64,000 nucleotides of DNA, taken from Emticicia sp. BO119 (lineage in GTDB: Bacteria > Bacteroidota > Bacteroidia > Cytophagales > Spirosomataceae). Both the position numbers and the translations under genes were made by a program. Below, piece by piece: positions 1-64,000 of this stretch; the first letter of the stretch is position 1, and each line of letters starts with the position of its first letter. A model generated the notes under the pieces. The model did no database searches, was not told the origin of the DNA, and was given only the letters and a program-made list of their open reading frames with translations. The stretch covers positions 248,001 through 312,000 of the forward strand of contig NZ_JACETV010000006.1 in NCBI RefSeq assembly GCF_013912375.1, in the 5' to 3' direction.

Positions 1-417
1 CAATTAGAGATGTGGGGATTTTCTACTAATCTCCACTTGGTAGGAGAAGTCTTATTTGCTGCTTCTGAAAGTGGCCACCCTAAAGCGTGTGTATTAACAG
101 ATGTATATCATTTACATAAAGGAGGCTCCAGTTTCAATAGCTTAAAAACCGCAAGTGGCTCATCCATTCAGATGTTCCATATGAATGATTATCCGGGAGT
201 ACCCCCAAGAGAAACCATTAATGACGGTGACCGTATATTACCGGGTGATGGTATTGCCCCAATTACTCAGATATTAAAAGAATTGCACAATAAGAAGACC
301 CCCATTGTATTGTCGCTGGAAATATTTAATAAAGAATACTGGAAAATGGATGCTTTGGTGGCAGCTAAATTGGGTATCGAAAAAATGAAAGCATCTGTAG
401 CTAAAGCTATTGCTTAA
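1..417 (+). CDS. Sugar phosphate isomerase/epimerase, TIM barrel (C-terminal part)
   Basis: The frame is open from the left edge of the window, so the N-terminus lies outside; about 138 residues are visible. They resemble the C-terminal half of the xylose-isomerase-like TIM barrel family (AP endonuclease family 2 fold). Visible family-like features are the strand ending MFHMNDYPG, which supplies His and Asp metal-ligand candidates, the GDGIAPITQILKEL loop and helix, and the late strand VLSLEIFN with a Glu. Such enzymes isomerise or epimerise sugars and sugar acids in the cytoplasm. The next gene, a dehydrogenase, starts 6 bases after the stop, so the two are probably co-transcribed and act on a related sugar or hydroxy acid. 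The exact substrate cannot be read from the sequence. Confidence 0.85.
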   Translation, partial: QLEMWGFSTNLHLVGEVLFAASESGHPKACVLTDVYHLHKGGSSFNSLKTASGSSIQMFHMNDYPGVPPRETINDGDRILPGDGIAPITQILKELHNKKTPIVLSLEIFNKEYWKMDALVAAKLGIEKMKASVAKAIA

Positions 418-423
418 TCAGGT

Positions 424-1458
424 ATGAAAGATTCGCAGTCACTTTTACAGTTCAGCCAGAATATACTACAGAGAGCGGGTTTAGATGAAGATAAAGCTTT
501 TCATACAGCCGATATATTATTAGAAGGAGAACTGTTGGGACATCGCACGCATGGTCTTCAGTTATTGCCTGCTTATGTGGATGAGTTAGAAAAAGATATG
601 ATGACTAAATCGGGCGAAGCTAAATTGCTCAACGATATGGGAGCAGTTTTGGCTTTAGACGGCAACTATCTGCCTGGCCCTTGGTTAGTCAATAAAGCCA
701 TTGAAGAAGCCTGCAAAAGAGCATCACAATACGGAACAGGTATTGTTACCATACAAAAATCTCACCATATTGCCTGTCTGGCTGCTTATTTAGAGAAAGT
801 AGCCCGACAAGGATTTATGATTTTACTGGCCTGCTCAGACCCAAGAAACAAAACAGTTGCACCCTTCGGTGGGCTCACCCCTACTTATAGCCCGGATCCT
901 CTCGCAGTAGGCATCCCGACAGACACAGACCCTATCATGATTGATGTAAGTATGTCTGCTACTTCTAATGGTCTGGTAGCTCGTTCGCATCGTCATGAGG
1001 AGAAACTCCCTCATAACTGGCTCTTAGATAATCAGGGGAATATAAGTAATAACCCTTCCGTTTTTTTTGACACCCCCCCAGGATCAATACTTCCTCTGGG
1101 TGGTTTAGATAGCGGTTACAAAGGTTTTGGTTTAGGTTTGATGGTAGAGGCGCTTACAAGTGCCCTGGGTGGGCATGGCAGGTCTGATATACCGACATTG
1201 TGGGGTGCTTCAGTATATTTACAGGTTATCAGTCCACTGGGGTTTTCAGGAGAAGAAGCATTTAAAAGAGAAACTGAATATTTAAAAAACCAATGTCTCA
1301 ATTCAGAACCTGTTAACCCTGAAAAACCAGTAAGAATGCCCGGTGCAAGGGGTTTGGAATTAAAGCAAAAACAATTGATAAAAGGTCTTGACTTACTTCC
1401 AGAAACCGAAGAATCTTTGCGTCAATTAGGTAAGAAATACGGGCTTAATTTCGATTAA
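424..1458 (+). CDS. Ldh family (malate/L-lactate-type, Ldh2) NAD(P)-dependent oxidoreductase
   Basis: 344 residues, the usual length for the Ldh2/YlbC-type dehydrogenase family, which oxidises 2-hydroxy acids such as malate, L-lactate, ureidoglycolate or 2,3-diketogulonate with NAD(P). Visible family features are the helical N-terminus with LLEGELLGHRTHGLQLLP, the active-site region KSHHIACLAAYLEKVARQG, the nucleotide-binding segment PDPLAVGIPTDTDP, and the late glycine-rich motif KGFGLGLMVEALTSALGGHG. It follows the TIM-barrel gene by 6 bases, which suggests one operon for catabolism of a sugar acid. The substrate is unknown. The ATG at 424 is the natural start given the close spacing. Confidence 0.88.
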   Translation: MKDSQSLLQFSQNILQRAGLDEDKAFHTADILLEGELLGHRTHGLQLLPAYVDELEKDMMTKSGEAKLLNDMGAVLALDGNYLPGPWLVNKAIEEACKRASQYGTGIVTIQKSHHIACLAAYLEKVARQGFMILLACSDPRNKTVAPFGGLTPTYSPDPLAVGIPTDTDPIMIDVSMSATSNGLVARSHRHEEKLPHNWLLDNQGNISNNPSVFFDTPPGSILPLGGLDSGYKGFGLGLMVEALTSALGGHGRSDIPTLWGASVYLQVISPLGFSGEEAFKRETEYLKNQCLNSEPVNPEKPVRMPGARGLELKQKQLIKGLDLLPETEESLRQLGKKYGLNFD

Positions 1459-1626
1459 TATCATCACAATCGGGAATTTGTTCCACAAAAAACCCGAAAA
1501 AAAATCAATTTCAATTTATGATATACAATTTGTGGAGGTAATACCCCATTAATAGAAAAAAGCTTATAGGTCTGATTTTTTCTGTCGTATATACATGATA
1601 TTATAAACCACAAAATTGATTAAAAT

Positions 1627-1746
1627 ATGAACAATTTACTGCGAGGATTATTGGCCGGTTATGGCGCAAAGAAATTAGGAGGCGGTTGCTTTGGCACCAT
1701 TATCGTTTTCATTATTTTATGGGTCATTTTAGGGCAATGCAGCTAA
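1627..1746 (+). CDS. Small membrane protein (39 aa)
   Basis: A short frame reads MNNLLRGLLAGYGAKKLGG, then a hydrophobic stretch of about 18 residues (FGTIIVFIILWVILG), and ends in QCS. The design is a small amphipathic or glycine-rich head plus one membrane segment. It stands alone, is followed within 25 bases by a good terminator at 1769-1807, and its leader plus first codons recur in decayed form at 3198-3246. Those three points argue that it is a real gene. I believe similar small glycine-rich one-pass proteins occur in other Bacteroidota, but no function is known to me. A role in the inner membrane is inferred only from hydropathy. Confidence 0.6.
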   Translation: MNNLLRGLLAGYGAKKLGGGCFGTIIVFIILWVILGQCS

Positions 1747-1768
1747 AATAATTCCTATGCATTCATAT

Positions 1769-1807
1769 AAGGTCCAGTTCTACTCCTGTTAGAACTGACC
1801 TTTTTTT
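1769..1807 (+). terminator. Rho-independent terminator of the small membrane protein gene
   Basis: Inverted repeat AAGGTCcAGTTCT / AGAACTGACCTT with one bulged base and a short loop, followed on the plus strand by seven T. It lies 22 bases after the stop of the 39-codon gene. Confidence 0.8.
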
Positions 1808-1823
1808 GTTAAAGAATTTGCTG

Positions 1824-2474
1824 TTAATGAATATAAGCCACTCCGTCATAAACCAATAACCGTAGCAAGTCCGAGTCTCTCAAATGCCAGCTTCCCCACG
1901 CAATAGGCGAATCTCCGTTAGTATCCTTTACGGTTATATCTGCACCTGCATTAATAAGCATTTTTACAATATCAAGATTAGCGTAGGCTGCTGCCCTATG
2001 CAAAGGAGTTTCCCCTCTAAGGCGCACATCTCGCATAAAGCAGAGGCCATCTTCGCTTCCTGCTATGGTTCTTTTATTGACATCTGTTCCAGCAGCTATC
2101 AATAGTCTTACAATTTCAGTTCTTTCCTCCATTTCACTTGTTTTGCAGATCGTATAATGCAGGGCGTTTTCGCCTGTATTGGCAAAAGCAAAATCCGCTT
2201 TTTCTCCTTTTTCCAATAACCATTTTACTGACTCAATTTTCCCATTAAAAGCGGCATTACATAGAAGATTAGTCTGCTCGAATGTAATATCCGCTCCTAA
2301 ACTGTAAAATAAATCCAATGCCTCTATGTTGCCCTCCCATGCAGCCGAAAAGACCGCAGTGGTACCCCATTGATTCTTAAAATTTATATCTGCACCCTCT
2401 GACACTAACTTTTCAACGGTAGCTAAATCACCATTTAAAGCTGCGTCGAGCATTTTTCCATCTAAATTTCCCAT
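1824..2474 (-). CDS. Ankyrin repeat protein
   Basis: 216 residues made almost wholly of ankyrin repeats: successive units with the ATVEKLVSEGADIN, IEALDLFYSLGADI, ESVKWLLEKGEKADF, EIVRLLIAAGTDVN and DIVKMLINAGADI pattern, plus TPLHRAAAYANL. No signal peptide or membrane segment is visible, so it is probably cytoplasmic. Ankyrin proteins bind other proteins; the partner here is unknown. It runs the same way as the secreted FISUMP-domain gene upstream of it, about 60 bases apart, but nothing shows a functional link. The start at MGNLDGKMLDAAL fits a capping repeat. Confidence 0.9.
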   Translation of the reverse strand: MGNLDGKMLDAALNGDLATVEKLVSEGADINFKNQWGTTAVFSAAWEGNIEALDLFYSLGADITFEQTNLLCNAAFNGKIESVKWLLEKGEKADFAFANTGENALHYTICKTSEMEERTEIVRLLIAAGTDVNKRTIAGSEDGLCFMRDVRLRGETPLHRAAAYANLDIVKMLINAGADITVKDTNGDSPIAWGSWHLRDSDLLRLLVYDGVAYIH

Positions 2475-2536
2475 CGTATTTCTAATAGATTTTTTGATCT
2501 TTTACTTTAATAGAATTGAGAGAATGCTATTATTAC

Positions 2537-3106
2537 CTACCATTGAGCTTTCTTGACACATCTCACTGAAATCGCCCCGATTTTTTTCATATCAGGTTGT
2601 AAAAAAAGTACTTTTCTACCATTAGCAAAATTAAGGAAGCTGGCATTGTCACTATTAAATTCTGTCAAAGTCCAGTAAAAGCCGTGACCCTCTATTCTGC
2701 TATAAGTTACGTCAATATTTCTATTGCCTGCGAGCGTCATTCCAAAGTTTGGTTTTTGTTTCCTTAATAGTTTTTCAAAGGACTCTTTTCCTGTACTTGC
2801 GGATTCCTTAAATTCGCCATTATAGTGATTCAATAAAATGTGCCATTCATCAGTTAATGGTAAATGCCAGCCTTCGCCTAATGAAACACACACACTTTGC
2901 GCAGCTTTATAGGGATAAAGTCTGCCATATTTTTGATAATAAATCGAAGAGTCATTGTAGCAATAAGAACCCGGAATATCCGCGTTCAGGTTTTTTATTG
3001 TCCACCTATTATTATGAGACATTTTTTCAAATAGCTGCGCTTCACTTTGATTAGGTATAGCTAAAAAGATAACTACAAAAAACAAGAAATAAATGCACTT
3101 TTTCAT
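2537..3106 (-). CDS. Secreted FISUMP-domain protein
   Basis: 189 residues with a clear Sec signal peptide (hydrophobic FLFFVVIFLAIP, cleavage near SEAQ). The mature part matches the Fibrobacter succinogenes major paralogous (FISUMP) domain: WTIKNLNADIPGSYCYNDS near the start, YGRLYPYKAA, the GEGWHLPLTDEWHILL block, a GFYWTLTE segment (the usual F/W-W-S/T-x-T-E motif) and the terminal ISVRCVK. These domains occur on surface or secreted proteins of Bacteroidota and Fibrobacteres and have no established activity. There is no lipobox or sorting domain, so it is probably periplasmic or secreted. It is a single-domain member, and its own promoter should lie in 3107-3200. Confidence 0.82.
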   Translation of the reverse strand: MKKCIYFLFFVVIFLAIPNQSEAQLFEKMSHNNRWTIKNLNADIPGSYCYNDSSIYYQKYGRLYPYKAAQSVCVSLGEGWHLPLTDEWHILLNHYNGEFKESASTGKESFEKLLRKQKPNFGMTLAGNRNIDVTYSRIEGHGFYWTLTEFNSDNASFLNFANGRKVLFLQPDMKKIGAISVRCVKKAQW

Positions 3107-3424
3107 TTTATAAAATTAGCATAATTATCACTCAGAAGCTATCCAGAATAAAACTATAATATACCCTCTGAAATACTTAAAAACGAACTGGATAGTACTA
3201 CAAAATTGATTAAGATATGAATAATTTGTGCTTAAGGTTGTTTTAGCCATATAAGTTATTTTATTGAAATGAAATCTATAGACAAACCATTTCTTATCTA
3301 AATCCGTTATTCTATTACGAGTATTTTTAAATTTTATCTTGTGAATGACAAACTTCTGACAGGGTATTGATACCTGTGGCAGATTTCTAATCTTAAACTA
3401 AAGAAAATTAGCAGCAAACGCATT
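3107..3424. other. Intergenic region with a decayed gene copy
   Basis: About 320 bases between divergent genes. It must hold the promoters of both the FISUMP-domain gene (minus) and the ATPase gene (plus). The only recognisable content is a degenerate copy of the start of the 39-codon gene at 3198-3246, annotated separately, and a short inverted repeat GGTAT-TG-ATACC near 3362-3375. Confidence 0.6.
3198..3246 (+). pseudogene. Relic of the 39-aa small membrane protein gene
   Basis: Positions 3198-3227 match 1608-1637 at 27 of 30 bases by eye, covering the leader CAAAATTGATTAA and the first codons ATGAATAATTT. Frame is then lost and a TAG closes it after nine codons (MNNLCLRLF). No convincing match continues beyond about 3246. 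It looks like the remnant of a local duplication of the gene at 1627-1746. Confidence 0.6.
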
Positions 3425-4945
3425 ATGGGATTCGACAAAAACTTATTAAAGATCAAAACCCTGGGTGAACTGAAAGTCAGTAATTATAACCCGAAATCTA
3501 TTAAACAAGAACTTCGCGACAACTTAATAGAGAAACTTAAAAATAAAGAAGTAGTATTTCCGGGCATTTGGGGCTACGAAGACACTGTGATTCCCGAAGT
3601 GGAAAAAGCGATTTTGTCTATGCACCACATCAATCTGTTAGGGCTTCGTGGACAAGCCAAAACACGTATAGCCCGTCTGATGGTAAATCTATTAGATGAA
3701 TACGTGGCTGTGGTTGAAGGCTCTGAATTGAATGATGATCCATTAGAACCACTCTCACGTTTTGCGAAAGATATGATTGCAGAAAAGGGCGATAACACCC
3801 CTGTTAGCTGGTTACCACGTTCAGAACGCTACAACGAGAAATTAGCTACCCCTGATGTATCCATTGCCGATTTAATTGGGGATGTTGATCCGATTAAAGC
3901 AGCTACTTTAAAACTTCCGTATTCTGACGAACGTGTTATTCACTTTGGTATGATTCCACGCTCGCACCGTTGTATTTTTGTTATTAACGAATTACCCGAT
4001 TTACAGGCACGCATTCAGGTTTCTCTATTCAATATTCTGCAAGAGGGCGATATTCAGATTCGTGGATTTAAATTGAGAATCCCATTGGATATTCAATTTG
4101 TATTTACAGCTAACCCGGAAGATTATACTAATCGTGGTAGTATTGTTACACCTCTGAAAGACCGTATTGATAGCCAGATTGTGACACACTATCCTAAATC
4201 AATTGAGACAGGACGTAGAATTACCGAACAGGAAGCTATCATTAAAACTGAGCAAAAGAAAATTGCTGTCAACGACATACTGAAAGACATGATTGAGCAA
4301 ATCGCCGTAGAAGCCCGCCAAAGTGAATACGTAGATGCCAAAAGTGGGGTTTCGGCTCGTATGACAATTTCGGCTTACGAAAATCTCCTGAGTTCAGCAG
4401 AAAGACGTTCATTGATTAATGGTGAGAAAAATGTAAATGCGCGTGTATCTGATATTTATGGGGCGATAGCAGCCATTAATGGTAAAATTGAGCTGGTATA
4501 TGAGGGAGAAGTTGAAGGCCCGGTTTATGTAGCGCAGAGCTTGATTGGCAAAGCGATGCGCACAGAGTTTTTAAAGTATTTCCCGAACCCAGAAACATTA
4601 AAGAAAAAGAAATCGGGTAAAAATCCTTTCCAGCAGGTATCAACCTGGTTTGGGGAGGGCAATGTGATTGATTTCCTAAATGACCTTACTGACCGTGAAT
4701 ATAAAGCAAGATTGAAAACCATTGACGGTTTAGATGAATTAGTAGAAAACTTCCATCCAAGACTGAACGAAAATGATAAACTTTTCATGATGGAATTTGC
4801 CTTGCATGGCTTAGCGGAATATTCATTAATCAGCAAACAGGCTTTGGACACAGGCTTGCAATTCAAAGACCTGTTAGATAGTATGTTTGACCCGAATAAG
4901 ATGAAATTTGATGATGAGGATGAAGATGATTTTAAGCGGTTTTGA
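3425..4945 (+). CDS. Magnesium chelatase subunit I-like AAA+ ATPase
   Basis: 506 residues, probably cytoplasmic. A nucleotide-binding loop LLGLRGQAKTR at about residues 71-81 is a variant Walker A (GxxGxxKT). The Walker B strand reads CIFVINELPDL, with Asn where most family members have Asp. ETGRR and sensor-type FTANPEDYTNRG motifs follow, and PSI and helical lid regions typical of BchI/ChlI relatives come next. The tail is strongly acidic (DDEDEDDFKRF). Relatives usually work with a von Willebrand factor A partner as chaperone-like or metal-insertion motors. No such partner lies beside it: the next gene is valS on the other strand. The family call is firm; the role is unknown. A strong hairpin terminator follows. 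Confidence 0.88.
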   Translation: MGFDKNLLKIKTLGELKVSNYNPKSIKQELRDNLIEKLKNKEVVFPGIWGYEDTVIPEVEKAILSMHHINLLGLRGQAKTRIARLMVNLLDEYVAVVEGSELNDDPLEPLSRFAKDMIAEKGDNTPVSWLPRSERYNEKLATPDVSIADLIGDVDPIKAATLKLPYSDERVIHFGMIPRSHRCIFVINELPDLQARIQVSLFNILQEGDIQIRGFKLRIPLDIQFVFTANPEDYTNRGSIVTPLKDRIDSQIVTHYPKSIETGRRITEQEAIIKTEQKKIAVNDILKDMIEQIAVEARQSEYVDAKSGVSARMTISAYENLLSSAERRSLINGEKNVNARVSDIYGAIAAINGKIELVYEGEVEGPVYVAQSLIGKAMRTEFLKYFPNPETLKKKKSGKNPFQQVSTWFGEGNVIDFLNDLTDREYKARLKTIDGLDELVENFHPRLNENDKLFMMEFALHGLAEYSLISKQALDTGLQFKDLLDSMFDPNKMKFDDEDEDDFKRF

Positions 4946-4955
4946 TAATTAATCC

Positions 4956-4997
4956 ATAAATAAAACAGGCTCATGAATATGAGCCTGTTTTATTTAT
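4956..4997. terminator. Bidirectional terminator between the ATPase gene and valS
   Basis: Perfect 19-bp stem ATAAATAAAACAGGCTCAT with a GAAT loop. A/T-rich flanks give a U-tract on both strands. It lies between two convergent genes and serves both. Confidence 0.92.
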
Positions 4998-5012
4998 AAT
5001 TCTGCTTTAAAA

Positions 5013-7643
5013 TTACCCCAACTTTGCTAAAGCCTCTTCCAAAGCTTTGATTTTAGCTTCTGCATCGGCTAATTTCTGGCGCTCCTTTTCTATAATTTCA
5101 GGCTTGGCGTTTTGTACAAAACGCTCATTGCTCAATTTTGCCTCCGTTGATTTTTTGAAACCTAGTGTATAGTCCAGTTCTTTAGTAAGATTGGCTTTTT
5201 CGGTTTCTATATCAATATTAGACCCTAAATCAATTGTAAACTCATCACCTTTAATGACAAAACTGATACCTTCGGCTTTATCCTCTACGTATTGTATGCC
5301 TGAGATATTTGCCAATTTCTGAATCAATCCTGCCAGTGCCTCATAACGTGTTTTATTATTTGTTTTAATGGCTAAAGGCAAGGCTTCTTTAGGTGAAATC
5401 TGTTTGGCATTGCGAGTATTACGAACGTTTGATATGATTTCAGATAAAATCTCAAAATCACCTAAAATTTCCTCCTCAATTGCTCCTACCGTTGGGAATG
5501 GCGCAATACATATTGAATCGTTAGCTTCTCTTGTTTTGATATTCTGCCAGATTTCTTCTGTAATAAATGGCATCCAAGGATGAGCCAATCGCATTAACGC
5601 ATCAAATATTTCAAGCGTAGCCTCGTATGTTTGCTTATCCATAGGTAAACTTTTCCCATCTACATAGGCAGGCTTAATCATTTCAAGATATTGCGCGCAG
5701 AAATCATCCCAGATAAGGTTATAGGTACTCATTAGCGCATCTGACATTCTGAATTTACTGTAATGGTCAAGCGTTTCAGCTAATAATTTATTAAATTTTG
5801 ACTGAAACCATTGAATCGCCTTAGCAGAAGCCGGGCTCTGAGTCTCAGTTTCTGAAACCTCCCATCCTTCTACTAATCTGAAAGCATTCCAGATTTTATT
5901 ATTAAAGTTTCTGCCTTGTTCAATCAACTTTTCATCATATAATAAATCGTTTCCGGCAGGTGAACTGAATAACATACCCGTACGAACACTATCAGCGCCA
6001 TATTGCTCAATTAAAACTAACGGGTCTGGAGAATTACCTAGAGATTTTGACATCTTACGGCCTTGTTTATCTCTTACAATACCGGTCAGATACACATTTT
6101 TGAACGGATAAGTGCCTTTATACTCATATCCGGCAATAATCATGCGTGCTACCCAGAAGAACAAAATTTCAGGAGCTGTCACCAGGTCATTAGTCGGATA
6201 GTAATATTTAATATCCTCATTATCAGGATTTTTGAACTCATCAAAAACCGACATAGGCCATAGCCAAGAACTAAACCATGTATCTAATACGTCTTCATCT
6301 TGCGTTAAATCATGCTCACTTAGCGCAAAGAGCTGGTATTTATTGCGGGCAATTTTTAATGCTTCTTTTTTATTGACTGCTACAATGCAGGTACCATCTG
6401 GCATATAGTAAGCCGGAATACGATGTCCCCACCAAAGCTGGCGGCTGATATTCCAGTCTCTTACGTTCTCCATCCAATACTTGTAGGTATTTTTGAATTT
6501 TGGCGGAATAAACTGAATGGTATCGTCCATTACGTTTTTCAAAGCAGGTTCTGATAAATCTTTCATTTTCAAAAACCACTGCAAAGACACTTTTGGCTCA
6601 ATTACCGCACCCGTACGCTCTGATGTACCAACGTTTGATTTATAGTCTTCTACCTTTACCAGATTGCCCGATTCTTCAAGCATTTTGATAATTTTCTTAC
6701 GTGCTACGAATCGGTCTTCTCCTACCAGAATCCGGGCTTTTTCATTCAGTTTGCCCTCGTCTGTCAGAATATCAATCACGGCTAAGCCATGTTTTTGACC
6801 CAAAGCATAGTCGTTCTGGTCATGCGCAGGTGTTACTTTCAAGGCACCTGTACCAAAATCTACCGTTACATAATCATCGGCAATAATCTTTACTTCACGG
6901 TTGATAAGCGGGATTCTAACTGTCTTACCAATTAAATCCTGATAACGCTCATCAGTTGGGTTTACACAAATCGCCGAGTCAGCCATGATGGTTTCGGGGC
7001 GAACGGTTGCAATCGTTACGCTTCCTTCATCTCCATCATAACGGATATATACCAGTTTCTGCTGAATATCTTTCATGATAACTTCCTCATCCGAAACCGT
7101 AGTTTTGGCCTGAGGGTCCCAGTTTACCATTCTGTATCCACGGTAAATCTCACCTTTATTATATAAATCAACAAAAACCTCAATTACGGCATCATATAAA
7201 TTAGGCTCCATCGTAAAACGCGTACGATCCCAATCGCAGGATGCACCTAATTTACGTAACTGTTGCAAGATGATTCCGCCATATTTCTCTGTCCATTCCC
7301 AACAATATTTCAAAAATTCTTCACGAGAAAGGTCACTTTTATTGATTCCTTTTTCTTTCAGCATAGCAACCACCTTGGCCTCCGTAGCAATAGAAGCATG
7401 GTCAGTACCTGGCACCCACAACGCCTCTTTTCCTTCCATTCTGGCCTTACGGGTCAATACGTCTTGTATAGTATTGTTCAGCATATGTCCCATATGTAAG
7501 ACGCCTGTGACGTTAGGCGGTGGAATCACGATGCAATATGGCTCTTTGTCAGGATTCGGTGTCGACTTAAAGTACTTGTTATCAGTCCAATACTGATACC
7601 ACTTGTCTTCGATTTCTTTCGGATTGTAGTTCTTGCTTATCAT
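5013..7643 (-). CDS. valS: Valine--tRNA ligase
   Basis: 876 residues, the full length of a bacterial valyl-tRNA synthetase. This class I enzyme charges tRNA-Val in the cytoplasm and edits mischarged threonine. The HIGH signature is HMGH at residues 50-53 within PPPNVTGVLHMGHML. The KMSKS signature appears as GRKMSKSLGNSPDP. The CP1 editing domain contains TVRPETIMAD and GTGALKVTPAHDQNDY. The WWGHRIPAYY region and the anticodon-binding domain follow, and the protein ends in the ValS-specific coiled coil (about the last 65 residues, rich in Lys, Glu and Ala). The gene is monocistronic: terminator 4956-4997 closes it, and it has its own upstream region at 7644-7785. Confidence 0.98.
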   Translation of the reverse strand: MISKNYNPKEIEDKWYQYWTDNKYFKSTPNPDKEPYCIVIPPPNVTGVLHMGHMLNNTIQDVLTRKARMEGKEALWVPGTDHASIATEAKVVAMLKEKGINKSDLSREEFLKYCWEWTEKYGGIILQQLRKLGASCDWDRTRFTMEPNLYDAVIEVFVDLYNKGEIYRGYRMVNWDPQAKTTVSDEEVIMKDIQQKLVYIRYDGDEGSVTIATVRPETIMADSAICVNPTDERYQDLIGKTVRIPLINREVKIIADDYVTVDFGTGALKVTPAHDQNDYALGQKHGLAVIDILTDEGKLNEKARILVGEDRFVARKKIIKMLEESGNLVKVEDYKSNVGTSERTGAVIEPKVSLQWFLKMKDLSEPALKNVMDDTIQFIPPKFKNTYKYWMENVRDWNISRQLWWGHRIPAYYMPDGTCIVAVNKKEALKIARNKYQLFALSEHDLTQDEDVLDTWFSSWLWPMSVFDEFKNPDNEDIKYYYPTNDLVTAPEILFFWVARMIIAGYEYKGTYPFKNVYLTGIVRDKQGRKMSKSLGNSPDPLVLIEQYGADSVRTGMLFSSPAGNDLLYDEKLIEQGRNFNNKIWNAFRLVEGWEVSETETQSPASAKAIQWFQSKFNKLLAETLDHYSKFRMSDALMSTYNLIWDDFCAQYLEMIKPAYVDGKSLPMDKQTYEATLEIFDALMRLAHPWMPFITEEIWQNIKTREANDSICIAPFPTVGAIEEEILGDFEILSEIISNVRNTRNAKQISPKEALPLAIKTNNKTRYEALAGLIQKLANISGIQYVEDKAEGISFVIKGDEFTIDLGSNIDIETEKANLTKELDYTLGFKKSTEAKLSNERFVQNAKPEIIEKERQKLADAEAKIKALEEALAKLG

Positions 7644-7784
7644 ACTTATCTGGTGTTCGTAGTGAACGAACTTAGTTTGTGTATTTCACGATAGTTGTAC
7701 GACTATCTCAGTTTCCTCTCTTTCATTGCTAAAAGGAGTGCAAAATTACGTTTTTTTTGCCGAATTTGTGCTTGGTACGTATAT

Positions 7785-7821
7785 AAAAAACCTGCAAATC
7801 TGTTAGCCAGACCTGCAGGTT
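7785..7821 (-). terminator. Terminator of the head-GIN lipoprotein gene
   Basis: Inverted repeat AACCTGCA / TGCAGGTT with a loop of 17 bases. On the minus strand it is followed by a run of T. It lies about 30 bases beyond the stop of the gene at 7853-8569. Confidence 0.75.
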
Positions 7822-7852
7822 GAGTCAGGGTTGAATATTTAAAATCTATTGT

Positions 7853-8569
7853 TTAGTTGGCATCAATAATTCTGCCTGAGCCTGAAATTTTACGGCTGAT
7901 TCTTGGATCGCCTTTAAACCAAACTGTTCCGCTACCTGTAATATATACATCAAGATTATAATAAGCTGTAGTTTCGCAACGGCCAGAACCATCGATATCG
8001 ACATCAGAATTATCGACATGCAGGCCAAAAGATTCAATTTTCCCACTTCCGGTCATGGTATAGACGGCATTTTTTGCATCTCCCTCCATGTAAATCAAGC
8101 CTGAGCCACTTATTTGTGCATTCACATCATTTTTCATATCTAAAGCAGCATCAATCAAGCCACTACCTGATAATCGCAAATCAATGCTTTTACCATAGAT
8201 TTTGTTATCGCTGATTATCCTTCCACTGCTTGCGACATCAATACTATAAATATCAGGGGTCTGAATCCAGATTTTGATTTTTTTATTGGTATAAAAACCT
8301 CCGTTCGCATCCAGAATTAATGTATTACCACTGATACGGGTGATAATACGAGGAATAATATTACCCTCTGCTTCTATCTGAATATCTCTGGCAGGACCCT
8401 GGGTAAGGATTACCTCAGCACCAAAATCCAGTTCAATGCGATTGAAATAGCCTGCACGACGGTATTCGGTTTCTATGATGCCATTTCCTGTTTCTTCATA
8501 AATATTACAAGATAATAATCCTACCACTCCCAACAGGATTATGCTAACAAAGATTAGTGTACGTTTCAT
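7853..8569 (-). CDS. Head-GIN domain (DUF2807) lipoprotein
   Basis: 238 residues. The N-terminus is a lipoprotein signal with a hydrophobic core and the lipobox LLSC at about residues 18-21. The rest is the head-GIN domain (DUF2807, putative autotransporter-adhesin-like). It starts with the family-typical FNRIELDFGAEVILTQG and continues as a right-handed beta-helix built from short units ending in the SGSG motif (LRLSGSGLID, AQISGSGLIY, YTMTGSGKIE, VDIDGSGRCE, VYITGSGTVWF, RKISGSGRI). It is expected to be anchored in the periplasm or outer membrane. Its function is unestablished; adhesion or polysaccharide binding has been suggested for the fold. Its leader is divergent from the ROK gene. Confidence 0.88.
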   Translation of the reverse strand: MKRTLIFVSIILLGVVGLLSCNIYEETGNGIIETEYRRAGYFNRIELDFGAEVILTQGPARDIQIEAEGNIIPRIITRISGNTLILDANGGFYTNKKIKIWIQTPDIYSIDVASSGRIISDNKIYGKSIDLRLSGSGLIDAALDMKNDVNAQISGSGLIYMEGDAKNAVYTMTGSGKIESFGLHVDNSDVDIDGSGRCETTAYYNLDVYITGSGTVWFKGDPRISRKISGSGRIIDAN

Positions 8570-8602
8570 TTTAGTTGCGATTTTAGCTTTTTCTAAGTTT
8601 TT

Positions 8603-8634
8603 TTTGTCTTTAACTATTAGATGCTATATGTTTG
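8603..8634 (+). promoter_or_regulatory. Bacteroidota-type promoter of the ROK kinase gene
   Basis: TTTG at 8603-8606, a 20-base spacer, then TATGTTTG at 8627-8634. This matches the Bacteroidota -33 TTTG / -7 TAnnTTTG consensus exactly. It leaves a leader of about 75 bases before the ATG at 8716. Confidence 0.65.
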
Positions 8635-8715
8635 CATAAAGTTGTCTGGTAAAGTGTTAATGACTTGTTAAAGACAATTCAGTGATGTTTTTCCCTTATC
8701 TAAGCAATATAAAAA

Positions 8716-9630
8716 ATGAAAACACTTTGGGGTGTAGACCTGGGCGGTACCAAAATAGAAGGCGTTGTAATGAATGCCAATACAAACGAAGTATTATTAC
8801 GAAAAAGAATTCCTACCGAAGCCGTTAAAGGTTATGAGCATATTATCAGTCAGATTGCTAGATTGATTGATATGATTAAAGAAGAAACAAAACTATCGCC
8901 TGTAGCGGTAGGTTTTAGTACACCGGGAGCATTAGACCCCAGTACCCAGACAATGAAAAACTGCAATACTACCTGCATGAATGGACAACGCATGAAAGAA
9001 GATATTGAAAGAGCCATTGGGGTGCCGATTGAGATTGCTAACGATGCCAACTGTTTTGCTTTGGCAGAAGCAACTATGGGCATCGTGAAAGATGTAGTGC
9101 CTGATGCTAAGGTAGTATTTGGCATTATATTAGGCACTGGTGTTGGCGGAGGTGTGGTAATTAATGGACAAGTGCTCAATGGCAGACATGGCATTGGTGG
9201 CGAATGGGGACATAATGTATTGGAAGACGATGGCTATGAATGTTATTGCGGTAAAAGAGGATGTAACGAAACCGTTTTTTCAGGCCCGTCCTTACAACGT
9301 TATTATGAGAAATTAAGTGGTAAGACTTTGACCATGAAAGAAATTTACCAGAATTTTAAAGAGGGTAATGACCCTCATGCCACTGCGACAGTCAAATATT
9401 TAACCAAATCATTTGGTAAGGCTATTTCTTATATTACCAATGTAATAGACCCTGATGCCATTGTGGTTGGTGGTGGTGTAGGTAATATTGACGAAGTATA
9501 TACCGAAGGACCGGAAGAATTAAAGAATTATATATTTAATAGCCGGGTAGTAGAAACACCTTTCTTAAAACCTAAATTGGGTGATAGTGCGGGGGTATTT
9601 GGAGCAGCCGAATTAGTAAGGGGATATTAA
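8716..9630 (+). CDS. ROK family sugar kinase (glucokinase-like)
   Basis: 304 residues, normal for ROK kinases, which phosphorylate glucose, fructose, N-acetylglucosamine or similar sugars with ATP. The phosphate-1 motif WGVDLGGTKIEG is at residues 4-15. The sugar-binding region contains STPGALDP and the catalytic Asp in ANDANCFALAEA. The phosphate-2 loop is LGTGVGGGVVING. The zinc-binding ROK signature follows, with GHNVL and CYCGKRGCNE (CxCGxxGCxE). The adenosine motif is VVGGGVGN. There is no helix-turn-helix, so it is an enzyme and not a ROK repressor. It is monocistronic with its own promoter at 8603-8634. The precise sugar is not deducible; glucose or mannose is most likely. Confidence 0.93.
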   Translation: MKTLWGVDLGGTKIEGVVMNANTNEVLLRKRIPTEAVKGYEHIISQIARLIDMIKEETKLSPVAVGFSTPGALDPSTQTMKNCNTTCMNGQRMKEDIERAIGVPIEIANDANCFALAEATMGIVKDVVPDAKVVFGIILGTGVGGGVVINGQVLNGRHGIGGEWGHNVLEDDGYECYCGKRGCNETVFSGPSLQRYYEKLSGKTLTMKEIYQNFKEGNDPHATATVKYLTKSFGKAISYITNVIDPDAIVVGGGVGNIDEVYTEGPEELKNYIFNSRVVETPFLKPKLGDSAGVFGAAELVRGY

Positions 9631-9647
9631 CATCGATTTTATAAGTA

Positions 9648-9690
9648 TTAAACGAGGGAGTCGTCTGTGGAGCGACACCCCCGTTTAATT
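9648..9690. terminator. Terminator between the ROK gene and the DUF805 gene
   Basis: Long inverted repeat TTAAACGaGGGaGTCG / CGACaCCCcCGTTTAA between convergent genes, overlapping the last base of the minus-strand gene. Only short T tracts follow, so its strength depends on the stem. Confidence 0.7.
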
Positions 9691-10070
9691 TATGATTTTA
9701 ACGATTTCCCGATTTGACTAATTTGCTCATCATAACTATTGTCATTTCTAATACCTTTTGGGTTTAAACCATATTCATTTTCACCTACTTCTCCATCCTG
9801 AAAAAGCATCCAAAGCACATAAAAAGGTATTATCTGATACCAGCCACTTCTATCCAGGTCATGGCACCGTTTAGCTCCCTGAGCCAGGCTAAACCACCAC
9901 ATAGGAATATAAAGAATAATGAATATTACAAGCCATTCGTTGCCCTTTGACCCCAATCCAAATAAGATTATCAGATTGCAGAAGAAATTCACAGCACAAA
10001 GAATAATACAGGAAAGGCCATATTCTGTTCTTCGGATCCGGCCGCTAAAAGAAAAAGGTGCTTTAAACAT
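9690..10070 (-). CDS. DUF805 membrane protein (copy 1)
   Basis: 126 residues with about four membrane segments. It shows the DUF805 pattern: F-SFSGRIRRTEYGLS at the N-terminus, AQGAKRCHDLDRSGWYQIIP in the middle, and the conserved tail FQDGEVGENEYGLNPKG. DUF805 proteins are small inner-membrane proteins of unknown function. A closely similar copy lies 90 bases upstream on the same strand, so the pair arose by tandem duplication. Confidence 0.92.
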   Translation of the reverse strand: MFKAPFSFSGRIRRTEYGLSCIILCAVNFFCNLIILFGLGSKGNEWLVIFIILYIPMWWFSLAQGAKRCHDLDRSGWYQIIPFYVLWMLFQDGEVGENEYGLNPKGIRNDNSYDEQISQIGKSLKS

Positions 10071-10160
10071 GAAATTAGTAACCCAGCTTTAAAAATTATT
10101 TTGATACCTACAGATTCTGATCAAGAAAATGCCTACCCTATTGAAACACTCTTATTTATA

Positions 10161-10523
10161 TTATGACTCTAAAGATTTCCCGATTTCATCAATCTGATCA
10201 TCGTAGCTGGCTTCATTCCCTATACCTTTCGGATTTAAGCCATAGCCATTTTCACCTGCTTCGCCATCTTGAAAAAGTAACCAAAGAAAATAGAAAGGAA
10301 TAATCTGATACCAGCCGCTATTACCTACATCGTGGCAGCGTTTTGCTCCTTGTGCAAGCATGAACCAAACCAATGGAATATATAAAATCAAGGTTATGAT
10401 CTCTGCTCCTGTATTGGGTAAAATCAATGCAATAAAAAAGATAACAACCATATAGACAACATAGGATAGCCCATATTCTGTCCTGCGTATTCTGCCATCA
10501 AATGAAAAAGGTGCTTGGAACAT
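10161..10523 (-). CDS. DUF805 membrane protein (copy 2)
   Basis: 120 residues, the upstream member of the tandem pair. It shares SFDGRIRRTEYGLSYV, AQGAKRCHDVGNSGWYQIIP and FQDGEAGENGYGLNPKG with its neighbour, and both end in DEQI/DDQI-x-x-IGKSL. About four membrane segments are visible. Function is unknown. It begins 20 bases after the DUF58 gene stop on the same strand, so it may be read through from the MoxR/DUF58 operon. Confidence 0.92.
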   Translation of the reverse strand: MFQAPFSFDGRIRRTEYGLSYVVYMVVIFFIALILPNTGAEIITLILYIPLVWFMLAQGAKRCHDVGNSGWYQIIPFYFLWLLFQDGEAGENGYGLNPKGIGNEASYDDQIDEIGKSLES

Positions 10524-10543
10524 ATTGATATGAGTTTAAATAA

Positions 10544-11881
10544 TTAAATCATCTGCCTTCTTTTAATCTGTAAGTACTTATTAATAGCTTCAATACTAAG
10601 CAGGTGCGGTTGGGATATTAAACCCTGAATACCTGATTTAACCAACTCTTTCAGTATCAACTCATTCTGGCTCAAAAAATGTTTGCCTATTGTATTTGAA
10701 TAAACCTCTCGAAGGTTGTTTACCGGTTGATTGACCAACTCAACAATTTCTGAATTTTCAAAAAAGACTACTAAAACAAGATGATACTTTGCAATAGCCT
10801 TCAGATATTGCAAATTTCGTTTCAGGCTATTAATTGAGTCAAAGTTTGTAAATATGATTAACAAACTTCTCTGCCTTACTTTAAAACGAACAAATTTATA
10901 TAATCTTTCAAAATCAGACTCAAGGAAATCGGTGGTGAGATTATATAGCATATCATTTATAATGCCAAACTGTTTATAATCACTTCTTGCTGACAGATAA
11001 GCACAGTTTTTCGATGAAAAAGTAATTAATCCGGCCTTATCTTTTACATCTAAGATTGATTTGGTTAAGGCTATGGTGCCATTAATGGCATAGTCTAACA
11101 ATGTTTGCCGATTAAAAGGCATTTTCATGCTTCGCCCCATATCCAGCACCATGTAAATATCCTGGCTTCTTTCAGCCTGATATTGATTCAGCATCAGGCG
11201 CCCCTGTTTGGCGCTTGCTTTCCAGTTGATGTGTCGGTAATTATCGCCGTTTACATAATCTTTTATCTGCTCAAATTCAAGGCTCTGACCTATTTTGCGT
11301 ATATTGGTTGTACTAATCTGCGAAAAATTATTGGTCAAGGCATTAATAGGCAATTTTTTAAACTGCTCAAAAGATGGATAACAACTGACAGAAGTAATAC
11401 TTTCAAAAATCATTCTCCGAGCCACAAACCTCAGAAACGAAACGCTACATAAGATATTTGTGTTTTGCCAGGTATAAATTCCTCTCTGAGTGGGTTTTAT
11501 TTTATATATAACCTTCTGACTTATTGCTTTTTTTAATAGAATTACAAGCTTCCAGATACGCAATTGTAATAAATCTGGTAAATCTTCATAGATAGTCAAA
11601 GATAAATCTATTGCCGAATTATTTCTGATTTGCAACTCAATCTGATTTTCGTCTCCATTGCTTAGTCTGTTAGGTAAAATTCTTACGCTACTAATCAGCT
11701 CTGATATACTGTAAAGCAGAATACTTTCAATTAGTACAATTAAAAAAAGTATAAACAGCAATAACTTACCCAATGTAAAACTAAGATCAAGCACCAGCCC
11801 AATACAAAATAGTGCAATGCAGATTCCAAGGACAAAAAATGCTCTCGGGGTCAGATAAAACGATTTAAAGAAATTCATCAC
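10544..11881 (-). CDS. DUF58 domain protein
   Basis: 445 residues. Two membrane segments lie near the N-terminus (about residues 14-60), followed by an Ig-like stretch and the DUF58 motif DYVNGDNYRHINWKASAKQGRLMLNQY (read here as two adjoining parts). A von Willebrand A-like region then carries a MIDAS-type start, VLDMGRSM. DUF58 proteins are membrane partners of MoxR ATPases. Its ATG overlaps the stop of the MoxR gene by 4 bases, so the two are translationally coupled. It is the last gene of the SpoIIM-DUF4129-DUF4350-MoxR-DUF58 run. Confidence 0.92.
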   Translation of the reverse strand: MMNFFKSFYLTPRAFFVLGICIALFCIGLVLDLSFTLGKLLLFILFLIVLIESILLYSISELISSVRILPNRLSNGDENQIELQIRNNSAIDLSLTIYEDLPDLLQLRIWKLVILLKKAISQKVIYKIKPTQRGIYTWQNTNILCSVSFLRFVARRMIFESITSVSCYPSFEQFKKLPINALTNNFSQISTTNIRKIGQSLEFEQIKDYVNGDNYRHINWKASAKQGRLMLNQYQAERSQDIYMVLDMGRSMKMPFNRQTLLDYAINGTIALTKSILDVKDKAGLITFSSKNCAYLSARSDYKQFGIINDMLYNLTTDFLESDFERLYKFVRFKVRQRSLLIIFTNFDSINSLKRNLQYLKAIAKYHLVLVVFFENSEIVELVNQPVNNLREVYSNTIGKHFLSQNELILKELVKSGIQGLISQPHLLSIEAINKYLQIKRRQMI

Positions 11882-12861
11882 CGTGGAATCTCTACTTTTG
11901 AAAATAGGTTGTCAAGTACTTCATCTTCATTTACTCCTTCCATTTCGGCATCAGGGGTCAGAATAATCCTGTGCCGTAACGTCGGTTTTGCCATACTTTT
12001 TACATCTTCGGGAGTCACAAAATCTCTGCCAGATAAAGCTGCCTTTGCCTTAGAAGCCAACATAAGAGCAATTGAAGCACGAGGAGAAGCCCCCAACTCA
12101 AGTAATTTATAATTTCGCGTTGCCTGTATAAGTAAAGTAATGTATTTGAGTATATGATCTTCGATAATTACTTGTCTGACAATCTGACGAAGTTCTTTTA
12201 AAAGCCTGATGCTTAAAACTGGTTGCAGGTTTTCAACCACATCTTTATAGGTTTCATAATTGAAACGTTTCAGCATTAACACTTCATCATCAGCCGACGG
12301 ATATCCGATGTTCACTTTGAAAAGGAAGCGATCTAATTGTGCTTCGGGTAGCCGGTAGGTGCCTTCCTGTTCAATGGGGTTCTGTGTTGCCAGTACAATA
12401 AAAGGCATATCCATCAGATATGTATTACCATCAATAGTTATCTGACGCTCTTCCATCAACTCAAATAAAGCTGCCTGTGTTTTTGCCGGAGCTCTGTTAA
12501 TTTCGTCTATCAGTACAATATTGCCAAAAACAGGTCCTCGCTTATACTCAAAATCTAATGTTTTCGGATTAAAAACAGAAGTACCTAATACATCAGAAGG
12601 CATTAAATCAGGTGTAAACTGAATCCGCTTAAATGAAATGTCTAATACTTTACCCAATAGTTTGCTCAACATGGTTTTAGCCACCCCTGGTACTCCTTCT
12701 ATTAATATGTGTCCATCACTCAATATCCCTATTAATATCAGGTCTATTACCTCATCCTGCCCAAAAACGATCTGATTAAGCTCGTGTTTAATATCACTCA
12801 CAGCTTTGGTAACCAATTCAAGGTCTATTCTATTTTTAAAGATTTCTTCTTCGTTTTCCAT
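11878..12861 (-). CDS. MoxR family AAA+ ATPase
   Basis: 327 residues, typical of MoxR ATPases. Walker A is GVPGVAKTMLSKLLGK, Walker B is NIVLIDEINRAPAKTQAAL, sensor 1 is FIVLATQNPIEQEGTY with the family hallmark LPEAQLDRFLFK, and the lid region is GASPRASIALMLASKAKA. MoxR proteins are chaperone-like motors that act on partners with von Willebrand A domains; here that partner is the coupled DUF58 protein. It is cytoplasmic, working at the inner membrane. The DUF4350 gene ends 9 bases upstream. No sequence oddities. Confidence 0.95.
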   Translation of the reverse strand: MENEEEIFKNRIDLELVTKAVSDIKHELNQIVFGQDEVIDLILIGILSDGHILIEGVPGVAKTMLSKLLGKVLDISFKRIQFTPDLMPSDVLGTSVFNPKTLDFEYKRGPVFGNIVLIDEINRAPAKTQAALFELMEERQITIDGNTYLMDMPFIVLATQNPIEQEGTYRLPEAQLDRFLFKVNIGYPSADDEVLMLKRFNYETYKDVVENLQPVLSIRLLKELRQIVRQVIIEDHILKYITLLIQATRNYKLLELGASPRASIALMLASKAKAALSGRDFVTPEDVKSMAKPTLRHRIILTPDAEMEGVNEDEVLDNLFSKVEIPR

Positions 12862-12870
12862 CGATAATGT

Positions 12871-14124
12871 TTATGCTTTGTAAAATGAGTTAATTCTTTG
12901 ATATAGATTCATTAGGCTTTGTTTCGTAATTTCTTCCTGCGATTTAATAAGGCTAATTTCATCAAAAATCTCATGAATATCCTGTAAACTCCTTCCTGTT
13001 TTCAGGCTTATTTTTTCCAATTCCGATTCCTGAAAATCTTTGGCATGGATATGAAAGTTATGTACCAGGTATTCAAAAAACTGGGTAATAACCTTATCAG
13101 CAATAGATTTATGATTCTGTTGCTGCCAATATAAACCGCTTACAACTGTAATGTAGGCCTCACTATTATTTTTAGGGGTACTATAAATTGGAATTGGTTG
13201 CTGGATTCTTCTATAATAAATCAATAAAAATAAGCCTATACCAATCAAGAAAGTATAAAAAGCCCACACTAATGGTGGATTTTCGAAGATTACCCTAAAC
13301 ACTTCGCTCTTTCCAATATCTGTCGATGAAGCATCATCAGCACTATTTACCTTCCGGTAATAATCGTCCCAAATAATATTATTTTCTGCAAGATTTATCT
13401 TATCTGCTATTTTATTAAAAAGCGTATAATTATCCTGATAAAGCAGAAAATAATTACTCACCAATATCGGATTGTTACAAAGAAATATATGACCATATCC
13501 ACATTCAATCTCAAGCAATTGCACATTGTTCTTATCATCCGTAATAAGTGTATCTATATCTGTTATCAGATCATTACCGGGCAGATAAATAGAATCTAAT
13601 ATCGCTGTAACAGGCTTATGTCCCCATAAATGATATTGTGTCTGAGTGCTATCTTCTTCATTCCACTTAATACTCCAACGGTTTTCAGCTAAAAAAGGAG
13701 GAAATGCCCCATTCATTTTATTAACTCGAGTAGAATTGTATAGCGAATCTATCAGTTCGGTAGTAAAACCGAAAGCACATATAAAGACATTGTTCCCTTT
13801 ACTGGCAAAAGCTTTTAAATGATTGATAGCAAGACTTTTAGGATAAAAATTGGGAGACACAATCATATAAGTTGTATTAACTGTCTCACCCAAGCCTAAA
13901 CCGGTTAATTCAAAACTGACATTGTTTTCCTTGAACCCTCCTCCTGCATTCTGCTTGAGTTCATCAAAAAAGAACTTGGAGTCATACGGTTTATATGAAT
14001 AACGGCTTACTGTGAAAGACTTATCGAATTTTTTATCCAAATTCAATAATTTATTCAGAATAAGGACTAAGAAAGTTACTATTATTATCAGTATAGCCCC
14101 AACTATAATTGATCTACCTTTCAT
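12871..14124 (-). CDS. DUF4350 domain membrane protein
   Basis: 417 residues. One N-terminal membrane segment (IIVGAILIIIVTFLVLIL) anchors a large extracytoplasmic part. That part looks like DUF4350: SYKPYDSKFFFDELKQ near the start, a central region resembling a glutamine-amidotransferase-like fold, and GYGHIFLCNNPILVSNYFLL. A second membrane segment (WAFYTFLIGIGLFLLIYY, about residues 285-302) precedes a cytoplasmic tail of about 110 residues. The stop of the preceding DUF4129 gene overlaps its start by 4 bases, and the MoxR gene follows after 9 bases. Function is unknown; its invariable company with MoxR/DUF58 suggests a membrane complex. Confidence 0.82.
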   Translation of the reverse strand: MKGRSIIVGAILIIIVTFLVLILNKLLNLDKKFDKSFTVSRYSYKPYDSKFFFDELKQNAGGGFKENNVSFELTGLGLGETVNTTYMIVSPNFYPKSLAINHLKAFASKGNNVFICAFGFTTELIDSLYNSTRVNKMNGAFPPFLAENRWSIKWNEEDSTQTQYHLWGHKPVTAILDSIYLPGNDLITDIDTLITDDKNNVQLLEIECGYGHIFLCNNPILVSNYFLLYQDNYTLFNKIADKINLAENNIIWDDYYRKVNSADDASSTDIGKSEVFRVIFENPPLVWAFYTFLIGIGLFLLIYYRRIQQPIPIYSTPKNNSEAYITVVSGLYWQQQNHKSIADKVITQFFEYLVHNFHIHAKDFQESELEKISLKTGRSLQDIHEIFDEISLIKSQEEITKQSLMNLYQRINSFYKA

Positions 14125-14852
14125 GCTTTTTTAGTCAGAAAATCTTTAAAAGTTTTTTCAATTTTCAGAAATGCCGGTTCAGAAACAGCAAAATTCCCAA
14201 ACCATAAATATTCATAATAATTCGTGCATTCAATAAACAACCCCAGTCTCTCTTTTGAAAAAATATCTCTTTTGCTTAGTTCACGTGTATAATCCTGATT
14301 GGTTTTATCGATATTAAATTCTATCAGATGAGATTCATTCAGCATTTTCATTACCCATAAGTAGTAGTACCTTGTAGCAAGCCGATAATTTTTATCCAGG
14401 ATACATTTTTCTATCTGACTACTTAAATCGACAACATTGACCGCCTTAATATCAGATTCTCCTGTTAGCATCTCACTGGTAGTAACCCGAATTTCAGGAT
14501 TAGTTTTAAACCTAAAACCTTTCAGATTCTTAATAAGAAGATAGCAAGCACCCAGAATAGCTAAACCTATAATAACCCAGACCAAGACTTGAAAAACAGA
14601 AGCAATTATTTCAAAAATCTTACTTAAATTACCAATTTTGGGTTGCTGTGTTGGTATTTTCTTTGGTATTGTTTTTTTTTCGCTTTTAAATTTATCTACA
14701 TACCATAGTTTTTCTTCACTTTTTTTCAATGAATCAACGTGGCTCTTTGATAACGCCCCCTTATCAGCAAAAGACATTGTACTTGAAAACAGGAAAATAA
14801 ACCCTGATATAATTATTTTATTTATGAACAATGTCTTCAAGGTATTTTTCAT
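14121..14852 (-). CDS. DUF4129 domain membrane protein
   Basis: 243 residues. A signal peptide (FLFSSTMSFADKG) leads to a short charged extracytoplasmic segment, one membrane helix (VFQVLVWVIIGLAILGACYLL) and a cytoplasmic C-terminal domain matching DUF4129 (NYRLATRYYYLWVMKMLNE, then TNYYEYLWFGNFAVSEPAF). It overlaps the SpoIIM gene upstream by 35 bases and the DUF4350 gene downstream by 4 bases, so translation of all three is coupled. The start at 14852 is supported by the signal peptide despite the large overlap. Proteins of this kind travel with MoxR/DUF58/DUF4350 clusters; the role is unknown. Confidence 0.82.
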   Translation of the reverse strand: MKNTLKTLFINKIIISGFIFLFSSTMSFADKGALSKSHVDSLKKSEEKLWYVDKFKSEKKTIPKKIPTQQPKIGNLSKIFEIIASVFQVLVWVIIGLAILGACYLLIKNLKGFRFKTNPEIRVTTSEMLTGESDIKAVNVVDLSSQIEKCILDKNYRLATRYYYLWVMKMLNESHLIEFNIDKTNQDYTRELSKRDIFSKERLGLFIECTNYYEYLWFGNFAVSEPAFLKIEKTFKDFLTKKA

Positions 14853-15819
14853 AAGTATAATTTTCAGTCAGCTTTTTAGAATAAATAAAAAAGTACCAGA
14901 TAACCACGAGCCAACTTCCTATAAAAATCAGCGACAAAAACAGCATGATTAAAATATTATTGTTCTGAAAGCCTTGCTTTCCGAGATAAGTTACGTAGCT
15001 CTCTATCAGCGCAGCTATAGTAGTGAAGGGAATAGTTCCGATATAGATTTTTGCGCTTTCTGATAAACCTTTTCTGAAAGCTTGTTTTCGGGTTAATGTA
15101 CCCGGAAACAGAAAACTCAAACCCAGTATAAACCCTGCCATACATTCAAGTATTAGACCCATCAGTTCAAAAGTCCCATGCAGCATAATCACAAATATGG
15201 CATCAGTGCCAAGGTTATTCTGAATAAAAAGTGATAGAAAAGCACCTACCATCACTCCATTCGAAAATGTAAAATAAAAACTGCCAATACCTAAACATAT
15301 ACCTGAGATAAAGAGAATGAGGCCTACCCGAAGATTATTGGAAAAAATTGATAAAAACATCTCTAAAGGCGATTTTGAATCATATACCCCAAATGGCTCT
15401 CCATTTTTAATATTTTCTTCGGTCATTCTTACATAATCCTTCCCAAGAATACCCTCAATGAAATCTGTATCAATAAAAGAGCAGATATAACCTAAAATAC
15501 AGAATGTAAAAAAAATTGCAGTAGCTATCCAGAGCACTTTTCTATTATGGCCAATTGCGGCAGGAAAGTCTTTTATCCAGAAATGATAAAAAGGATTCTT
15601 ATCTTGCTTTTGCTGTAGAAATATCTTCTTATAAACCCTTGATGAAAGAGAGTTTACATACTCGTTAATTTTGCTATGAGGATAATGTGTCTGAGCATAA
15701 GACAAATCATTCATTAAATCGATAAAATCGGATGAAATCTCATCAGGATCTGTTTTAAGATCATTTTCAATCTCTTCCCATCGCTTATTATTTTTATCAA
15801 TAAAATTACTTTCTCGCAT
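14818..15819 (-). CDS. Stage II sporulation protein M (SpoIIM) family membrane protein
   Basis: 333 residues, with a soluble N-terminal part (about 95 residues) and then five or six membrane segments. The family-typical segment is FSNNLRVGLILFISGICLGIGSFYFTFSNGVMVGAF followed by HGTFELMGLILECMAGFILG (both quoted here in short parts). It is a DUF95/SpoIIM homologue in a non-spore-former, where the family forms part of the RDD-SpoIIM-DUF4129-DUF4350-MoxR-DUF58 set. It is the first gene of the minus-strand operon. The RDD gene is divergent from it across a 104-base AT-rich spacer that must hold both promoters. Confidence 0.9.
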   Translation of the reverse strand: MRESNFIDKNNKRWEEIENDLKTDPDEISSDFIDLMNDLSYAQTHYPHSKINEYVNSLSSRVYKKIFLQQKQDKNPFYHFWIKDFPAAIGHNRKVLWIATAIFFTFCILGYICSFIDTDFIEGILGKDYVRMTEENIKNGEPFGVYDSKSPLEMFLSIFSNNLRVGLILFISGICLGIGSFYFTFSNGVMVGAFLSLFIQNNLGTDAIFVIMLHGTFELMGLILECMAGFILGLSFLFPGTLTRKQAFRKGLSESAKIYIGTIPFTTIAALIESYVTYLGKQGFQNNNILIMLFLSLIFIGSWLVVIWYFFIYSKKLTENYTYEKYLEDIVHK

Positions 15820-15923
15820 AGCATTATTTGAAACCTCGGTGAAGCAAATTAGAAAATATATTTGATAATTTATATTTTTGAAAATAAAAAATTAATTTTA
15901 TCCGGCAACTAAAGCATTGTAAA

Positions 15924-16697
15924 ATGAAAGCAATTTTTGTCCCGACTTATCTGAATATTGACCTCAAATTTGAATTAGCCCATGTTGGTACACGCTTTGG
16001 TGCCTATTTAATCGACTGGATAATCAAGTGCCTGTACCTGGTAATTGTTTCTTCTGCTACAAGTATTACTTTTGGGGGTAGTTCGGTATTGCTCTCATTT
16101 TTTATCTATCTGCCGCTTATCTTCTATTCATTTTTCTTTGAGTGGCTCAATAAAGGACAGTCTTTAGGAAAATATTTTTTAAAAATCAGAGTGGTGGGCA
16201 TTGATGGCAATTATCCGTCTATCTATCAGTGTGCTGTGCGATGGTTGTTTTTAGGGGCAGATACCTGGCTGATCTGGTTATTCGTATTTATTCATGTGTC
16301 ATTTTACTTTTTTGCACTTTTTAGTCCACTTATAGGAGGGCTATTGATTATCCTTACAGAAAAGCACCAACGCTTTGGCGATATGGCTGCCAACACCGTT
16401 GTGATAAATACAAGGCAAAAAGAAATTTACATTGAAGATACAATTTATGCTTATGCTACAAAAAATAAAGGGTATGAGCCAAAGTATCCTGAAATTATGA
16501 GGCTGTCCGACAAAGACATCAATCAGATAAAATTTCTATTAGAAAGAGGAAGTGAAACGTTGAACCCTGAAATCGCCAACAAGCTTGCAAAGCACATAAA
16601 GAATCTACTGAAAATTGAAAGCACTGATAATAACTATGATTTTCTGAAACAATTGCTGAATGATTATAATTACTATGCAATAAATGAGGTAAAGTAG
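15924..16697 (+). CDS. RDD family membrane protein
   Basis: 257 residues. The RDD domain spans about residues 15-160 with three or four membrane segments. Its hallmark residues are visible in GTRFGAYLIDWIIKCLYL, in SLGKYFLKIRVVGIDGNYPS, and in HQRFGDMAANTVVI. A cytoplasmic tail of about 95 residues follows. RDD proteins have been linked to ion or solute transport in some bacteria, but the usual genomic partner is the SpoIIM/MoxR set, which lies divergently next door here. A strong bidirectional terminator follows the stop by 7 bases. Confidence 0.9.
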   Translation: MKAIFVPTYLNIDLKFELAHVGTRFGAYLIDWIIKCLYLVIVSSATSITFGGSSVLLSFFIYLPLIFYSFFFEWLNKGQSLGKYFLKIRVVGIDGNYPSIYQCAVRWLFLGADTWLIWLFVFIHVSFYFFALFSPLIGGLLIILTEKHQRFGDMAANTVVINTRQKEIYIEDTIYAYATKNKGYEPKYPEIMRLSDKDINQIKFLLERGSETLNPEIANKLAKHIKNLLKIESTDNNYDFLKQLLNDYNYYAINEVK

Positions 16698-16704
16698 ATA
16701 CATT

Positions 16705-16738
16705 AAAAAATCCTCTCAGTGGGCTGAGAGGATTTTTT
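16705..16738. terminator. Bidirectional terminator between the RDD gene and the 67-aa gene
   Basis: Perfect 15-bp stem AAAAAATCCTCTCAG with loop TGGG and six T on either strand, between convergent genes. It abuts the stop codon of the minus-strand gene. Confidence 0.92.
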
Positions 16739-16942
16739 CTATACACTTAACTGTGTCCGTCGGAAAGTTTTGTTCAGAATTCCCCGATAAATACTTCCAA
16801 ATTTTTCGTAACACCATTTTTTCAATTCACGTACTTCTCGGAAAGACAATAGTTTTAATGCTTTTTTTAATTCTTTTTCAAACAAACTACTTTCAAAACT
16901 TACTTTTTCCAGGATCACTTTCACGTAATCTAACATTTTCAT
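16739..16942 (-). CDS. Small conserved hypothetical protein (67 aa)
   Basis: 67 residues, helical and basic: MKMLDYVKVILEKVSF, then SLFEKELKKALKLLSFREVRELKKWCYEKFG (split here) and a basic tail. I recognise this pattern as a small conserved Bacteroidota protein, with the FEKEL-x-KA and ELKKWCYE-x-FG cores, but know no function for it. It has no signal peptide or membrane segment. Its stop codon touches a perfect terminator shared with the RDD gene, which supports it being a real transcription unit. The second ATG, two codons in, is an alternative start. Confidence 0.72.
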   Translation of the reverse strand: MKMLDYVKVILEKVSFESSLFEKELKKALKLLSFREVRELKKWCYEKFGSIYRGILNKTFRRTQLSV

Positions 16943-17080
16943 AAATCATTAGTTGGTTAGAATGGTTATAGCGATTAGATAAATGTAAATTTACTAAATT
17001 TTTTTTTATTAAAGTCAATAAAAAGTTTAATTTTTTATTAAAAATAGTTCAATTAAACTCAGTAATATTTACATTTTATA

Positions 17081-18304
17081 TTATTCTAACGCCTCAATTG
17101 CTTCACTTATTTCTTTTTTAATATTAAAAAAAGATGAAATCTTTAGCATTACTGCCTCCATCACTGCATCAGGGCATGAAGCACCACAGGTAAGCATAAT
17201 AGTTGTCTTTTCTTGTTCAGGAATAAAGTTGGTTGTTAGTTCCTGTTTATTATGAAGGTCATAATGCTGAATTAAGTTCTTGTCTAAAATTTTATCTTGC
17301 GACTGAATAAAAAAAGTCGGAAGTTTTTCTTCACATAACTCAACAAGATGCGAAGTATTAGAACTATTATAACCGCCTACCACTACAGCAAAATCAGCTT
17401 CGTTTTTGAGCAAGGCGTAGGTTGCTTCCTGATTATCGTTAGTAGCATAGCAAAGGGTATCACGAGTATTGGCAAAGTGCTTTTCAACTTCTTGTGGCTG
17501 TAACTGAAAATAAGTAGTCATTACCTGTTTTAGATAGTCAGCAATAGCCTGCGTATCTGAAGCTAACATCGTTGTCTGATTTACAACGCCAATACGAGTC
17601 AAATCTTTTTCAGGATCAAAACCTTTTGAATATTGTCCTGCAAAATCCAGATAAAACTGTTTACCGGGCAACACCTTGGTTATATATTTAGCCAAGCGTT
17701 CTGCTTCTTTCATATCGTTCACTACAACGGTCGGCGCATTTTCTTTGCTGTGCGAGAAAGTTGCTCTGGTTTCTTCGTGCTTGGGTTTGCCATGCACTAC
17801 AATGCTATATCCCCTCTCTCCTATCTGCGTAGCCCGGTTCCATACTTTCTCTACAAAGGGGCAAGTCGTATCATATTTATACGGGTCAATCTGCAATGAC
17901 TCTAATTGTTGCTGAATTTCTAAGGTAGTCCCAAAGGCAGGTACAATTACTACATCATCAGGGTTTAGCTCATTCCAGTCAATCAATTGATTCCCTTTTG
18001 TATCCATTAGAAATTTCACACCTTGCGATAACAAATCAGCATTTACATCAGGATTATGAATCATTTCACTTAACAAGAAGATACGCTTATCTGGATTCTC
18101 ATTAACCGTTTTATAAGCAATTTCAACTGCATTCTCTACTCCATAGCAAAAACCGAAATGACGCGCAATCAAGAAACTTACAGGCCCCAAATCTATTAGT
18201 GTAGGCTCAAAATCTTTCTTTAGCCGATCTTTTGCCCGACGAATTTCCTTTATTTTACTGATGATAGTACTCTTATAAATCTCCGGAATAACAAATGATT
18301 TCAT
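17081..18304 (-). CDS. ispH: 4-hydroxy-3-methylbut-2-enyl diphosphate reductase
   Basis: About 407 residues. IspH (LytB) performs the last step of the MEP isoprenoid pathway, converting HMBPP to IPP and DMAPP with a [4Fe-4S] cluster. The three cluster cysteines are in ARHFGFCYGVENAVE, YDTTCPFVEKVW and TCGASCPDAVME; the substrate-binding SSNTSHL motif is also present. It is about 90 residues longer than the E. coli enzyme, like the long form seen in cyanobacteria and other Bacteroidota, with an N-terminal extension and a longer middle. I start it at the ATG of MKSFVIPEIYK (18304), because the longer frame only adds an isoleucine-rich run translated from AT-rich leader. Confidence 0.95.
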   Translation of the reverse strand: MKSFVIPEIYKSTIISKIKEIRRAKDRLKKDFEPTLIDLGPVSFLIARHFGFCYGVENAVEIAYKTVNENPDKRIFLLSEMIHNPDVNADLLSQGVKFLMDTKGNQLIDWNELNPDDVVIVPAFGTTLEIQQQLESLQIDPYKYDTTCPFVEKVWNRATQIGERGYSIVVHGKPKHEETRATFSHSKENAPTVVVNDMKEAERLAKYITKVLPGKQFYLDFAGQYSKGFDPEKDLTRIGVVNQTTMLASDTQAIADYLKQVMTTYFQLQPQEVEKHFANTRDTLCYATNDNQEATYALLKNEADFAVVVGGYNSSNTSHLVELCEEKLPTFFIQSQDKILDKNLIQHYDLHNKQELTTNFIPEQEKTTIMLTCGASCPDAVMEAVMLKISSFFNIKKEISEAIEALE

Positions 18305-18496
18305 AAAAATTATAATTATTTTAATAATCAATTTGACTGAACAAAAAACGGCATAAATTGTTAATCATATAGTGTGCCAAATATATACCTGCTCTGCCTA
18401 TTAATTACACAAATTTACAATATCTGTAAGATAAAATAAGGAATTATACGTATTTTCGCACCAGATAGCATCCGCTATATAAAAGAACATATTTTA

Positions 18497-20209
18497 ATGC
18501 GTTTGAGTTTTATTTTTCTCTTGGGAGTAATTTGTTTTAGTTCTTCGGCACAAAGTACGTTTACTCCGCTGAATAACGACTATTTGCATTTTATCGAACG
18601 CTATGAAATAAAAAGCGGAAAACTTTCAAATAAATTTTATAGCAATGTTAAGCCCGTCGGCCGTAAAGATTTATTAAGTCTTACTGTCGCCTTAGAAAAC
18701 GACTCAACAGCAAAACTTTCGAAAGTTGATTATTTTAATATCAATTACCTGCAAAATGATAGTTGGGAATGGCTTCAGGATAGCTACCCTGATGGAATGA
18801 GCAAAGGTAAAATTACTCAGAACAATACAAAAAAACCACTCTTCAAATACTTCCTTCAAAAGAAATCAGACTTTTATTACTTCAACAACGAAGATTTTGA
18901 TATCCATATCAGTCCCATTTTTCAGTTTGGTATTGGTGGAGATAATCTGACAAAAAATGCCCCGTTTACTAATACACGTGGTATAGAAATCAGAGGCAAT
19001 CTTAATAAAAAATTAGGATTCTACTCAATGCTTACTGAAAACCAGATTTCGTATCCAAAATACGTCAGGAATTACTCCAGACTATATAATGGTTTCCCAT
19101 ATGAGGGCTTCACCAAAATCGTTGACAGTGATTCAACCCGTATGATAACCGATTTTTTTTCTGCAAGAGGTTATATTACATTCAGGGCTTTAAAAAATCT
19201 TACTTTACAATTTGGGCATGATAAAAACTTTATAGGCTCAGGCATTCGGTCTTTGATTCTATCTGATTTCTCAGCACCTTACCTGCATCTGAAAGCAATT
19301 ACGCAAGTCGGCAGGTTTCAGTATATCAATATATTTGCACAAGCTGTTAACAAACAAGTTCCTGTTGCCAAAGACGGTACAGAGCAAATACCACCAAAAT
19401 ACTTTACTTTTCACCATCTGAGTGCTAATGTTACCAAAAACCTCAACATAGGTCTGTTTGAAACGGTGGTATTCGGGCAACGTAAAGTTGGATTTGACAT
19501 TAATTATCTGAATCCTGTTATTTTTTACCGTTATGTAGAAGGGCACTTAGGTAGCGTAGATAATTCTATTGTTGGAGCCGATTTTAAGTATAATTTTCTG
19601 CGCCGCTTCTCCCTATACGGACAACTGGTTTTAGACGAATTTAACTTCAAGCATTTTAAAAGAAAAGGCTGGTGGGCTACTAAATATGCTACCCAGATCG
19701 GCCTCCGCTATGTTGACGCTTTAGGCGTTAAAAACCTTGATTTGCTGACTGAATATAACTTAGCCCGGCCATATACCTATAGCCATAATTCGTCTTACAG
19801 TAATTTTGTACACTATAATTTGCCCTTAGCTCACCCATTAGGCTCTAATTTTCGTGAATTTTTGTTTATTGCCCGGTATCAGCCTTCACCAAGACTGACT
19901 TTGAATTATAATTTTATGATGGCCCGGCATGGCGAGGATTATAATTTTATTAACTGGGGAGGAAACATTCAGCGCAATTACAATCTGCTTCGCCCATACG
20001 ATTACAATAATTTTATTGGGCAGGGTAATGAAGCAAATATTCAGAATATCGAAATAGGAGCATCTTATATGTTAGGACATAACCTATTTATAGACACCAG
20101 TTTCCAGAACAGAAAAGTAGATTATCCTGAAACTTCCGAAAATACCTCAAGTAATATATTTTCATTAGGAATCAGATGGAATATAGGCAAAAAACAGCTA
20201 TTGTTTTAA
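18497..20209 (+). CDS. Capsule assembly Wzi-like outer-membrane protein
   Basis: 570 residues with a signal peptide (FIFLLGVICFSSSAQ). The mature protein is a beta-barrel with many alternating aromatic/hydrophobic strands, typical of the Wzi family as it occurs in Bacteroidota: HISPIFQFGIGGD, RGIEIRGNLNKKLGFYSMLTENQ (given here as family-like strands), and LQFGHDKNFIGSGIRSLILSDFS. The last strand ends IRWNIGKKQLLF. E. coli Wzi helps attach group 1 capsule at the surface; here such a role is inference, since the exopolysaccharide locus is over 20 kb away. The gene is monocistronic, divergent from ispH. Confidence 0.82.
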   Translation: MRLSFIFLLGVICFSSSAQSTFTPLNNDYLHFIERYEIKSGKLSNKFYSNVKPVGRKDLLSLTVALENDSTAKLSKVDYFNINYLQNDSWEWLQDSYPDGMSKGKITQNNTKKPLFKYFLQKKSDFYYFNNEDFDIHISPIFQFGIGGDNLTKNAPFTNTRGIEIRGNLNKKLGFYSMLTENQISYPKYVRNYSRLYNGFPYEGFTKIVDSDSTRMITDFFSARGYITFRALKNLTLQFGHDKNFIGSGIRSLILSDFSAPYLHLKAITQVGRFQYINIFAQAVNKQVPVAKDGTEQIPPKYFTFHHLSANVTKNLNIGLFETVVFGQRKVGFDINYLNPVIFYRYVEGHLGSVDNSIVGADFKYNFLRRFSLYGQLVLDEFNFKHFKRKGWWATKYATQIGLRYVDALGVKNLDLLTEYNLARPYTYSHNSSYSNFVHYNLPLAHPLGSNFREFLFIARYQPSPRLTLNYNFMMARHGEDYNFINWGGNIQRNYNLLRPYDYNNFIGQGNEANIQNIEIGASYMLGHNLFIDTSFQNRKVDYPETSENTSSNIFSLGIRWNIGKKQLLF

Positions 20210-20362
20210 AGCCTATTTCAAATGCGCTATTCTTTATTCATGAATAAGATAAGTTTTTTAGGATAGACTTTCAATTGCAGGTCTAATCTTGGTTTTTAAA
20301 TACATTCTTATCGTTTTCATCTACTTTTAATCTTATTTTCACGGCTTCTTCATCTTTTTTTT

Positions 20363-20383
20363 TAATTTTGCAATATAGTTGCA
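20363..20383 (+). promoter_or_regulatory. Operator A (TGCA-N7-TGCA) on the promoter of the TonB receptor gene
   Basis: A -7 type box TAATTTTG at 20363-20370 runs directly into the inverted repeat TGCAATATAGTTGCA at 20369-20383 (TGCAA-N5-TTGCA). The same combined layout recurs at two sites before the lipoprotein gene. A repressor bound here would cover the start site of the receptor gene. The regulator is not identified; the repeat shape suits a Fur-family protein. Confidence 0.6.
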
Positions 20384-20422
20384 TTTATAATAGTGCAATC
20401 AAATAATAGTATGATTGACCCA

Positions 20423-22813
20423 ATGAAGAAAAGCCTTCTTATATTTATTTATTTTCTATATTTATCCTCTTTTGCGCAAACAAAAGAAGAAACACCGGGT
20501 GTCCACTGTGATTGCTTTATACATGGTGTAGTGTTAGACAACACTACCAAAGAACCCATCGTTGGGGCAGTAGTTTTTGTTAAAGAGCAAAATAAAGGTA
20601 CTATCACCGATATTAACGGACATTATCATATTGCTAATCTTTGTCAGGGAACTTATACTGTTGTAGGTCGGATTGTTGGCTATCAGGAAAAAACCTATAC
20701 TATTAAACTTTTACATGAGGCCGAGCAGGAAATTAAACTTTCTGAAGGTGAGTTACACTTAGCCAATATAGATATTAAAGCAGAAAAGATTGATAACCTG
20801 ACTCAAACCAAAAATGTATTAGAGAATGCTGCGCTTGACCAGAACAGAGGGCAATCTTTAGGTGAAACTTTGAAACAAATATCAGGTGTAACTACACTCC
20901 AGACAGGTAGCTCTATAGCCAAACCTGTTATTCACGGTATGCACTCGAACCGTGTATTGATTATGAATAATGGGGTACGGCAGGAAGGACAACAATGGGG
21001 TAGCGAACATGCCCCCGAAATTGACCCGTTTGTAGCCAAGAAAATTACAGTACTAAAAGGGGCAGCAGGTGTACGGTATGGCTCTGATGCCATAGCAGGC
21101 GTTATCATGCTTGAACCTGAAGCCCTACCAGATTCCACCAGAATGAGTGGTGAGATAAATACAGTATATTTTACTAATGGTAACCAGATTGTAACCTCAG
21201 GTATATTCGAAGGCGGGATTCGCCCGAAAAAAGCTGCTGTTCCGCAGTCGTTTGGGTATCGGGTACAAGGTACTTTTAAGAGAGGCGGTGATATTTCTAC
21301 ACCAGATTACAGGTTATCCAATACGGGTGTATCTGAAATCAATTTTTCGGTAAGTGCAGATTATAAAAGACGTAACTGGCAGTCAGAGATTTTCTTCAGT
21401 CAGTTTAATACCCAGATTGGTGTATTCGCAGGCTCACATATCGGTAATGTAACAGATCTGATAGAAGCGATTAAACGTGGCAGCCCATTGAATATCTATA
21501 CACCAGAAAAATTCACTTATACTATTGGGAGACCTTATCAGGACGTACAACATAATTTGATGAAACTAAAATCTACTCATCAGCTAAAGAGCGGTAAGCT
21601 GTCGCTTACTTTGGGAAGACAGTACAACTACAGAAAAGAAGTGGATATTCTGAGAGGAGATAAAAACCTAATTCAGCTTTTTCAACTGACCACCTACACC
21701 GGAGAATTACTCTTTGAACACAAGCCCCTGTTTAAATTACTGACAGGCTCAGTGGGGATCAACACTAATTTTCAGCAGAATCTGACAACTGGCACTTTAC
21801 GGGAACCACGCTCTTCAACTGTATTAATCCCTAATTTTCAGAATCTGACTGGAGGTGTATTTCTGATTGAAAGAATCGTTAAAAATCAATGGGAAGTTGA
21901 GGGGGGGCTTCGTTATGATTTCCGTAACTTAGATGTGTATAGAATTCCAAGAGGGCAGCAGGCTAAAGTAGAAAGCAAAAAGCAGAATGAAAATTTTACT
22001 GGTACTTTTGGTTTGAATTTCAGACCTAACTCACAATTGAATTTCCTGTTTAATCTTAGTTCGGCCTGGCGGGCTCCTACTGTCAACGAATTATATAGCG
22101 ATGGCGTGCATCATGGTGCAGCCAGTTATGAAAAAGGCGATGAAAATCTGAATGCCGAGGTAGCTACCAATTTGTCGTTTACTGCTAATTATATTACCAA
22201 GCTGTTTCAGCTTGAATTACATCTGTATAATAATTATATCCGTAATTTTATCTTCCTGTCTCCAACAGGGCGGCCAACACTTACTATCCGTGGAGCATTC
22301 CCAGAGTTTTGGTATGCACAAACTAATGCACGTTTCAGGGGAATAGACTTAAGTGGTAATTTTCAGATTCATAAGCATATTTCTCTAAATTCTAAATTAT
22401 CTTATCTACAAGCGCAGGATATTACCCATACACAACCATTAATCATGATTCCACCGAATCGCTGGGAAAATACCCTTCGCTATGAATGGAAAAAGAGTGG
22501 AATTTCGCTCACTAATTTGTATGTAGCCAGACAAAGCCGTGTGCCAACAAAAGTAATTTTCAGTGAAATTCCTACAGACGAAATTATATTCAATCAATAC
22601 GGTGGCGACTTCGCACCTCCTCCATCAGCATATATGCTCTGGTCGGCTGCTTTTACTCAACAACTAAAGTTTAATAACCGGAATGGTATATATATATCCT
22701 TGACAGTAAACAACTTACTGAACACTTCTTATCGGGATTACCTGAATCGATTCAGGTATTTTGCTGACGAAATCGGTAGAAATTTTGTAATAAGAGCTAA
22801 ATATTCGCTCTAA
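20423..22813 (+). CDS. TonB-dependent receptor (metal-type)
   Basis: About 796 residues. A signal peptide (LLIFIYFLYLSSFAQ) is followed by a carboxypeptidase-like regulatory domain (about residues 30-115) that begins with a Cys/His-bearing stretch, GVHCDCFIHGVVLD, and contains DINGHYHIANLCQGTY. The plug domain shows SKPVIHGMHSNRVLIMNNG-like and RQEGQQWGSEHAPEID segments and ends ITVLKGAAGVRYGSDAIAGVI; a 22-strand barrel then closes with a terminal aromatic-poor strand. This plug signature is that of ZnuD-like receptors, so zinc or another transition metal is a reasonable substrate guess. I take the ATG at 20423 because it starts the signal peptide; 20411 is possible. The promoter carries operator A. 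Confidence 0.88.
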   Translation: MKKSLLIFIYFLYLSSFAQTKEETPGVHCDCFIHGVVLDNTTKEPIVGAVVFVKEQNKGTITDINGHYHIANLCQGTYTVVGRIVGYQEKTYTIKLLHEAEQEIKLSEGELHLANIDIKAEKIDNLTQTKNVLENAALDQNRGQSLGETLKQISGVTTLQTGSSIAKPVIHGMHSNRVLIMNNGVRQEGQQWGSEHAPEIDPFVAKKITVLKGAAGVRYGSDAIAGVIMLEPEALPDSTRMSGEINTVYFTNGNQIVTSGIFEGGIRPKKAAVPQSFGYRVQGTFKRGGDISTPDYRLSNTGVSEINFSVSADYKRRNWQSEIFFSQFNTQIGVFAGSHIGNVTDLIEAIKRGSPLNIYTPEKFTYTIGRPYQDVQHNLMKLKSTHQLKSGKLSLTLGRQYNYRKEVDILRGDKNLIQLFQLTTYTGELLFEHKPLFKLLTGSVGINTNFQQNLTTGTLREPRSSTVLIPNFQNLTGGVFLIERIVKNQWEVEGGLRYDFRNLDVYRIPRGQQAKVESKKQNENFTGTFGLNFRPNSQLNFLFNLSSAWRAPTVNELYSDGVHHGAASYEKGDENLNAEVATNLSFTANYITKLFQLELHLYNNYIRNFIFLSPTGRPTLTIRGAFPEFWYAQTNARFRGIDLSGNFQIHKHISLNSKLSYLQAQDITHTQPLIMIPPNRWENTLRYEWKKSGISLTNLYVARQSRVPTKVIFSEIPTDEIIFNQYGGDFAPPPSAYMLWSAAFTQQLKFNNRNGIYISLTVNNLLNTSYRDYLNRFRYFADEIGRNFVIRAKYSL

Positions 22814-22836
22814 AATAATTGTTTTTGGTTAAATAT

Positions 22837-22857
22837 TATTTTTGCAATATTGTTGCA
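22837..22857 (+). promoter_or_regulatory. Operator B upstream of the lipoprotein gene
   Basis: TATTTTTG at 22837-22844 runs into TGCAATATTGTTGCA at 22843-22857, an inverted repeat TGCAA-N5-TTGCA. It has 14 of 15 bases in common with operator A. Its right arm includes the -33 element of the promoter annotated at 22852-22883. Confidence 0.62.
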
Positions 22858-22883
22858 CAATCAAAAATATAGATTTATATTTG
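22852..22883 (+). promoter_or_regulatory. Bacteroidota-type promoter of the lipoprotein gene
   Basis: GTTG at 22852-22855, a 20-base spacer, then a perfect -7 box TATATTTG at 22876-22883. Operator B covers the -33 and operator C starts within the -7, so both ends of the promoter are occupied by the same motif. Confidence 0.6.
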
Positions 22884-22896
22884 CATCGTTGTTGCA
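22876..22896 (+). promoter_or_regulatory. Operator C on the -7 box of the lipoprotein gene
   Basis: TATATTTG at 22876-22883 runs into TGCATCGTTGTTGCA at 22882-22896. The arms are TGCA/TGCA with the same 15-base length as operators A and B, and the left half is less well conserved. It is centred 39 bases downstream of operator B, close to four helical turns. Confidence 0.55.
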
Positions 22897-22926
22897 AATA
22901 CAGATTCATCATTAAATATAAAACCC

Positions 22927-23487
22927 ATGCAAAAAAATCGTATCACCATTTCCGGTCTCTTTGCTTTTGCGCTATTGTTTTCGTTGGTAGCTTGTAAAGA
23001 TACTTCGGTAGATGTAGAAGAAGAAAACGAAACCATTACTACTGTTAAATTAAATTTTACTTCTGGAGGAACCACGCAGACATTTGTATTCAATGACCCT
23101 GATGGTGATGGAGGGAATGCCCCAACTAAATTCGATAATATCAGTCTTAAACCCAATACAAGTTATACACTTACGGTTGAGTTATTAGACGAATCAAAAA
23201 ACCCTTCGGAAAGTATTACAGAAGAAGTAAAAGAGGAAAGTGATGAGCATTTATTTGTTTTTACACCTTCGCCGGCAAGCCTGTTCACTTATACCTACGG
23301 CGACAAAGACGCGCGTAATTTCCCGATTGGCTTGACCGGAACTTTACAAACCGGAGCCACAGGAACAGGTAAATTAAAAGTACAATTGCGGCATCAACCA
23401 CCTGTGAACGGGAAAGAAGTGAAAGATGGTACTCCAATACCCGGAAGCGATGACGTAAACTTAGATTTTAATGTCAATATTCAATAA
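22927..23487 (+). CDS. Lipoprotein paired with the TonB receptor
   Basis: 186 residues. The lipoprotein signal (LFAFALLFSLVAC, Cys near residue 24) is followed by a short acidic linker (VDVEEENETITT) and an Ig-like beta domain with FNDPDGDGGNAPTKFDNISL, TSYTLTVELLDES and LKVQLRHQPPVNG. It is probably anchored in the outer membrane. I do not recognise an established function. It is the immediate neighbour of the ZnuD-like receptor, 113 bases downstream on the same strand, yet has its own promoter with the same operator motif. This suggests co-regulation by one metal-responsive repressor and an accessory role in uptake at the receptor. Confidence 0.8.
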   Translation: MQKNRITISGLFAFALLFSLVACKDTSVDVEEENETITTVKLNFTSGGTTQTFVFNDPDGDGGNAPTKFDNISLKPNTSYTLTVELLDESKNPSESITEEVKEESDEHLFVFTPSPASLFTYTYGDKDARNFPIGLTGTLQTGATGTGKLKVQLRHQPPVNGKEVKDGTPIPGSDDVNLDFNVNIQ

Positions 23488-23525
23488 TATTTAAGTTTTA
23501 CTCTTAAAGTTTAGTTTAGGTCAAT

Positions 23526-23556
23526 AAATCCACGAGCCTTTGGTTTGTGGATTTTT
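23526..23556. terminator. Terminator between the lipoprotein gene and the LacI-type regulator gene
   Basis: Inverted repeat AAATCCAC / GTGGATTT with a 13-base loop and a short T run. It overlaps the stop codon of the minus-strand regulator gene and serves the two convergent units. Confidence 0.7.
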
Positions 23557-24562
23557 AGTTGGATGAAGTACGCAGATTTACCTCTGTAGGAATCTTTATT
23601 GTCTTTACTGCAGTAATACTTTGCTTATTCTCAATAGTATTCAACAACATTTCTGCGGCTGTTCTGCCTATTTCAAAAGCAGGCTGTACAACGGTGCTTA
23701 AAGGTGGGTCTAACAAATGGGCTACCTGTAAATTAGTAAAACCTATAAAAGCCACTTGCTCAGGGATATTGATGCCTTTGGCCTTTACGGCTGCAAAACT
23801 ATCTAAGGCAAGGCGGTCGCTGGCAGTAAAAATGGCATCAGGCTTTTGCTTATCTAATAATTCAAAAATCACTTGCCGGGCTTCTTCCGGTGCAAATCCG
23901 CAATAGTGCACTAAATCCTCATCAAAGGGTATTCCATGTTTTTCGAGCGCTGCTTTGTAGCCCTCCAATCTTTCTTTGGTTGTATAAAGCAGCGAGGGAC
24001 TAGTAATATGGGCAATTTTCTTTCTACCAGATAGTATCAGATGTTCAGTTGCCTGAAACGCTCCCTGAAAATTATCAGCAATTACTTCATTAGCTTCAAT
24101 CTTATTAGAAATCCGGTCGAAAATCACCAATGGTACTCCTTTGTTCTGTATTTCCTGCAAATGGCTCACATCAGTAGTTTCACCTGATAGAGAAATCAGC
24201 ACACCATCTACTTTACGCCCTACTAAATGCTGGATATTGCTACGCTCCCGCTCACAGGACTCATGGCTCTGAAAAATCACTACATGGTAACCTCTATTGT
24301 AAGCTACTGCCTCAATCCCATTAATGGCCTGTGAAAAAAAATTATTAGCTATTTCTGGCACAATTACACCTATTGCTTTACTCCTGTTCTCCTTTAGACT
24401 TAAAGCAATCGGATTCGGATGGTAATTCGTTTTCTCGGCATATTCAAGAACAAGTTTTTTTGTTTCGGGATTAATCTCATAGCTGTTTCTTAAGGCTCTC
24501 GAAACCGTAGAAGTAGAGAGATTAAGTGCTTTGGCAATATCTTTTATTGTTATAGCTTCCAA
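23555..24562 (-). CDS. LacI family transcriptional regulator
   Basis: 335 residues. An N-terminal LacI helix-turn-helix (ITIKDIAKALNLSTSTVSRALRN) is followed by the hinge helix region with KTNYHPNPIALSLK. A periplasmic-binding-protein-like effector domain (about residues 60-333) contains SKAIGVIVPEIANNFFSQAINGIE-type and KPDAIFTASDRLALDSFAA motifs. It is divergent from kduD, kduI and the GH88 gene across a 272-base spacer, so it probably senses a uronate breakdown product such as KDG and controls that operon and itself. A candidate operator is at 24685-24696 and a -7-like TATCTTTG for this gene at 24638-24645 on the minus strand. Confidence 0.93.
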   Translation of the reverse strand: MEAITIKDIAKALNLSTSTVSRALRNSYEINPETKKLVLEYAEKTNYHPNPIALSLKENRSKAIGVIVPEIANNFFSQAINGIEAVAYNRGYHVVIFQSHESCERERSNIQHLVGRKVDGVLISLSGETTDVSHLQEIQNKGVPLVIFDRISNKIEANEVIADNFQGAFQATEHLILSGRKKIAHITSPSLLYTTKERLEGYKAALEKHGIPFDEDLVHYCGFAPEEARQVIFELLDKQKPDAIFTASDRLALDSFAAVKAKGINIPEQVAFIGFTNLQVAHLLDPPLSTVVQPAFEIGRTAAEMLLNTIENKQSITAVKTIKIPTEVNLRTSSN

Positions 24563-24684
24563 GATAAGTACAAGTAAAATACAATTTTATTTTGCTCCGT
24601 GCAAAATACACAAGTAGCTATAGGTATAGCCCACAATCAAAGATATTAAAATTATCTTTATCAATAATATCCTTAAGCTCTTTT

Positions 24685-24709
24685 GGTAACGTTCCCGACA
24701 ACGATTGCA
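24685..24709. promoter_or_regulatory. Candidate LacI-family operator between the regulator and kduD
   Basis: GGTAACGTTCCC at 24685-24696 is palindromic at 10 of 12 bases about a central CG, the classic centre of LacI-family operators. CAACGATTG (24699-24707) follows directly as a weaker half-matching element. It lies between the divergent genes, about 70 bases upstream of a TATATTTG -7 box for kduD (24767-24774). Confidence 0.5.
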
Positions 24710-24766
24710 TAAATAAAGTCAATTATTTATTTGTTTCTTCCTATGTTCAATTTGCATCTTCGTAGG

Positions 24767-24774
24767 TATATTTG
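24767..24774 (+). promoter_or_regulatory. -7 box of the kduD promoter
   Basis: TATATTTG matches the TAnnTTTG consensus and leaves a leader of about 55 bases before the kduD ATG. No good -33 TTG is found at the right distance, so an activator or a weaker promoter is possible. Confidence 0.4.
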
Positions 24775-24834
24775 ACTGATTATATAAGTTGAATCAAAAG
24801 CTTTATCTTAGAATAATTCTATCATACTCCTAAA

Positions 24835-25590
24835 ATGTTTAATCTTTCAGGCAAAATTGCACTTGTAACAGGCTGCAATAAAGGCATAGGTAGGGCTATT
24901 GCCATTGGGCTTGCAGAAGCTGGAGCAGATATTATCGGTGTATCTGCCAGTATCGAATTAGAAAATAGCTCCGTTGAGATAGCCGTCAAGGGATTAGGAA
25001 GAAATTTCAAGGCTTATCAGGCTGATTTCGGAAACCGTGAGAGTCTTTATGCCTTTATTAAACAGGTAAAGACAGACTTCCCTGCTATTGATATTCTTAT
25101 TAACAATGCCGGTATTATCATGCGAAAACCCGCCGCCGAACACCCTGATGAGTACTGGGATAAAGTAATGACAATTAACCTGGATTCTCAATTTATTTTA
25201 GCCCGGGAAATCGGTGCAAGAATGATAGAGAAAAAATCGGGAAAAATTATTTTTACTGCCTCATTATTGACATTTCAGGGAGGCATTAACGTACCTGGAT
25301 ACGCCGCCAGTAAGGGAGCCATTGGAAGTTTAGTAAAAGCTTTAGCCAATGAATGGGCATCAAAAGGCGTTAATGTCAATGCCATTGCACCCGGTTATAT
25401 TGCCACAGATAATACGGAAGCATTAAGAAATGACCCTGACAGAAGTACCTCCATATTAGCCCGTATTCCAGCCGGACGATGGGGTGAGCCTGAAGACTTC
25501 AAAGGTCCTGCAATATTCTTAGCCTCTTCAGCTGCGGATTATGTACATGGCACAGTCTTAACCGTAGATGGCGGTTGGATGGGAAGGTAA
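24835..25590 (+). CDS. kduD: 2-deoxy-D-gluconate 3-dehydrogenase type SDR
   Basis: 251 residues, a classical short-chain dehydrogenase. The NAD(P)-binding motif is LVTGCNKGIGRAIAIG (TGxxxGIG), followed by LINNAGII (NNAG), the catalytic Ser region IIFTASLLTFQG and YAASKGAI (YxxxK). The end GTVLTVDGGWMGR is typical of KduD. KduD interconverts 2-keto-3-deoxygluconate and 2,5-diketo-3-deoxygluconate (DKII) with NAD(H). The adjacent kduI makes its substrate, which supports the specific name. It is the first gene of the uronate operon, divergent from the LacI regulator. Confidence 0.93.
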   Translation: MFNLSGKIALVTGCNKGIGRAIAIGLAEAGADIIGVSASIELENSSVEIAVKGLGRNFKAYQADFGNRESLYAFIKQVKTDFPAIDILINNAGIIMRKPAAEHPDEYWDKVMTINLDSQFILAREIGARMIEKKSGKIIFTASLLTFQGGINVPGYAASKGAIGSLVKALANEWASKGVNVNAIAPGYIATDNTEALRNDPDRSTSILARIPAGRWGEPEDFKGPAIFLASSAADYVHGTVLTVDGGWMGR

Positions 25591-25649
25591 TTTTTTAAGT
25601 GATTGTGAAATTGGTTCTGAATTATGATTTAACTGATTAAATAATTTCG

Positions 25650-25677
25650 CTGATTATAAGAACACCTTCATAATCAG
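25650..25677. other. Inverted repeat in the kduD-kduI spacer
   Basis: CTGATTAT at 25650-25657 and ATAATCAG at 25670-25677 form a perfect 8-bp inverted repeat with a 12-base loop in the 192-base gap. No T run follows, so it is not a terminator; it could be an mRNA stabilising or regulatory hairpin. The rest of the gap is low-complexity AT-rich DNA with irregular AATCAC-like units at 25740-25770. Confidence 0.4.
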
Positions 25678-25782
25678 TTGTATATAGTCAAACACCTTTC
25701 ATGATAATCAGGTCAATCAGCTAAATCAAAATTCAAGACATAATCACTAAATCACTCACTCAATCATTAAATTATTAAAGAT

Positions 25783-26613
25783 ATGCAAGCAAGATATGAA
25801 AGTAGCCCTAAGGAAACTGCGGGTATGAATACGACCGAGTTGAGAAGCAATTTTCTTGTAGAGACGCTTTTCACACCAGACCAGGTCCATATTGTTTACT
25901 CTCACTATGACCGTATGATTTTAGGAGGTATTATGCCTAAAAATGAGTCAATAGCGTTGGGTAATTATGATGAGCTGAAGTCTGATTACTTTTTGGAAAG
26001 AAGAGAAATCGGAATTATCAATGTGGCAGGCAATGGCAAAATTACAGTTGGTGACGAAACCTTCAACATTAATAAGTTAGACTGTTTGTATATTGGCAGA
26101 GGTGCCCAGAAAGTAGTTTTTGAAAGCGTTGACACTCATAACCCTGCAAAATATTTTATCCTTTCAGCTCCTGCACATGCCGTCTATCCTACCCGATTAA
26201 TGACCAAAGAAGAAGCTTCTCCTGCAAGTATGGGAGCAGTAGAAACAGCCAACCAAAGGATAATTTATAAATATATTCATTTAGATGGTATCAGAAGTTG
26301 TCAATTGGTAATGGGCTTGACAGTATTGCAAACGGGTAGTGTCTGGAACACCATGCCATCACATACCCACGACCGCCGTATGGAAGCCTATTGTTATTTT
26401 GATGTGCCTGAAAATCATGGTGTGCTACACCTGATGGGGCAGCCGCAAGAAACCCGTCATCTCTGGATAGCCAATCATCAGGCAATTATTTCTCCACCTT
26501 GGTCGGTGCATTCAGGTTGCGGTACTTCTAACTATTCATTTATCTGGGGTATGGCAGGCGAAAACCAATCTTTTTCAGATATGGACTTCATACCTATTTC
26601 AGAGTTACGCTGA
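25783..26613 (+). CDS. kduI: 5-dehydro-4-deoxy-D-glucuronate isomerase
   Basis: 276 residues, the standard KduI length. This zinc-dependent cupin isomerises 4-deoxy-L-threo-5-hexosulose uronate (DKI) to DKII in the cytoplasm, the step before KduD. The metal site is visible as MPSHTHDRRMEAYCYFD (His, His, Glu) with the last His in PPWSVHSGCGT. The N-terminus ARYESSPKETAGMNTTELR is typical of the family. It sits between kduD and a GH88 gene, giving a short path from unsaturated oligouronides to KDG. Confidence 0.96.
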   Translation: MQARYESSPKETAGMNTTELRSNFLVETLFTPDQVHIVYSHYDRMILGGIMPKNESIALGNYDELKSDYFLERREIGIINVAGNGKITVGDETFNINKLDCLYIGRGAQKVVFESVDTHNPAKYFILSAPAHAVYPTRLMTKEEASPASMGAVETANQRIIYKYIHLDGIRSCQLVMGLTVLQTGSVWNTMPSHTHDRRMEAYCYFDVPENHGVLHLMGQPQETRHLWIANHQAIISPPWSVHSGCGTSNYSFIWGMAGENQSFSDMDFIPISELR

Positions 26614-26663
26614 CGCAATACCTGTTTATTCATACAATTATTTAATTTTCAATTTTTTATAAA

Positions 26664-27836
26664 ATGAGACTTACCTCTAATTTGATTATTTTATTGCTTT
26701 TTGTTACGTCAATCGTTCTTGGCCAGAAGAAGATTGATGTAACAAAAGAATTTGCCTTCGCTGCCAAACAGTATGAAGGCATGCTGAAAAGCCACCCTGA
26801 TATTACCAGGACACCTCAGTCAACAAATCCTGATGGTTCACCAAGAGATATGCCTACCAGTTGGTGGTGCAGTGGTTTTTTTGGCGGTTCGTTATGGTAC
26901 ATTTTTGAACAAACCAAAGACCAGAAATGGAAAGAGGCCGCCGACAAATGGACAATGGCTGTTGAAAAAGAGCAGTATAACACAGGTACGCATGATTTAG
27001 GCTTTATGCTGTATTGCCCTTTCGGAAATGGTTATCGGTTGACCAAAAATCCGAAGTACAAAGAAATTATGCTTACCGGAGCTAAATCTTTAGCTACCCG
27101 ATTTGACCCTAAAGTGGGCTTGATCAAATCCTGGAATAACTGGAAGGGCTACAAATATCCTGTGATTGTCGATAACATGATGAATCTTGAATTTTTATTC
27201 TGGGCAGCGCGTGAATCTGGCAATAAAGAATTTTATAATATCAGCGTAACTCATGCCGATAATACATTAAAGAACCATTTCCGTTCAGATGGGAGTAGTT
27301 ACCATGTAATAGCTTATGGCGAAAACGGTGAGGTGATGAAGAAAGGGACACATCAGGGATATGCCGATGAGTCTGCTTGGGCAAGAGGTCAGGCATGGGC
27401 ATTGTATGGCTATACAGATATGTATAGAGAAACCAAAGACAAAAAGTACTTGGCTCAAGCAGAGAAAATAGCTGACTATTATCTGAGTCATCCTAATTTA
27501 CCGAAAGATAAAATTCCATATTGGGATTTTAATGCCCCTAATATCCCGAATGAAGAGCGCGATGCTTCTGCGGGTGCAATTACTGCTTCAGCCCTGCTGG
27601 AATTAAGCACTTATGTAAGCAAAGCCAAAAGCAAACTCTATTTTGCCGCTGCCGAAACCATGTTAGAAAGTCTGGCAAGCCCAACCTATAAAGCCAACTT
27701 AGGTGAAAATAATCATTTTATTTTGAAACACTCTGTCGGTGCCAAACCTCTTAAATCAGAAATTGATGTGCCACTCGTTTATGCTGACTATTATTTCTTA
27801 GAAGGTTTATTGCGCTATCAGAAATTGAAGAAATAA
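26664..27836 (+). CDS. GH88 unsaturated glucuronyl hydrolase
   Basis: 390 residues. A signal peptide (LIILLLFVTSIVLGQ) makes it periplasmic or secreted. The fold is the (alpha/alpha)6 barrel of glycoside hydrolase family 88. Catalytic-type Asp residues are in GTHDLGFMLYCPF and in VDNMMNLEFLFWAA; SWWCSGFFGGSLWY, DESAWARGQAWALYGY and the RDASAGAITASALLEL motif are also family-typical. It releases a 4,5-unsaturated uronic acid from oligosaccharides cut by a polysaccharide lyase; the free sugar converts spontaneously to DKI for KduI. No lyase gene is in this window. A perfect hairpin follows the stop. Confidence 0.93.
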   Translation: MRLTSNLIILLLFVTSIVLGQKKIDVTKEFAFAAKQYEGMLKSHPDITRTPQSTNPDGSPRDMPTSWWCSGFFGGSLWYIFEQTKDQKWKEAADKWTMAVEKEQYNTGTHDLGFMLYCPFGNGYRLTKNPKYKEIMLTGAKSLATRFDPKVGLIKSWNNWKGYKYPVIVDNMMNLEFLFWAARESGNKEFYNISVTHADNTLKNHFRSDGSSYHVIAYGENGEVMKKGTHQGYADESAWARGQAWALYGYTDMYRETKDKKYLAQAEKIADYYLSHPNLPKDKIPYWDFNAPNIPNEERDASAGAITASALLELSTYVSKAKSKLYFAAAETMLESLASPTYKANLGENNHFILKHSVGAKPLKSEIDVPLVYADYYFLEGLLRYQKLKK

Positions 27837-27856
27837 GCTATAGTGTTCCAAAACCC

Positions 27857-27902
27857 AACACTAACAAAAATGCCCCTTTTCAGGGGCATTTTTGTTAGTG
27901 TT
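27857..27902 (+). terminator. Strong terminator of the uronate operon
   Basis: Perfect 21-bp stem with loop TTTC. The left arm runs AACACTAACAAAAATGCCCC and one further T at 27857-27877; the mirror arm is at 27882-27902 with five T in it. It lies 20 bases after the GH88 stop. Confidence 0.88.
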
Positions 27903-28207
27903 GTACCTGAAGAGGTAAAAAATTTTCTCTCTATTTATACATCTCGACAGAACAATAATATAATCACTCTCTTATCTTCTATTAATTTGGTTTAGCATTA
28001 CTGTGTCTGCAATTTTTTCATCCTTAGCTAATAAAAGCATATTCCTTATAATCTTTCTCAAAAGGTAAAATAATAATAAAACAAGAAATAGCTACCGTTA
28101 AATCAAAAAGGGTACCGATAGATAAATTCAACTATACTTATCTTTTTTCTCTTTCCAAATTTGATTTAGAATTTAAAAATCATGTGGGTAAAATTACATT
28201 TTATAAA
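27903..28207. other. AT-rich intergenic region before the protease gene
   Basis: About 305 bases, visibly AT-richer than the operons on either side. No frame, hairpin or consensus promoter was recognised. It must hold the promoter of the protease-barrel pair. An ATG at 28182 opens only a nine-codon frame. Confidence 0.5.
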
Positions 28208-29095
28208 ATGAAAAAGATAAGCAAGAAAATGTTTAATTCTATTTATAAAGAATTAATCAGAATAAGGGGTGTTAATTATGTGGCTATCGGGTATAAAGAA
28301 ATTAATGGTATACCAGATACCCAACAAATAGCCATAAGGGTGCATGTAACAAAAAAAAGGGCAGAATCAGAAATTTTTCCTGATGAAATTATTCCCAAAT
28401 CAGTAAATGGAATACCTACGGATGTAATAGAAAGTTTATGGGTAAATGAGGCTAACCATTTACAACAGAGATTTTCCGACCTGCGCGGAGGTATTCAGAT
28501 TATTAATCCGATAGTAAAATTAGCAGGTACACTTGGAGGTATTTTCACTGATTTGATAACAGGGAATTTGATTGGATTGACAGCAGCCCATAATTTAAAA
28601 AGCGGACAAATAGGAAATACTGGAGATGAAGTTTATCAGCCATCCTTAGATCCGTTAAATGTCAATGATTTTATTGGAACAATACATTCAATTAATACGC
28701 CATTAGATGCAGGTACAATACTACTAAATACCAAAAGAAATTTATTTCAAAAAGAAATAGTAAATGGTAATACACCAATAACTATTCAGGGGGTTATACC
28801 ACCAAGTCTTGGTATGCAGGTTTTTAAAGTAGGCTGTGCAACTGGTTTTACTGAAGGTACAATCGATGATATATCTCCAACTACCTCAGAAACATTTACA
28901 ATTAAAAGTATTAATAATACTATCCTAAGCGATTTTGGAGACTCTGGGGCTATCTGGATTGACAGGGATAGCGAATGTGCTGTAGGATTGCATATTCAGG
29001 GAAATCCTATTACACATAAGAATGCACTAGCATCAAGCATACATAGAATATTTTCAGTTTTAAAATTAGACACTAATCTTCTTCACTTACAATGA
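28208..29095 (+). CDS. Trypsin-like serine protease with N-terminal accessory domain
   Basis: About 295 residues, no signal peptide or membrane segment. Residues 1-80 form an accessory domain (GVNYVAIGYKEINGIPDTQQIAIRVHV split, ending NGIPTDVIES) seen before trypsin-like domains in other bacteria. The protease domain has the apparent triad His128 in LTAAHN, Asp167 in PLDAGTIL and Ser246 in FGDSGAIW, with oxyanion Gly-Asp-Ser-Gly. I use the ATG at 28208 and not the GTG at 28184, since MKKISKK is a plausible start. Its stop overlaps the ATG of the next gene by 4 bases, so the pair is coupled. Substrate and cell location are unknown; it is not the secreted kind of trypsin. Confidence 0.8.
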   Translation: MKKISKKMFNSIYKELIRIRGVNYVAIGYKEINGIPDTQQIAIRVHVTKKRAESEIFPDEIIPKSVNGIPTDVIESLWVNEANHLQQRFSDLRGGIQIINPIVKLAGTLGGIFTDLITGNLIGLTAAHNLKSGQIGNTGDEVYQPSLDPLNVNDFIGTIHSINTPLDAGTILLNTKRNLFQKEIVNGNTPITIQGVIPPSLGMQVFKVGCATGFTEGTIDDISPTTSETFTIKSINNTILSDFGDSGAIWIDRDSECAVGLHIQGNPITHKNALASSIHRIFSVLKLDTNLLHLQ

Positions 29096-30177
29096 AAAAT
29101 CTTTTCTTTATTACTCTCTATCTCCTCTGCAATTCAATTATTGCAAATGGACAAAGTTTTAACGACCTCACTGGCGTTCTTACAATTGACCTTTCACAAA
29201 GTCAACAAAAACTTAAAATTAAAGTACCGCATAAAAGAGATATAAAAATTAAGATAATAAATTTTTTACCTTTTACTAAATATTCAATCATAGCTGAAAG
29301 AACATCAACCAGAGTACCTCCAATAGATTTAGACAAATTTTTAAGTAAACAATCTGCTACAAAAGATGTGTGTGAGATTGCCCAAGAAGCGATTATTTTC
29401 AAAAAGGTATATACTTCCACCACAGAATTAGATTTGGGAGCAAACTTACGTGAATTAGAAAAAAAGATATTTGATTGTGGTGGAAGAGATATTATAACAA
29501 ATGCAACAATAAAAGAAGAACTTATACGTATTCCTGGATTAACACAAAGAGAGTTTTCTTTAGAAGAATTAGACTCTGGTGGAAATAAATTTTTAATAGT
29601 TGGGGAGAAGATTACTTTGAAAATTGTTAGAGAGGCTACACCAGCTCTTAATATTGAGAGAAAAGAATTTGATGCTTTTGAAATAGCCACAGATACTAAA
29701 GGTAATTGGGAATTAAATTACGGCTTTGCATTTAAATTAAATGGGCTTTCAAGTAATAAAGAATATTATTCAAAAGCTGATACAGGTAGTACTTATCTTA
29801 TTGCTGAAAAAACAAAGATGAAAGGGCTATCAGGCTTAAATGTCTATCCAACAGTATTTATAACTTACTATCCTAAACATAAAGAACTCTCATCTGTTTT
29901 TCTTGGTTTTACATCAGGGTTAGGCTCCAATCTTGAAGAAATTTCTGCTTTTATAGCACCAAGTCTTGTTATAGAACAGAATGTATTAATTAGCTTAGGG
30001 CTTAGTATTACTAAATCATCCGTTTTAAGAGGAGAATACAGCGCTAATCAGAGAGTAAAGGAAAATCTTAATTTTGACCAGCTTCATGTTGGTAGATATA
30101 TGCCAAACGTATTTTTTAGTCTATCATATAGATTTAACAAAAATCCGTTTAAAAAAGCTAAAGATTCAGAAGAATAA
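29092..30177 (+). CDS. Secreted protein of unknown function, predicted outer-membrane barrel at the C-terminus
   Basis: 361 residues. A signal peptide (FFITLYLLCNSIIANGQS) leads to an N-terminal region (about 20-200) rich in charged residues with a beta domain around LTIDLSQSQQKLKIKV. The C-terminal 160 residues alternate short beta strands and end SLSYRFNKNPFKK, suggesting a small outer-membrane barrel (LNVYPTVFITYYP, FLGFTSGLGSNL, VLISLGLSITKS). I do not recognise a family. Start and stop overlap with the protease gene (ATGA) indicates a two-gene unit. Codon and base use are AT-rich, as for its partner, hinting at recent acquisition. A hairpin terminator follows about 80 bases later. Confidence 0.75.
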   Translation: MKNLFFITLYLLCNSIIANGQSFNDLTGVLTIDLSQSQQKLKIKVPHKRDIKIKIINFLPFTKYSIIAERTSTRVPPIDLDKFLSKQSATKDVCEIAQEAIIFKKVYTSTTELDLGANLRELEKKIFDCGGRDIITNATIKEELIRIPGLTQREFSLEELDSGGNKFLIVGEKITLKIVREATPALNIERKEFDAFEIATDTKGNWELNYGFAFKLNGLSSNKEYYSKADTGSTYLIAEKTKMKGLSGLNVYPTVFITYYPKHKELSSVFLGFTSGLGSNLEEISAFIAPSLVIEQNVLISLGLSITKSSVLRGEYSANQRVKENLNFDQLHVGRYMPNVFFSLSYRFNKNPFKKAKDSEE

Positions 30178-30257
30178 ATCAAGTGTATAAGATTTAAACA
30201 AAGAAACCACTTTTCCTATCTTATTTTTAGTCGAATTTTAATTAATGAAAGTTTCCT

Positions 30258-30294
30258 AAAAGCCTGAACAAACACATATTTGTTCAGGCTTTTT
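30258..30294 (+). terminator. Terminator of the protease-barrel pair
   Basis: Perfect 15-bp stem AAAAGCCTGAACAAA / TTTGTTCAGGCTTTT with loop of six bases and a T run. It is 80 bases after the stop. The remaining 170 bases up to the DUF2809 gene show no further feature. Confidence 0.9.
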
Positions 30295-30465
30295 AACTGA
30301 TTCATCAACTATTATAGGAATTGACTTCCAGTTTAAACAGGTATGTATTCTTGCTTATTTCAAATAATTGCAAGTACAGAGTTCAACAAAAAATACTGAA
30401 AAATATTTTGTTATTCTCAATCAAGCAATTAACTTTGTTTTTCAAAGTACTTTTAAATACCAAAA

Positions 30466-30855
30466 ATGTTTATATTCAGACCTAAGTACGGATTATTAGC
30501 TATTGTTTTTTTCATTATAGAAGTACTCATTGCCTTATATGTGCACGATTCTTTTATTAGGCCAATTGTAGGCGATTATCTGGTGGTATTTCTGGTGTAC
30601 TGTGCTGTTTTCACTTTCTATAATACTGATTTTGTGAAGGCCGCTATAGCAGTACTCTTGTTCTGTTATCTGATTGAAACATTACAATATTTTCATTTTG
30701 TACATTATATGGGTTGGGAAAAATACAGGATCGTTGCAGTTGCTTTGGGCACGGGCTTTTCATGGGTTGATATGATAGCTTATACTTTAGGTTTTCTGAC
30801 CATACTCTTAGTAGAATATTGGAGAATAAAATCTCCTCAGAAACAAAGCATATAA
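30466..30855 (+). CDS. DUF2809 membrane protein
   Basis: 129 residues with four membrane segments, matching DUF2809: MFIFRPKYGLLAIVFFIIEVLIALYVHD-type start (first parts), DYLVVFLVYCAVFTF, IETLQYFHFVHYMGWE and GTGFSWVDMIAYTLGF. It is an inner-membrane protein of unknown function, related to the VanZ-like group. The next gene starts 13 bases after its stop, so the two probably form an operon. Confidence 0.88.
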   Translation: MFIFRPKYGLLAIVFFIIEVLIALYVHDSFIRPIVGDYLVVFLVYCAVFTFYNTDFVKAAIAVLLFCYLIETLQYFHFVHYMGWEKYRIVAVALGTGFSWVDMIAYTLGFLTILLVEYWRIKSPQKQSI

Positions 30856-30868
30856 ACTTTGAGAGAAT

Positions 30869-31687
30869 ATGAATGACTTCGTTGACAAAAACTCAATAGT
30901 AAGAAAGATATGGAGCAATTCGGATGTAATTTTATTCATCTTTGCAGGCTCCGCGGCAGAATTTGCTTTAAACAAAGCAGTAGACTGGCTATATTTTACC
31001 GGAAAAATCCCTTCTGACCCATTAGGAAGGCTTTTCTCAACTGTCCGCTATGCAAAGATGATTGTTTTTGCTGATAGTGAGAATGCGCTCAGAGCAATTG
31101 ATAAAATCAATAGTATTCATCAAGGAGTTGAACAAAGCCGCGGGGCCCGTATTCCTGACTGGGCATATAGAGATGTATTGTATATGTTAATTGATTATGC
31201 GATTATCTCTTATGAACTGCTTGAAAGAAAATTGACTCCGGAAGAAAAAGAAGAGGTTTTCAATGTTTTCCAAAGAGTTGGCCTGAGAATGGGTCTGAGC
31301 GAACTACCAGAAGACTATTCAAGCTGGGAATATTCGCGTAAAGCACATCTGCAAGAAGACTTAATTAATGGCCATTATACGGCAGACCTGTATCTGCAAT
31401 ACAAAAAACACTTAGGCTCGGCCCGTTACCTGATTTTATTGGAGTGTCAGAAATTAATTGTTCCGGCAAGGGTGTCTGAATTATTAAAATTCGGCAATTC
31501 ATTCAAGGGTAAAATATTGCTGAACCTTTATTTATTCAGTCGAAAACTCAAATTAGATAATCTTGTTAAAAACATTCTTCTTCCGGCTGAATATAGTGAG
31601 CAGATAAATGATTTGAATCATAGCTATTCTCCCAAGCCCATACATAAAGAATTGAAAACCACAGAAATGCAATTCTTACACTTATAG
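30869..31687 (+). CDS. Oxygenase MpaB family (DUF2236) protein
   Basis: 272 residues, helical throughout. It matches the MpaB/latex-clearing-type domain (DUF2236): NSDVILFIFAGSAAEFALNKAV, SDPLGRLFSTVRYAKMIVFAD, then the conserved INSIHQGVEQSRGARIPDWAYRDVLYMLIDYAI region, in which His of SIHQGV is the likely heme ligand. Family members bind heme b and some cleave isoprenoid double bonds, but most are uncharacterised. It is 13 bases downstream of the DUF2809 gene. The substrate here is unknown. A hairpin terminator follows. Confidence 0.82.
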   Translation: MNDFVDKNSIVRKIWSNSDVILFIFAGSAAEFALNKAVDWLYFTGKIPSDPLGRLFSTVRYAKMIVFADSENALRAIDKINSIHQGVEQSRGARIPDWAYRDVLYMLIDYAIISYELLERKLTPEEKEEVFNVFQRVGLRMGLSELPEDYSSWEYSRKAHLQEDLINGHYTADLYLQYKKHLGSARYLILLECQKLIVPARVSELLKFGNSFKGKILLNLYLFSRKLKLDNLVKNILLPAEYSEQINDLNHSYSPKPIHKELKTTEMQFLHL

Positions 31688-31717
31688 AAAGCTTATTTAA
31701 GTACAGTATGATAAATA

Positions 31718-31749
31718 AAAACAGACAACTTTCAGGAGTTGTCTGTTTT
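31718..31749. terminator. Bidirectional terminator between MpaB-type and molybdenum hydroxylase genes
   Basis: Stem AAAACAGACAACT / AGTTGTCTGTTTT with loop TTCAGG, between convergent genes, with A/T runs on both sides. Confidence 0.85.
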
Positions 31750-31777
31750 ATGAATAAATAAATGATATGACAAATTC

Positions 31778-34030
31778 TTACGACTTTGTCATATCAACTG
31801 CAAAAGGTTGATTATAATATCGCTTACCGGTAGTCTTATACAACGCATTGGCTACTGCTCCAAAAACGGGCGGGAATGGCGGTTCGCCTAAACCTGTTGG
31901 GTCAATATCGTTTTCAACAAAGTGTACTTCAATTTTCTTAGGTGCTTCATTGTGGCGAATGATTCGGTAATTGTGGAAATTGGTCTGCTCGGGAGCACCA
32001 TCTTTATGGGTCAAAGCTCCATACAATGAGTTGCCAATGCCGTCAACCACAGCCCCCTGCACCATATTAATTGCCGCATCAGGATTCACTACTACACCGC
32101 AATCAACTGCACTGAAAACCTGCTCCACATAGGGTTGTCCGTCTCTCATCACCATATCCACCACATGACCAGCATACGAAGCATGACAGAAATAGGCAGC
32201 AACGCCTCTTTTTCTGCCACTATTTTCGGGTTTACCCCAGCCTGATTTCTCACGCAATAGTTCAAGAACACCAATATACCTTTTGGCATCATAATCATTA
32301 TTTTTACCTACCGGATTGTCTTTGGCACGATTCAGTAATTCAAGACGCAACGCAATAGGATCTTTTCCCATTGCTTCAGCTACTTCATCTAAAAACGATT
32401 GTTCGGCTGCCGCGTTGAAATTAGAACGAGGCGCACGGAAAGCACCGATGGTAATATTTGATGGAATCTCCCAGCCTTCTGCTAAATAATTATCAATAGC
32501 TCCAGCCGGAAAACGATTAGCATGAACCGGATTTTCAGGAATTCCTCCCCCTATGACATGAAACCCAATGAGTTTTTTATTGGCATCTAATGCCGCACGA
32601 TAGGTAGCAGTGTACATTGGTCGATAAATACCATAAGTCATATCGTCTTCACGAGTGTACATCAGCTTAATGGGTGCCTTAGCTTTTTTAGATATAAGCG
32701 CTGCTTCGTAGAGATATTGTCCGTAAGCTCTACGCCCAAAGCCACCACCCATGCGTGTCATCTGAATTTCAATTTTGTCAGCTGGCAGGTTTAATAGTTT
32801 TGAAAGTGTAGGTTCTGTCCAGCCGGGTGCTTGTAATGGCCCTGCCAGCAAGGCTTCTTCATCGGTTACATGGGCAAAGAAATTTATTGGCTCCAGGCAG
32901 TTATGGGCTAAAAATGGCGCATTATAGGTACGTTCAATAATCTGGGAAGCATTTTTGAAAGCTGTTTCAGGGTCGCCGTCTTTTCTTAAAACTGTAGAAG
33001 GTTGTTTGGCACGCTCCTGCATCATTTCTAACTGATTAGAGCTGGACTCAAGCCTTCCCGGAATAATCACCTCTCGTTTTCCACCTCTTCCAGTTAAAGT
33101 GTCTTTTACATCTCCAGCCTGCTCCCACTCTACTTTTAGTTTTTTGCGGGCGTTCATTACCTCCCAGGTTGTGTTTCCTACAATCACCAGTAAATCGTTA
33201 AATGTACGGGTGTCAAAGCCTCCCTGCTGGAAACCATCCTCATACAATTTTAATGTAAAAACATCTTTTATACCAGGCATTTTGAGGGTTTGAGAAGCAT
33301 CAAAAGATTTTAGTTTCAGCCCGAAAGCAGGTGGATGTTGAATCATGGCAATCAGCATACCATCCACTCGATAATCTAACCCGAAAAGGGGCTTACCCGT
33401 TACGATTTTCTCTCCTTCAACGTTTTTCTTTGAATTTCTTACGACTGCAAAATCTTTCGGGTCTTTTAATTTCATGCCTTTTGGTACAGCAATAGTGGCC
33501 GCCTTGCTTGCCATTTCACCATATTTTGCCGATTTGCCACTTGAATGAGATAATATCCCTGCCTTAGTTGTAACTTCAGCTAATGGTACACCCCATGTAT
33601 CTGCGGCTGCCTGGCAAAGCATTTGCCGGGCAGCTGCGCCGGCTTCTCTAAGGGGTTTCCAGTACATTCTTACCGAATTACTACCCCCTGTAAACTGCGA
33701 GCCAAACTTTACATTATCGTGAGTACTCATTTCAACCACCACATTTTTCCAATCTATATCTAATTCCTCAGCCACTATCATTGGCAGTGAAGTCATTACA
33801 TTCTGCCCGAACTCCGGATTTGGACAAAAGATTTTAATCATATTATCTGACGTTATCTGAATATATCCTGTCACTTGATTCCATTGTTCAGGCAGATTCA
33901 GTTCAGCCATTTTATCGGCAGGTCTGAAACCAGAAAGCCATGTAAAACTAAGCATCAAACCGCCACTCGTCAATGCAGACGATTTAAGAAAAGAGCGTCT
34001 GCTATATGTCTTTGGATTTTCCATATTCAT
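31778..34030 (-). CDS. Xanthine dehydrogenase family molybdopterin-binding subunit (IorB-like)
   Basis: 750 residues. The N-terminus is a Tat signal with the twin arginine ([16 protein letters not shown]), so it is exported folded to the periplasm. Molybdopterin-binding segments follow, as in isoquinoline 1-oxidoreductase beta and aldehyde oxidase relatives: [51 protein letters not shown] and [18 protein letters not shown]. The last region contains the active-site Glu position of the family (here in LGEPP). It overlaps the iron-sulfur subunit by 4 bases. No cytochrome c subunit or FAD subunit is nearby, so electrons probably go to an unlinked acceptor. The substrate, an aldehyde or N-heterocycle, is unknown. 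Confidence 0.93.
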
Positions 34031-34506
34031 TTCTTTTGAGGTTGAGTTTTTGAAGCTTTGGCAGCTGTTTTAATAGCCTCCTTGATACGAAGGTATGTAC
34101 CACAACGACAGATATTGCCACTCATATACCCATCAATATCTTCATCTGAAGGGTGCGGGTTGTCTTTCAGTAATGAAGTAGCGCTCATAATCTGCCCTGC
34201 CTGACAATAACCACATTGAGCCACATCATGCTCAATCCAGGCCTTTTGTACCGGATGAGTAGCATTAGCCGATAAACCCTCAATAGTAGTAATTGCCTGC
34301 TTACCAACTGCCGATACAGGCAACTGGCATGAACGAACGGCTGAACCATTCAGATGAACAGTACAAGCGCCACACATAGCTACACCGCAACCATACTTTG
34401 TGCCTTGCAGATTAAGATGGTCGCGTAAAACCCACAACATAGGCGTTGAAGGGTCAACGTCTATCAGATGGTTTTTTCCATTAACTTTCAGATTATATTT
34501 TGCCAT
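34027..34506 (-). CDS. (2Fe-2S)-binding subunit of the molybdenum hydroxylase (IorA-like)
   Basis: 159 residues, the usual small subunit length. The plant-type [2Fe-2S] ligands are in [16 protein letters not shown] and a distal Cys in VRSCQLPV. The second, all-helical cluster domain has [12 protein letters not shown] and GNICRCGTY. It lacks a signal peptide and rides with the Tat-exported large subunit, which is typical of this type. It begins the transcription unit; its stop overlaps the large-subunit ATG by 4 bases. Confidence 0.95.
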
Positions 34507-34619
34507 AAATATATGTTGTAGAATATCAATAGTTTAACAGGAGAAAAGATGTAAATAAAATAGAATATTTTGAGAAAAACTTACACAATTCAAACAATAT
34601 GCTACTAAAATCAAACAAA

Positions 34620-35465
34620 TCAGGGAGTAGTCAATCTGGTAAATGAAAGTGAGCCCATTTTCCATTCTCCACCTTGCTTAATATAAACTTCTGTTACCAT
34701 AAATGGATTGGTTACCTCGTTGCCACCGACTACTGCCAAAAGCGTAATTCTATTCAATAAAATAGCGGTGTTGTCAATAATTTTAACAGATACCTCATGA
34801 ATATCAGCCTTTTTGTAATGAATACCTCCGCTATTGATAATATCTATTTCCCGATCTTTTCCCCACGAACCTCCCATGTGTACAAAAACTGACTTTCCAT
34901 CAAATAGTTTTTTCAAAGCCTCTACATTTTTATCAGCCATCCATTGCCATTTGTTTTTGGAGAGAGTGATAATTTCCTGCTCTTCATTTTTACTACTATT
35001 CCCAACAGGAGGCATAACACTATTGTATTCTTCGTCTGTTACTCGCTTTGCCCATACAGTTTTTCCCTTTTGGGTAGGTGTTGCGCCTATATAAGAAAAT
35101 GTACTGCCCGGTGAAGCCCCATGCCAATGCTCTACACCCGGAAGACATTTGATTACGTCTCCTTTACGAACTATTTGTATAGGTTTGTCTTTTTCCTGAT
35201 AATAGCCTGTGCCTTTAGTAATCAATAAGATTTGTCCGGCCGGATGCGAATGCCAGTCCAGTTTAGCACTTGGGGCAAAAGTGGCAAAAGCCAGACTATA
35301 ATTAAAGTTATTATCTGCTTCGCTTAATTCTTTAAGCCATATAGTTCCTGTGTGATTATCGGTAGTTGATATTTCACCTTCAGGAAAAATAGAAGCCTCC
35401 TGTGCTACTGAATGGTTTATAATAGACCCTGATAATACAATTGCTAAAGACAGTATTTTTTTCAT
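34620..35465 (-). CDS. Secreted cupin - NTF2-like (SnoaL/DUF4440) fusion protein
   Basis: 281 residues. A signal peptide (LSLAIVLSGSIINHSVAQ) is followed by a cupin (about residues 30-150). Metal-ligand motifs are LDWHSHPAGQILLITKG and PGVEHWHGASPGST (HxHx(n)Q/E and H). A linker then joins an NTF2-like domain (about 165-281) with KNKWQWMADKNVEALKKLF, VFVHMGGSWGKDREID and the terminal VTEVYIKQGGEWKMGSLSFT, as in DUF4440. Fusion of these two domains is uncommon and the exact role is unknown; binding or turnover of a small periplasmic molecule is plausible. It shares its strand with the molybdenum hydroxylase 114 bases downstream, and its promoter region with the divergent AraC regulator. Confidence 0.85.
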   Translation of the reverse strand: MKKILSLAIVLSGSIINHSVAQEASIFPEGEISTTDNHTGTIWLKELSEADNNFNYSLAFATFAPSAKLDWHSHPAGQILLITKGTGYYQEKDKPIQIVRKGDVIKCLPGVEHWHGASPGSTFSYIGATPTQKGKTVWAKRVTDEEYNSVMPPVGNSSKNEEQEIITLSKNKWQWMADKNVEALKKLFDGKSVFVHMGGSWGKDREIDIINSGGIHYKKADIHEVSVKIIDNTAILLNRITLLAVVGGNEVTNPFMVTEVYIKQGGEWKMGSLSFTRLTTP

Positions 35466-35640
35466 TGATTTCGATTGAAAATATTAAAAATTTCTTTTGC
35501 ATCTTTATACGCTACAAACTTCTTAGTATTCAATGTCTTAAATGTTATATATATTACTGTATTATCTACCATTATTACTGATTGAGCCGTTTATATTGTT
35601 ATAGTTTAGTATTGAAGTGTATAAATTTGCTTTAGGAAAT

Positions 35641-36555
35641 ATGGAAAATATGAAACAGGTATTTAACTTTAATACAATAAATGAATACAATGCTTTTAAT
35701 AATCATGAAGCGTTGCACCCATTAGTGAGCGTGTTAGATTTTTCAAAAGCTAATCAAAGAACAGGTTCCCGAATGAATTTTGGGATTTATTGTATCATTT
35801 TAAAGGATGTAGATTGCGGTGATTTAAAGTATGGGCGAAACTATTATGATTATCAGGAAGGCACTTTAGTTTTTATTTCGCCTGGTCAGGTTGTTGATGT
35901 AGAAAATAAAGCATATTATCAGCCGACAGGACATGGCCTGGCATTTCACCCTGATTTGTTACATGGAATGCCTCTTGCTAAAAGTATTCATGAATATAGC
36001 TTTTTCAGTTACCAGACCAATGAATCGTTGCATCTCTCAAAACGTGAAAGGCAGTTGGTTTTAGATTGTTTTTTAAAAATAGAATTTGAATTACAACAGT
36101 CTATTGACAAGCACAGTAAGAAGTTGATTGCCTCTAATATTGAATTGTTTTTAAATTATTGCGATCGTTTCTATGATCGCCAATTTTTTACAAGAGACAA
36201 GACCAATAAAGGTATTTTAGAAAAATTTGAAGAATTGTTGAATAGTTATTTTACTTCTGAAAAACCTCAGACTATTGGCTTACCATCTGTGGCATATTGT
36301 GCCGATGAATTGCATTTATCAGCCAATTATTTTGGAGATTTAATTAAGAAAGAGACAGGAAAATCTCCGCAGGAGTATATACAAAACAAAATACTGGATA
36401 TAGCTAAAAACAAGATATTTGACAATGACAAAACTGTGAATGAAATTTCTTATGAATTAGGCTTCAAATATCCACAACATTTCTCACGTTTTTTTAAGCA
36501 ACATGTTGGTATGGCTCCAAAAGAATACAGAATATCAAATGAGTTAATCCTATAA
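35641..36555 (+). CDS. AraC family transcriptional regulator
   Basis: About 304 residues. An N-terminal sensing domain of cupin type (about 1-170: LKYGRNYYDYQEGTLVFISPGQVV) precedes the C-terminal double helix-turn-helix, ending with SANYFGDLIKKETGKSPQEYI and ISYELGFKYPQHFSRFFKQ with MAPKEYR. I start at the ATG at 35641, preceded by TTTAGGAAAT, because the longer frame begins with GTG. It is divergent from the cupin-NTF2 and molybdenum hydroxylase genes and probably controls them. Confidence 0.92.
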   Translation: MENMKQVFNFNTINEYNAFNNHEALHPLVSVLDFSKANQRTGSRMNFGIYCIILKDVDCGDLKYGRNYYDYQEGTLVFISPGQVVDVENKAYYQPTGHGLAFHPDLLHGMPLAKSIHEYSFFSYQTNESLHLSKRERQLVLDCFLKIEFELQQSIDKHSKKLIASNIELFLNYCDRFYDRQFFTRDKTNKGILEKFEELLNSYFTSEKPQTIGLPSVAYCADELHLSANYFGDLIKKETGKSPQEYIQNKILDIAKNKIFDNDKTVNEISYELGFKYPQHFSRFFKQHVGMAPKEYRISNELIL

Positions 36556-36605
36556 TAATTGTTATTGCAGAACCGTCCAAGCATCCGTTTAACAACGCTA
36601 AGACT

Positions 36606-38210
36606 TTACTCCAGCATCTTCTCCCTTACTTTAAACTCTTCAATATCAATTAACGAATGATATTTCCTGACAAGCTCTTCGTCAAACTCTGCTTTCAGAT
36701 TAATTTTATTGAGTAGATCCCGTTGATGCTCCAATAATTGAAGGTACACATACTGATAGTTTTTATAGGGATGTTCCTGCGTTTCATCTGTTTCCTCTAA
36801 GGTCTGGTTAAACAGTCTCAGCTCTATTCTCAGTTTTTCAAGCAGGTCGTTCAATTGTTTGTTCTGAGCCCCGTCTTCTTCATATTTTTTTTCTAAATGC
36901 TGAATAGAATATTGTAAAATTTTCTTTTGAATAAGTATTTCCTGCTCATGTTCTGACATGGTTGCAAACTTATCTACCATATGTACCTTATTGATAAGCC
37001 AAGGGAGAGTAAGCCCTTGTAAAACCAAAGTGATCAGAATGACAATGAAAGTGACAAATAAAATTAGGTTACGGTAAGGAAACGGCTGACCTTCGTTGGT
37101 CAGTAATGGAATTGAGAGTGCAGCAGCCAGAGACACTACCCCACGCATACCCGCCCAACCAAAAATGAATGGCAATCTCCACCCCGGATTAGCATCGACT
37201 ACCGTAATATAACGACTCACCAAGTGTGAAAAACCCGAAGCGCCTAAAGCACATAAAAGCCGAACCACAATTAATACAAAAGAGATAGCCAGACCATACC
37301 CAATGGCTTCACTTAATTTGGTTTCTCCCAATTGCTCAACAATAAAGGGGAGTTGCAATCCAATGAGAAGAAAAACCAATCCATTCATAACAAAAACCAC
37401 GCTACCCCATACATTTATGCCTTGAATCCGGCTTGCATAGGAAAGCATTCTCTGCCGCCTGCTTGATAGGAAAAGCCCTCCGCTTACAACTGCCAATACA
37501 CCCGAAAAATGAAAATATTCTGCAAAATAGTACATGCAGTAAGGTGTAATAAGCGTCAGAACAATTTCAATACTCGGAGTTGTAGGCAGCCATCGATGGA
37601 TACCATAAAAAACTAATCCAACTAAAAGCCCGATGATTACCCCCATGAATACCACTAAAAAAAAGCTTGTGGCTGCTTCCTGAAAGTGAAACTGACCTGT
37701 GAGGATAGCCAATAAAGCAAAGCGAAAGATAATTAATGAAGAGGCATCATTCAACAAACTTTCACCTTCACCAAGGCTTAATAAAGATTTCGGCACTTTT
37801 AGCCGCCGCATGATAGTAGAAGAAGAAATGGCATCAGGGGGAGAAACTATACCACCTAAAAGGAAACCATGGGCCAGGGTAAAACCTGGAATAAGTATTA
37901 CTGAAAATACAGCAATAACTCCGGCGTTAATAATCACTACTAAAAAGGCAAAACTCATAATTACCCGTCTCCATCGCCAGAATTCTTTCCAGGATACCTG
38001 CCACGCAGATTCATACAATAAAGGAGGCAGGAAAATAAAGAAAATTAAATCAGGATGAACAGTAACATTAGAAAATACAGATAAAAAACTGATTGCCAGG
38101 CCCCCTAATACAAGAACAATAGGATATGCCAGCCGAAGTTTATTAGCTACCATTACTAATGCCAGAATAATCAGGAGCAGGTAAACATACTCAATAAACT
38201 GGTCATGCAT
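36606..38210 (-). CDS. CPA1 family Na+/H+ antiporter
   Basis: 534 residues. About 12 membrane segments (residues 5-410) are followed by a cytoplasmic coiled-coil-rich tail of about 115 residues. The CPA1 signature is visible: GIVSPPDAISSSTIMRRLKVP and GEGESLLNDASSLIIF, which contain the ion-binding Asp of the ND motif. RGVVSLAAALSIPL follows at about residue 355. It exchanges Na+ (or K+) for H+ across the inner membrane for pH and sodium homeostasis. It is monocistronic, and no partner genes are evident. Confidence 0.95.
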   Translation of the reverse strand: MHDQFIEYVYLLLIILALVMVANKLRLAYPIVLVLGGLAISFLSVFSNVTVHPDLIFFIFLPPLLYESAWQVSWKEFWRWRRVIMSFAFLVVIINAGVIAVFSVILIPGFTLAHGFLLGGIVSPPDAISSSTIMRRLKVPKSLLSLGEGESLLNDASSLIIFRFALLAILTGQFHFQEAATSFFLVVFMGVIIGLLVGLVFYGIHRWLPTTPSIEIVLTLITPYCMYYFAEYFHFSGVLAVVSGGLFLSSRRQRMLSYASRIQGINVWGSVVFVMNGLVFLLIGLQLPFIVEQLGETKLSEAIGYGLAISFVLIVVRLLCALGASGFSHLVSRYITVVDANPGWRLPFIFGWAGMRGVVSLAAALSIPLLTNEGQPFPYRNLILFVTFIVILITLVLQGLTLPWLINKVHMVDKFATMSEHEQEILIQKKILQYSIQHLEKKYEEDGAQNKQLNDLLEKLRIELRLFNQTLEETDETQEHPYKNYQYVYLQLLEHQRDLLNKINLKAEFDEELVRKYHSLIDIEEFKVREKMLE

Positions 38211-38350
38211 AACTTCATATATAAGGAGTTCAGAATAAAGCTTATATCAGCAAATTTATTCCTTTTTCCTAATTTGCCATATTATGGATAAAAAAATAAT
38301 AAGCGGGTTAAATCGGGCTTACATAATTAACAGGGCTTAGAAAAATTACC

Positions 38351-39349
<999 letters not shown>

Positions 39350-39407
39350 TTATGTAAAAATTGAATAAACTTTATTGAATTGACTAATTCGGGCTATTTT
39401 ACGAATA

Positions 39408-40307
39408 TCAAACATTCCTGAATTTCACAGGGCTTTGCAGAACATGCTTCTTGAAGAAATTATTGAAATGTGTTACTTCAGTAAATCCTAAAGCAAAGGC
39501 TATCTCAGATACATTCCATTTACTTTGTTTCAACAATATTTTTGATTCCTGTAAAATACGCTCTGTAATAAGTTGAGTAGTAGTTTTTTGTGTAATTTCT
39601 TTGACTGCCCTATTCAGATGATTCACATGAACATTGAGTTGATCCGCGAAATCTGATGCTGTTCGTAGTTGAATATTCGGGTGGGCATCATCAATCGGGA
39701 ATTGGCGCTCGAGCAATTCTAAAAATATGGTGGCAATTCGTTGCGAGGCATTAATCTCCTGCTTATCAAATACAGAAGAGGGTTGCATTTTCATGGCAAA
39801 GTGCAACAACTCAAATACCATATTCCGAAGCGCATCATATTTATGAATATAATCAGAATTGATTTCATCAAACATTCTCTCATAAATATTGCTTACTTTT
39901 TCTGTTTGCTCATTAGGCAGTTCAAATATATGAGTACCATTCGGCTGAAAAACCTCATATTGATTGAGATTACCAAATTGATGAAAAAAATGCTGATTGA
40001 AAATACAATACGCCCCACTTCTGACATTATCCAGATGCTCCCATTTATATGGAATCTGCGGATTAGAAAACGATAAAGCCTGTTTTTTTACTTCAATCAC
40101 TCTATCTGCATAGTGCACCTGGCTATTCCCTATCATCAGCATAATTTTATAATAATCCCGCCGTTTATAGGGTATTGTCTGAGGCTTCCCCTCAACCAAT
40201 GGTTCTAACCTGAAAACATTGAAATGGCCTATTTCATTACGAATATTCTCAGGAAGCCATTCAAACTTTCTCTGATACATTTCTTCAATTGTCTCCGCTT
40301 TTTCCAT
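39408..40307 (-). CDS. AraC family transcriptional regulator
   Basis: About 299 residues. The N-terminal half is a cupin-like sensing domain with HYADRVIEVKKQALSFSNPQ. The C-terminal AraC domain shows ASDFADQLNVHVNHLNRAVKE and VSEIAFALGFTEVTHFNNFFKK with SPVKFR. The upstream frame begins at a TTG (40328); the ATG at 40307 (MEKAETIEEMYQ) is the better start. It lies directly upstream of the aldo/keto reductase on the same strand, so co-transcription and control of that gene are likely. Confidence 0.9.
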   Translation of the reverse strand: MEKAETIEEMYQRKFEWLPENIRNEIGHFNVFRLEPLVEGKPQTIPYKRRDYYKIMLMIGNSQVHYADRVIEVKKQALSFSNPQIPYKWEHLDNVRSGAYCIFNQHFFHQFGNLNQYEVFQPNGTHIFELPNEQTEKVSNIYERMFDEINSDYIHKYDALRNMVFELLHFAMKMQPSSVFDKQEINASQRIATIFLELLERQFPIDDAHPNIQLRTASDFADQLNVHVNHLNRAVKEITQKTTTQLITERILQESKILLKQSKWNVSEIAFALGFTEVTHFNNFFKKHVLQSPVKFRNV

Positions 40308-40936
40308 AGATTTAAATTTATAGTACAAAATTACCTTATCAAGCAGGTAATTTTCAAACGAAATTCAAACCAAAACTTACAAAAATCAAACAATTAATCA
40401 GTTCCACTGATTGACAACTAAGTCTCAAATAAGGTTCTACTATTTCTATTCAATCAGGTACCATTGTCTTATATTAAAATTTTAATGCCCCACCCGATAA
40501 TTTTAAATAATTACCAGACATACTTGGCATCAGGTTTGTGCTCATATCTTTGTTCAATAAGAGGAGTTATTCATAGTGGTAAGATTCAGGCCATGGACTG
40601 ATTTATGGAGAACTGTGCAAATAACATTGAACAGTATTATGAAAATAAGTTTTACTTGACAAAAAGTTATTTTAATACAACCAGAATCTATTTTTTAACA
40701 ATGTTATAAAAACAGATTTGCCATATATTTTGGCAAAATAATTGCTATATAATTTGCTACGATTGAAAGGTAATTTTTTATATAACTGTAATCATTGCAA
40801 TTAATATTTCTGTTCATTCTATATCAATAATAAAAGTGCAAATCTTTAACAATACCCCTTTCGTATATCGTTAAATGATGCTTAAATACAGAATATTACG
40901 CATGTTTTTCTAAATTTCTCACTAATTGTAACAACG
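40308..40936. other. Long intergenic region with a palindrome before the exopolysaccharide locus
   Basis: About 630 bases with no frame of note. The one clear structure is TTTGCCA-N7-TGGCAAA at 40717-40737, a perfect 7-bp inverted repeat 200 bases before the receiver gene; it could be an operator. The rest is AT-rich with no consensus promoter that I can call with confidence. Confidence 0.5.
40717..40737. promoter_or_regulatory. Palindrome TTTGCCA-N7-TGGCAAA, candidate operator
   Basis: Perfect arms of seven bases around TATATTT, in the long region before the exopolysaccharide locus. The arms and 21-base span fit a dimeric regulator site. There is no T run, so it is not a terminator. No second copy was noticed. 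Confidence 0.4.
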
Positions 40937-41341
40937 ATGAACAAAAAATTAAAACTTCTGATAATTGATGATGAGGCAAGCATCAGAAAAGTTTTAGAAC
41001 ACTTTCTTAATAAAGAATTTGAAGTAACAGCCAAAAATGATGGAATGGAAGGTATGAGCTGGCTTGAAGCTGGTAATGATACCGATTTTATCATTGCTGA
41101 CCTGAATATGCCAAATCTGAACGGGAAAGAATTTACTAAAGTCATAAGAGCAAGTAATCTGTATGCAGACCTGCCAATCATTATTCTTTCCGGAACTGAC
41201 GAAAGCAAAGAAAGAATTGAGTGTCTGAACATAGGTGCAGATGATTTTATGCTCAAACCCTTCAATCCAATGGAAGTACATGCTAAAATCAAAGCGATTT
41301 TACGACGTGTAAAACCAAAATCTATAGTTGATTCATATTAA
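40937..41341 (+). CDS. Single-domain response regulator (receiver)
   Basis: 134 residues, just a CheY-like receiver. Acidic pocket residues are in LLIIDDEASI, the phosphoacceptor Asp is in FIIADLNMPNLNG, the Thr/Ser position is in IIILSGTDES, and the Lys is in FMLKPFNP. It has no output domain. It begins the plus-strand arm of the exopolysaccharide locus, 14 bases before the sugar-transferase fusion, and probably regulates it by protein contact or receives phosphate from the hybrid kinase at 56795-59641. Confidence 0.93.
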   Translation: MNKKLKLLIIDDEASIRKVLEHFLNKEFEVTAKNDGMEGMSWLEAGNDTDFIIADLNMPNLNGKEFTKVIRASNLYADLPIIILSGTDESKERIECLNIGADDFMLKPFNPMEVHAKIKAILRRVKPKSIVDSY

Positions 41342-41355
41342 CCTCATCTTAGTAT

Positions 41356-42552
41356 ATGAATAATACTGTACCCAATACTACGACAGTTACTGAAGAAGAG
41401 AAACTTCCGATTAAGATCATATTAGTAGAAAGAGATGACAAAGCAGCGGTAGATTTTCTGAAAAAATTCGGAGAAAAAATTCATGTAAAAGTGATGAACA
41501 ATGCTGAAAATTGTCTTGAATATCTCAAAAACACTTATCCTCCTGATGCAGTTGTTATTGGCAGAACCAGTGGTGGTCTGAAATTTTTAGAAACCATTCG
41601 TAGTCAGGCCTGGACAAGAGCACTTCCGGTAATTATCACAAGCGACCATATTACACATGGCTTGCTGAAAGAGATTCATGAAAAGGGCGGAGACGATATA
41701 TATCCGAGCGATTTCAGTAGCGGAGATTTAATAACGCGTCTTGATTACTTTATCAAACGGCGTCATTACAAAGCGATGCAGCAAACCAAAGCAAGTATCT
41801 TAGATGTAAAAATTCCGCTTTGGAAGAGGTTTATAGATGTATCAACCACAGGATTAGCTCTGTTATTGCTATCTCCACTTTTAATTATCGTTGCAATTTT
41901 AATCAAACTTGACTCCAAAGGTCCGGTTATCTATCTATCGAAGCGCGTAGGTGCCGGTTACAAGATTTTTAGTATCTATAAATTCCGTACTATGCGAACC
42001 GATGCCGATAAGCTGATTAAAAACATGGGTTCGCTGAATATGTACACTAAAGCAAACGAACCTAAACAGGCAATGGGGCTCTGTGAAACCTGCGTAGGGA
42101 TCGGCACTTGTCAACAACAACTGTACCTTGATGGTGAAATGGTTTGTGAAAAAATGTACTTATCAGAAAAGAAAGAGAAAGTAGCTTTTATGAAGTTCCA
42201 GAACGACCCTCGTATCACCAGATTAGGCAAATTCTTGCGTAATAGCAGTATTGATGAGTTACCACAATTGTTTAATATTTTCTTAGGAGATATGTCTTTG
42301 GTAGGTAACCGCCCTTTACCATTATATGAAGCAGAAAAACTGACAACCGACGAATACATTGAGCGCTTTGCCGGGCCTGGGGGCTTAACCGGACTTTGGC
42401 AGGTAACCAAAAGAGGTAAAGGCAAAAAAGATATGACCGAAGAAGAGAGAATTCAGTTAGATATTGAATATGCGAGAAACTTCTCGTTCAAATATGACAT
42501 GAAAATTTTCTTTATGACTTTCCCTGCTTTATTACAATCTGAGAACGTATAA
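41356..42552 (+). CDS. Pseudo-receiver - polyprenyl-phosphate sugar transferase fusion
   Basis: 398 residues. Residues 1-140 have a receiver-like fold (IKIILVERDDKAAVDFLKKF, then LPVIITSDHI) but the phospho-acceptor strand reads DAVVIGRTSGG, without the usual Asp, so it is probably a pseudo-receiver. One membrane segment (STTGLALLLLSPLLIIVAIL) precedes a bacterial sugar transferase domain: SKRVGAGYKIFSIYKFRTM, LGKFLRNSSIDELPQLFNIF and LVGNRPLPLYEAE. This family transfers the first sugar phosphate to undecaprenyl phosphate. An insert of about 50 residues carries four cysteines spaced CxxC-x5-C-x11-C (from CETC to CEKM), possibly a metal site. It starts the lipid-linked unit for the exopolysaccharide. 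Confidence 0.92.
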   Translation: MNNTVPNTTTVTEEEKLPIKIILVERDDKAAVDFLKKFGEKIHVKVMNNAENCLEYLKNTYPPDAVVIGRTSGGLKFLETIRSQAWTRALPVIITSDHITHGLLKEIHEKGGDDIYPSDFSSGDLITRLDYFIKRRHYKAMQQTKASILDVKIPLWKRFIDVSTTGLALLLLSPLLIIVAILIKLDSKGPVIYLSKRVGAGYKIFSIYKFRTMRTDADKLIKNMGSLNMYTKANEPKQAMGLCETCVGIGTCQQQLYLDGEMVCEKMYLSEKKEKVAFMKFQNDPRITRLGKFLRNSSIDELPQLFNIFLGDMSLVGNRPLPLYEAEKLTTDEYIERFAGPGGLTGLWQVTKRGKGKKDMTEEERIQLDIEYARNFSFKYDMKIFFMTFPALLQSENV

Positions 42553-42576
42553 GTCTGTTTATTCTCACTGAATTTT

Positions 42577-43500
42577 ATGCCAAGCAAAACACCTAAAGTT
42601 TCAATTATCACAGTCAATTTTAATGGTACTGCTGTAACTGCCGAATTATTACGTTCGCTGGAGAAAATCACGTACCCTTCAATTGAGGTAATTGTAGTTG
42701 ATAATAGTAATAAAGAACCGGGGCATCAGTTGCCAATTGATTTTCCGTGGATTAAATATATTGAGACCGGAGCCAATTTAGGTTTTGCAGGTGGTAATAA
42801 CGTTGGCATGAAAGCGGCCACAGGCGATTACTTCTTTCTATTGAATAATGATACAGAAGTTGATCCTGGATTTTTAGAGCCGTTGGTTGAACGGATGGAA
42901 AGTGATAAAAAGATTGGTATTGTTTGTCCGAAACTATTGTATTTCGACGAACCGGACACCATCCAGTTTGCAGGCTTTTTACCTATTAATCCCGTTACCG
43001 GACGAGGATTTTCGATAGGTCATTTTGAAAAAGACCAAGGACAACACAATGTAGCCCAACCAACCTCAAGAGCACATGGCGCAGCCATGATGTATTCAAG
43101 AGAGGCTTTTGATAAAGTAGGTATGATGGCAGAGCTTTTCTTTTTGTATTATGAAGAAATGGACTATTGCGAAAGATTCAAACGGGCTGGTTTTACGATC
43201 TGGTATGAACCAAAAAGCAGAGTCTGGCATAAGGAATCGATGAGTACCGGGAAAGGATCAACATTAAAAACCTATTATTATAGCCGTAACAGATTACTCT
43301 ATTTGCGCCGCAATACATTTGGCTTTCAGAAACTCCTGATGTTTATATACTATTATCTGATAGCTGTACCCAAAAATATGTTGGGGTATTTACTCAAACG
43401 TGACTGGCCGCATCTCAAAGCATTCTGGCAGGGTTTTGTCTGGAATTTCAGCAATAGCACAAAAGACATTCATGATAAATTGAATGTCAGCTTATCATAA
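42577..43500 (+). CDS. Glycosyltransferase family 2
   Basis: 307 residues with a GT-A fold. It shows ITVNFNGTAVTAELLRSL at the start, EVIVVDNSNKEPG, a nucleotide-sugar site LLNNDTEVDPGFLEPL (with Asp), and the later EEMDYCERFKRAGFTIWYEP region with the catalytic Glu-Asp. Layout is as in rhamnosyltransferase-like GT2 enzymes of O-antigen and exopolysaccharide loci. There is no membrane-spanning signal at the N-terminus, though a hydrophobic helix near residues 250-270 could attach it to the inner membrane. It follows the sugar-transferase fusion by 24 bases and probably adds an early sugar. A terminator-like hairpin follows. Confidence 0.92.
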   Translation: MPSKTPKVSIITVNFNGTAVTAELLRSLEKITYPSIEVIVVDNSNKEPGHQLPIDFPWIKYIETGANLGFAGGNNVGMKAATGDYFFLLNNDTEVDPGFLEPLVERMESDKKIGIVCPKLLYFDEPDTIQFAGFLPINPVTGRGFSIGHFEKDQGQHNVAQPTSRAHGAAMMYSREAFDKVGMMAELFFLYYEEMDYCERFKRAGFTIWYEPKSRVWHKESMSTGKGSTLKTYYYSRNRLLYLRRNTFGFQKLLMFIYYYLIAVPKNMLGYLLKRDWPHLKAFWQGFVWNFSNSTKDIHDKLNVSLS

Positions 43501-43546
43501 AAAGGCAATTATCGAAATACTATTAGTAATTTTTACGCCTTTTTTT
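43499..43546 (+). terminator. Probable terminator after the GT2 gene
   Basis: AAAAAGGC at 43499-43506 pairs with GCCTTTTT at 43537-43544, followed by more T; the interior has a further AATTA / TAATT pairing. The left arm overlaps the stop codon, and the next gene starts 33 bases later on the same strand, so it may only partly end transcription. Confidence 0.5.
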
Positions 43547-43578
43547 CTCTATCAAAACAAATTTTACTTTGTAATCAA

Positions 43579-44712
43579 ATGCGTATAGGAATAGAAGCTC
43601 AACGAATTTTCAGACCCAAAAAGCATGGCATGGACATTGTCATTCTTGAGATATTACGTCAGTTGCAACAAATAGAGACACCTCATGAATACTATGCTTA
43701 TGCACAGCCATACGAAGATACCAATACATTGCACTCTACGAAAAACGTCAAAGTAAAATTCAGCGGTCCGACCTCCTATCCTGTATGGGAGCAATACCTT
43801 TTACCACGCGAAACCAAAAAAGATAAAGTGGACTTATTGCATTGCACCAGCAATACCGCTCCTCTCAATATCAATATTCCATTAGTGGTTACAATTCATG
43901 ATATTATTTACCTGGAAAAGCGGGTAAGTAAAAATAATGTTTTATATCAGAGATTGGGTAATGTTTACCGGAAATGGAATGTGCCTAAAATTGCTAAAAA
44001 GGCTTCTATGATTGTTACGGTAAGCAATTATGAGAGAACGAGGATTATTGAAGGCTTAAATCTGCCGGAGGAAAGAGTAAGAACTGTTTACAATGCCTGC
44101 AGTAATCATTTCAGTAATGAATATAGTGCAGAAGAATTAGAGGCATTCCGAAAACGAATGAATCTGCCGGAGCGATTTGTGCTGATGCTGGGTAATACAG
44201 ACCCGAAAAAGAATTTACCGAATATTATCAGGACTTTAGGCCTGCTGCACGAAAGAAAGCAATTAGATTTCACTTTGGTTATGCCTGATTTTAATCGGGA
44301 ACACCTACACTCTTTGATAAAATCACAAAATAATGAGCACCTGATGAATCATATCATGCTTACAGGCTATATTCATAATCAGGAATTACCTAAACTCTAT
44401 AAACTGGCGCAATTGTTTCTTTACCCATCTTTGAGAGAAAGTTTTGGGATTCCTATATTAGAGGCTATGCAATGTGGTACTCCATTAATCACAAGCAATA
44501 CATCTGCTATGCCTGAAATAGCCGGAGATGGTGCCATATTAATTGATCCTACACAAATAGAGGATATTGCTGATAAGATAGTTAAAGTGCTAACCGATAC
44601 TGAACTGAGAACAAAAGCAATCGCGTACGGGCTGGAAAGAGTTAAACTATTCTCATGGAAACGCACTACCGAACAAATGGTAGGAATTTATAACGAAGTA
44701 CTGAATGTTTAG
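43579..44712 (+). CDS. Glycosyltransferase family 4 (GT1-type)
   Basis: 377 residues with a GT-B fold. The N-terminal domain has RIGIEAQRIFRPKKHGMD and LLHCTSNTAPL. The C-terminal donor site shows LGNTDPKKNLPNIIRTL, LFLYPSLRESFGIPILEAM (E-x7-E) and CGTPLITSNTSAMPEIAGDGAILIDP (in part), typical of GT4 enzymes. It ends the plus-strand arm of the locus, 6 bases from the convergent GT14 gene; there is no terminator in between. Confidence 0.93.
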   Translation: MRIGIEAQRIFRPKKHGMDIVILEILRQLQQIETPHEYYAYAQPYEDTNTLHSTKNVKVKFSGPTSYPVWEQYLLPRETKKDKVDLLHCTSNTAPLNINIPLVVTIHDIIYLEKRVSKNNVLYQRLGNVYRKWNVPKIAKKASMIVTVSNYERTRIIEGLNLPEERVRTVYNACSNHFSNEYSAEELEAFRKRMNLPERFVLMLGNTDPKKNLPNIIRTLGLLHERKQLDFTLVMPDFNREHLHSLIKSQNNEHLMNHIMLTGYIHNQELPKLYKLAQLFLYPSLRESFGIPILEAMQCGTPLITSNTSAMPEIAGDGAILIDPTQIEDIADKIVKVLTDTELRTKAIAYGLERVKLFSWKRTTEQMVGIYNEVLNV

Positions 44713-44718
44713 TGCTAC

Positions 44719-45576
44719 TCAATGCACTTCTTTGTAATTATATTTTACCTTGTCTAATTCGTCTAATAACTCCGCTGAATCTTTCAGACTGAATTTTCTG
44801 GCAAACAATTTTCCTGACTCCATCAATGCCGGAAAATCTACAATTGTAAAAGTCTTGGGACTTGCATTACCTTCTGACCAGTCTATGTATCTCAAACTAT
44901 CATTGACAATATCTTTTCTATACTGAGAATTGTATAAAATGGTCTGGAATATAATTTCATCACAACCCCAGGTCATTTCAAAAAATCTTCTGACATTCTG
45001 GTTTTCCTCTAAATATTCTACAATATATTCAACATGTTTCAGGCTCATGGAAAACCACTGGGTTCTACCAACCGGAATGAGGTTATTAGGCATTTTGCGG
45101 AGTGGAGCAAATAGATTCACAATTTTTTCAACCACATACCTGCCCTTAAAGTGATAGTTCACAAAATGATATTTCGTTAGCTTAGGCAATGCTTCCTGCC
45201 ATTCACTATTTATCAATAAAGCATCCATAAAAGCTTTATCCGGATTTTGTGCAAAAAAGGCATGAATTGCCTCCGTACTTTTCAATGCATAATCCTGTCC
45301 GCTCATCAGGTTTACATAATCATATTTCCTGTGAGAAGATAGAATTTGTTTGAAACTATTTACCGTCGCCTGAACAATGCTATATGCACCCCAATATACT
45401 TTTACACGATTCTGAACAAAGAAAACCTGATTATTGGCTAAAGGTAAAAATGGTTCAATAGCTGCCTTTAGATCAACATGGATGTAAAAATCTGCTTCAG
45501 GATGTACCAAACTTTCAATCAATCTTTTTAATTGAGTCGGATTAGCATGGGTCAGTATTAAATGGGCAATTTTCAT
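44719..45576 (-). CDS. Beta-1,6-N-acetylglucosaminyltransferase-like (GT14)
   Basis: 285 residues. It matches the core-2/I-branching family GT14: AHLILTHANPTQLKRLIESL, DFYIHVDLKAAIEPFL, then VYWGAYSIVQATVNSFKQIL and YVNLMSGQDYALKS, followed by FEMTWGCDEIIFQTIL with the GCDE motif. These enzymes add a GlcNAc or xylose branch; here it probably decorates the exopolysaccharide repeat. It is the last gene of the minus-strand arm, 9 bases after the flippase gene. Confidence 0.9.
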   Translation of the reverse strand: MKIAHLILTHANPTQLKRLIESLVHPEADFYIHVDLKAAIEPFLPLANNQVFFVQNRVKVYWGAYSIVQATVNSFKQILSSHRKYDYVNLMSGQDYALKSTEAIHAFFAQNPDKAFMDALLINSEWQEALPKLTKYHFVNYHFKGRYVVEKIVNLFAPLRKMPNNLIPVGRTQWFSMSLKHVEYIVEYLEENQNVRRFFEMTWGCDEIIFQTILYNSQYRKDIVNDSLRYIDWSEGNASPKTFTIVDFPALMESGKLFARKFSLKDSAELLDELDKVKYNYKEVH

Positions 45577-45585
45577 AGATAAATA

Positions 45586-46941
45586 TTAGGAAGCAGGCCT
45601 GTTTTTATAGAAAAACTGGCTGTATAATTGTTTAATCTCATTGAATCCGACTGTAAAGAAACCAAATAGCGTAAAATCGAGATATTTTTTCAACCAGAAA
45701 TATCCAAAACTAACGCCCGTTAAAAAAGTAAAGAAGGTGGCAATTGCCACTCCGATAATATCTTCGAAGAGGTAAAGACCTAAGAAATCAAAAGTGATAT
45801 TGGTTGCCAGCATCAATAATACTTTATAAAAGTTGATTCTTGGCTGATGGATAATATCTAAAGTAACCCCCATGAATCGGTCAAGCGGGAAAAACATAGC
45901 AAATGACATGAAAACGCGATAAACCGTAACGGCTTGTGTATCAACATATTTACCTCCCCCCAAAATACCAATCGCTAAATCGGCTAATATAAGGGCTATC
46001 AGACAGATAGGTATCAAACAGATGGTGAGCATGCCCCCATATTTCTGCATAATATTCACTACCTCTTTCTTATTATTTTTATTGAAAGCCTCAGACATAG
46101 AAGGCATGCCTGTTGCCAGAAAACTACGGAGTGGTATCTCTATAATCTCCATGAGGCGCATCGGAATATTATACATAGCCACAGCCGCCGGCCCTGCAAC
46201 ACCTAATACTATCATAATAATAAACGTATCGGAACTTCGGAGCAGGTTAGTACTGATAGTGGTTCCTACACTGTATTTACCAAAATGGAATAACTCACTG
46301 ATAGATTCTTTTGTTCGTTTCTTAAAGGTGTTTAGGTGTGTCCAGCCTTTTGCTAAACTAAAAATACTTACAACCAATACGCAAGCTGCATTTATTATCA
46401 ATATTTTAGACAATGATAATTCATGAAATATAATCATTGCTAAAACAGCAAGAATAAATAGGCCCTGGTTGATCACTCTTAGAATCAATAATTTATCAAA
46501 TCGTTGTTCGGCCTGTAGTACCCACATCGCAATATTTGAAGGCAAACTGCAAAGGAAAGTAATTCCGAACCATTGGATTGTGATAGTAATTCCCTGACTA
46601 CCAATAATATTGAGCAAAGGAATAGCCAATAAGTTTAAGACCGCCATCACTACGGTGATAACAATCCCAAGGTACCATACCGAACCTAATACAGCTTCTG
46701 CCTTAATTTTTTCAGCGCCTGTATAGAATTTTATTAATGCTACCTGTAAGCAACCACTTCTGAATGTATCTAATAATACAAATACCGACTGAAAAAAGAA
46801 CCAATAGCCAAGGTCATCTGACGGCATGAATCTGAATAAAATGCCAGCAAGCACCATTCCTAAAACAGCCATTGCTCCATTGCCAAACAATGACAGGAAA
46901 TGTCTGTTTCGCAGTTTTGATATGATATTCTTTAAATTCAT
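45586..46941 (-). CDS. Polysaccharide flippase (Wzx/MATE-like)
   Basis: 451 residues with about 12-14 membrane segments, of the PST/Wzx type: FLSLFGNGAMAVLGMVLAGILF near the start, LRSSDTFIIMIVLGVAGPAAVAMYNIP in the middle (partial) and LFEDIIGVAIATFFTFLTGVSFGY near the end. It flips undecaprenyl-linked repeat units across the inner membrane in a Wzx/Wzy pathway. It lies between the GT14 and another glycosyltransferase gene with 8-9-base gaps. Confidence 0.9.
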   Translation of the reverse strand: MNLKNIISKLRNRHFLSLFGNGAMAVLGMVLAGILFRFMPSDDLGYWFFFQSVFVLLDTFRSGCLQVALIKFYTGAEKIKAEAVLGSVWYLGIVITVVMAVLNLLAIPLLNIIGSQGITITIQWFGITFLCSLPSNIAMWVLQAEQRFDKLLILRVINQGLFILAVLAMIIFHELSLSKILIINAACVLVVSIFSLAKGWTHLNTFKKRTKESISELFHFGKYSVGTTISTNLLRSSDTFIIMIVLGVAGPAAVAMYNIPMRLMEIIEIPLRSFLATGMPSMSEAFNKNNKKEVVNIMQKYGGMLTICLIPICLIALILADLAIGILGGGKYVDTQAVTVYRVFMSFAMFFPLDRFMGVTLDIIHQPRINFYKVLLMLATNITFDFLGLYLFEDIIGVAIATFFTFLTGVSFGYFWLKKYLDFTLFGFFTVGFNEIKQLYSQFFYKNRPAS

Positions 46942-46949
46942 GCGAGTAA

Positions 46950-48191
46950 TTACAGCGATGAAATGCTTTTAAGGTGAGACTCTTCTTTTTCGTTTAATAG
47001 CTGTTCTTGTACTGCAAAGATTTTCTCTACGCAGGCTTCCCATGTATGGCTTTTGGCACAATTGATGGCAGCTATTTTTTGATCATGCGTCTGTGGTTGC
47101 AAAGCTTTTTCTATGGCTTTCAGATAGCCCTCTAATCCAACGGCCAATTCTACATGCGGCAAAAACATATTCATTGCGAGAGTCTCAGTGGCAACTGTTG
47201 GTTTACCCATTGATAAATACTCGTCAATTTTGCGGGGATAATTACCAATTGTTAGACCATTAATCACCTGCGGATTCATACAAACATCCATATAATGCAT
47301 ATAGGCAGGCAATTCTTTTGTTTTTTTAGAACCTAAAAAGTGTACGTTCGGAATCTCATGCAATCTGCTTCTTTCGAAAACAGCGTCTTCAGGTCCTATC
47401 AGAACAATTTGCCAGTTTTTTCTTGCTTTAGCAATTTGTTCTAATAATTGAATATCCAATCGCTCATGAGTAAGAAATCCTACATATCCTATTCTGGGGT
47501 ATTGAATCTGTGCTAAATCAGCTGGTTCTGTTTTTTCTGAGAAAGCATCATAAATATCAGTTTCGCATCCTTGCCCTATGTCTGAACTTCTCGTATTATA
47601 CTTTGCACCATATTCAGCAAGATAAGCTGAATTTGTAAAAATAGCATCAGCGTCTCTGATAGTAATCGGCTCTATACGTGGCCCGTGAAACTTGAAATAC
47701 GCTTGCTCAACCAGGTTATCTCTGATATAGTAAAAACTCAATAATGGACTGAAGAACTCTTTAACAAATGGCCCGGCAAACATCTGGCTATCGTTAAAAA
47801 CAATACATTTTTCAGGTTTCCAGCCAAGTTTTTTAACAGCCATTTTTAAACTATCAAAAAAACCTTTGGCGTTCCTCTTGTTCAGAATATCGTATAACTT
47901 AAAATTCTTTAGAAAATTAATCGAAGTGCTTATATTCTTCGGTGTATGTAACCAAAGGTTATCGGCAATCTTTATAGTATTTTCACCAATGCCCAAAGCT
48001 AATTTTAATCTTTTACGTCCATAAGGAGTACCTATTCTGAAAATCAGAGATTTAAGATTAGTATCGGGATTCACATATACTACAGGCATGGTTTTGCTGA
48101 TTTCAGCAGCCAGATTCCGAGCATTACTTCCTAAGTTTAACTCCCATTCCTGCTGGGCAATCAGAATATATGCATCAACTTCTTTTGACAT
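46950..48191 (-). CDS. Glycosyltransferase (GT4/TuaH-like)
   Basis: 413 residues with a GT-B fold. The N-terminus AQQEWELNLGSNARNLAAEI is like TuaH and related enzymes of teichuronic acid and exopolysaccharide loci. The donor region has RIGYVGFLTHERLDIQLLEQI, WQIVLIGPEDAVF, VHFLGSKKTKELPAYM and NYPRKIDEYLSMGKPTVAT. Its ATG lies within the 33-codon microprotein frame (48175-48276), so the two overlap by 17 bases. Transferred sugar unknown. Confidence 0.88.
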   Translation of the reverse strand: MSKEVDAYILIAQQEWELNLGSNARNLAAEISKTMPVVYVNPDTNLKSLIFRIGTPYGRKRLKLALGIGENTIKIADNLWLHTPKNISTSINFLKNFKLYDILNKRNAKGFFDSLKMAVKKLGWKPEKCIVFNDSQMFAGPFVKEFFSPLLSFYYIRDNLVEQAYFKFHGPRIEPITIRDADAIFTNSAYLAEYGAKYNTRSSDIGQGCETDIYDAFSEKTEPADLAQIQYPRIGYVGFLTHERLDIQLLEQIAKARKNWQIVLIGPEDAVFERSRLHEIPNVHFLGSKKTKELPAYMHYMDVCMNPQVINGLTIGNYPRKIDEYLSMGKPTVATETLAMNMFLPHVELAVGLEGYLKAIEKALQPQTHDQKIAAINCAKSHTWEACVEKIFAVQEQLLNEKEESHLKSISSL

Positions 48192-48276
48192 AGCGTTTGC
48201 TTTTAGTTTTCAGACCTTTTACAAAACCCCAGAGTACGCATATTACTCCGGTTACACCAATAATATCCCAGGGCAT
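48175..48276 (-). CDS. Membrane microprotein (33 aa) in the exopolysaccharide locus
   Basis: A 33-codon frame lies in the gap between two glycosyltransferases: MPWDIIGVTGVICVLWGF as one membrane segment, then the basic tail KGLKTKSKRYVKRS. It starts 19 bases after the stop of the gene at 48296-49471 and its end overlaps the start of the next gene by 17 bases, which is the spacing of a coupled operon gene. Without it the gap would be 104 bases, the largest in this tightly packed arm. The membrane-then-positive layout suggests a single-pass inner-membrane protein, cytoplasmic C-terminus. Function unknown; a chance frame cannot be ruled out. Confidence 0.5.
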   Translation of the reverse strand: MPWDIIGVTGVICVLWGFVKGLKTKSKRYVKRS

Positions 48277-48295
48277 AATAGATACAATTTAGATG

Positions 48296-49471
48296 TTAAG
48301 ATTCACCGTGAGGCGTATGAATAAATTGTTTCCGGGCTTTGCCGATATGTAACATGGCTTTCAGCATTGAAAACAAAGCACTTGGTATCTGCAAAAATGC
48401 CATAAGCAATTTTTTGTTGTACCAATTTGCCGGAATACCCATCAACAATGCTAAAACCAAAGCAAAAAACATTCCAATTGATACATATAAAAACTCCTGA
48501 AAGAAAAGGATTGTCAATAACAACCAAAGGAATACAATAGCTACAAGCATAACCCTTGGTAAAAGATAGGTCTGAAAAACCTTATCAAAAAAAGCTATAT
48601 TCCCTCTGAACAACTGTACCCATCCTTCAACAAAATACTTCTCGAAAAACTCAATCTGCATAGCAATCCAACGGCTTCTTTGTTTGCTAAAAACATCAGT
48701 TTTAGCCACCTTTTCATCATAAACAAATCTACCGTCAAGAAAAGCAATATCTTTCCCTTGTCTGATAATTCTGTATTCCATTTCTTTATCTTCCCCAGAG
48801 GTATCGCCAATATTGTGAAGTAACGAAACGAAGAAATCCCATTGAAAAGCCATACCACTCCCTATAAGGGCCGAGGGTAAGCCAACAGCCACGTGCCCTC
48901 TACGGAAAATATGATTATTAATCTCTTCTGTGCAAGCATCTAACAAGGCAAAAGGTGTTTTGAAATCTTTGGCCGTTCTATGACCTTGTACTACCTGATA
49001 GCCTTTCTCAAATGCATTATTGACCGCATGCAAGAACCCCTGAGACATATGATTATCAGCATCCAGAATCAATAGTATGTCTACAGGTTCCTGGGCAGTT
49101 GATTCAACAGCTTTCTCCAGAGCTTTCCCTTTTGTACTTTTCTCAAAACTTACTTCTACTACCTTAAGAGGAAGTGCTTTGAGAGTGCTTAATGTAGCTT
49201 CGCTGAAAGAATCAGCAATAATCACCACTTCATATTTATCTTTTGGGTAATCCTGCTTAACGGCTTCTTTGGCTGTATTTATAATTACAGCATCTTCTTT
49301 ATAACCAGGAATAAAAATCCTGATTTTTCTGAGAACCTTTGCTTCTACAAATTTCTCTTTTGAGGCTAACTTGCCTGCTATAGAATAGAAAAGCAGATAG
49401 ACTACCTGAACGAGCAAGTAGATGAGAACACAGTAGAGAATAATGTTTAATAAAAGGTAAATTACATTCAT
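48296..49471 (-). CDS. Membrane glycosyltransferase family 2 (processive-like)
   Basis: 391 residues. A membrane helix at the N-terminus (IILYCVLIYLLVQVVYLLFY) is followed by a GT2 domain: RIFIPGYKEDAVIINTAKEA, then VDILLILDADNHMSQGFL (DxD), DTSGEDKEMEYRIIRQGKDI (ED motif) and SKQRSRWIAMQIEFF (QxxRW). Three to four helices follow near the C-terminus (residues 295-360). QxxRW and membrane helices are features of processive synthases such as cellulose and hyaluronan synthase, but the single DxD and short length fit an enzyme for a single sugar as well. In the minus-strand arm of the locus. Confidence 0.9.
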   Translation of the reverse strand: MNVIYLLLNIILYCVLIYLLVQVVYLLFYSIAGKLASKEKFVEAKVLRKIRIFIPGYKEDAVIINTAKEAVKQDYPKDKYEVVIIADSFSEATLSTLKALPLKVVEVSFEKSTKGKALEKAVESTAQEPVDILLILDADNHMSQGFLHAVNNAFEKGYQVVQGHRTAKDFKTPFALLDACTEEINNHIFRRGHVAVGLPSALIGSGMAFQWDFFVSLLHNIGDTSGEDKEMEYRIIRQGKDIAFLDGRFVYDEKVAKTDVFSKQRSRWIAMQIEFFEKYFVEGWVQLFRGNIAFFDKVFQTYLLPRVMLVAIVFLWLLLTILFFQEFLYVSIGMFFALVLALLMGIPANWYNKKLLMAFLQIPSALFSMLKAMLHIGKARKQFIHTPHGES

Positions 49472-49509
49472 CGTATTATCAGGTTTTACACAAAGGACAT
49501 ACAGGCTAC

Positions 49510-51024
49510 TTATACTTGATTGGTTAAACCAATTTTATGATTATTAGAATAAATCAACTCTTCATTCTCGTCAGTTTCTATTTTTTTAGTCTCAGGCGTG
49601 TCCCATCTTGGGCTCAGCCATATAAATGCCAGACTTACAAACACTACAGCTTCTGAAGGCATTGCATTTAATACTTCATTACCATAACTGCAAAGCAGAA
49701 TTCCGGCGACGCCCGAACAGAGTGAGGCCAATTGGTTTTTGAGCACTGGATCTCTCGTTTTCCAGATGATTCCGGCACTTTTACCCAGAATATACATCAT
49801 CATTCCGAACCAGATCAGAAAACCCACAATGCCGTACATCCCCCAGATTTTCACATAAAGGCTATCAGGTGGGATCGTCGAAATATATTTATTCTTGTTA
49901 TAAATAGTCCCCCAGGTTCCCATTGTTCCTACTCCTGCACCGAAAGGCTTATTTTTTATATAATTAGCCAAGATTTGCTGATTAATAAACCGTACCTGCA
50001 AAGAAGCATCTTTAGGATCTAATGATGTACGTAAACGTCGGATTTCGGCGTTTTGATTACCTATAGTAGTATATTTCAGCACCCCCAGAGCTCCTCCACC
50101 AACTATGGCGCCCAAAAGCAGAATTTTTATCTGCTTACTCAGTATCAGAAACATGAAGCCCCCTCCTACCAGGCCAAATAAAGCACCTCTTGTACCAGAG
50201 ATGATCATACCGTACATAATTACCAATCCAGCAATCATATAGGTAAGTTTCTTTTTTCTTGAATGAGGTCCGACTGCCAGAATGATACACATAATGGCTA
50301 TGTGTGCCTGAGAAGCCCCAAACTGTGCCGCATCTGAGTAATAGGAAAAAACACGAAGTTTACCAAATAAAACATGGGTTTTCTTAGGGCCCTCCTCCAG
50401 CCATCTGTTTTCAGCAGCATCTGGCCCCATTTTCATCTGTTTTACTCCATAAACTGCTCCAATAAGCGAAAGCACGATAATAATAGTAAAAAACGTATTG
50501 ATATCTGACTTCTTATAAAAAAGCAGAATCGCCAAAGGTATGGTTAATATCCAGTATAGTGTCGCTGAACGCATTTCATAAACCCACCCCAGAATACTGG
50601 GTCTCTCAGGGTTTCCTAATTGTAAAATGGTAATTACAAACCATACTACGGCAGTCCAGAACAAATCGTTGTTAATGTATCTGAATTTGAACTTGTCACT
50701 CCTGAAAAACAATATAGCAAATAGCGTTAGTAATAGTATGCCGTCTGTACCTAAACCCACCTGTAACCCAGGAATATGTTTCCCTATTGTGGGCATTACA
50801 AAAACATAGACTATATAAGTAAACATCCCTATACGCGGCTTCAGAAACACAAGTGCTACAAAGCCTGCAATAAAGGGTAATACAAGAAAAATCATCCCGA
50901 TGGCAACCCCTTTCCTGGCAATGAGCCAACCACACGCAACCGTTATAAGAACAATCGGTATCAGCCAAATATTCTTAATAATGTTTCGGTTAGTGGTATA
51001 AAAAACATTGCTCTCCATGCTCAT
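49510..51024 (-). CDS. O-antigen ligase / Wzy-like polymerase
   Basis: 504 residues with about 11-12 membrane segments. The pattern of the O-antigen ligase family (PF04932) is visible: LIARKGVAIGMIFLVLPFIAG, YIVYVFVMPTIGKHIPGLQVG and a long extracytoplasmic loop before FGAGVGTMGTWGTIYNKNKY, near a conserved His-poor region. Later helices are LASLCSGVAGILLCSYGNEV and AVVFVSLAFIWLS. It probably polymerises the flipped repeats (Wzy) at the periplasmic face. It lies between the membrane GT2 and the Wzz/Wzc-like gene. Confidence 0.85.
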   Translation of the reverse strand: MSMESNVFYTTNRNIIKNIWLIPIVLITVACGWLIARKGVAIGMIFLVLPFIAGFVALVFLKPRIGMFTYIVYVFVMPTIGKHIPGLQVGLGTDGILLLTLFAILFFRSDKFKFRYINNDLFWTAVVWFVITILQLGNPERPSILGWVYEMRSATLYWILTIPLAILLFYKKSDINTFFTIIIVLSLIGAVYGVKQMKMGPDAAENRWLEEGPKKTHVLFGKLRVFSYYSDAAQFGASQAHIAIMCIILAVGPHSRKKKLTYMIAGLVIMYGMIISGTRGALFGLVGGGFMFLILSKQIKILLLGAIVGGGALGVLKYTTIGNQNAEIRRLRTSLDPKDASLQVRFINQQILANYIKNKPFGAGVGTMGTWGTIYNKNKYISTIPPDSLYVKIWGMYGIVGFLIWFGMMMYILGKSAGIIWKTRDPVLKNQLASLCSGVAGILLCSYGNEVLNAMPSEAVVFVSLAFIWLSPRWDTPETKKIETDENEELIYSNNHKIGLTNQV

Positions 51025-51030
51025 GGTGAA

Positions 51031-53238
51031 TTATGACCTGTAGACAGACTTTCTGTTACCAAACTCAAATTTTACTACTTTTTTGATGAATGCTCTTATA
51101 GCATTACGTTTCTTCGGTACTTCACCGATATATTCTTCTGCGAAATCTGTTTCAACGCCATTCAGTATAAACATAGGTTGGCTTCCGGTTGTCTGTGTAA
51201 AAATAGATACCATTTCTTTATCTTTCTTATCCCAGATACGATTAGCCCTGCAAAGGAGAATAGAATGGTGTAAAGGTGGAAAAAGTCCGGGCTTTATAAC
51301 CATTTTTTCCAGAGCCGGAAACTCTATCAGCACAAAATCTTTTCCTGTTTTTCTTGATAATCCTCCACTTTGAATTCTCATCAATTCTGTTTCATGGTGC
51401 TGTTGAATAACCTCTTGCCCATTAGCCCATTCTAACTGATGTGCAGCCAAACTCAAGGGCATTGTAATACCCAGTTGACGATACTCTGTATTTGAAAGTA
51501 ACAATTGTTTTTCTACATTATAGTCGAGATCTATCAATTGCCTCTCTAAAATATCAATTATGGTGCTTTTTCCCTCCCCTCTCTGGGTACTGATAAAACC
51601 AAGATAGATAGTCTGCTGACGGCCATCAATCTGGGCTAATAAATGTTGCAACAGGCGCAAATCAGCTTGTCTTAAAAAATCAGCTCTTTCGTTTAAAAGT
51701 GGATATATTCCCAGCAATGGCAGATTAACCATTTTTTTTGCTCTTGCTGGCTCCAAGAGAGTTTTATTAATAAACGCCCTGCCCAATATCACAGCCATAA
51801 CAAGTACAAAGCCAACCATAAAGCCAACTACTACCAAAATAATACGTTTTGATGGGTTTGGCTTAAGTGGTAGGAACGGTGGATCAACCACATCTAATTT
51901 GGAAGTAAGTTCGGTATTTTGCTGAGAGAGTTTCGCCTGATTAAGATCATGTAAAAGTTGCAGATACTCCTGCTCAGAAACATTGATTTGCCTTTCAATT
52001 TTTTTAAGAATAGCACCTAATGGAGCAAACTTTCTGTATTCTTCTGTAAACTCTTTTTTCCGCTTATCCATAACAGCCAGTTTCGCCTTGCTTTGCTCAA
52101 AGGCAAGGGTGGTCTTAAGCCATTCGTCCAACACATTTTTTGTCGGAATCCCGTTTGGCGTATTGGTTTGCTGGTTCAGATTACTAAGCGTTTTCTTGAT
52201 ATTTGCTTCGTAAGTATTTGCCAGGCTTTGCAGGCTGTCTAATTCTTTTTTATTTGAGCCGTCTTTGTTGACAATCTCACTATTGGCTATTTTGTTGTAA
52301 ACGTCTGAAAGCTTTTGCCTTTCATCTATTATTTCACTTCCATAAATAGACTGGTACACCCGATTCTTAATACTCTCGTTTACTTTTTCAAGAGCCCTAC
52401 CCGATGCCATTTCGTCCATTTCCAAGGCATGGTTCATCGCATACAGATCCTCTCTTTCTCCTGCTACTGCCTTGGTTTGCTCATAATAGTTAATAATGTC
52501 ATTATTTTTATTAAAATCTAAAAAGAGCTTTTCTACAGAATCAAGTTTCACAAATGCCTTTCTGGTCTGTGTCTCAAAATAATCTACAACCGAAGTAGTT
52601 TGTCCACCTTTTACAGATTTATATTTCTCCATAAAAATCTCCTCCAGCAATTCTAATGTCCGTTTACAAATAAGGGGGTCGTTAGTTTCATAGGATAACT
52701 TTACCAAATCGCTGGAATTAATACGGCTTGACTCTATTTTATTTAAGGCATCTAAAGAATAAAAGGGTTCTTTTGAATTGAGCAATTCATAAATAAGATT
52801 ATCATCGCTGCTCTCCATATATTTAACAATAGCGGCGCGGGTTTCTGGTAGAGTAGGCTTTACGATAATCTTTCTTATACTATCTGGTATTTGTTTGCTT
52901 AGTTCGTCATAAGCCAGCCAGGTCAATACCTCCGGATCATGTTTTTTTAAAGATAGGTGTTCGGCGAGCAATGATATAGCTACCTCTTGCTTGGTATCTC
53001 TCGATTGTATAAGTGTTAACAAATTATCAAAAGCATTGCTTGTAGAAAAGAAATCAGCCTTGATTTCACCACTCAGGCTATACCCAGATGCAATACCTGT
53101 ATAAATTGTTGACTCCGAAGAATATACTTTTTTCTCCTTACGTGTAAAATAAAAAATTGTAGCAGCTAAAATTATAGGTACTATAATTAGCCACTTCAGA
53201 TTTTTTAAAATTAAATTAAGGAAATGCAAAAAACTCAT
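51031..53238 (-). CDS. Wzz/Wzc-like chain-length and export protein with degenerate kinase domain
   Basis: 735 residues. An N-terminal membrane segment (LKWLIIVPIILAATIFYF) and a long periplasmic coiled-coil region (about 190-460) are followed by a second membrane segment (IILVVVGFMVGFVLVMAVIL) with the Pro-rich DVVDPPFLPLKPNPSK before it. The cytoplasmic domain has a Walker A FISTQRGEGKSTIIDIL. However, the next strand QLLLSNTEYRQL lacks the usual Walker A-prime DxD, the Walker B reads VLIEFPALE with no Asp, and the tail has only one Tyr in place of a Tyr cluster. It probably sets chain length and bridges to the outer-membrane partner, without strong tyrosine-kinase activity. It overlaps the TolC-like gene by 4 bases. 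Confidence 0.88.
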   Translation of the reverse strand: MSFLHFLNLILKNLKWLIIVPIILAATIFYFTRKEKKVYSSESTIYTGIASGYSLSGEIKADFFSTSNAFDNLLTLIQSRDTKQEVAISLLAEHLSLKKHDPEVLTWLAYDELSKQIPDSIRKIIVKPTLPETRAAIVKYMESSDDNLIYELLNSKEPFYSLDALNKIESSRINSSDLVKLSYETNDPLICKRTLELLEEIFMEKYKSVKGGQTTSVVDYFETQTRKAFVKLDSVEKLFLDFNKNNDIINYYEQTKAVAGEREDLYAMNHALEMDEMASGRALEKVNESIKNRVYQSIYGSEIIDERQKLSDVYNKIANSEIVNKDGSNKKELDSLQSLANTYEANIKKTLSNLNQQTNTPNGIPTKNVLDEWLKTTLAFEQSKAKLAVMDKRKKEFTEEYRKFAPLGAILKKIERQINVSEQEYLQLLHDLNQAKLSQQNTELTSKLDVVDPPFLPLKPNPSKRIILVVVGFMVGFVLVMAVILGRAFINKTLLEPARAKKMVNLPLLGIYPLLNERADFLRQADLRLLQHLLAQIDGRQQTIYLGFISTQRGEGKSTIIDILERQLIDLDYNVEKQLLLSNTEYRQLGITMPLSLAAHQLEWANGQEVIQQHHETELMRIQSGGLSRKTGKDFVLIEFPALEKMVIKPGLFPPLHHSILLCRANRIWDKKDKEMVSIFTQTTGSQPMFILNGVETDFAEEYIGEVPKKRNAIRAFIKKVVKFEFGNRKSVYRS

Positions 53239-53996
53239 CGTACTCTCTTTAATAATGATGCTAAAGTTGTTCCCGTGAATGTCTCTAATTGCAAAATATT
53301 AGTCTGAAACAGATTTATGGTTTGCTCATACTCTATCTTTGCTTTGTTATTCATTTCAAGTACTTTTGAAAGTTGCTCTACTGTCAGCTGCCCTTGTACA
53401 AACTCTTTTTCAGCCAAATCATAATTCAGTTGTGCCGATTGCTTATTATTTGAACTGATTGCTAATAATTTCTGTGATAGTTTTAGTTCCTGATACATTC
53501 TTATCACCTCTAATTTCAATGCCAGGGTAGCATTTTCTTTTTCATGGCCAAATACCTCCATCTGCATTTGTGCCGATTTCACGAGATGTTTCCGGTTGAT
53601 AATAGTTGTCAAAGGCAGAGAAATACCAGCACCCAAATTATAAAAACCTGTTTGTGTAGTGGTAAGTCTGTTAAAATTGGTTGAAGCCGTAGCATCTGCC
53701 ACCGCTGCATAATTAGTACCATAAGCATAGCTTGCCTGCAAGCCAAATACACTAAAAATAGAATTCTTATTTATTTTCAGATTGGCTTGAGCCAATTGAA
53801 TACTTTTATCAAATTTCTTTACTTCACCCGAATTTTTCAAGGCAGCATCAATCAGAAAAGGCAATAATTCATCAGTAGCAAAGGCTTTTGCCAAGGTAGC
53901 ATCAACAGAAGTAACCTGGGCATGTACCTCTGCTTCAGTGTAAATAAGTGTCAATACCGCAATAAATGCCGTAAAAAATCTCTTAAAGCACGTCAT
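53235..53996 (-). CDS. Half-length TolC-like outer-membrane protein
   Basis: About 253 residues from the start at 53996. The signal peptide MTCFKRFFTAFIAVLTLIYT ends near VHAQ, which I prefer to the longer frame that begins at a TTG (54080). The mature protein has one TolC/OEP repeat: LLPFLIDAALKNSGEVKKFD, then SIQLAQANLKINKNSIFSVFG, GISLPLTTIINRKHLVKSAQ and a long helical part ending TNILQLETFTG. TolC proteins usually have two such repeats in about 430-500 residues, so this is half the size and would need to form larger oligomers. It is coupled to the Wzc-like gene and no Wza/SLBB exporter is visible, so it may be the outer-membrane exit of the locus. Confidence 0.78.
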   Translation of the reverse strand: MTCFKRFFTAFIAVLTLIYTEAEVHAQVTSVDATLAKAFATDELLPFLIDAALKNSGEVKKFDKSIQLAQANLKINKNSIFSVFGLQASYAYGTNYAAVADATASTNFNRLTTTQTGFYNLGAGISLPLTTIINRKHLVKSAQMQMEVFGHEKENATLALKLEVIRMYQELKLSQKLLAISSNNKQSAQLNYDLAEKEFVQGQLTVEQLSKVLEMNNKAKIEYEQTINLFQTNILQLETFTGTTLASLLKRVR

Positions 53997-54321
53997 GTTC
54001 TTATCAACAAGGGTTTGTTGTCTATTGTTATCAGATAAGCCCTGTGGCTTATTAGCAAGTTTCTCAAATATCATACCCAATCTTATTTTTGTAAGAAATA
54101 CTTATCAAAAATTAGAATTTCTCTAAATTATATTCTTTTGAGTAACTCAATAGCGGAGTCTGTTTGGGCAGCAAAAATTCAATAAAAGGAGGAAAAATCT
54201 TGACTCAATTACAGCAATAATTTCAAATCTGTGATTGCAGTATAATTCTATATACTTTTTGAATAAAAACAGCTACTAATTTAATAATAACTGTTTCTAT
54301 TCAAAATTATTATATCTGGTT
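53997..54321. other. AT-rich intergenic region in the exopolysaccharide locus
   Basis: About 325 bases between the TolC-like gene and the upstream glycosyltransferase gene on the same strand. The only structure seen is an imperfect inverted repeat, GAATAaAAACAG near 54261-54272 with CTGTTTcTATTC near 54291-54302, without a T run. It could contain the promoter of the minus-strand arm. Confidence 0.4.
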
Positions 54322-55530
54322 TTATTGTGCACGCTTGGCTTTCTCCCAGATACCAGAAGTAATACCTTGCCGATAGCGATTATAGCCTCTTATGGCACAA
54401 TAATTCATAAATGAAAAATAAAAAGGTACAAAAAGCAGCTTTATTCTGATTTTCTGATTTTCGAGCCAATAGCCAATAAAGGCTAACAAATAAAATACAA
54501 CCTGCGCTAAAAGCAATACTTTATATAATGTCACTGGTTCGCTTATACCTTCCATCCATACAATAGCCAGATTTAAGGCAAAAATAAGCGGTAAGCAAAA
54601 AGGTGCCACTGCCCATCTCATGGCTCTATGTGATACATATTGAAAAGATAACCAGCCATATTTAAAAATATTCCATAAAAATCCAAGACGAGCAATTGAC
54701 TGGAAGCCTCCTGCTGCAATACGGATTTTACGTTTCATTTCATCCTGAATAGAAAACGATGGCCTTTCAATTGCATAAGCTTCAGGTTCATAGATTACCC
54801 GATAACCATCTGCTGCTACTCTTAAAGATATCATGAAGTCATCAAGCAAAGTATCTTTTTCAACCGTACCATGCAAATTTGTTCGAACAGCGAATAGTTC
54901 GCCTGCTGCACCTACCACTGAATACAACTTTGTATCCAGTTTTTTAAGGAAAGACTCATATTTCCAGTATAGCCCCTCACCTGCTCCTGCAGCCGCCTCA
55001 CTATCATCTACCTGAATCCGCTTTTCGCCTGCTACTGCTCCTACATTTTCGTCTTTGAAATGACGTACAATATTTTTTATAACTGACTTATTCAAGGTAG
55101 TGTTTGCATCGGTGAAAATAACTATCGGTGTCTGGATAGTCTTAACAGCCATATTCATTGCTTCTATCTTACCTTTGCGCTCGTTTCCACCAATTATTTT
55201 CAGATTCGGATACTTAGGCATTAACGACTGTATGTATTCGGTTGTACCATCATTAGAGCCTTCTGTCACAAACAAAATATCTATTTTATCAGCCGGGTAA
55301 TCCAGCCCGAAAGAGTTTTTTACTTTGGCTTCAATACAACTCATTTCGTTATAAGCAGGTATGGCAAGAGTAACTTCAGGCTGAAAAGCGGGGTCATCAA
55401 GTATCGGAAACGAAATACCCAGCAGTGTTCTGATTTTAACAAATATCCACGCCAGAATACCATAGCCTATATAAGTGTAAAAAACCAGGCCTATACAAAC
55501 CCAGAAAAGAATTTCAATGATAGTTTTCAT
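54322..55530 (-). CDS. Membrane glycosyltransferase family 2
   Basis: 402 residues. An N-terminal membrane helix (IIEILFWVCIGLVFYTYIGYG) is followed by a GT2 domain with PEVTLAIPAYNEMSCIEAKV, DILFVTEGSNDGTTEYI, IVIFTDANTTLNKSVI and LLDDFMISLRVAADGYRVIYEP (DDF, ED-like). RKIRIAAGGFQS and three to four C-terminal helices (PFCLPLIFALNLAIVW onward) follow. Layout is typical of exopolysaccharide GT2 enzymes. It is separated from the rest of the arm by 325 bases and lies 92 bases beyond the HPt gene, so it may be the start of the arm. Confidence 0.92.
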   Translation of the reverse strand: MKTIIEILFWVCIGLVFYTYIGYGILAWIFVKIRTLLGISFPILDDPAFQPEVTLAIPAYNEMSCIEAKVKNSFGLDYPADKIDILFVTEGSNDGTTEYIQSLMPKYPNLKIIGGNERKGKIEAMNMAVKTIQTPIVIFTDANTTLNKSVIKNIVRHFKDENVGAVAGEKRIQVDDSEAAAGAGEGLYWKYESFLKKLDTKLYSVVGAAGELFAVRTNLHGTVEKDTLLDDFMISLRVAADGYRVIYEPEAYAIERPSFSIQDEMKRKIRIAAGGFQSIARLGFLWNIFKYGWLSFQYVSHRAMRWAVAPFCLPLIFALNLAIVWMEGISEPVTLYKVLLLAQVVFYLLAFIGYWLENQKIRIKLLFVPFYFSFMNYCAIRGYNRYRQGITSGIWEKAKRAQ

Positions 55531-55622
55531 TATTGGTATAACATATAAAGTAGGAAAGCCATAAAGGCAGGAAAGTAAAAGACAGCAGCAAACCTGTTTA
55601 CATTATCCAGGCAAGTGGTTTA

Positions 55623-55991
55623 TTAAACATAATCCTCCATTCGTTTCAGTTCTTCCTCAATTACCAGTTTTGCATGATTTACATCTACGGCAATCTGTTG
55701 GTATTGAGTCAACAACTCTCCTTGTGCAGGACCTGACTTGGCAAATGTTTCAAATGCCTGAATTTTGGGATGCAGAAAAGTAAGCCCTACCATCGAGAAA
55801 GATGGTTTAATCTGATGTGCCAGGCGACCAACTTCTGCATAATTTTTGGCAACAATTTTATCATACATTTCATTCCAGACCGGAATACTCTCTTCTAAAA
55901 AGGAATTAAACATAATTTGTACGATAGACAAGTCGCCACCATAAATTTCGTTGATGTAGTCAGCATCAAGATGAGCATTAAACTCAAACAT
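55623..55991 (-). CDS. Stand-alone histidine phosphotransfer (HPt) protein
   Basis: About 122 residues from the ATG of MFEFNAHLDADYINE (55991). The longer frame adds an implausible basic/aromatic leader. It is an all-helical HPt domain with the phospho-His in GRLAHQIKPSFSMVGLTFL. This core is strikingly like the C-terminal HPt of the hybrid kinase next door (VHKLKPTLAMVGLTDL), and the later helix FETFAKSGPAQGELLTQY matches its FEESIKQGPEKEALLATW, so the two share a recent origin. It probably passes phosphate between the kinase and a receiver, possibly the one at 40937. Confidence 0.85.
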   Translation of the reverse strand: MFEFNAHLDADYINEIYGGDLSIVQIMFNSFLEESIPVWNEMYDKIVAKNYAEVGRLAHQIKPSFSMVGLTFLHPKIQAFETFAKSGPAQGELLTQYQQIAVDVNHAKLVIEEELKRMEDYV

Positions 55992-56108
55992 ACGATTATA
56001 ATTTTTACGTAAGAATAAAGCAAAAAAAATACCATTATATTCTTTTCCAGAAAAAATATTTCGGCGGTACTCGGGCAATCTTTCATGCTATTTGTTTGGC
56101 AATACCAC

Positions 56109-56798
56109 CTATAACATATTCAAACGGTTCATCAGTTCTGGCTTGTTTGCCCTGCTGATAGGTATTACTTTTTTGGCAATAACCAGATTATTTTCTTCTA
56201 TATCTACAATTTTATCAAGATGAACAATGAATGAGCGGTGTACTCGCAAAAACTGATTTCCTAATTTCTCTTCCAGATATTTCATGGTAGTATGAATTAT
56301 ATAGGAATTATCATGGGTATAGATTTTCACATAATCACCAATATTTTCTATATAGAGAATGTCAGAATAAGCCAAACGGATATATCTGCCATCTGTTTTA
56401 ACATAAATTTCCTGCCTTTGCGTAGATACCGTTGTTTTACGGGCGTTGAGTTCTAATACTTTATCAACTGCCATTTTAAATCGTGGCAACATGACAGGTT
56501 TTTTCAGGTAATCGGTTACCTGATACTGATAGGCATCAAAGGCATACTCTATCTTGGTAGTAGTCATGATTACTTGCGGTATAGATGTCAGGTTTTCCAG
56601 CAAATCAAAACCCGAAAGCCCTGGCATCTCTACATCAAGCCAAATAACATCTACTTTTTCTGTAGATAAGAAAACCAAGGCATCTTCAGCGTTCTCAAAA
56701 ACAGAAACTAAATCAAGCGATTCATGTTGCTCGCAGAGCCGCTGTAATGATTTTCGAGCCATTACTTCATCTTCGACGATGATACATTTTAATTTCAT
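56109..56798 (-). CDS. LytTR-type response regulator
   Basis: 229 residues. The receiver (1-115) has IIVEDEVMARKSLQRL, the phospho-Asp in VIWLDVEMPGLSGFDLL, the Thr/Ser position in VIMTTTKIEY and the Lys in YLKKPVMLPRF. The LytTR DNA-binding domain (about 130-229) shows IYVKTDGRYIRLAYSDILYIE, YLEEKLGNQFLRVHRSFIVHLDKI-type and VIPISRANKPEL. It overlaps the hybrid kinase gene by 4 bases and probably is its output. Target genes are unknown; the neighbouring exopolysaccharide arm is the likely one. Confidence 0.95.
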   Translation of the reverse strand: MKLKCIIVEDEVMARKSLQRLCEQHESLDLVSVFENAEDALVFLSTEKVDVIWLDVEMPGLSGFDLLENLTSIPQVIMTTTKIEYAFDAYQYQVTDYLKKPVMLPRFKMAVDKVLELNARKTTVSTQRQEIYVKTDGRYIRLAYSDILYIENIGDYVKIYTHDNSYIIHTTMKYLEEKLGNQFLRVHRSFIVHLDKIVDIEENNLVIAKKVIPISRANKPELMNRLNML

Positions 56799-59641
56799 GT
56801 TCGTAATTTGGCTAATTCACTTTGAATAATTGGAAGGCTTTGATTAATATCATTAAAAATATCTTTCCAGGTTGCCAATAAAGCCTCCTTTTCTGGTCCT
56901 TGCTTTATGGATTCTTCAAAATCAAGCATTCTTTTTTCCAAATCTGTAAGCCCTACCATTGCTAAAGTAGGTTTTAGTTTATGTACCGCTTTTGCAAGAT
57001 TCTCCCAGTCCTGTCCGCTAATAAGTTCTTTTAGCGTACCAAAATCCGGCACCACCTCTGAGAGAAAAGTCTGGAACATATCAGCAGCATATTCTTTATC
57101 TTCACCATACATTTCATTCAGACAAGCCCGGTTTAACTCTATTTTTTTTCCAGTAGTTGAAACAGCTTCTTTAACAGATACCTTTTTTGCATTCAGATAC
57201 TCCTGAATAGTACCCAAAAGATGATTAGGTGTAAATGGCTTTGAAATGAAATCGTTCATACCTACAGCCATAGCCCTGTTCTTCTGGTCGATCATTGCCG
57301 ATGCAGTCAGAGCAATAATAGGGGTCTTTTTATTAAGGTTTTCAGTATTTCTGATATGAATGGTTGCTTCATAACCGTCCATATTCGGCATCTGAATATC
57401 CATAAGTATAATATCAAAAGCTTGTTGCTGAGCCAGTTCAACCGCTTTTTTACCATCTGGTGCAATTACAAACGGGATATTCCATTTATTCAATAAATTA
57501 CTGATATACTTCTGATTCATGGCATTATCTTCTGCCACTAATACCTGGCTTACAACAAGACCTTCAGCTGAAGGATCTTTCTTTATGGGATTGATACCAT
57601 CAGGTACTTTTTGAAGTGGAAGAGTAAAAGTAAAAGTAGAACCCTGCCCCTCACGACTTTTTACAGAAATAGTACCGCCTTGCAATTCCACTAATTGCTT
57701 TGTAATTGTCAGCCCTAAACCTGTCCCTTTATGTTTATTCCCGTGAATCGTAACCTGTTCAAACTTCTGAAAAATCAAATCTAATTTTTCCTCCGGAATA
57801 CCAATCCCTGTATCAGATACCTTAAATTCAATCCACACATTTTCTCCTTCTTCTTTCTTAACTTTGGCTGCTATATCAATTGACCCTTCCTGAGTGAATT
57901 TTTCAGCATTGCCAACAATATTCAGTAATATCTGATTCAGTAGTAAATCATCACCAATATAATTGCCTGAAATCTGCCCGTCAAGCATTAGGTCTAAAGT
58001 AATCGGACGATTCCCTAATTTGATTTTAAAAATCTGCTGGGTTGTACGAAGTAGCCCTGCCAGATCAAAAGGTTTTTTCTTCACTTCTATCCTGCCGTCT
58101 TCTATTTTGGCCATATCTAATAGGTTGGCTATCAGCCCGTAAAGAAAATCAGCGGTTGTTTTTAGTACATCAAGATAATCTTTTTGTTGCTGACTCGGAC
58201 GAGTATCAAACAACAGGTGAGTCATTCCGATAATGGCATTGAGCGGCGTTCGAATTTCGTGGCTCATATTGGCCAGAAACTGTTTTTCAGCCTTGCTTGC
58301 CTCTTCGGCTACTTGCTTGGCTTTCTCCAATTCCTGTTCTAATTGTTTGCGCTCTGTAATATCATAATGAATTCCTATTGAGCCAATCGTATTGCCATAT
58401 TCATCAATAATAGGTGTTCCACTGATAATTGTCCAAAGCGGGTTTCCATCTTTTCTTACAAGTTTCATTTCATACGAACTCCCCCTCCCATGTATTCTTT
58501 TTTCCTGTTCTGTTGCCAGAACATCTTCGTAATCTTTTGATATAAATAATTCCGGAGCAATTTTACCTACTAATTCTTCTTCCGAATAGCCAATCATTTT
58601 GCAAAAGCGGTCATAAGCACGAATAATTCGCTGGTCATTATCAACTTCCAGCAATCCTAACTCCATGTTGTCCATAATTTTACGATATTTTTCTTCACTC
58701 TTACGAATACTCTCAGCTGATAGGTGCCTTTGTGTAATATCGGCATACTCCCAGAGGTTGCCACGATAGGCACCTTCAAGAAAAATCGGTATATAGTCTC
58801 TCTCTAATATTCTCCCATCAGTCGTAATTAATTTTTCTTCTACTACTATTTCCTGTTTATCCAATAGTTGAGCCATCCGGCGTACAAAGCCTTCAGCGTC
58901 GTTAAACGAAAACTTGACTTTCTCTAATGATTCGAGATAATTGGTACCTATTAAGGCTTCAGGAGTAGCGGCAATATCAAAAAAATCGCAGAATAATTGG
59001 TTCACTAAAATCACCTTTCTGTTTTCATCTTCAACCAATACTGCTTTTTGCAGATTTGTAATCAAAGCGGCTAATCGACCTTGAGTGGTTCTAAGCACAT
59101 CTTCGGTGTTTTTCTTTTCAGTGATGTCACGAGCAACGGCAGACAGTTCAACAATTCTGTTGTCTTTCTTAAGAAGGTGTACACTCTGACCAATCCAGAC
59201 TGTTCGTTTATCTTTGGCCATTACAGGAAATTCTGTGTAAGTACTTCCCTGTTTTTCCTTCATCATGTTCCAGTAAAAATTCACAAGTGGTTCTCTATAT
59301 TCAGGTAAAACTAATTCGGTAAAATGCTTTCCGATTATTTCTCTCTCTTGATACCCCAATACCTGCTCAACAACCGGATTCACAAAAGTAAAAAAGCCTT
59401 CTGGCGAAATTTTGTAGATAATATCATTCAAAGACTCTATCAATAGCTGATAATGGTTCTCTATTTGCTGCAAAGCAGCATCGCCCTCTTCTATCTGGCG
59501 TTCAAAATTTGCATTAGAATTCTGCAATTGTTCATGTATCTGAGCTAACTGCATGGCTTTTTCCTGCAGAAGAGCCTCAGCCTTCATACGAGCATCACGT
59601 TCTTGTTCAATCTGTTTCTTAAGAAGCTCTATTTCTTCCAT
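56795..59641 (-). CDS. Hybrid histidine kinase with PAS domains, receiver and HPt
   Basis: About 948 residues from the ATG at 59641 (the longer frame begins with GTG). An N-terminal coiled coil is followed by three PAS domains (about 65-185, 190-310, 315-435) with PAC motifs (AVARDITEKK, YDITERKQ). HisKA has FLANMSHEIRTPLNAIIGMT. The ATPase has ILLNIVGNAEKFTQ (N box), DTGIGIPEEKL (G1) and GTGLGLTI (G2). The receiver has LVAEDNAMNQKYI, IILMDIQMPNMDGYEAT and FISKPFTP. The HPt has VHKLKPTLAMVGLTDL. No membrane segment is visible, so it senses a cytoplasmic signal. The next gene is the LytTR regulator, overlapping by 4 bases. Confidence 0.95.
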   Translation of the reverse strand: MEEIELLKKQIEQERDARMKAEALLQEKAMQLAQIHEQLQNSNANFERQIEEGDAALQQIENHYQLLIESLNDIIYKISPEGFFTFVNPVVEQVLGYQEREIIGKHFTELVLPEYREPLVNFYWNMMKEKQGSTYTEFPVMAKDKRTVWIGQSVHLLKKDNRIVELSAVARDITEKKNTEDVLRTTQGRLAALITNLQKAVLVEDENRKVILVNQLFCDFFDIAATPEALIGTNYLESLEKVKFSFNDAEGFVRRMAQLLDKQEIVVEEKLITTDGRILERDYIPIFLEGAYRGNLWEYADITQRHLSAESIRKSEEKYRKIMDNMELGLLEVDNDQRIIRAYDRFCKMIGYSEEELVGKIAPELFISKDYEDVLATEQEKRIHGRGSSYEMKLVRKDGNPLWTIISGTPIIDEYGNTIGSIGIHYDITERKQLEQELEKAKQVAEEASKAEKQFLANMSHEIRTPLNAIIGMTHLLFDTRPSQQQKDYLDVLKTTADFLYGLIANLLDMAKIEDGRIEVKKKPFDLAGLLRTTQQIFKIKLGNRPITLDLMLDGQISGNYIGDDLLLNQILLNIVGNAEKFTQEGSIDIAAKVKKEEGENVWIEFKVSDTGIGIPEEKLDLIFQKFEQVTIHGNKHKGTGLGLTITKQLVELQGGTISVKSREGQGSTFTFTLPLQKVPDGINPIKKDPSAEGLVVSQVLVAEDNAMNQKYISNLLNKWNIPFVIAPDGKKAVELAQQQAFDIILMDIQMPNMDGYEATIHIRNTENLNKKTPIIALTASAMIDQKNRAMAVGMNDFISKPFTPNHLLGTIQEYLNAKKVSVKEAVSTTGKKIELNRACLNEMYGEDKEYAADMFQTFLSEVVPDFGTLKELISGQDWENLAKAVHKLKPTLAMVGLTDLEKRMLDFEESIKQGPEKEALLATWKDIFNDINQSLPIIQSELAKLRT

Positions 59642-60292
59642 ATATCGTTTTACAATCACGAAAAATGTAACCTAAGCAATCTATAACTATGACTTATATC
59701 CATCAGCCAATCATGAAGAACAAAGGATAAAGAATATAAACCTTAAAATTTAAATTGATTGATAGCAGTTTTGAAAATATATTGAGAGTATTGAAATTAT
59801 CGTGCCATAGATTTTATCAAATTATTATCCGACTACAGGGTCTGTTCTAACACAGCAAAGCATGAATTAAAATCTAAACAGTATTATTTATTTCATTACG
59901 TAAAATCTTCAGATAAAAACTTCTAATTCAGAAAAGTTACAATAAGTATGCCTATTTTTTTAAAATCTGAAATATATTTATTATATGGGCTTTTTATAAC
60001 TTATTTTAATAAACTTTTAATGTTTTTCACTCCACGCTCAATTACCTGGAAATGAGCAATATTTCAATTCTTATATCTGCAGACAGTTTTAAACCCAACA
60101 AATATTACGACAGAAAAAATAATTCTATGTTATCTCATTTTATACCCTATTTATCCACAAAAACTGCTATTTCATAGCTAACCTAAAAAATCAATCAAGC
60201 TTTTAGCTATATGAGTCTCGTTGTATAAGGGTAGATGTTATGGATAGATTTCTTACATTTACCATACTAAAACCAAATATATTTACATTTTC
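59642..60292. other. Long intergenic region before the SusC gene
   Basis: About 650 bases between the divergent kinase and SusC genes, AT-rich. It must hold both promoters. No frame, RNA motif, palindrome or convincing TTTG-N20-TAnnTTTG promoter was recognised by eye. Confidence 0.5.
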
Positions 60293-63200
60293 ATGAAAAA
60301 AAAGCTACACAAACTAAGTTTTTTGCTATGTCTTTTGCTTTCTTTAAAAGTATCTGCACAGAATACAATCAGAGGGAAAGTTACATCTTCAGATGATGGC
60401 ACGGCAATTCCGGGCGTCAATGTTACAGCCAAGGGAAAAAATGTTGGAACTATTACGGATGCGAATGGCGAATACAGCATCTCAGTAGTTAGAGGAACTG
60501 AATTGATTTTCAGTTTTGTGGGTATGGAAACCCAAACCGTTTTGGTAGAAGATCAGACAACTATTAACATCGTGATGAATGCTTCGGCCTCGGCTTTGGG
60601 CGAAGTAGTAGTGACTGCGTTAGGACAAACGCAGGAAAAACGTGCTATTGGTTACTCAATACAATCTATTAAGTCAGAGGAAATAAAGAATTCGGGAAAC
60701 CAGAATATTGTGGGTGCTTTGCAAGGTAAAATTGCGGGAGCAGTCGTAACAGGTTCTGGAGGTGCGCCTGGTGCTGGTATCAATATTATCCTGAGGGGCG
60801 TTACCTCATTAAGTGGTAATGCCGATAACCAGCCTTTATTTGTAGTTGATGGGATTATCATCTCCAACTCTACGAGTGCAGGGAATCCTTTACCAAGTGC
60901 TGGTAGTAACTCGCCAGGTGCAGGTGAGCAATTTGCTAATACCAACCGGGCTGCTGATATTAATCCTGATGATATTGAAAGTATCTCCATCTTAAAAGGG
61001 CCTTCAGCTACTGCACTATATGGATTAAGGGCCTCAAACGGGGCAATTATCATTACAACCAAAAGAGGCAAATCCGGCAAACTGAATATCTCTGTTTCTT
61101 CGTCTGTCAGTGCCGATGTTTTAGGTAAATCACCTTCAATTCAAACAACTTTCCTGCAAGGTAGATTAGGCGAATTTATTCCTTTAGGACCAGGCAGAAC
61201 ACCTTACCAATCTTTCGGTCCGGTTTTGGACCCTCAGAATACAACCGATAAAATCTACGATAACTTCCGTGGATTTTACAGAACGGGGCTCACCAACAAT
61301 AACAACATTACACTGACTAAAGGTGGCGATAAGGGGAATATTTACGTATCGTTAGGCCGTAGTTATCAGGCAGGTATTGTACCGAATACTGATTTTGGCC
61401 GTACATCTGCCAAAGTAGCTGGGTTATATAATATCACCAAAAATTTCTCAGTTTCAGCTTCATTCAACTATATCAATTCAGGCGGCAAACGCCCACCTGC
61501 CGGCGATAAATCTATCTTTAGTGCCTTAGGTTACTGGCCGAATACCTATGATGTGAATGATTATCTGAATCCGGATGGAACGCAGAAAAATATCCTTCCG
61601 GGTTTTACTGATAATCCTCGCTATCTGGTTGAAAAAAGTCCACGGATCGATAAAGTAAACCGTTACATTGCTGATGTTACCTTAAATTACAATATTACTG
61701 ACTGGCTGACTGCCAAATATCAGTTGACATACGATACCTATCATGAAACCCGCAGCCGCCAGGTAGACAGTACTTTTGACGTCGGGATTCAGGTAAAAGG
61801 TTTCTTGGTAAATGAATTTCTGAATTATCGTGAGCTAAACTCAAACCTGTATGTTACAGCCAAAAAGGATTTTGGAAATAACTGGAACGGCTATTTAATG
61901 GTTGGTAACTCTTTGGTAAACAGCGAACGTCCTGATAGCTACTATATTCGTGGAGAGGGCTTTAAAGCTCCATTTACCAACGACATCAGTTCTTACAGAA
62001 ACCAGCAGACACGTTTCTATTCTCCGGCACATTACCGTATCGCCAGTTTCTTTGCCGATGCCAAACTGAGCTATAAAGACATTTTGTATCTGAACGCCAC
62101 CGGACGAAACGACATTGTTTCTACTCTTCCGCAGGCCAATAACTCGTTCTTTTATCCATCGTTTAGTACAGGCTATATATTCACAGAGCATTTTGGCAGC
62201 AATAATACGCTGTCTTATGGTAAGTTGCGTGCCTCATGGGCACAGGTTGGGAAAGGTACAGACCCTTATGTATCTGGTAGCTATTTTGATATTACCGATA
62301 ACTTCCCGTTTGGAAATACAGTGCCGGGCTACTTCCGCAGGCTTACAACTGCTGATCCTGACCTGAAACCAGAACGTACTACATCAATTGAAGTAGGAAC
62401 TGAGTTACGCTTCTTCAAAAATCGGTTTATGCTTGATGCAACATATTTTACTATGGATAGCAAAAATCAGATTGTCAGGGCTCCCGTATCTAACGTGTCA
62501 GGTTATTCTTTCTACTATACCAATATCGGACTGATTCGCAATAAAGGGGTAGAATTATTGGCTACTGCAAAAATCATCCAGAACAAGGATTTTAGCTGGG
62601 ATGCTTCTTTAAACTGGTCGAAAATGTCTGGTAAAGTAATTGAAATGCCTGCCGAATTACAGGAAATTTCTTATTATGATAATGTAGTGGGTAGTTTAAG
62701 AATTCGTGAAGGCAGCAAAATCGGTGATTTATGGGGCTATGATTATAGAAGGGCCCCGGATGGACAATTACTTATTGATGCCAACACGGGTTTTCCGGTT
62801 ACGAGCACAACCCTGACACAATATGGCAATGCTTTGCCCGACTGGCTGGGTGGCTTAACCAATACTTTCAACTACAAAGGGTTAAGTTTATCAGCTTTGT
62901 TAGAGTGGCGTCATGGTGGCGATGCCATTGACTTAGGTGAAAGAAATGCATTGCGCAGTGGTTCTATTAAACTGACTGAACGACGCTACGAGCAGGTAGT
63001 ATTTAATGGTGTTGTGGAGCAAAAAGGGGCCGATGGTTCTGTTACGTATGTACCCAATACACGCACTGTCTATTTAGATGATGCACTTTACAATCCATCT
63101 ACTTCCACACGTTTCAATGGCTGGTCGAAATTAAATATTCAGGATGCGTCGTGGATTCGCCTTCGAACAGTCAACTTAAGCTACTCGCTTCCCCAAAGTC

Positions 63201-63394
63201 TGATTGGTAAATCTGTATTTAAAAATGGGGTAAGATTCAGCTTTACCGGAACCAACTTATTCCTGAATACGCCATTCCGTGGGTACGATCCCGAAGCTTT
63301 ATCTTTTGGTTCGGGTACCAATATTATCGGTTTTGTGGGTAGAAATAACCCTGCTACCAGAAGTTTTATGTTTGGTGTATCGGCTAATTTCTAA
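60293..63394 (+). CDS. SusC/RagA family TonB-linked outer-membrane protein
   Basis: 1033 residues, the usual length of SusC-type transporters. A signal peptide (LSFLLCLLLSLKVSAQ) is followed by the carboxypeptidase-like domain (RGKVTSSDDGTAIPGVNVTA and LIFSFVGMETQTV), the SusC-specific plug with EVVVTALGQTQEKRAIGYSI and LQGKIAGAVVTGSGGAPGAG, and FVVDGIIISNS, then ISILKGPSATALYGLRASNGAI. A 22-strand barrel follows, ending RSFMFGVSANF. It imports glycans, or sometimes peptides, with the SusD-type lipoprotein just downstream (26 bases). There is no ECF sigma or anti-sigma gene next to it in the window. Substrate unknown. Confidence 0.96.
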   Translation: MKKKLHKLSFLLCLLLSLKVSAQNTIRGKVTSSDDGTAIPGVNVTAKGKNVGTITDANGEYSISVVRGTELIFSFVGMETQTVLVEDQTTINIVMNASASALGEVVVTALGQTQEKRAIGYSIQSIKSEEIKNSGNQNIVGALQGKIAGAVVTGSGGAPGAGINIILRGVTSLSGNADNQPLFVVDGIIISNSTSAGNPLPSAGSNSPGAGEQFANTNRAADINPDDIESISILKGPSATALYGLRASNGAIIITTKRGKSGKLNISVSSSVSADVLGKSPSIQTTFLQGRLGEFIPLGPGRTPYQSFGPVLDPQNTTDKIYDNFRGFYRTGLTNNNNITLTKGGDKGNIYVSLGRSYQAGIVPNTDFGRTSAKVAGLYNITKNFSVSASFNYINSGGKRPPAGDKSIFSALGYWPNTYDVNDYLNPDGTQKNILPGFTDNPRYLVEKSPRIDKVNRYIADVTLNYNITDWLTAKYQLTYDTYHETRSRQVDSTFDVGIQVKGFLVNEFLNYRELNSNLYVTAKKDFGNNWNGYLMVGNSLVNSERPDSYYIRGEGFKAPFTNDISSYRNQQTRFYSPAHYRIASFFADAKLSYKDILYLNATGRNDIVSTLPQANNSFFYPSFSTGYIFTEHFGSNNTLSYGKLRASWAQVGKGTDPYVSGSYFDITDNFPFGNTVPGYFRRLTTADPDLKPERTTSIEVGTELRFFKNRFMLDATYFTMDSKNQIVRAPVSNVSGYSFYYTNIGLIRNKGVELLATAKIIQNKDFSWDASLNWSKMSGKVIEMPAELQEISYYDNVVGSLRIREGSKIGDLWGYDYRRAPDGQLLIDANTGFPVTSTTLTQYGNALPDWLGGLTNTFNYKGLSLSALLEWRHGGDAIDLGERNALRSGSIKLTERRYEQVVFNGVVEQKGADGSVTYVPNTRTVYLDDALYNPSTSTRFNGWSKLNIQDASWIRLRTVNLSYSLPQSLIGKSVFKNGVRFSFTGTNLFLNTPFRGYDPEALSFGSGTNIIGFVGRNNPATRSFMFGVSANF

Positions 63395-63420
63395 TCCACT
63401 TCTATAAACATCTTATTACA

Positions 63421-64000
63421 ATGAAAAAAATACATTATATATATACTCTTCTGTTCGGTGGGTTTATGACTGTTTTATCCGGTTGTCAGGACTTTCTTGA
63501 CGTGAATGTTGACCCAACCTTAAAATCTGATGCAACAGTACAGGAGCTTTTACCAACTGCTCAGTTTTATACAAGTGAAGCCAGTTATCAACAAGCCTAT
63601 TATGCCGGACAATACGCTCAGCAAATAGGCAGTAATTTAGGTACTAACGGAACCGATGCCTATTATGAGGCTGAAAACGCTGCGGGGTGGTCAAACCTAT
63701 ATCTGTACGTAATACCGCAGTTAAATCTTATTATTCAGAAAGGAACTGCCGACAACAATCCGGCATATGTAGGTATCGCCAAAACGCTTTTAGCTTATAA
63801 TCTGGGATTAGCCACTGTAAACTGGGAAAATGTACCTTACTCGCAGGCTGATCAGAAAATCTTCACTCCTACTTATGATAGTCAACAAACTATTTATACG
63901 ACTATTCAACAACTATTAGATGAAGGTATTGCAGAATTAACTAAAAATTCCGGTGTGAAGCCAGGCACTGATGACCTTATTTATGGTGGCGATTTAGGCA
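63421..64000 (+). CDS. SusD/RagB family lipoprotein (N-terminal part)
   Basis: The frame begins MKKIHYIYTLLFGGFMTVLS and has a lipobox (VLSGC) followed by QDFLDVNVDPT, a typical SusD N-terminus. It is open to the right edge of the window, with about 193 residues visible. The helical TPR-like region has YAGQYAQQIGSNLGTNGTD, LNLIIQKGT and YVGIAKTLLAYNLGLAT, and the family-typical VNWENVPYSQAD and ELLDEGIAEL-like repeats follow. It forms the outer lid of the SusC-type transporter upstream and binds its substrate. It is truncated by the window only. Confidence 0.93.
   Translation, partial: MKKIHYIYTLLFGGFMTVLSGCQDFLDVNVDPTLKSDATVQELLPTAQFYTSEASYQQAYYAGQYAQQIGSNLGTNGTDAYYEAENAAGWSNLYLYVIPQLNLIIQKGTADNNPAYVGIAKTLLAYNLGLATVNWENVPYSQADQKIFTPTYDSQQTIYTTIQQLLDEGIAELTKNSGVKPGTDDLIYGGDLG

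Follow-up and report, generated by a model that had tools for sequence, protein, structure and literature searches.

Predicted Zur-type operators at the promoters of a ZnuD-like receptor gene and a lipoprotein gene in Emticicia

In Caulobacter crescentus, Zur represses TonB-dependent receptors together with an ABC system, as presented in the main text of the work on its regulon (PMC4176598). Zur regulons have been compiled in RegPrecise 3.0 for more than 25 groups, the Bacteroidaceae being covered according to the text of the database paper (PMC3840689), and an earlier database entry of an equivalent Zur regulon is therefore possible. Little was found in the literature on zinc control in Bacteroidota. 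In fact, no Zur operator in this phylum was reported in the titles and abstract beginnings among the matches listed in a survey that was not exhaustive, and the words zur, zinc and fur are absent from the main text of a study of the B. thetaiotaomicron regulatory network (PMC12596196).

The window analysed here is the whole 64 kb stretch of DNA from Emticicia sp. BO119, and three of its sites have been compared with the upstream regions of related genomes. The reading reached with high confidence from this comparison of sequences is that the three sites would be operators of a Bacteroidota Zur-type zinc-uptake repressor, the 139 aa protein encoded on contig C5.

The three sites and their promoters

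The first-pass annotation had placed three TGCA-N7-TGCA sites at 20369-20383, 22843-22857 and 22882-22896, each preceded by a TAnnTTTG box sharing two bases with it, and both statements held when checked on the sequence, the full spans being 20363-20383, 22837-22857 and 22876-22896, all on the forward strand. The sites are of the form TAnnTTTGCA-N5-GTTGCA, and the core of the box is the palindrome TGCAAY-N3-RTTGCA. Predicted operator 1, TGCAATATAGTTGCA (20369-20383), stands before the receptor gene and has two bases in common with TAATTTTG (20363-20370), the probable -7 element of that gene as judged by its sequence and by the enrichment in relatives of TAnnTTTG at -6 to the box. Predicted operator 2, TGCAATATTGTTGCA (22843-22857), is overlapped by TATTTTTG (22837-22844), read from the sequence, while predicted operator 3, TGCATCGTTGTTGCA (22882-22896), the left half of which is degenerate, follows TATATTTG (22876-22883), the probable -7 element of the lipoprotein gene according to its sequence and the relatives. 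Sequence, shuffles and relatives support operators 1 and 3; for operator 2 the support comes from sequence, shuffles and the spacing of paired boxes in relatives.

The exact pattern TANNTTTGCANNNNNGTTGCA occurs 3 times in the 64 kb, whereas 100 dinucleotide shuffles of the window never produced it, and a chance origin of the sites was rejected on this ground. Bare TGCA-N7-TGCA is unremarkable in the window, with 3 found for a mean expectation of 1.4 and at least 3 in 18 of the 100 shuffles, and the signal is carried by the GTTGCA half and by the fusion to TAnnTTTG, beyond the bare motif. In three Emticicia relatives, with lipoproteins 76, 84 and 87% identical, all three sites are found at the same places in flanking DNA that differs; the position of operator 1 is kept, with two base changes in one relative, and the place of operator 3 is occupied by TGCACTATTGTTGCA or TGCACCATTGTTGCA. 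In a further seven Emticicia genomes (L301-L307) the second box before the lipoprotein gene has become TGCAAC-N3-AATGCA, and the first, 37 to 39 bp from it, ends in ATTGCA (ACTGCA in one).

The element TAnnTTTG is known as the -7 element of Bacteroidota, accompanied by a TTTG near -33, in the text that describes it (PMC7366714). It had been claimed that one site lies before the receptor gene and that the other two flank the lipoprotein promoter; the first part stands, whereas the two sites rather sit on that promoter. Site 3 overlaps its -7 element and site 2 begins 39 bp further upstream, where the TTG (22853-22855) of the GTTGCA of operator 2 ends 20 bp before the next TAnnTTTG, that is, about 26 bp centre to centre before the lipoprotein -7 element, the spacing expected of a -33 element. 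In 11 of 19 pairs of neighbouring boxes, a count that takes two loci in both directions, the spacing is 38 or 39 bp, and at the lipoprotein gene this spacing sets the upstream GTTGCA at about -33.

The same relation between box and promoter was found in relatives. Among 101 boxes before regulon genes, a set in which many come from closely related species and some boxes between divergent genes are counted once per direction, TAnnTTTG starts exactly at -6 to the box in 24 (shuffles, mean 1.8 and maximum 10) and at +15 to +32 from the box start in 29 (shuffles, mean 1.6 and maximum 7), most commonly at +22. In a smaller and less redundant set of 28 boxes, the TAnnTTTG overlap was observed 7 times on the gene strand and never on the opposite one. 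These offsets imply that the operator either covers the -7 element or sits just upstream of it. With the box in phase with the -7 element of Bacteroidota, a repressor bound to it would lie over the promoter, and given this geometry repression would presumably proceed by occlusion.

The receptor, the lipoprotein and their conserved residues

The receptor gene (20411-22813, forward strand) starts at the ATG at 20411, in a reading frame open from a GTG at 20393, and encodes an 800-residue TonB-dependent receptor with Pfam plug and barrel domains and an N-terminal CarboxypepD_reg_2 domain. The first-pass annotation had ascribed to it the plug pattern of ZnuD-like metal receptors, and comparison with the PDB agrees, the nearest solved relative being the zinc receptor ZnuD (4rdr, E 2.2e-17), ranked above heme and copper receptors. 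Moreover, two of its residues that align with histidines of ZnuD, His200 and His567, are conserved without exception, in 127 of 127 and 128 of 128 relatives, respectively; we take them to match the ZnuD zinc ligands. The receptor reaches 114.5 bits against the NCBIfam ZnuD model, below the cut-off of 950, and is therefore termed ZnuD-like only. Within the CarboxypepD_reg domain, Cys33 is kept in 105 of 117 relatives and Cys78 in 108 of 125, and the two may form a disulfide or bind a metal. A gene for a Wzi-like capsule assembly protein occupies 18497-20209, shortly ahead of the receptor gene; no link between it and the regulon was seen.

The lipoprotein gene (22927-23487, forward strand) encodes 186 aa with a lipobox at Cys23 and has no match in Pfam or NCBIfam. 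An alignment (A3) of 41 sequences, drawing on 40 of 48 named loci, was built with the omission of L252, which carries stop codons, and with L224, L230, L232, L242, L245, L249 and L256 also remaining outside; His108, His156, Glu35 and Tyr80 are among its invariant residues, and several acidic residues are nearly invariant. The AlphaFold model is confident and beta-rich (mean pLDDT 85.8), and a Foldseek search with it against the PDB gave nothing at E<=0.001. The receptor gene adjoins the lipoprotein gene in 84 of 97 loci from 96 genomes, and we infer that the lipoprotein acts as an outer-membrane helper of the receptor. Tentatively, as a possibility falling somewhat short of the probable, it may be proposed that this protein founds an undescribed family of outer-membrane zinc-capture proteins, the histidine pair and the acidic residues of which would hold zinc or a zinc carrier and pass it to the ZnuD-like receptor, in a two-part intake spread across Bacteroidota and perhaps a few other phyla. 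Lipoprotein-receptor pairs are also present in metagenome bins labelled Latescibacterota and Gemmatimonadetes (L258, L260, L263 and L265), with no box near the pair, and in L260 the pair occurs twice in tandem.

Distribution of the box and of the Zur-like gene

Within 295 genomes of the class, the lipoprotein was found in 126 and the Zur-like gene in 126 as well, the two sets being different; the Zur-like match was strong (E<=1e-20) in 106 genomes and weak in 20, and 169 were without it. From 99 of the 126 genomes with a lipoprotein match 100 loci were taken and 94 were scored, L175, L177 and L214 giving no tblastn match and L074, L080 and L188 having too little upstream DNA. When up to one mismatch was allowed and the 400 bp preceding the receptor/lipoprotein unit were scanned, the box was present in 23 of 41 loci from genomes where the Zur-like match is strong, in none of 6 where it is weak and in none of 47 from genomes lacking the gene; for the 41 against the 47, the Fisher test gives 2e-10, a value that is indicative, since the genomes are related and p-values overstate their independence. 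The 23 box-bearing loci are spread over 12 families. When families holding both states were compared, omitting L089 (the second locus of one genome) and the weak-match loci, the contrast was seen in 5 of 9, and in the other 4 no box was found in either state. The box is absent within 400 bp in 18 of the 41 loci of Zur-like genomes, although in three of these (G013, G057 and G094) an exact one is found further out, some 460 to 520 bp ahead of the receptor match.

The association extends to whole genomes, where the exact box occurs in 78 of the 106 Zur-like genomes (146 boxes), in 28 of the 169 without the gene (31 boxes) and in 5 of the 20 with a weak match, against 5, 10 and 0 genomes of the same classes for the reversed control pattern. 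As 28 of 169 exceeds the control, either a part of the Zur-like genes escaped detection or a part of the boxes is read by another protein. In addition, an unbiased listing of palindromic 6-mer dyads in the 250 bp upstream placed TGCAAC-N3-GTTGCA first in the Zur-like set, in 12 of 41 loci, the next reaching 4. This dyad is not among the top ones of the 47 loci without the Zur-like gene, which share no palindrome, no dyad occurring in more than 3 of them. In these genomes the receptor and lipoprotein genes persist with neither box nor Zur-like gene, and there they must be controlled otherwise. In 10 of 97 loci no more than 5 kb separate the Zur-like gene from the receptor-lipoprotein pair; it adjoins the pair in 10 loci of Dyadobacter, with boxes ahead of both units.

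A genome-wide search for the motif, as the first-pass annotation had proposed, located TGCAA-N5-TTGCA at 10 places in the 6.57 Mb of this genome against 4 for the reversed control. The random scatter that would have spoken against a regulon was not seen, the sites tracking one regulator gene and preceding the same transport genes. Further boxes precede a MerC-family gene on contig C3 and, on contig C1, ABC genes for a LolD-like ATPase and a MacB_PCD permease, and the merC and ABC genes carry the box in some relatives too. Three relatives within the genus retain the box before the ABC genes, and it is absent in seven other Emticicia genomes having both the ABC genes and the Zur-like gene. The merC gene was found in 17 of the 295 genomes, near the Zur-like gene in 9 of 17 loci and near the ABC pair in 3; when up to one mismatch is allowed, the box is present in 11 of these 17 loci and, among 30 loci of the Zur-like gene, in 12, four places being common to both lists. 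The comparative data support the idea, already put forward from the window, of a small regulon for metal uptake in which the lipoprotein would be a new accessory member.

In this genome the box search gave 28 strand hits, which comprise 7 in the regulon, 2 at a box before a TldD-like protease gene, 14 inside predicted ORFs, 4 intergenic ones (L004, L006, L019 and L020) and one near-box (L015; contig C4, between an oxidoreductase gene and another gene). Exact TGCAACNNNGTTGCA, of which the receptor and lipoprotein sites are Y/R variants, occurs in this genome only before the TldD-like gene (contig C25, 370664), a candidate regulon member that was rejected, the box being found in 2 of 13 loci scanned, this genome included. 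At L020 (1501-1517), the sequence TTTGCAAATATATTGCA departs from the box by one mismatch, and an ORF on the opposite strand follows it at a distance of about 23 bp.

The regulator, other readings and known systems

Three Fur-family genes are present in the genome. For two of the proteins the best NCBIfam model is Fur, with scores below the cut-offs; the third gene, on contig C5, encodes a divergent protein of 139 residues with the Fur-family domain (Pfam FUR, 42.2 bits, cut-off 23.1). A profile of 22 relatives of the C5 protein, searched against the PDB, retrieved E. coli Zur first (4mtd, E 7.9e-12), with Fur, M. tuberculosis Zur and PerR close behind. The invariant His65, Cys79, Cys98 and Cys101 of the family align with His77, Cys88, Cys103 and Cys106 (the last two forming CxxC) of E. 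coli Zur, residues which we presume to be Zur-type regulatory metal ligands, and a cysteine at the Cys88 place is also found in M. tuberculosis Zur (2o03) and is absent from the one Fur chain (9ire) and the one PerR chain (2fe3) compared. The C5 protein scores 31 bits against the NCBIfam Zur model (cut-off 167), the Fur and PerR models scoring about equally, and for this reason it is termed Zur-like and not a member of that equivalog. As would be expected of a Zur, boxes precede likely zinc-uptake genes; no box was found at the locus of the C5 gene itself in this genome. The earlier expectation of a Zur- or Fur-like repressor encoded elsewhere is supported by the comparative data, which favour Zur-like over Fur.

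From these relations we infer zinc as the signal, as well as operator binding and repression. A zinc-bound Zur dimer would sit on TGCAAY-N3-RTTGCA, where it would hide the -7 element TAnnTTTG, and probably also the -33 element in the case of the lipoprotein gene, so that RNA polymerase would be kept off. At low zinc, Zur would be released, and the receptor, the lipoprotein, the MerC-like membrane protein and the LolD/MacB-like ABC transporter would be co-produced for the import of zinc.

It is improbable that the Zur-like protein reads the boxes and senses manganese, nickel, cobalt or copper instead. One further box-bearing gene is MerC-like, of a family named for mercury, and to our knowledge the metal choice of a Fur-family protein is not safely readable from its sequence, which counts for such a sensor; nevertheless, the Zur-type cysteine and histidine positions are invariant, and the receptor retains the histidine positions of ZnuD. 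Less probable still, and very unlikely, is the binding of the boxes by an iron-type Fur, with the genes serving iron or heme uptake. The top-scoring NCBIfam model of the receptor is a heme/hemoglobin receptor, below its cut-off, and two proteins with Fur as their best model are encoded in the genome, but in the PDB the receptor matches ZnuD best, and a Fur relative, found in 265 of the 295 genomes, cannot explain a box that follows the Zur-like gene; Fur was rejected as reader of the box on account of this near-universal occurrence. Moreover, G090, G094, G160 and G229 have exact boxes and the Zur-like gene with no match to Fur. Finally, that the repeats are extended promoter sequence or chance, bound by no repressor, is scarcely credible: TAnnTTTG is an ordinary -7 element of the phylum in the text cited (PMC7366714) and TGCA-N7-TGCA by itself is no rarity in the window, but the presence of the box depends on the regulator gene, and the box is still palindromic where, overlap being absent, the promoter element has its start 21 to 24 bases past that of the box, on which ground a plain promoter signal was rejected.

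Should the Zur-type repressor indeed act through these sites, a simple DNA word would be available for reading zinc regulons out of Bacteroidota genomes, together with an example of a repressor site built into the unusual promoter of the phylum. The analysis also names a conserved and unstudied lipoprotein as candidate partner of a zinc receptor.

Like E. coli Zur (4mtd), the C5 protein is of the Fur family and has the His77, Cys88 and CxxC positions aligned; it differs in being divergent and below the NCBIfam Zur cut-off. The enterobacterial Zur box is AT-rich, unlike the box described here. The receptor resembles Neisseria ZnuD (4rdr) in plug and barrel homology and in the aligned, conserved histidines, and differs from it by the additional CarboxypepD_reg domain at its N terminus and by the linkage of its gene to that of a lipoprotein. 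As regards C. crescentus, the main text on its Zur regulon (PMC4176598) does not contain the word lipoprotein and gives the operator as GTTA-N5-TAAC, unlike the box here, in promoters with -35 and -10 elements, unlike the -33/-7 elements here; the operators either overlap the -10 region or fall in the space separating -10 from -35, two placements closely resembling those observed in this work. Zur regulons are well known; within the literature surveyed, what appears to be new is the operator found in Bacteroidota, the way it is fused to the -7 element, and the family to which the lipoprotein belongs.
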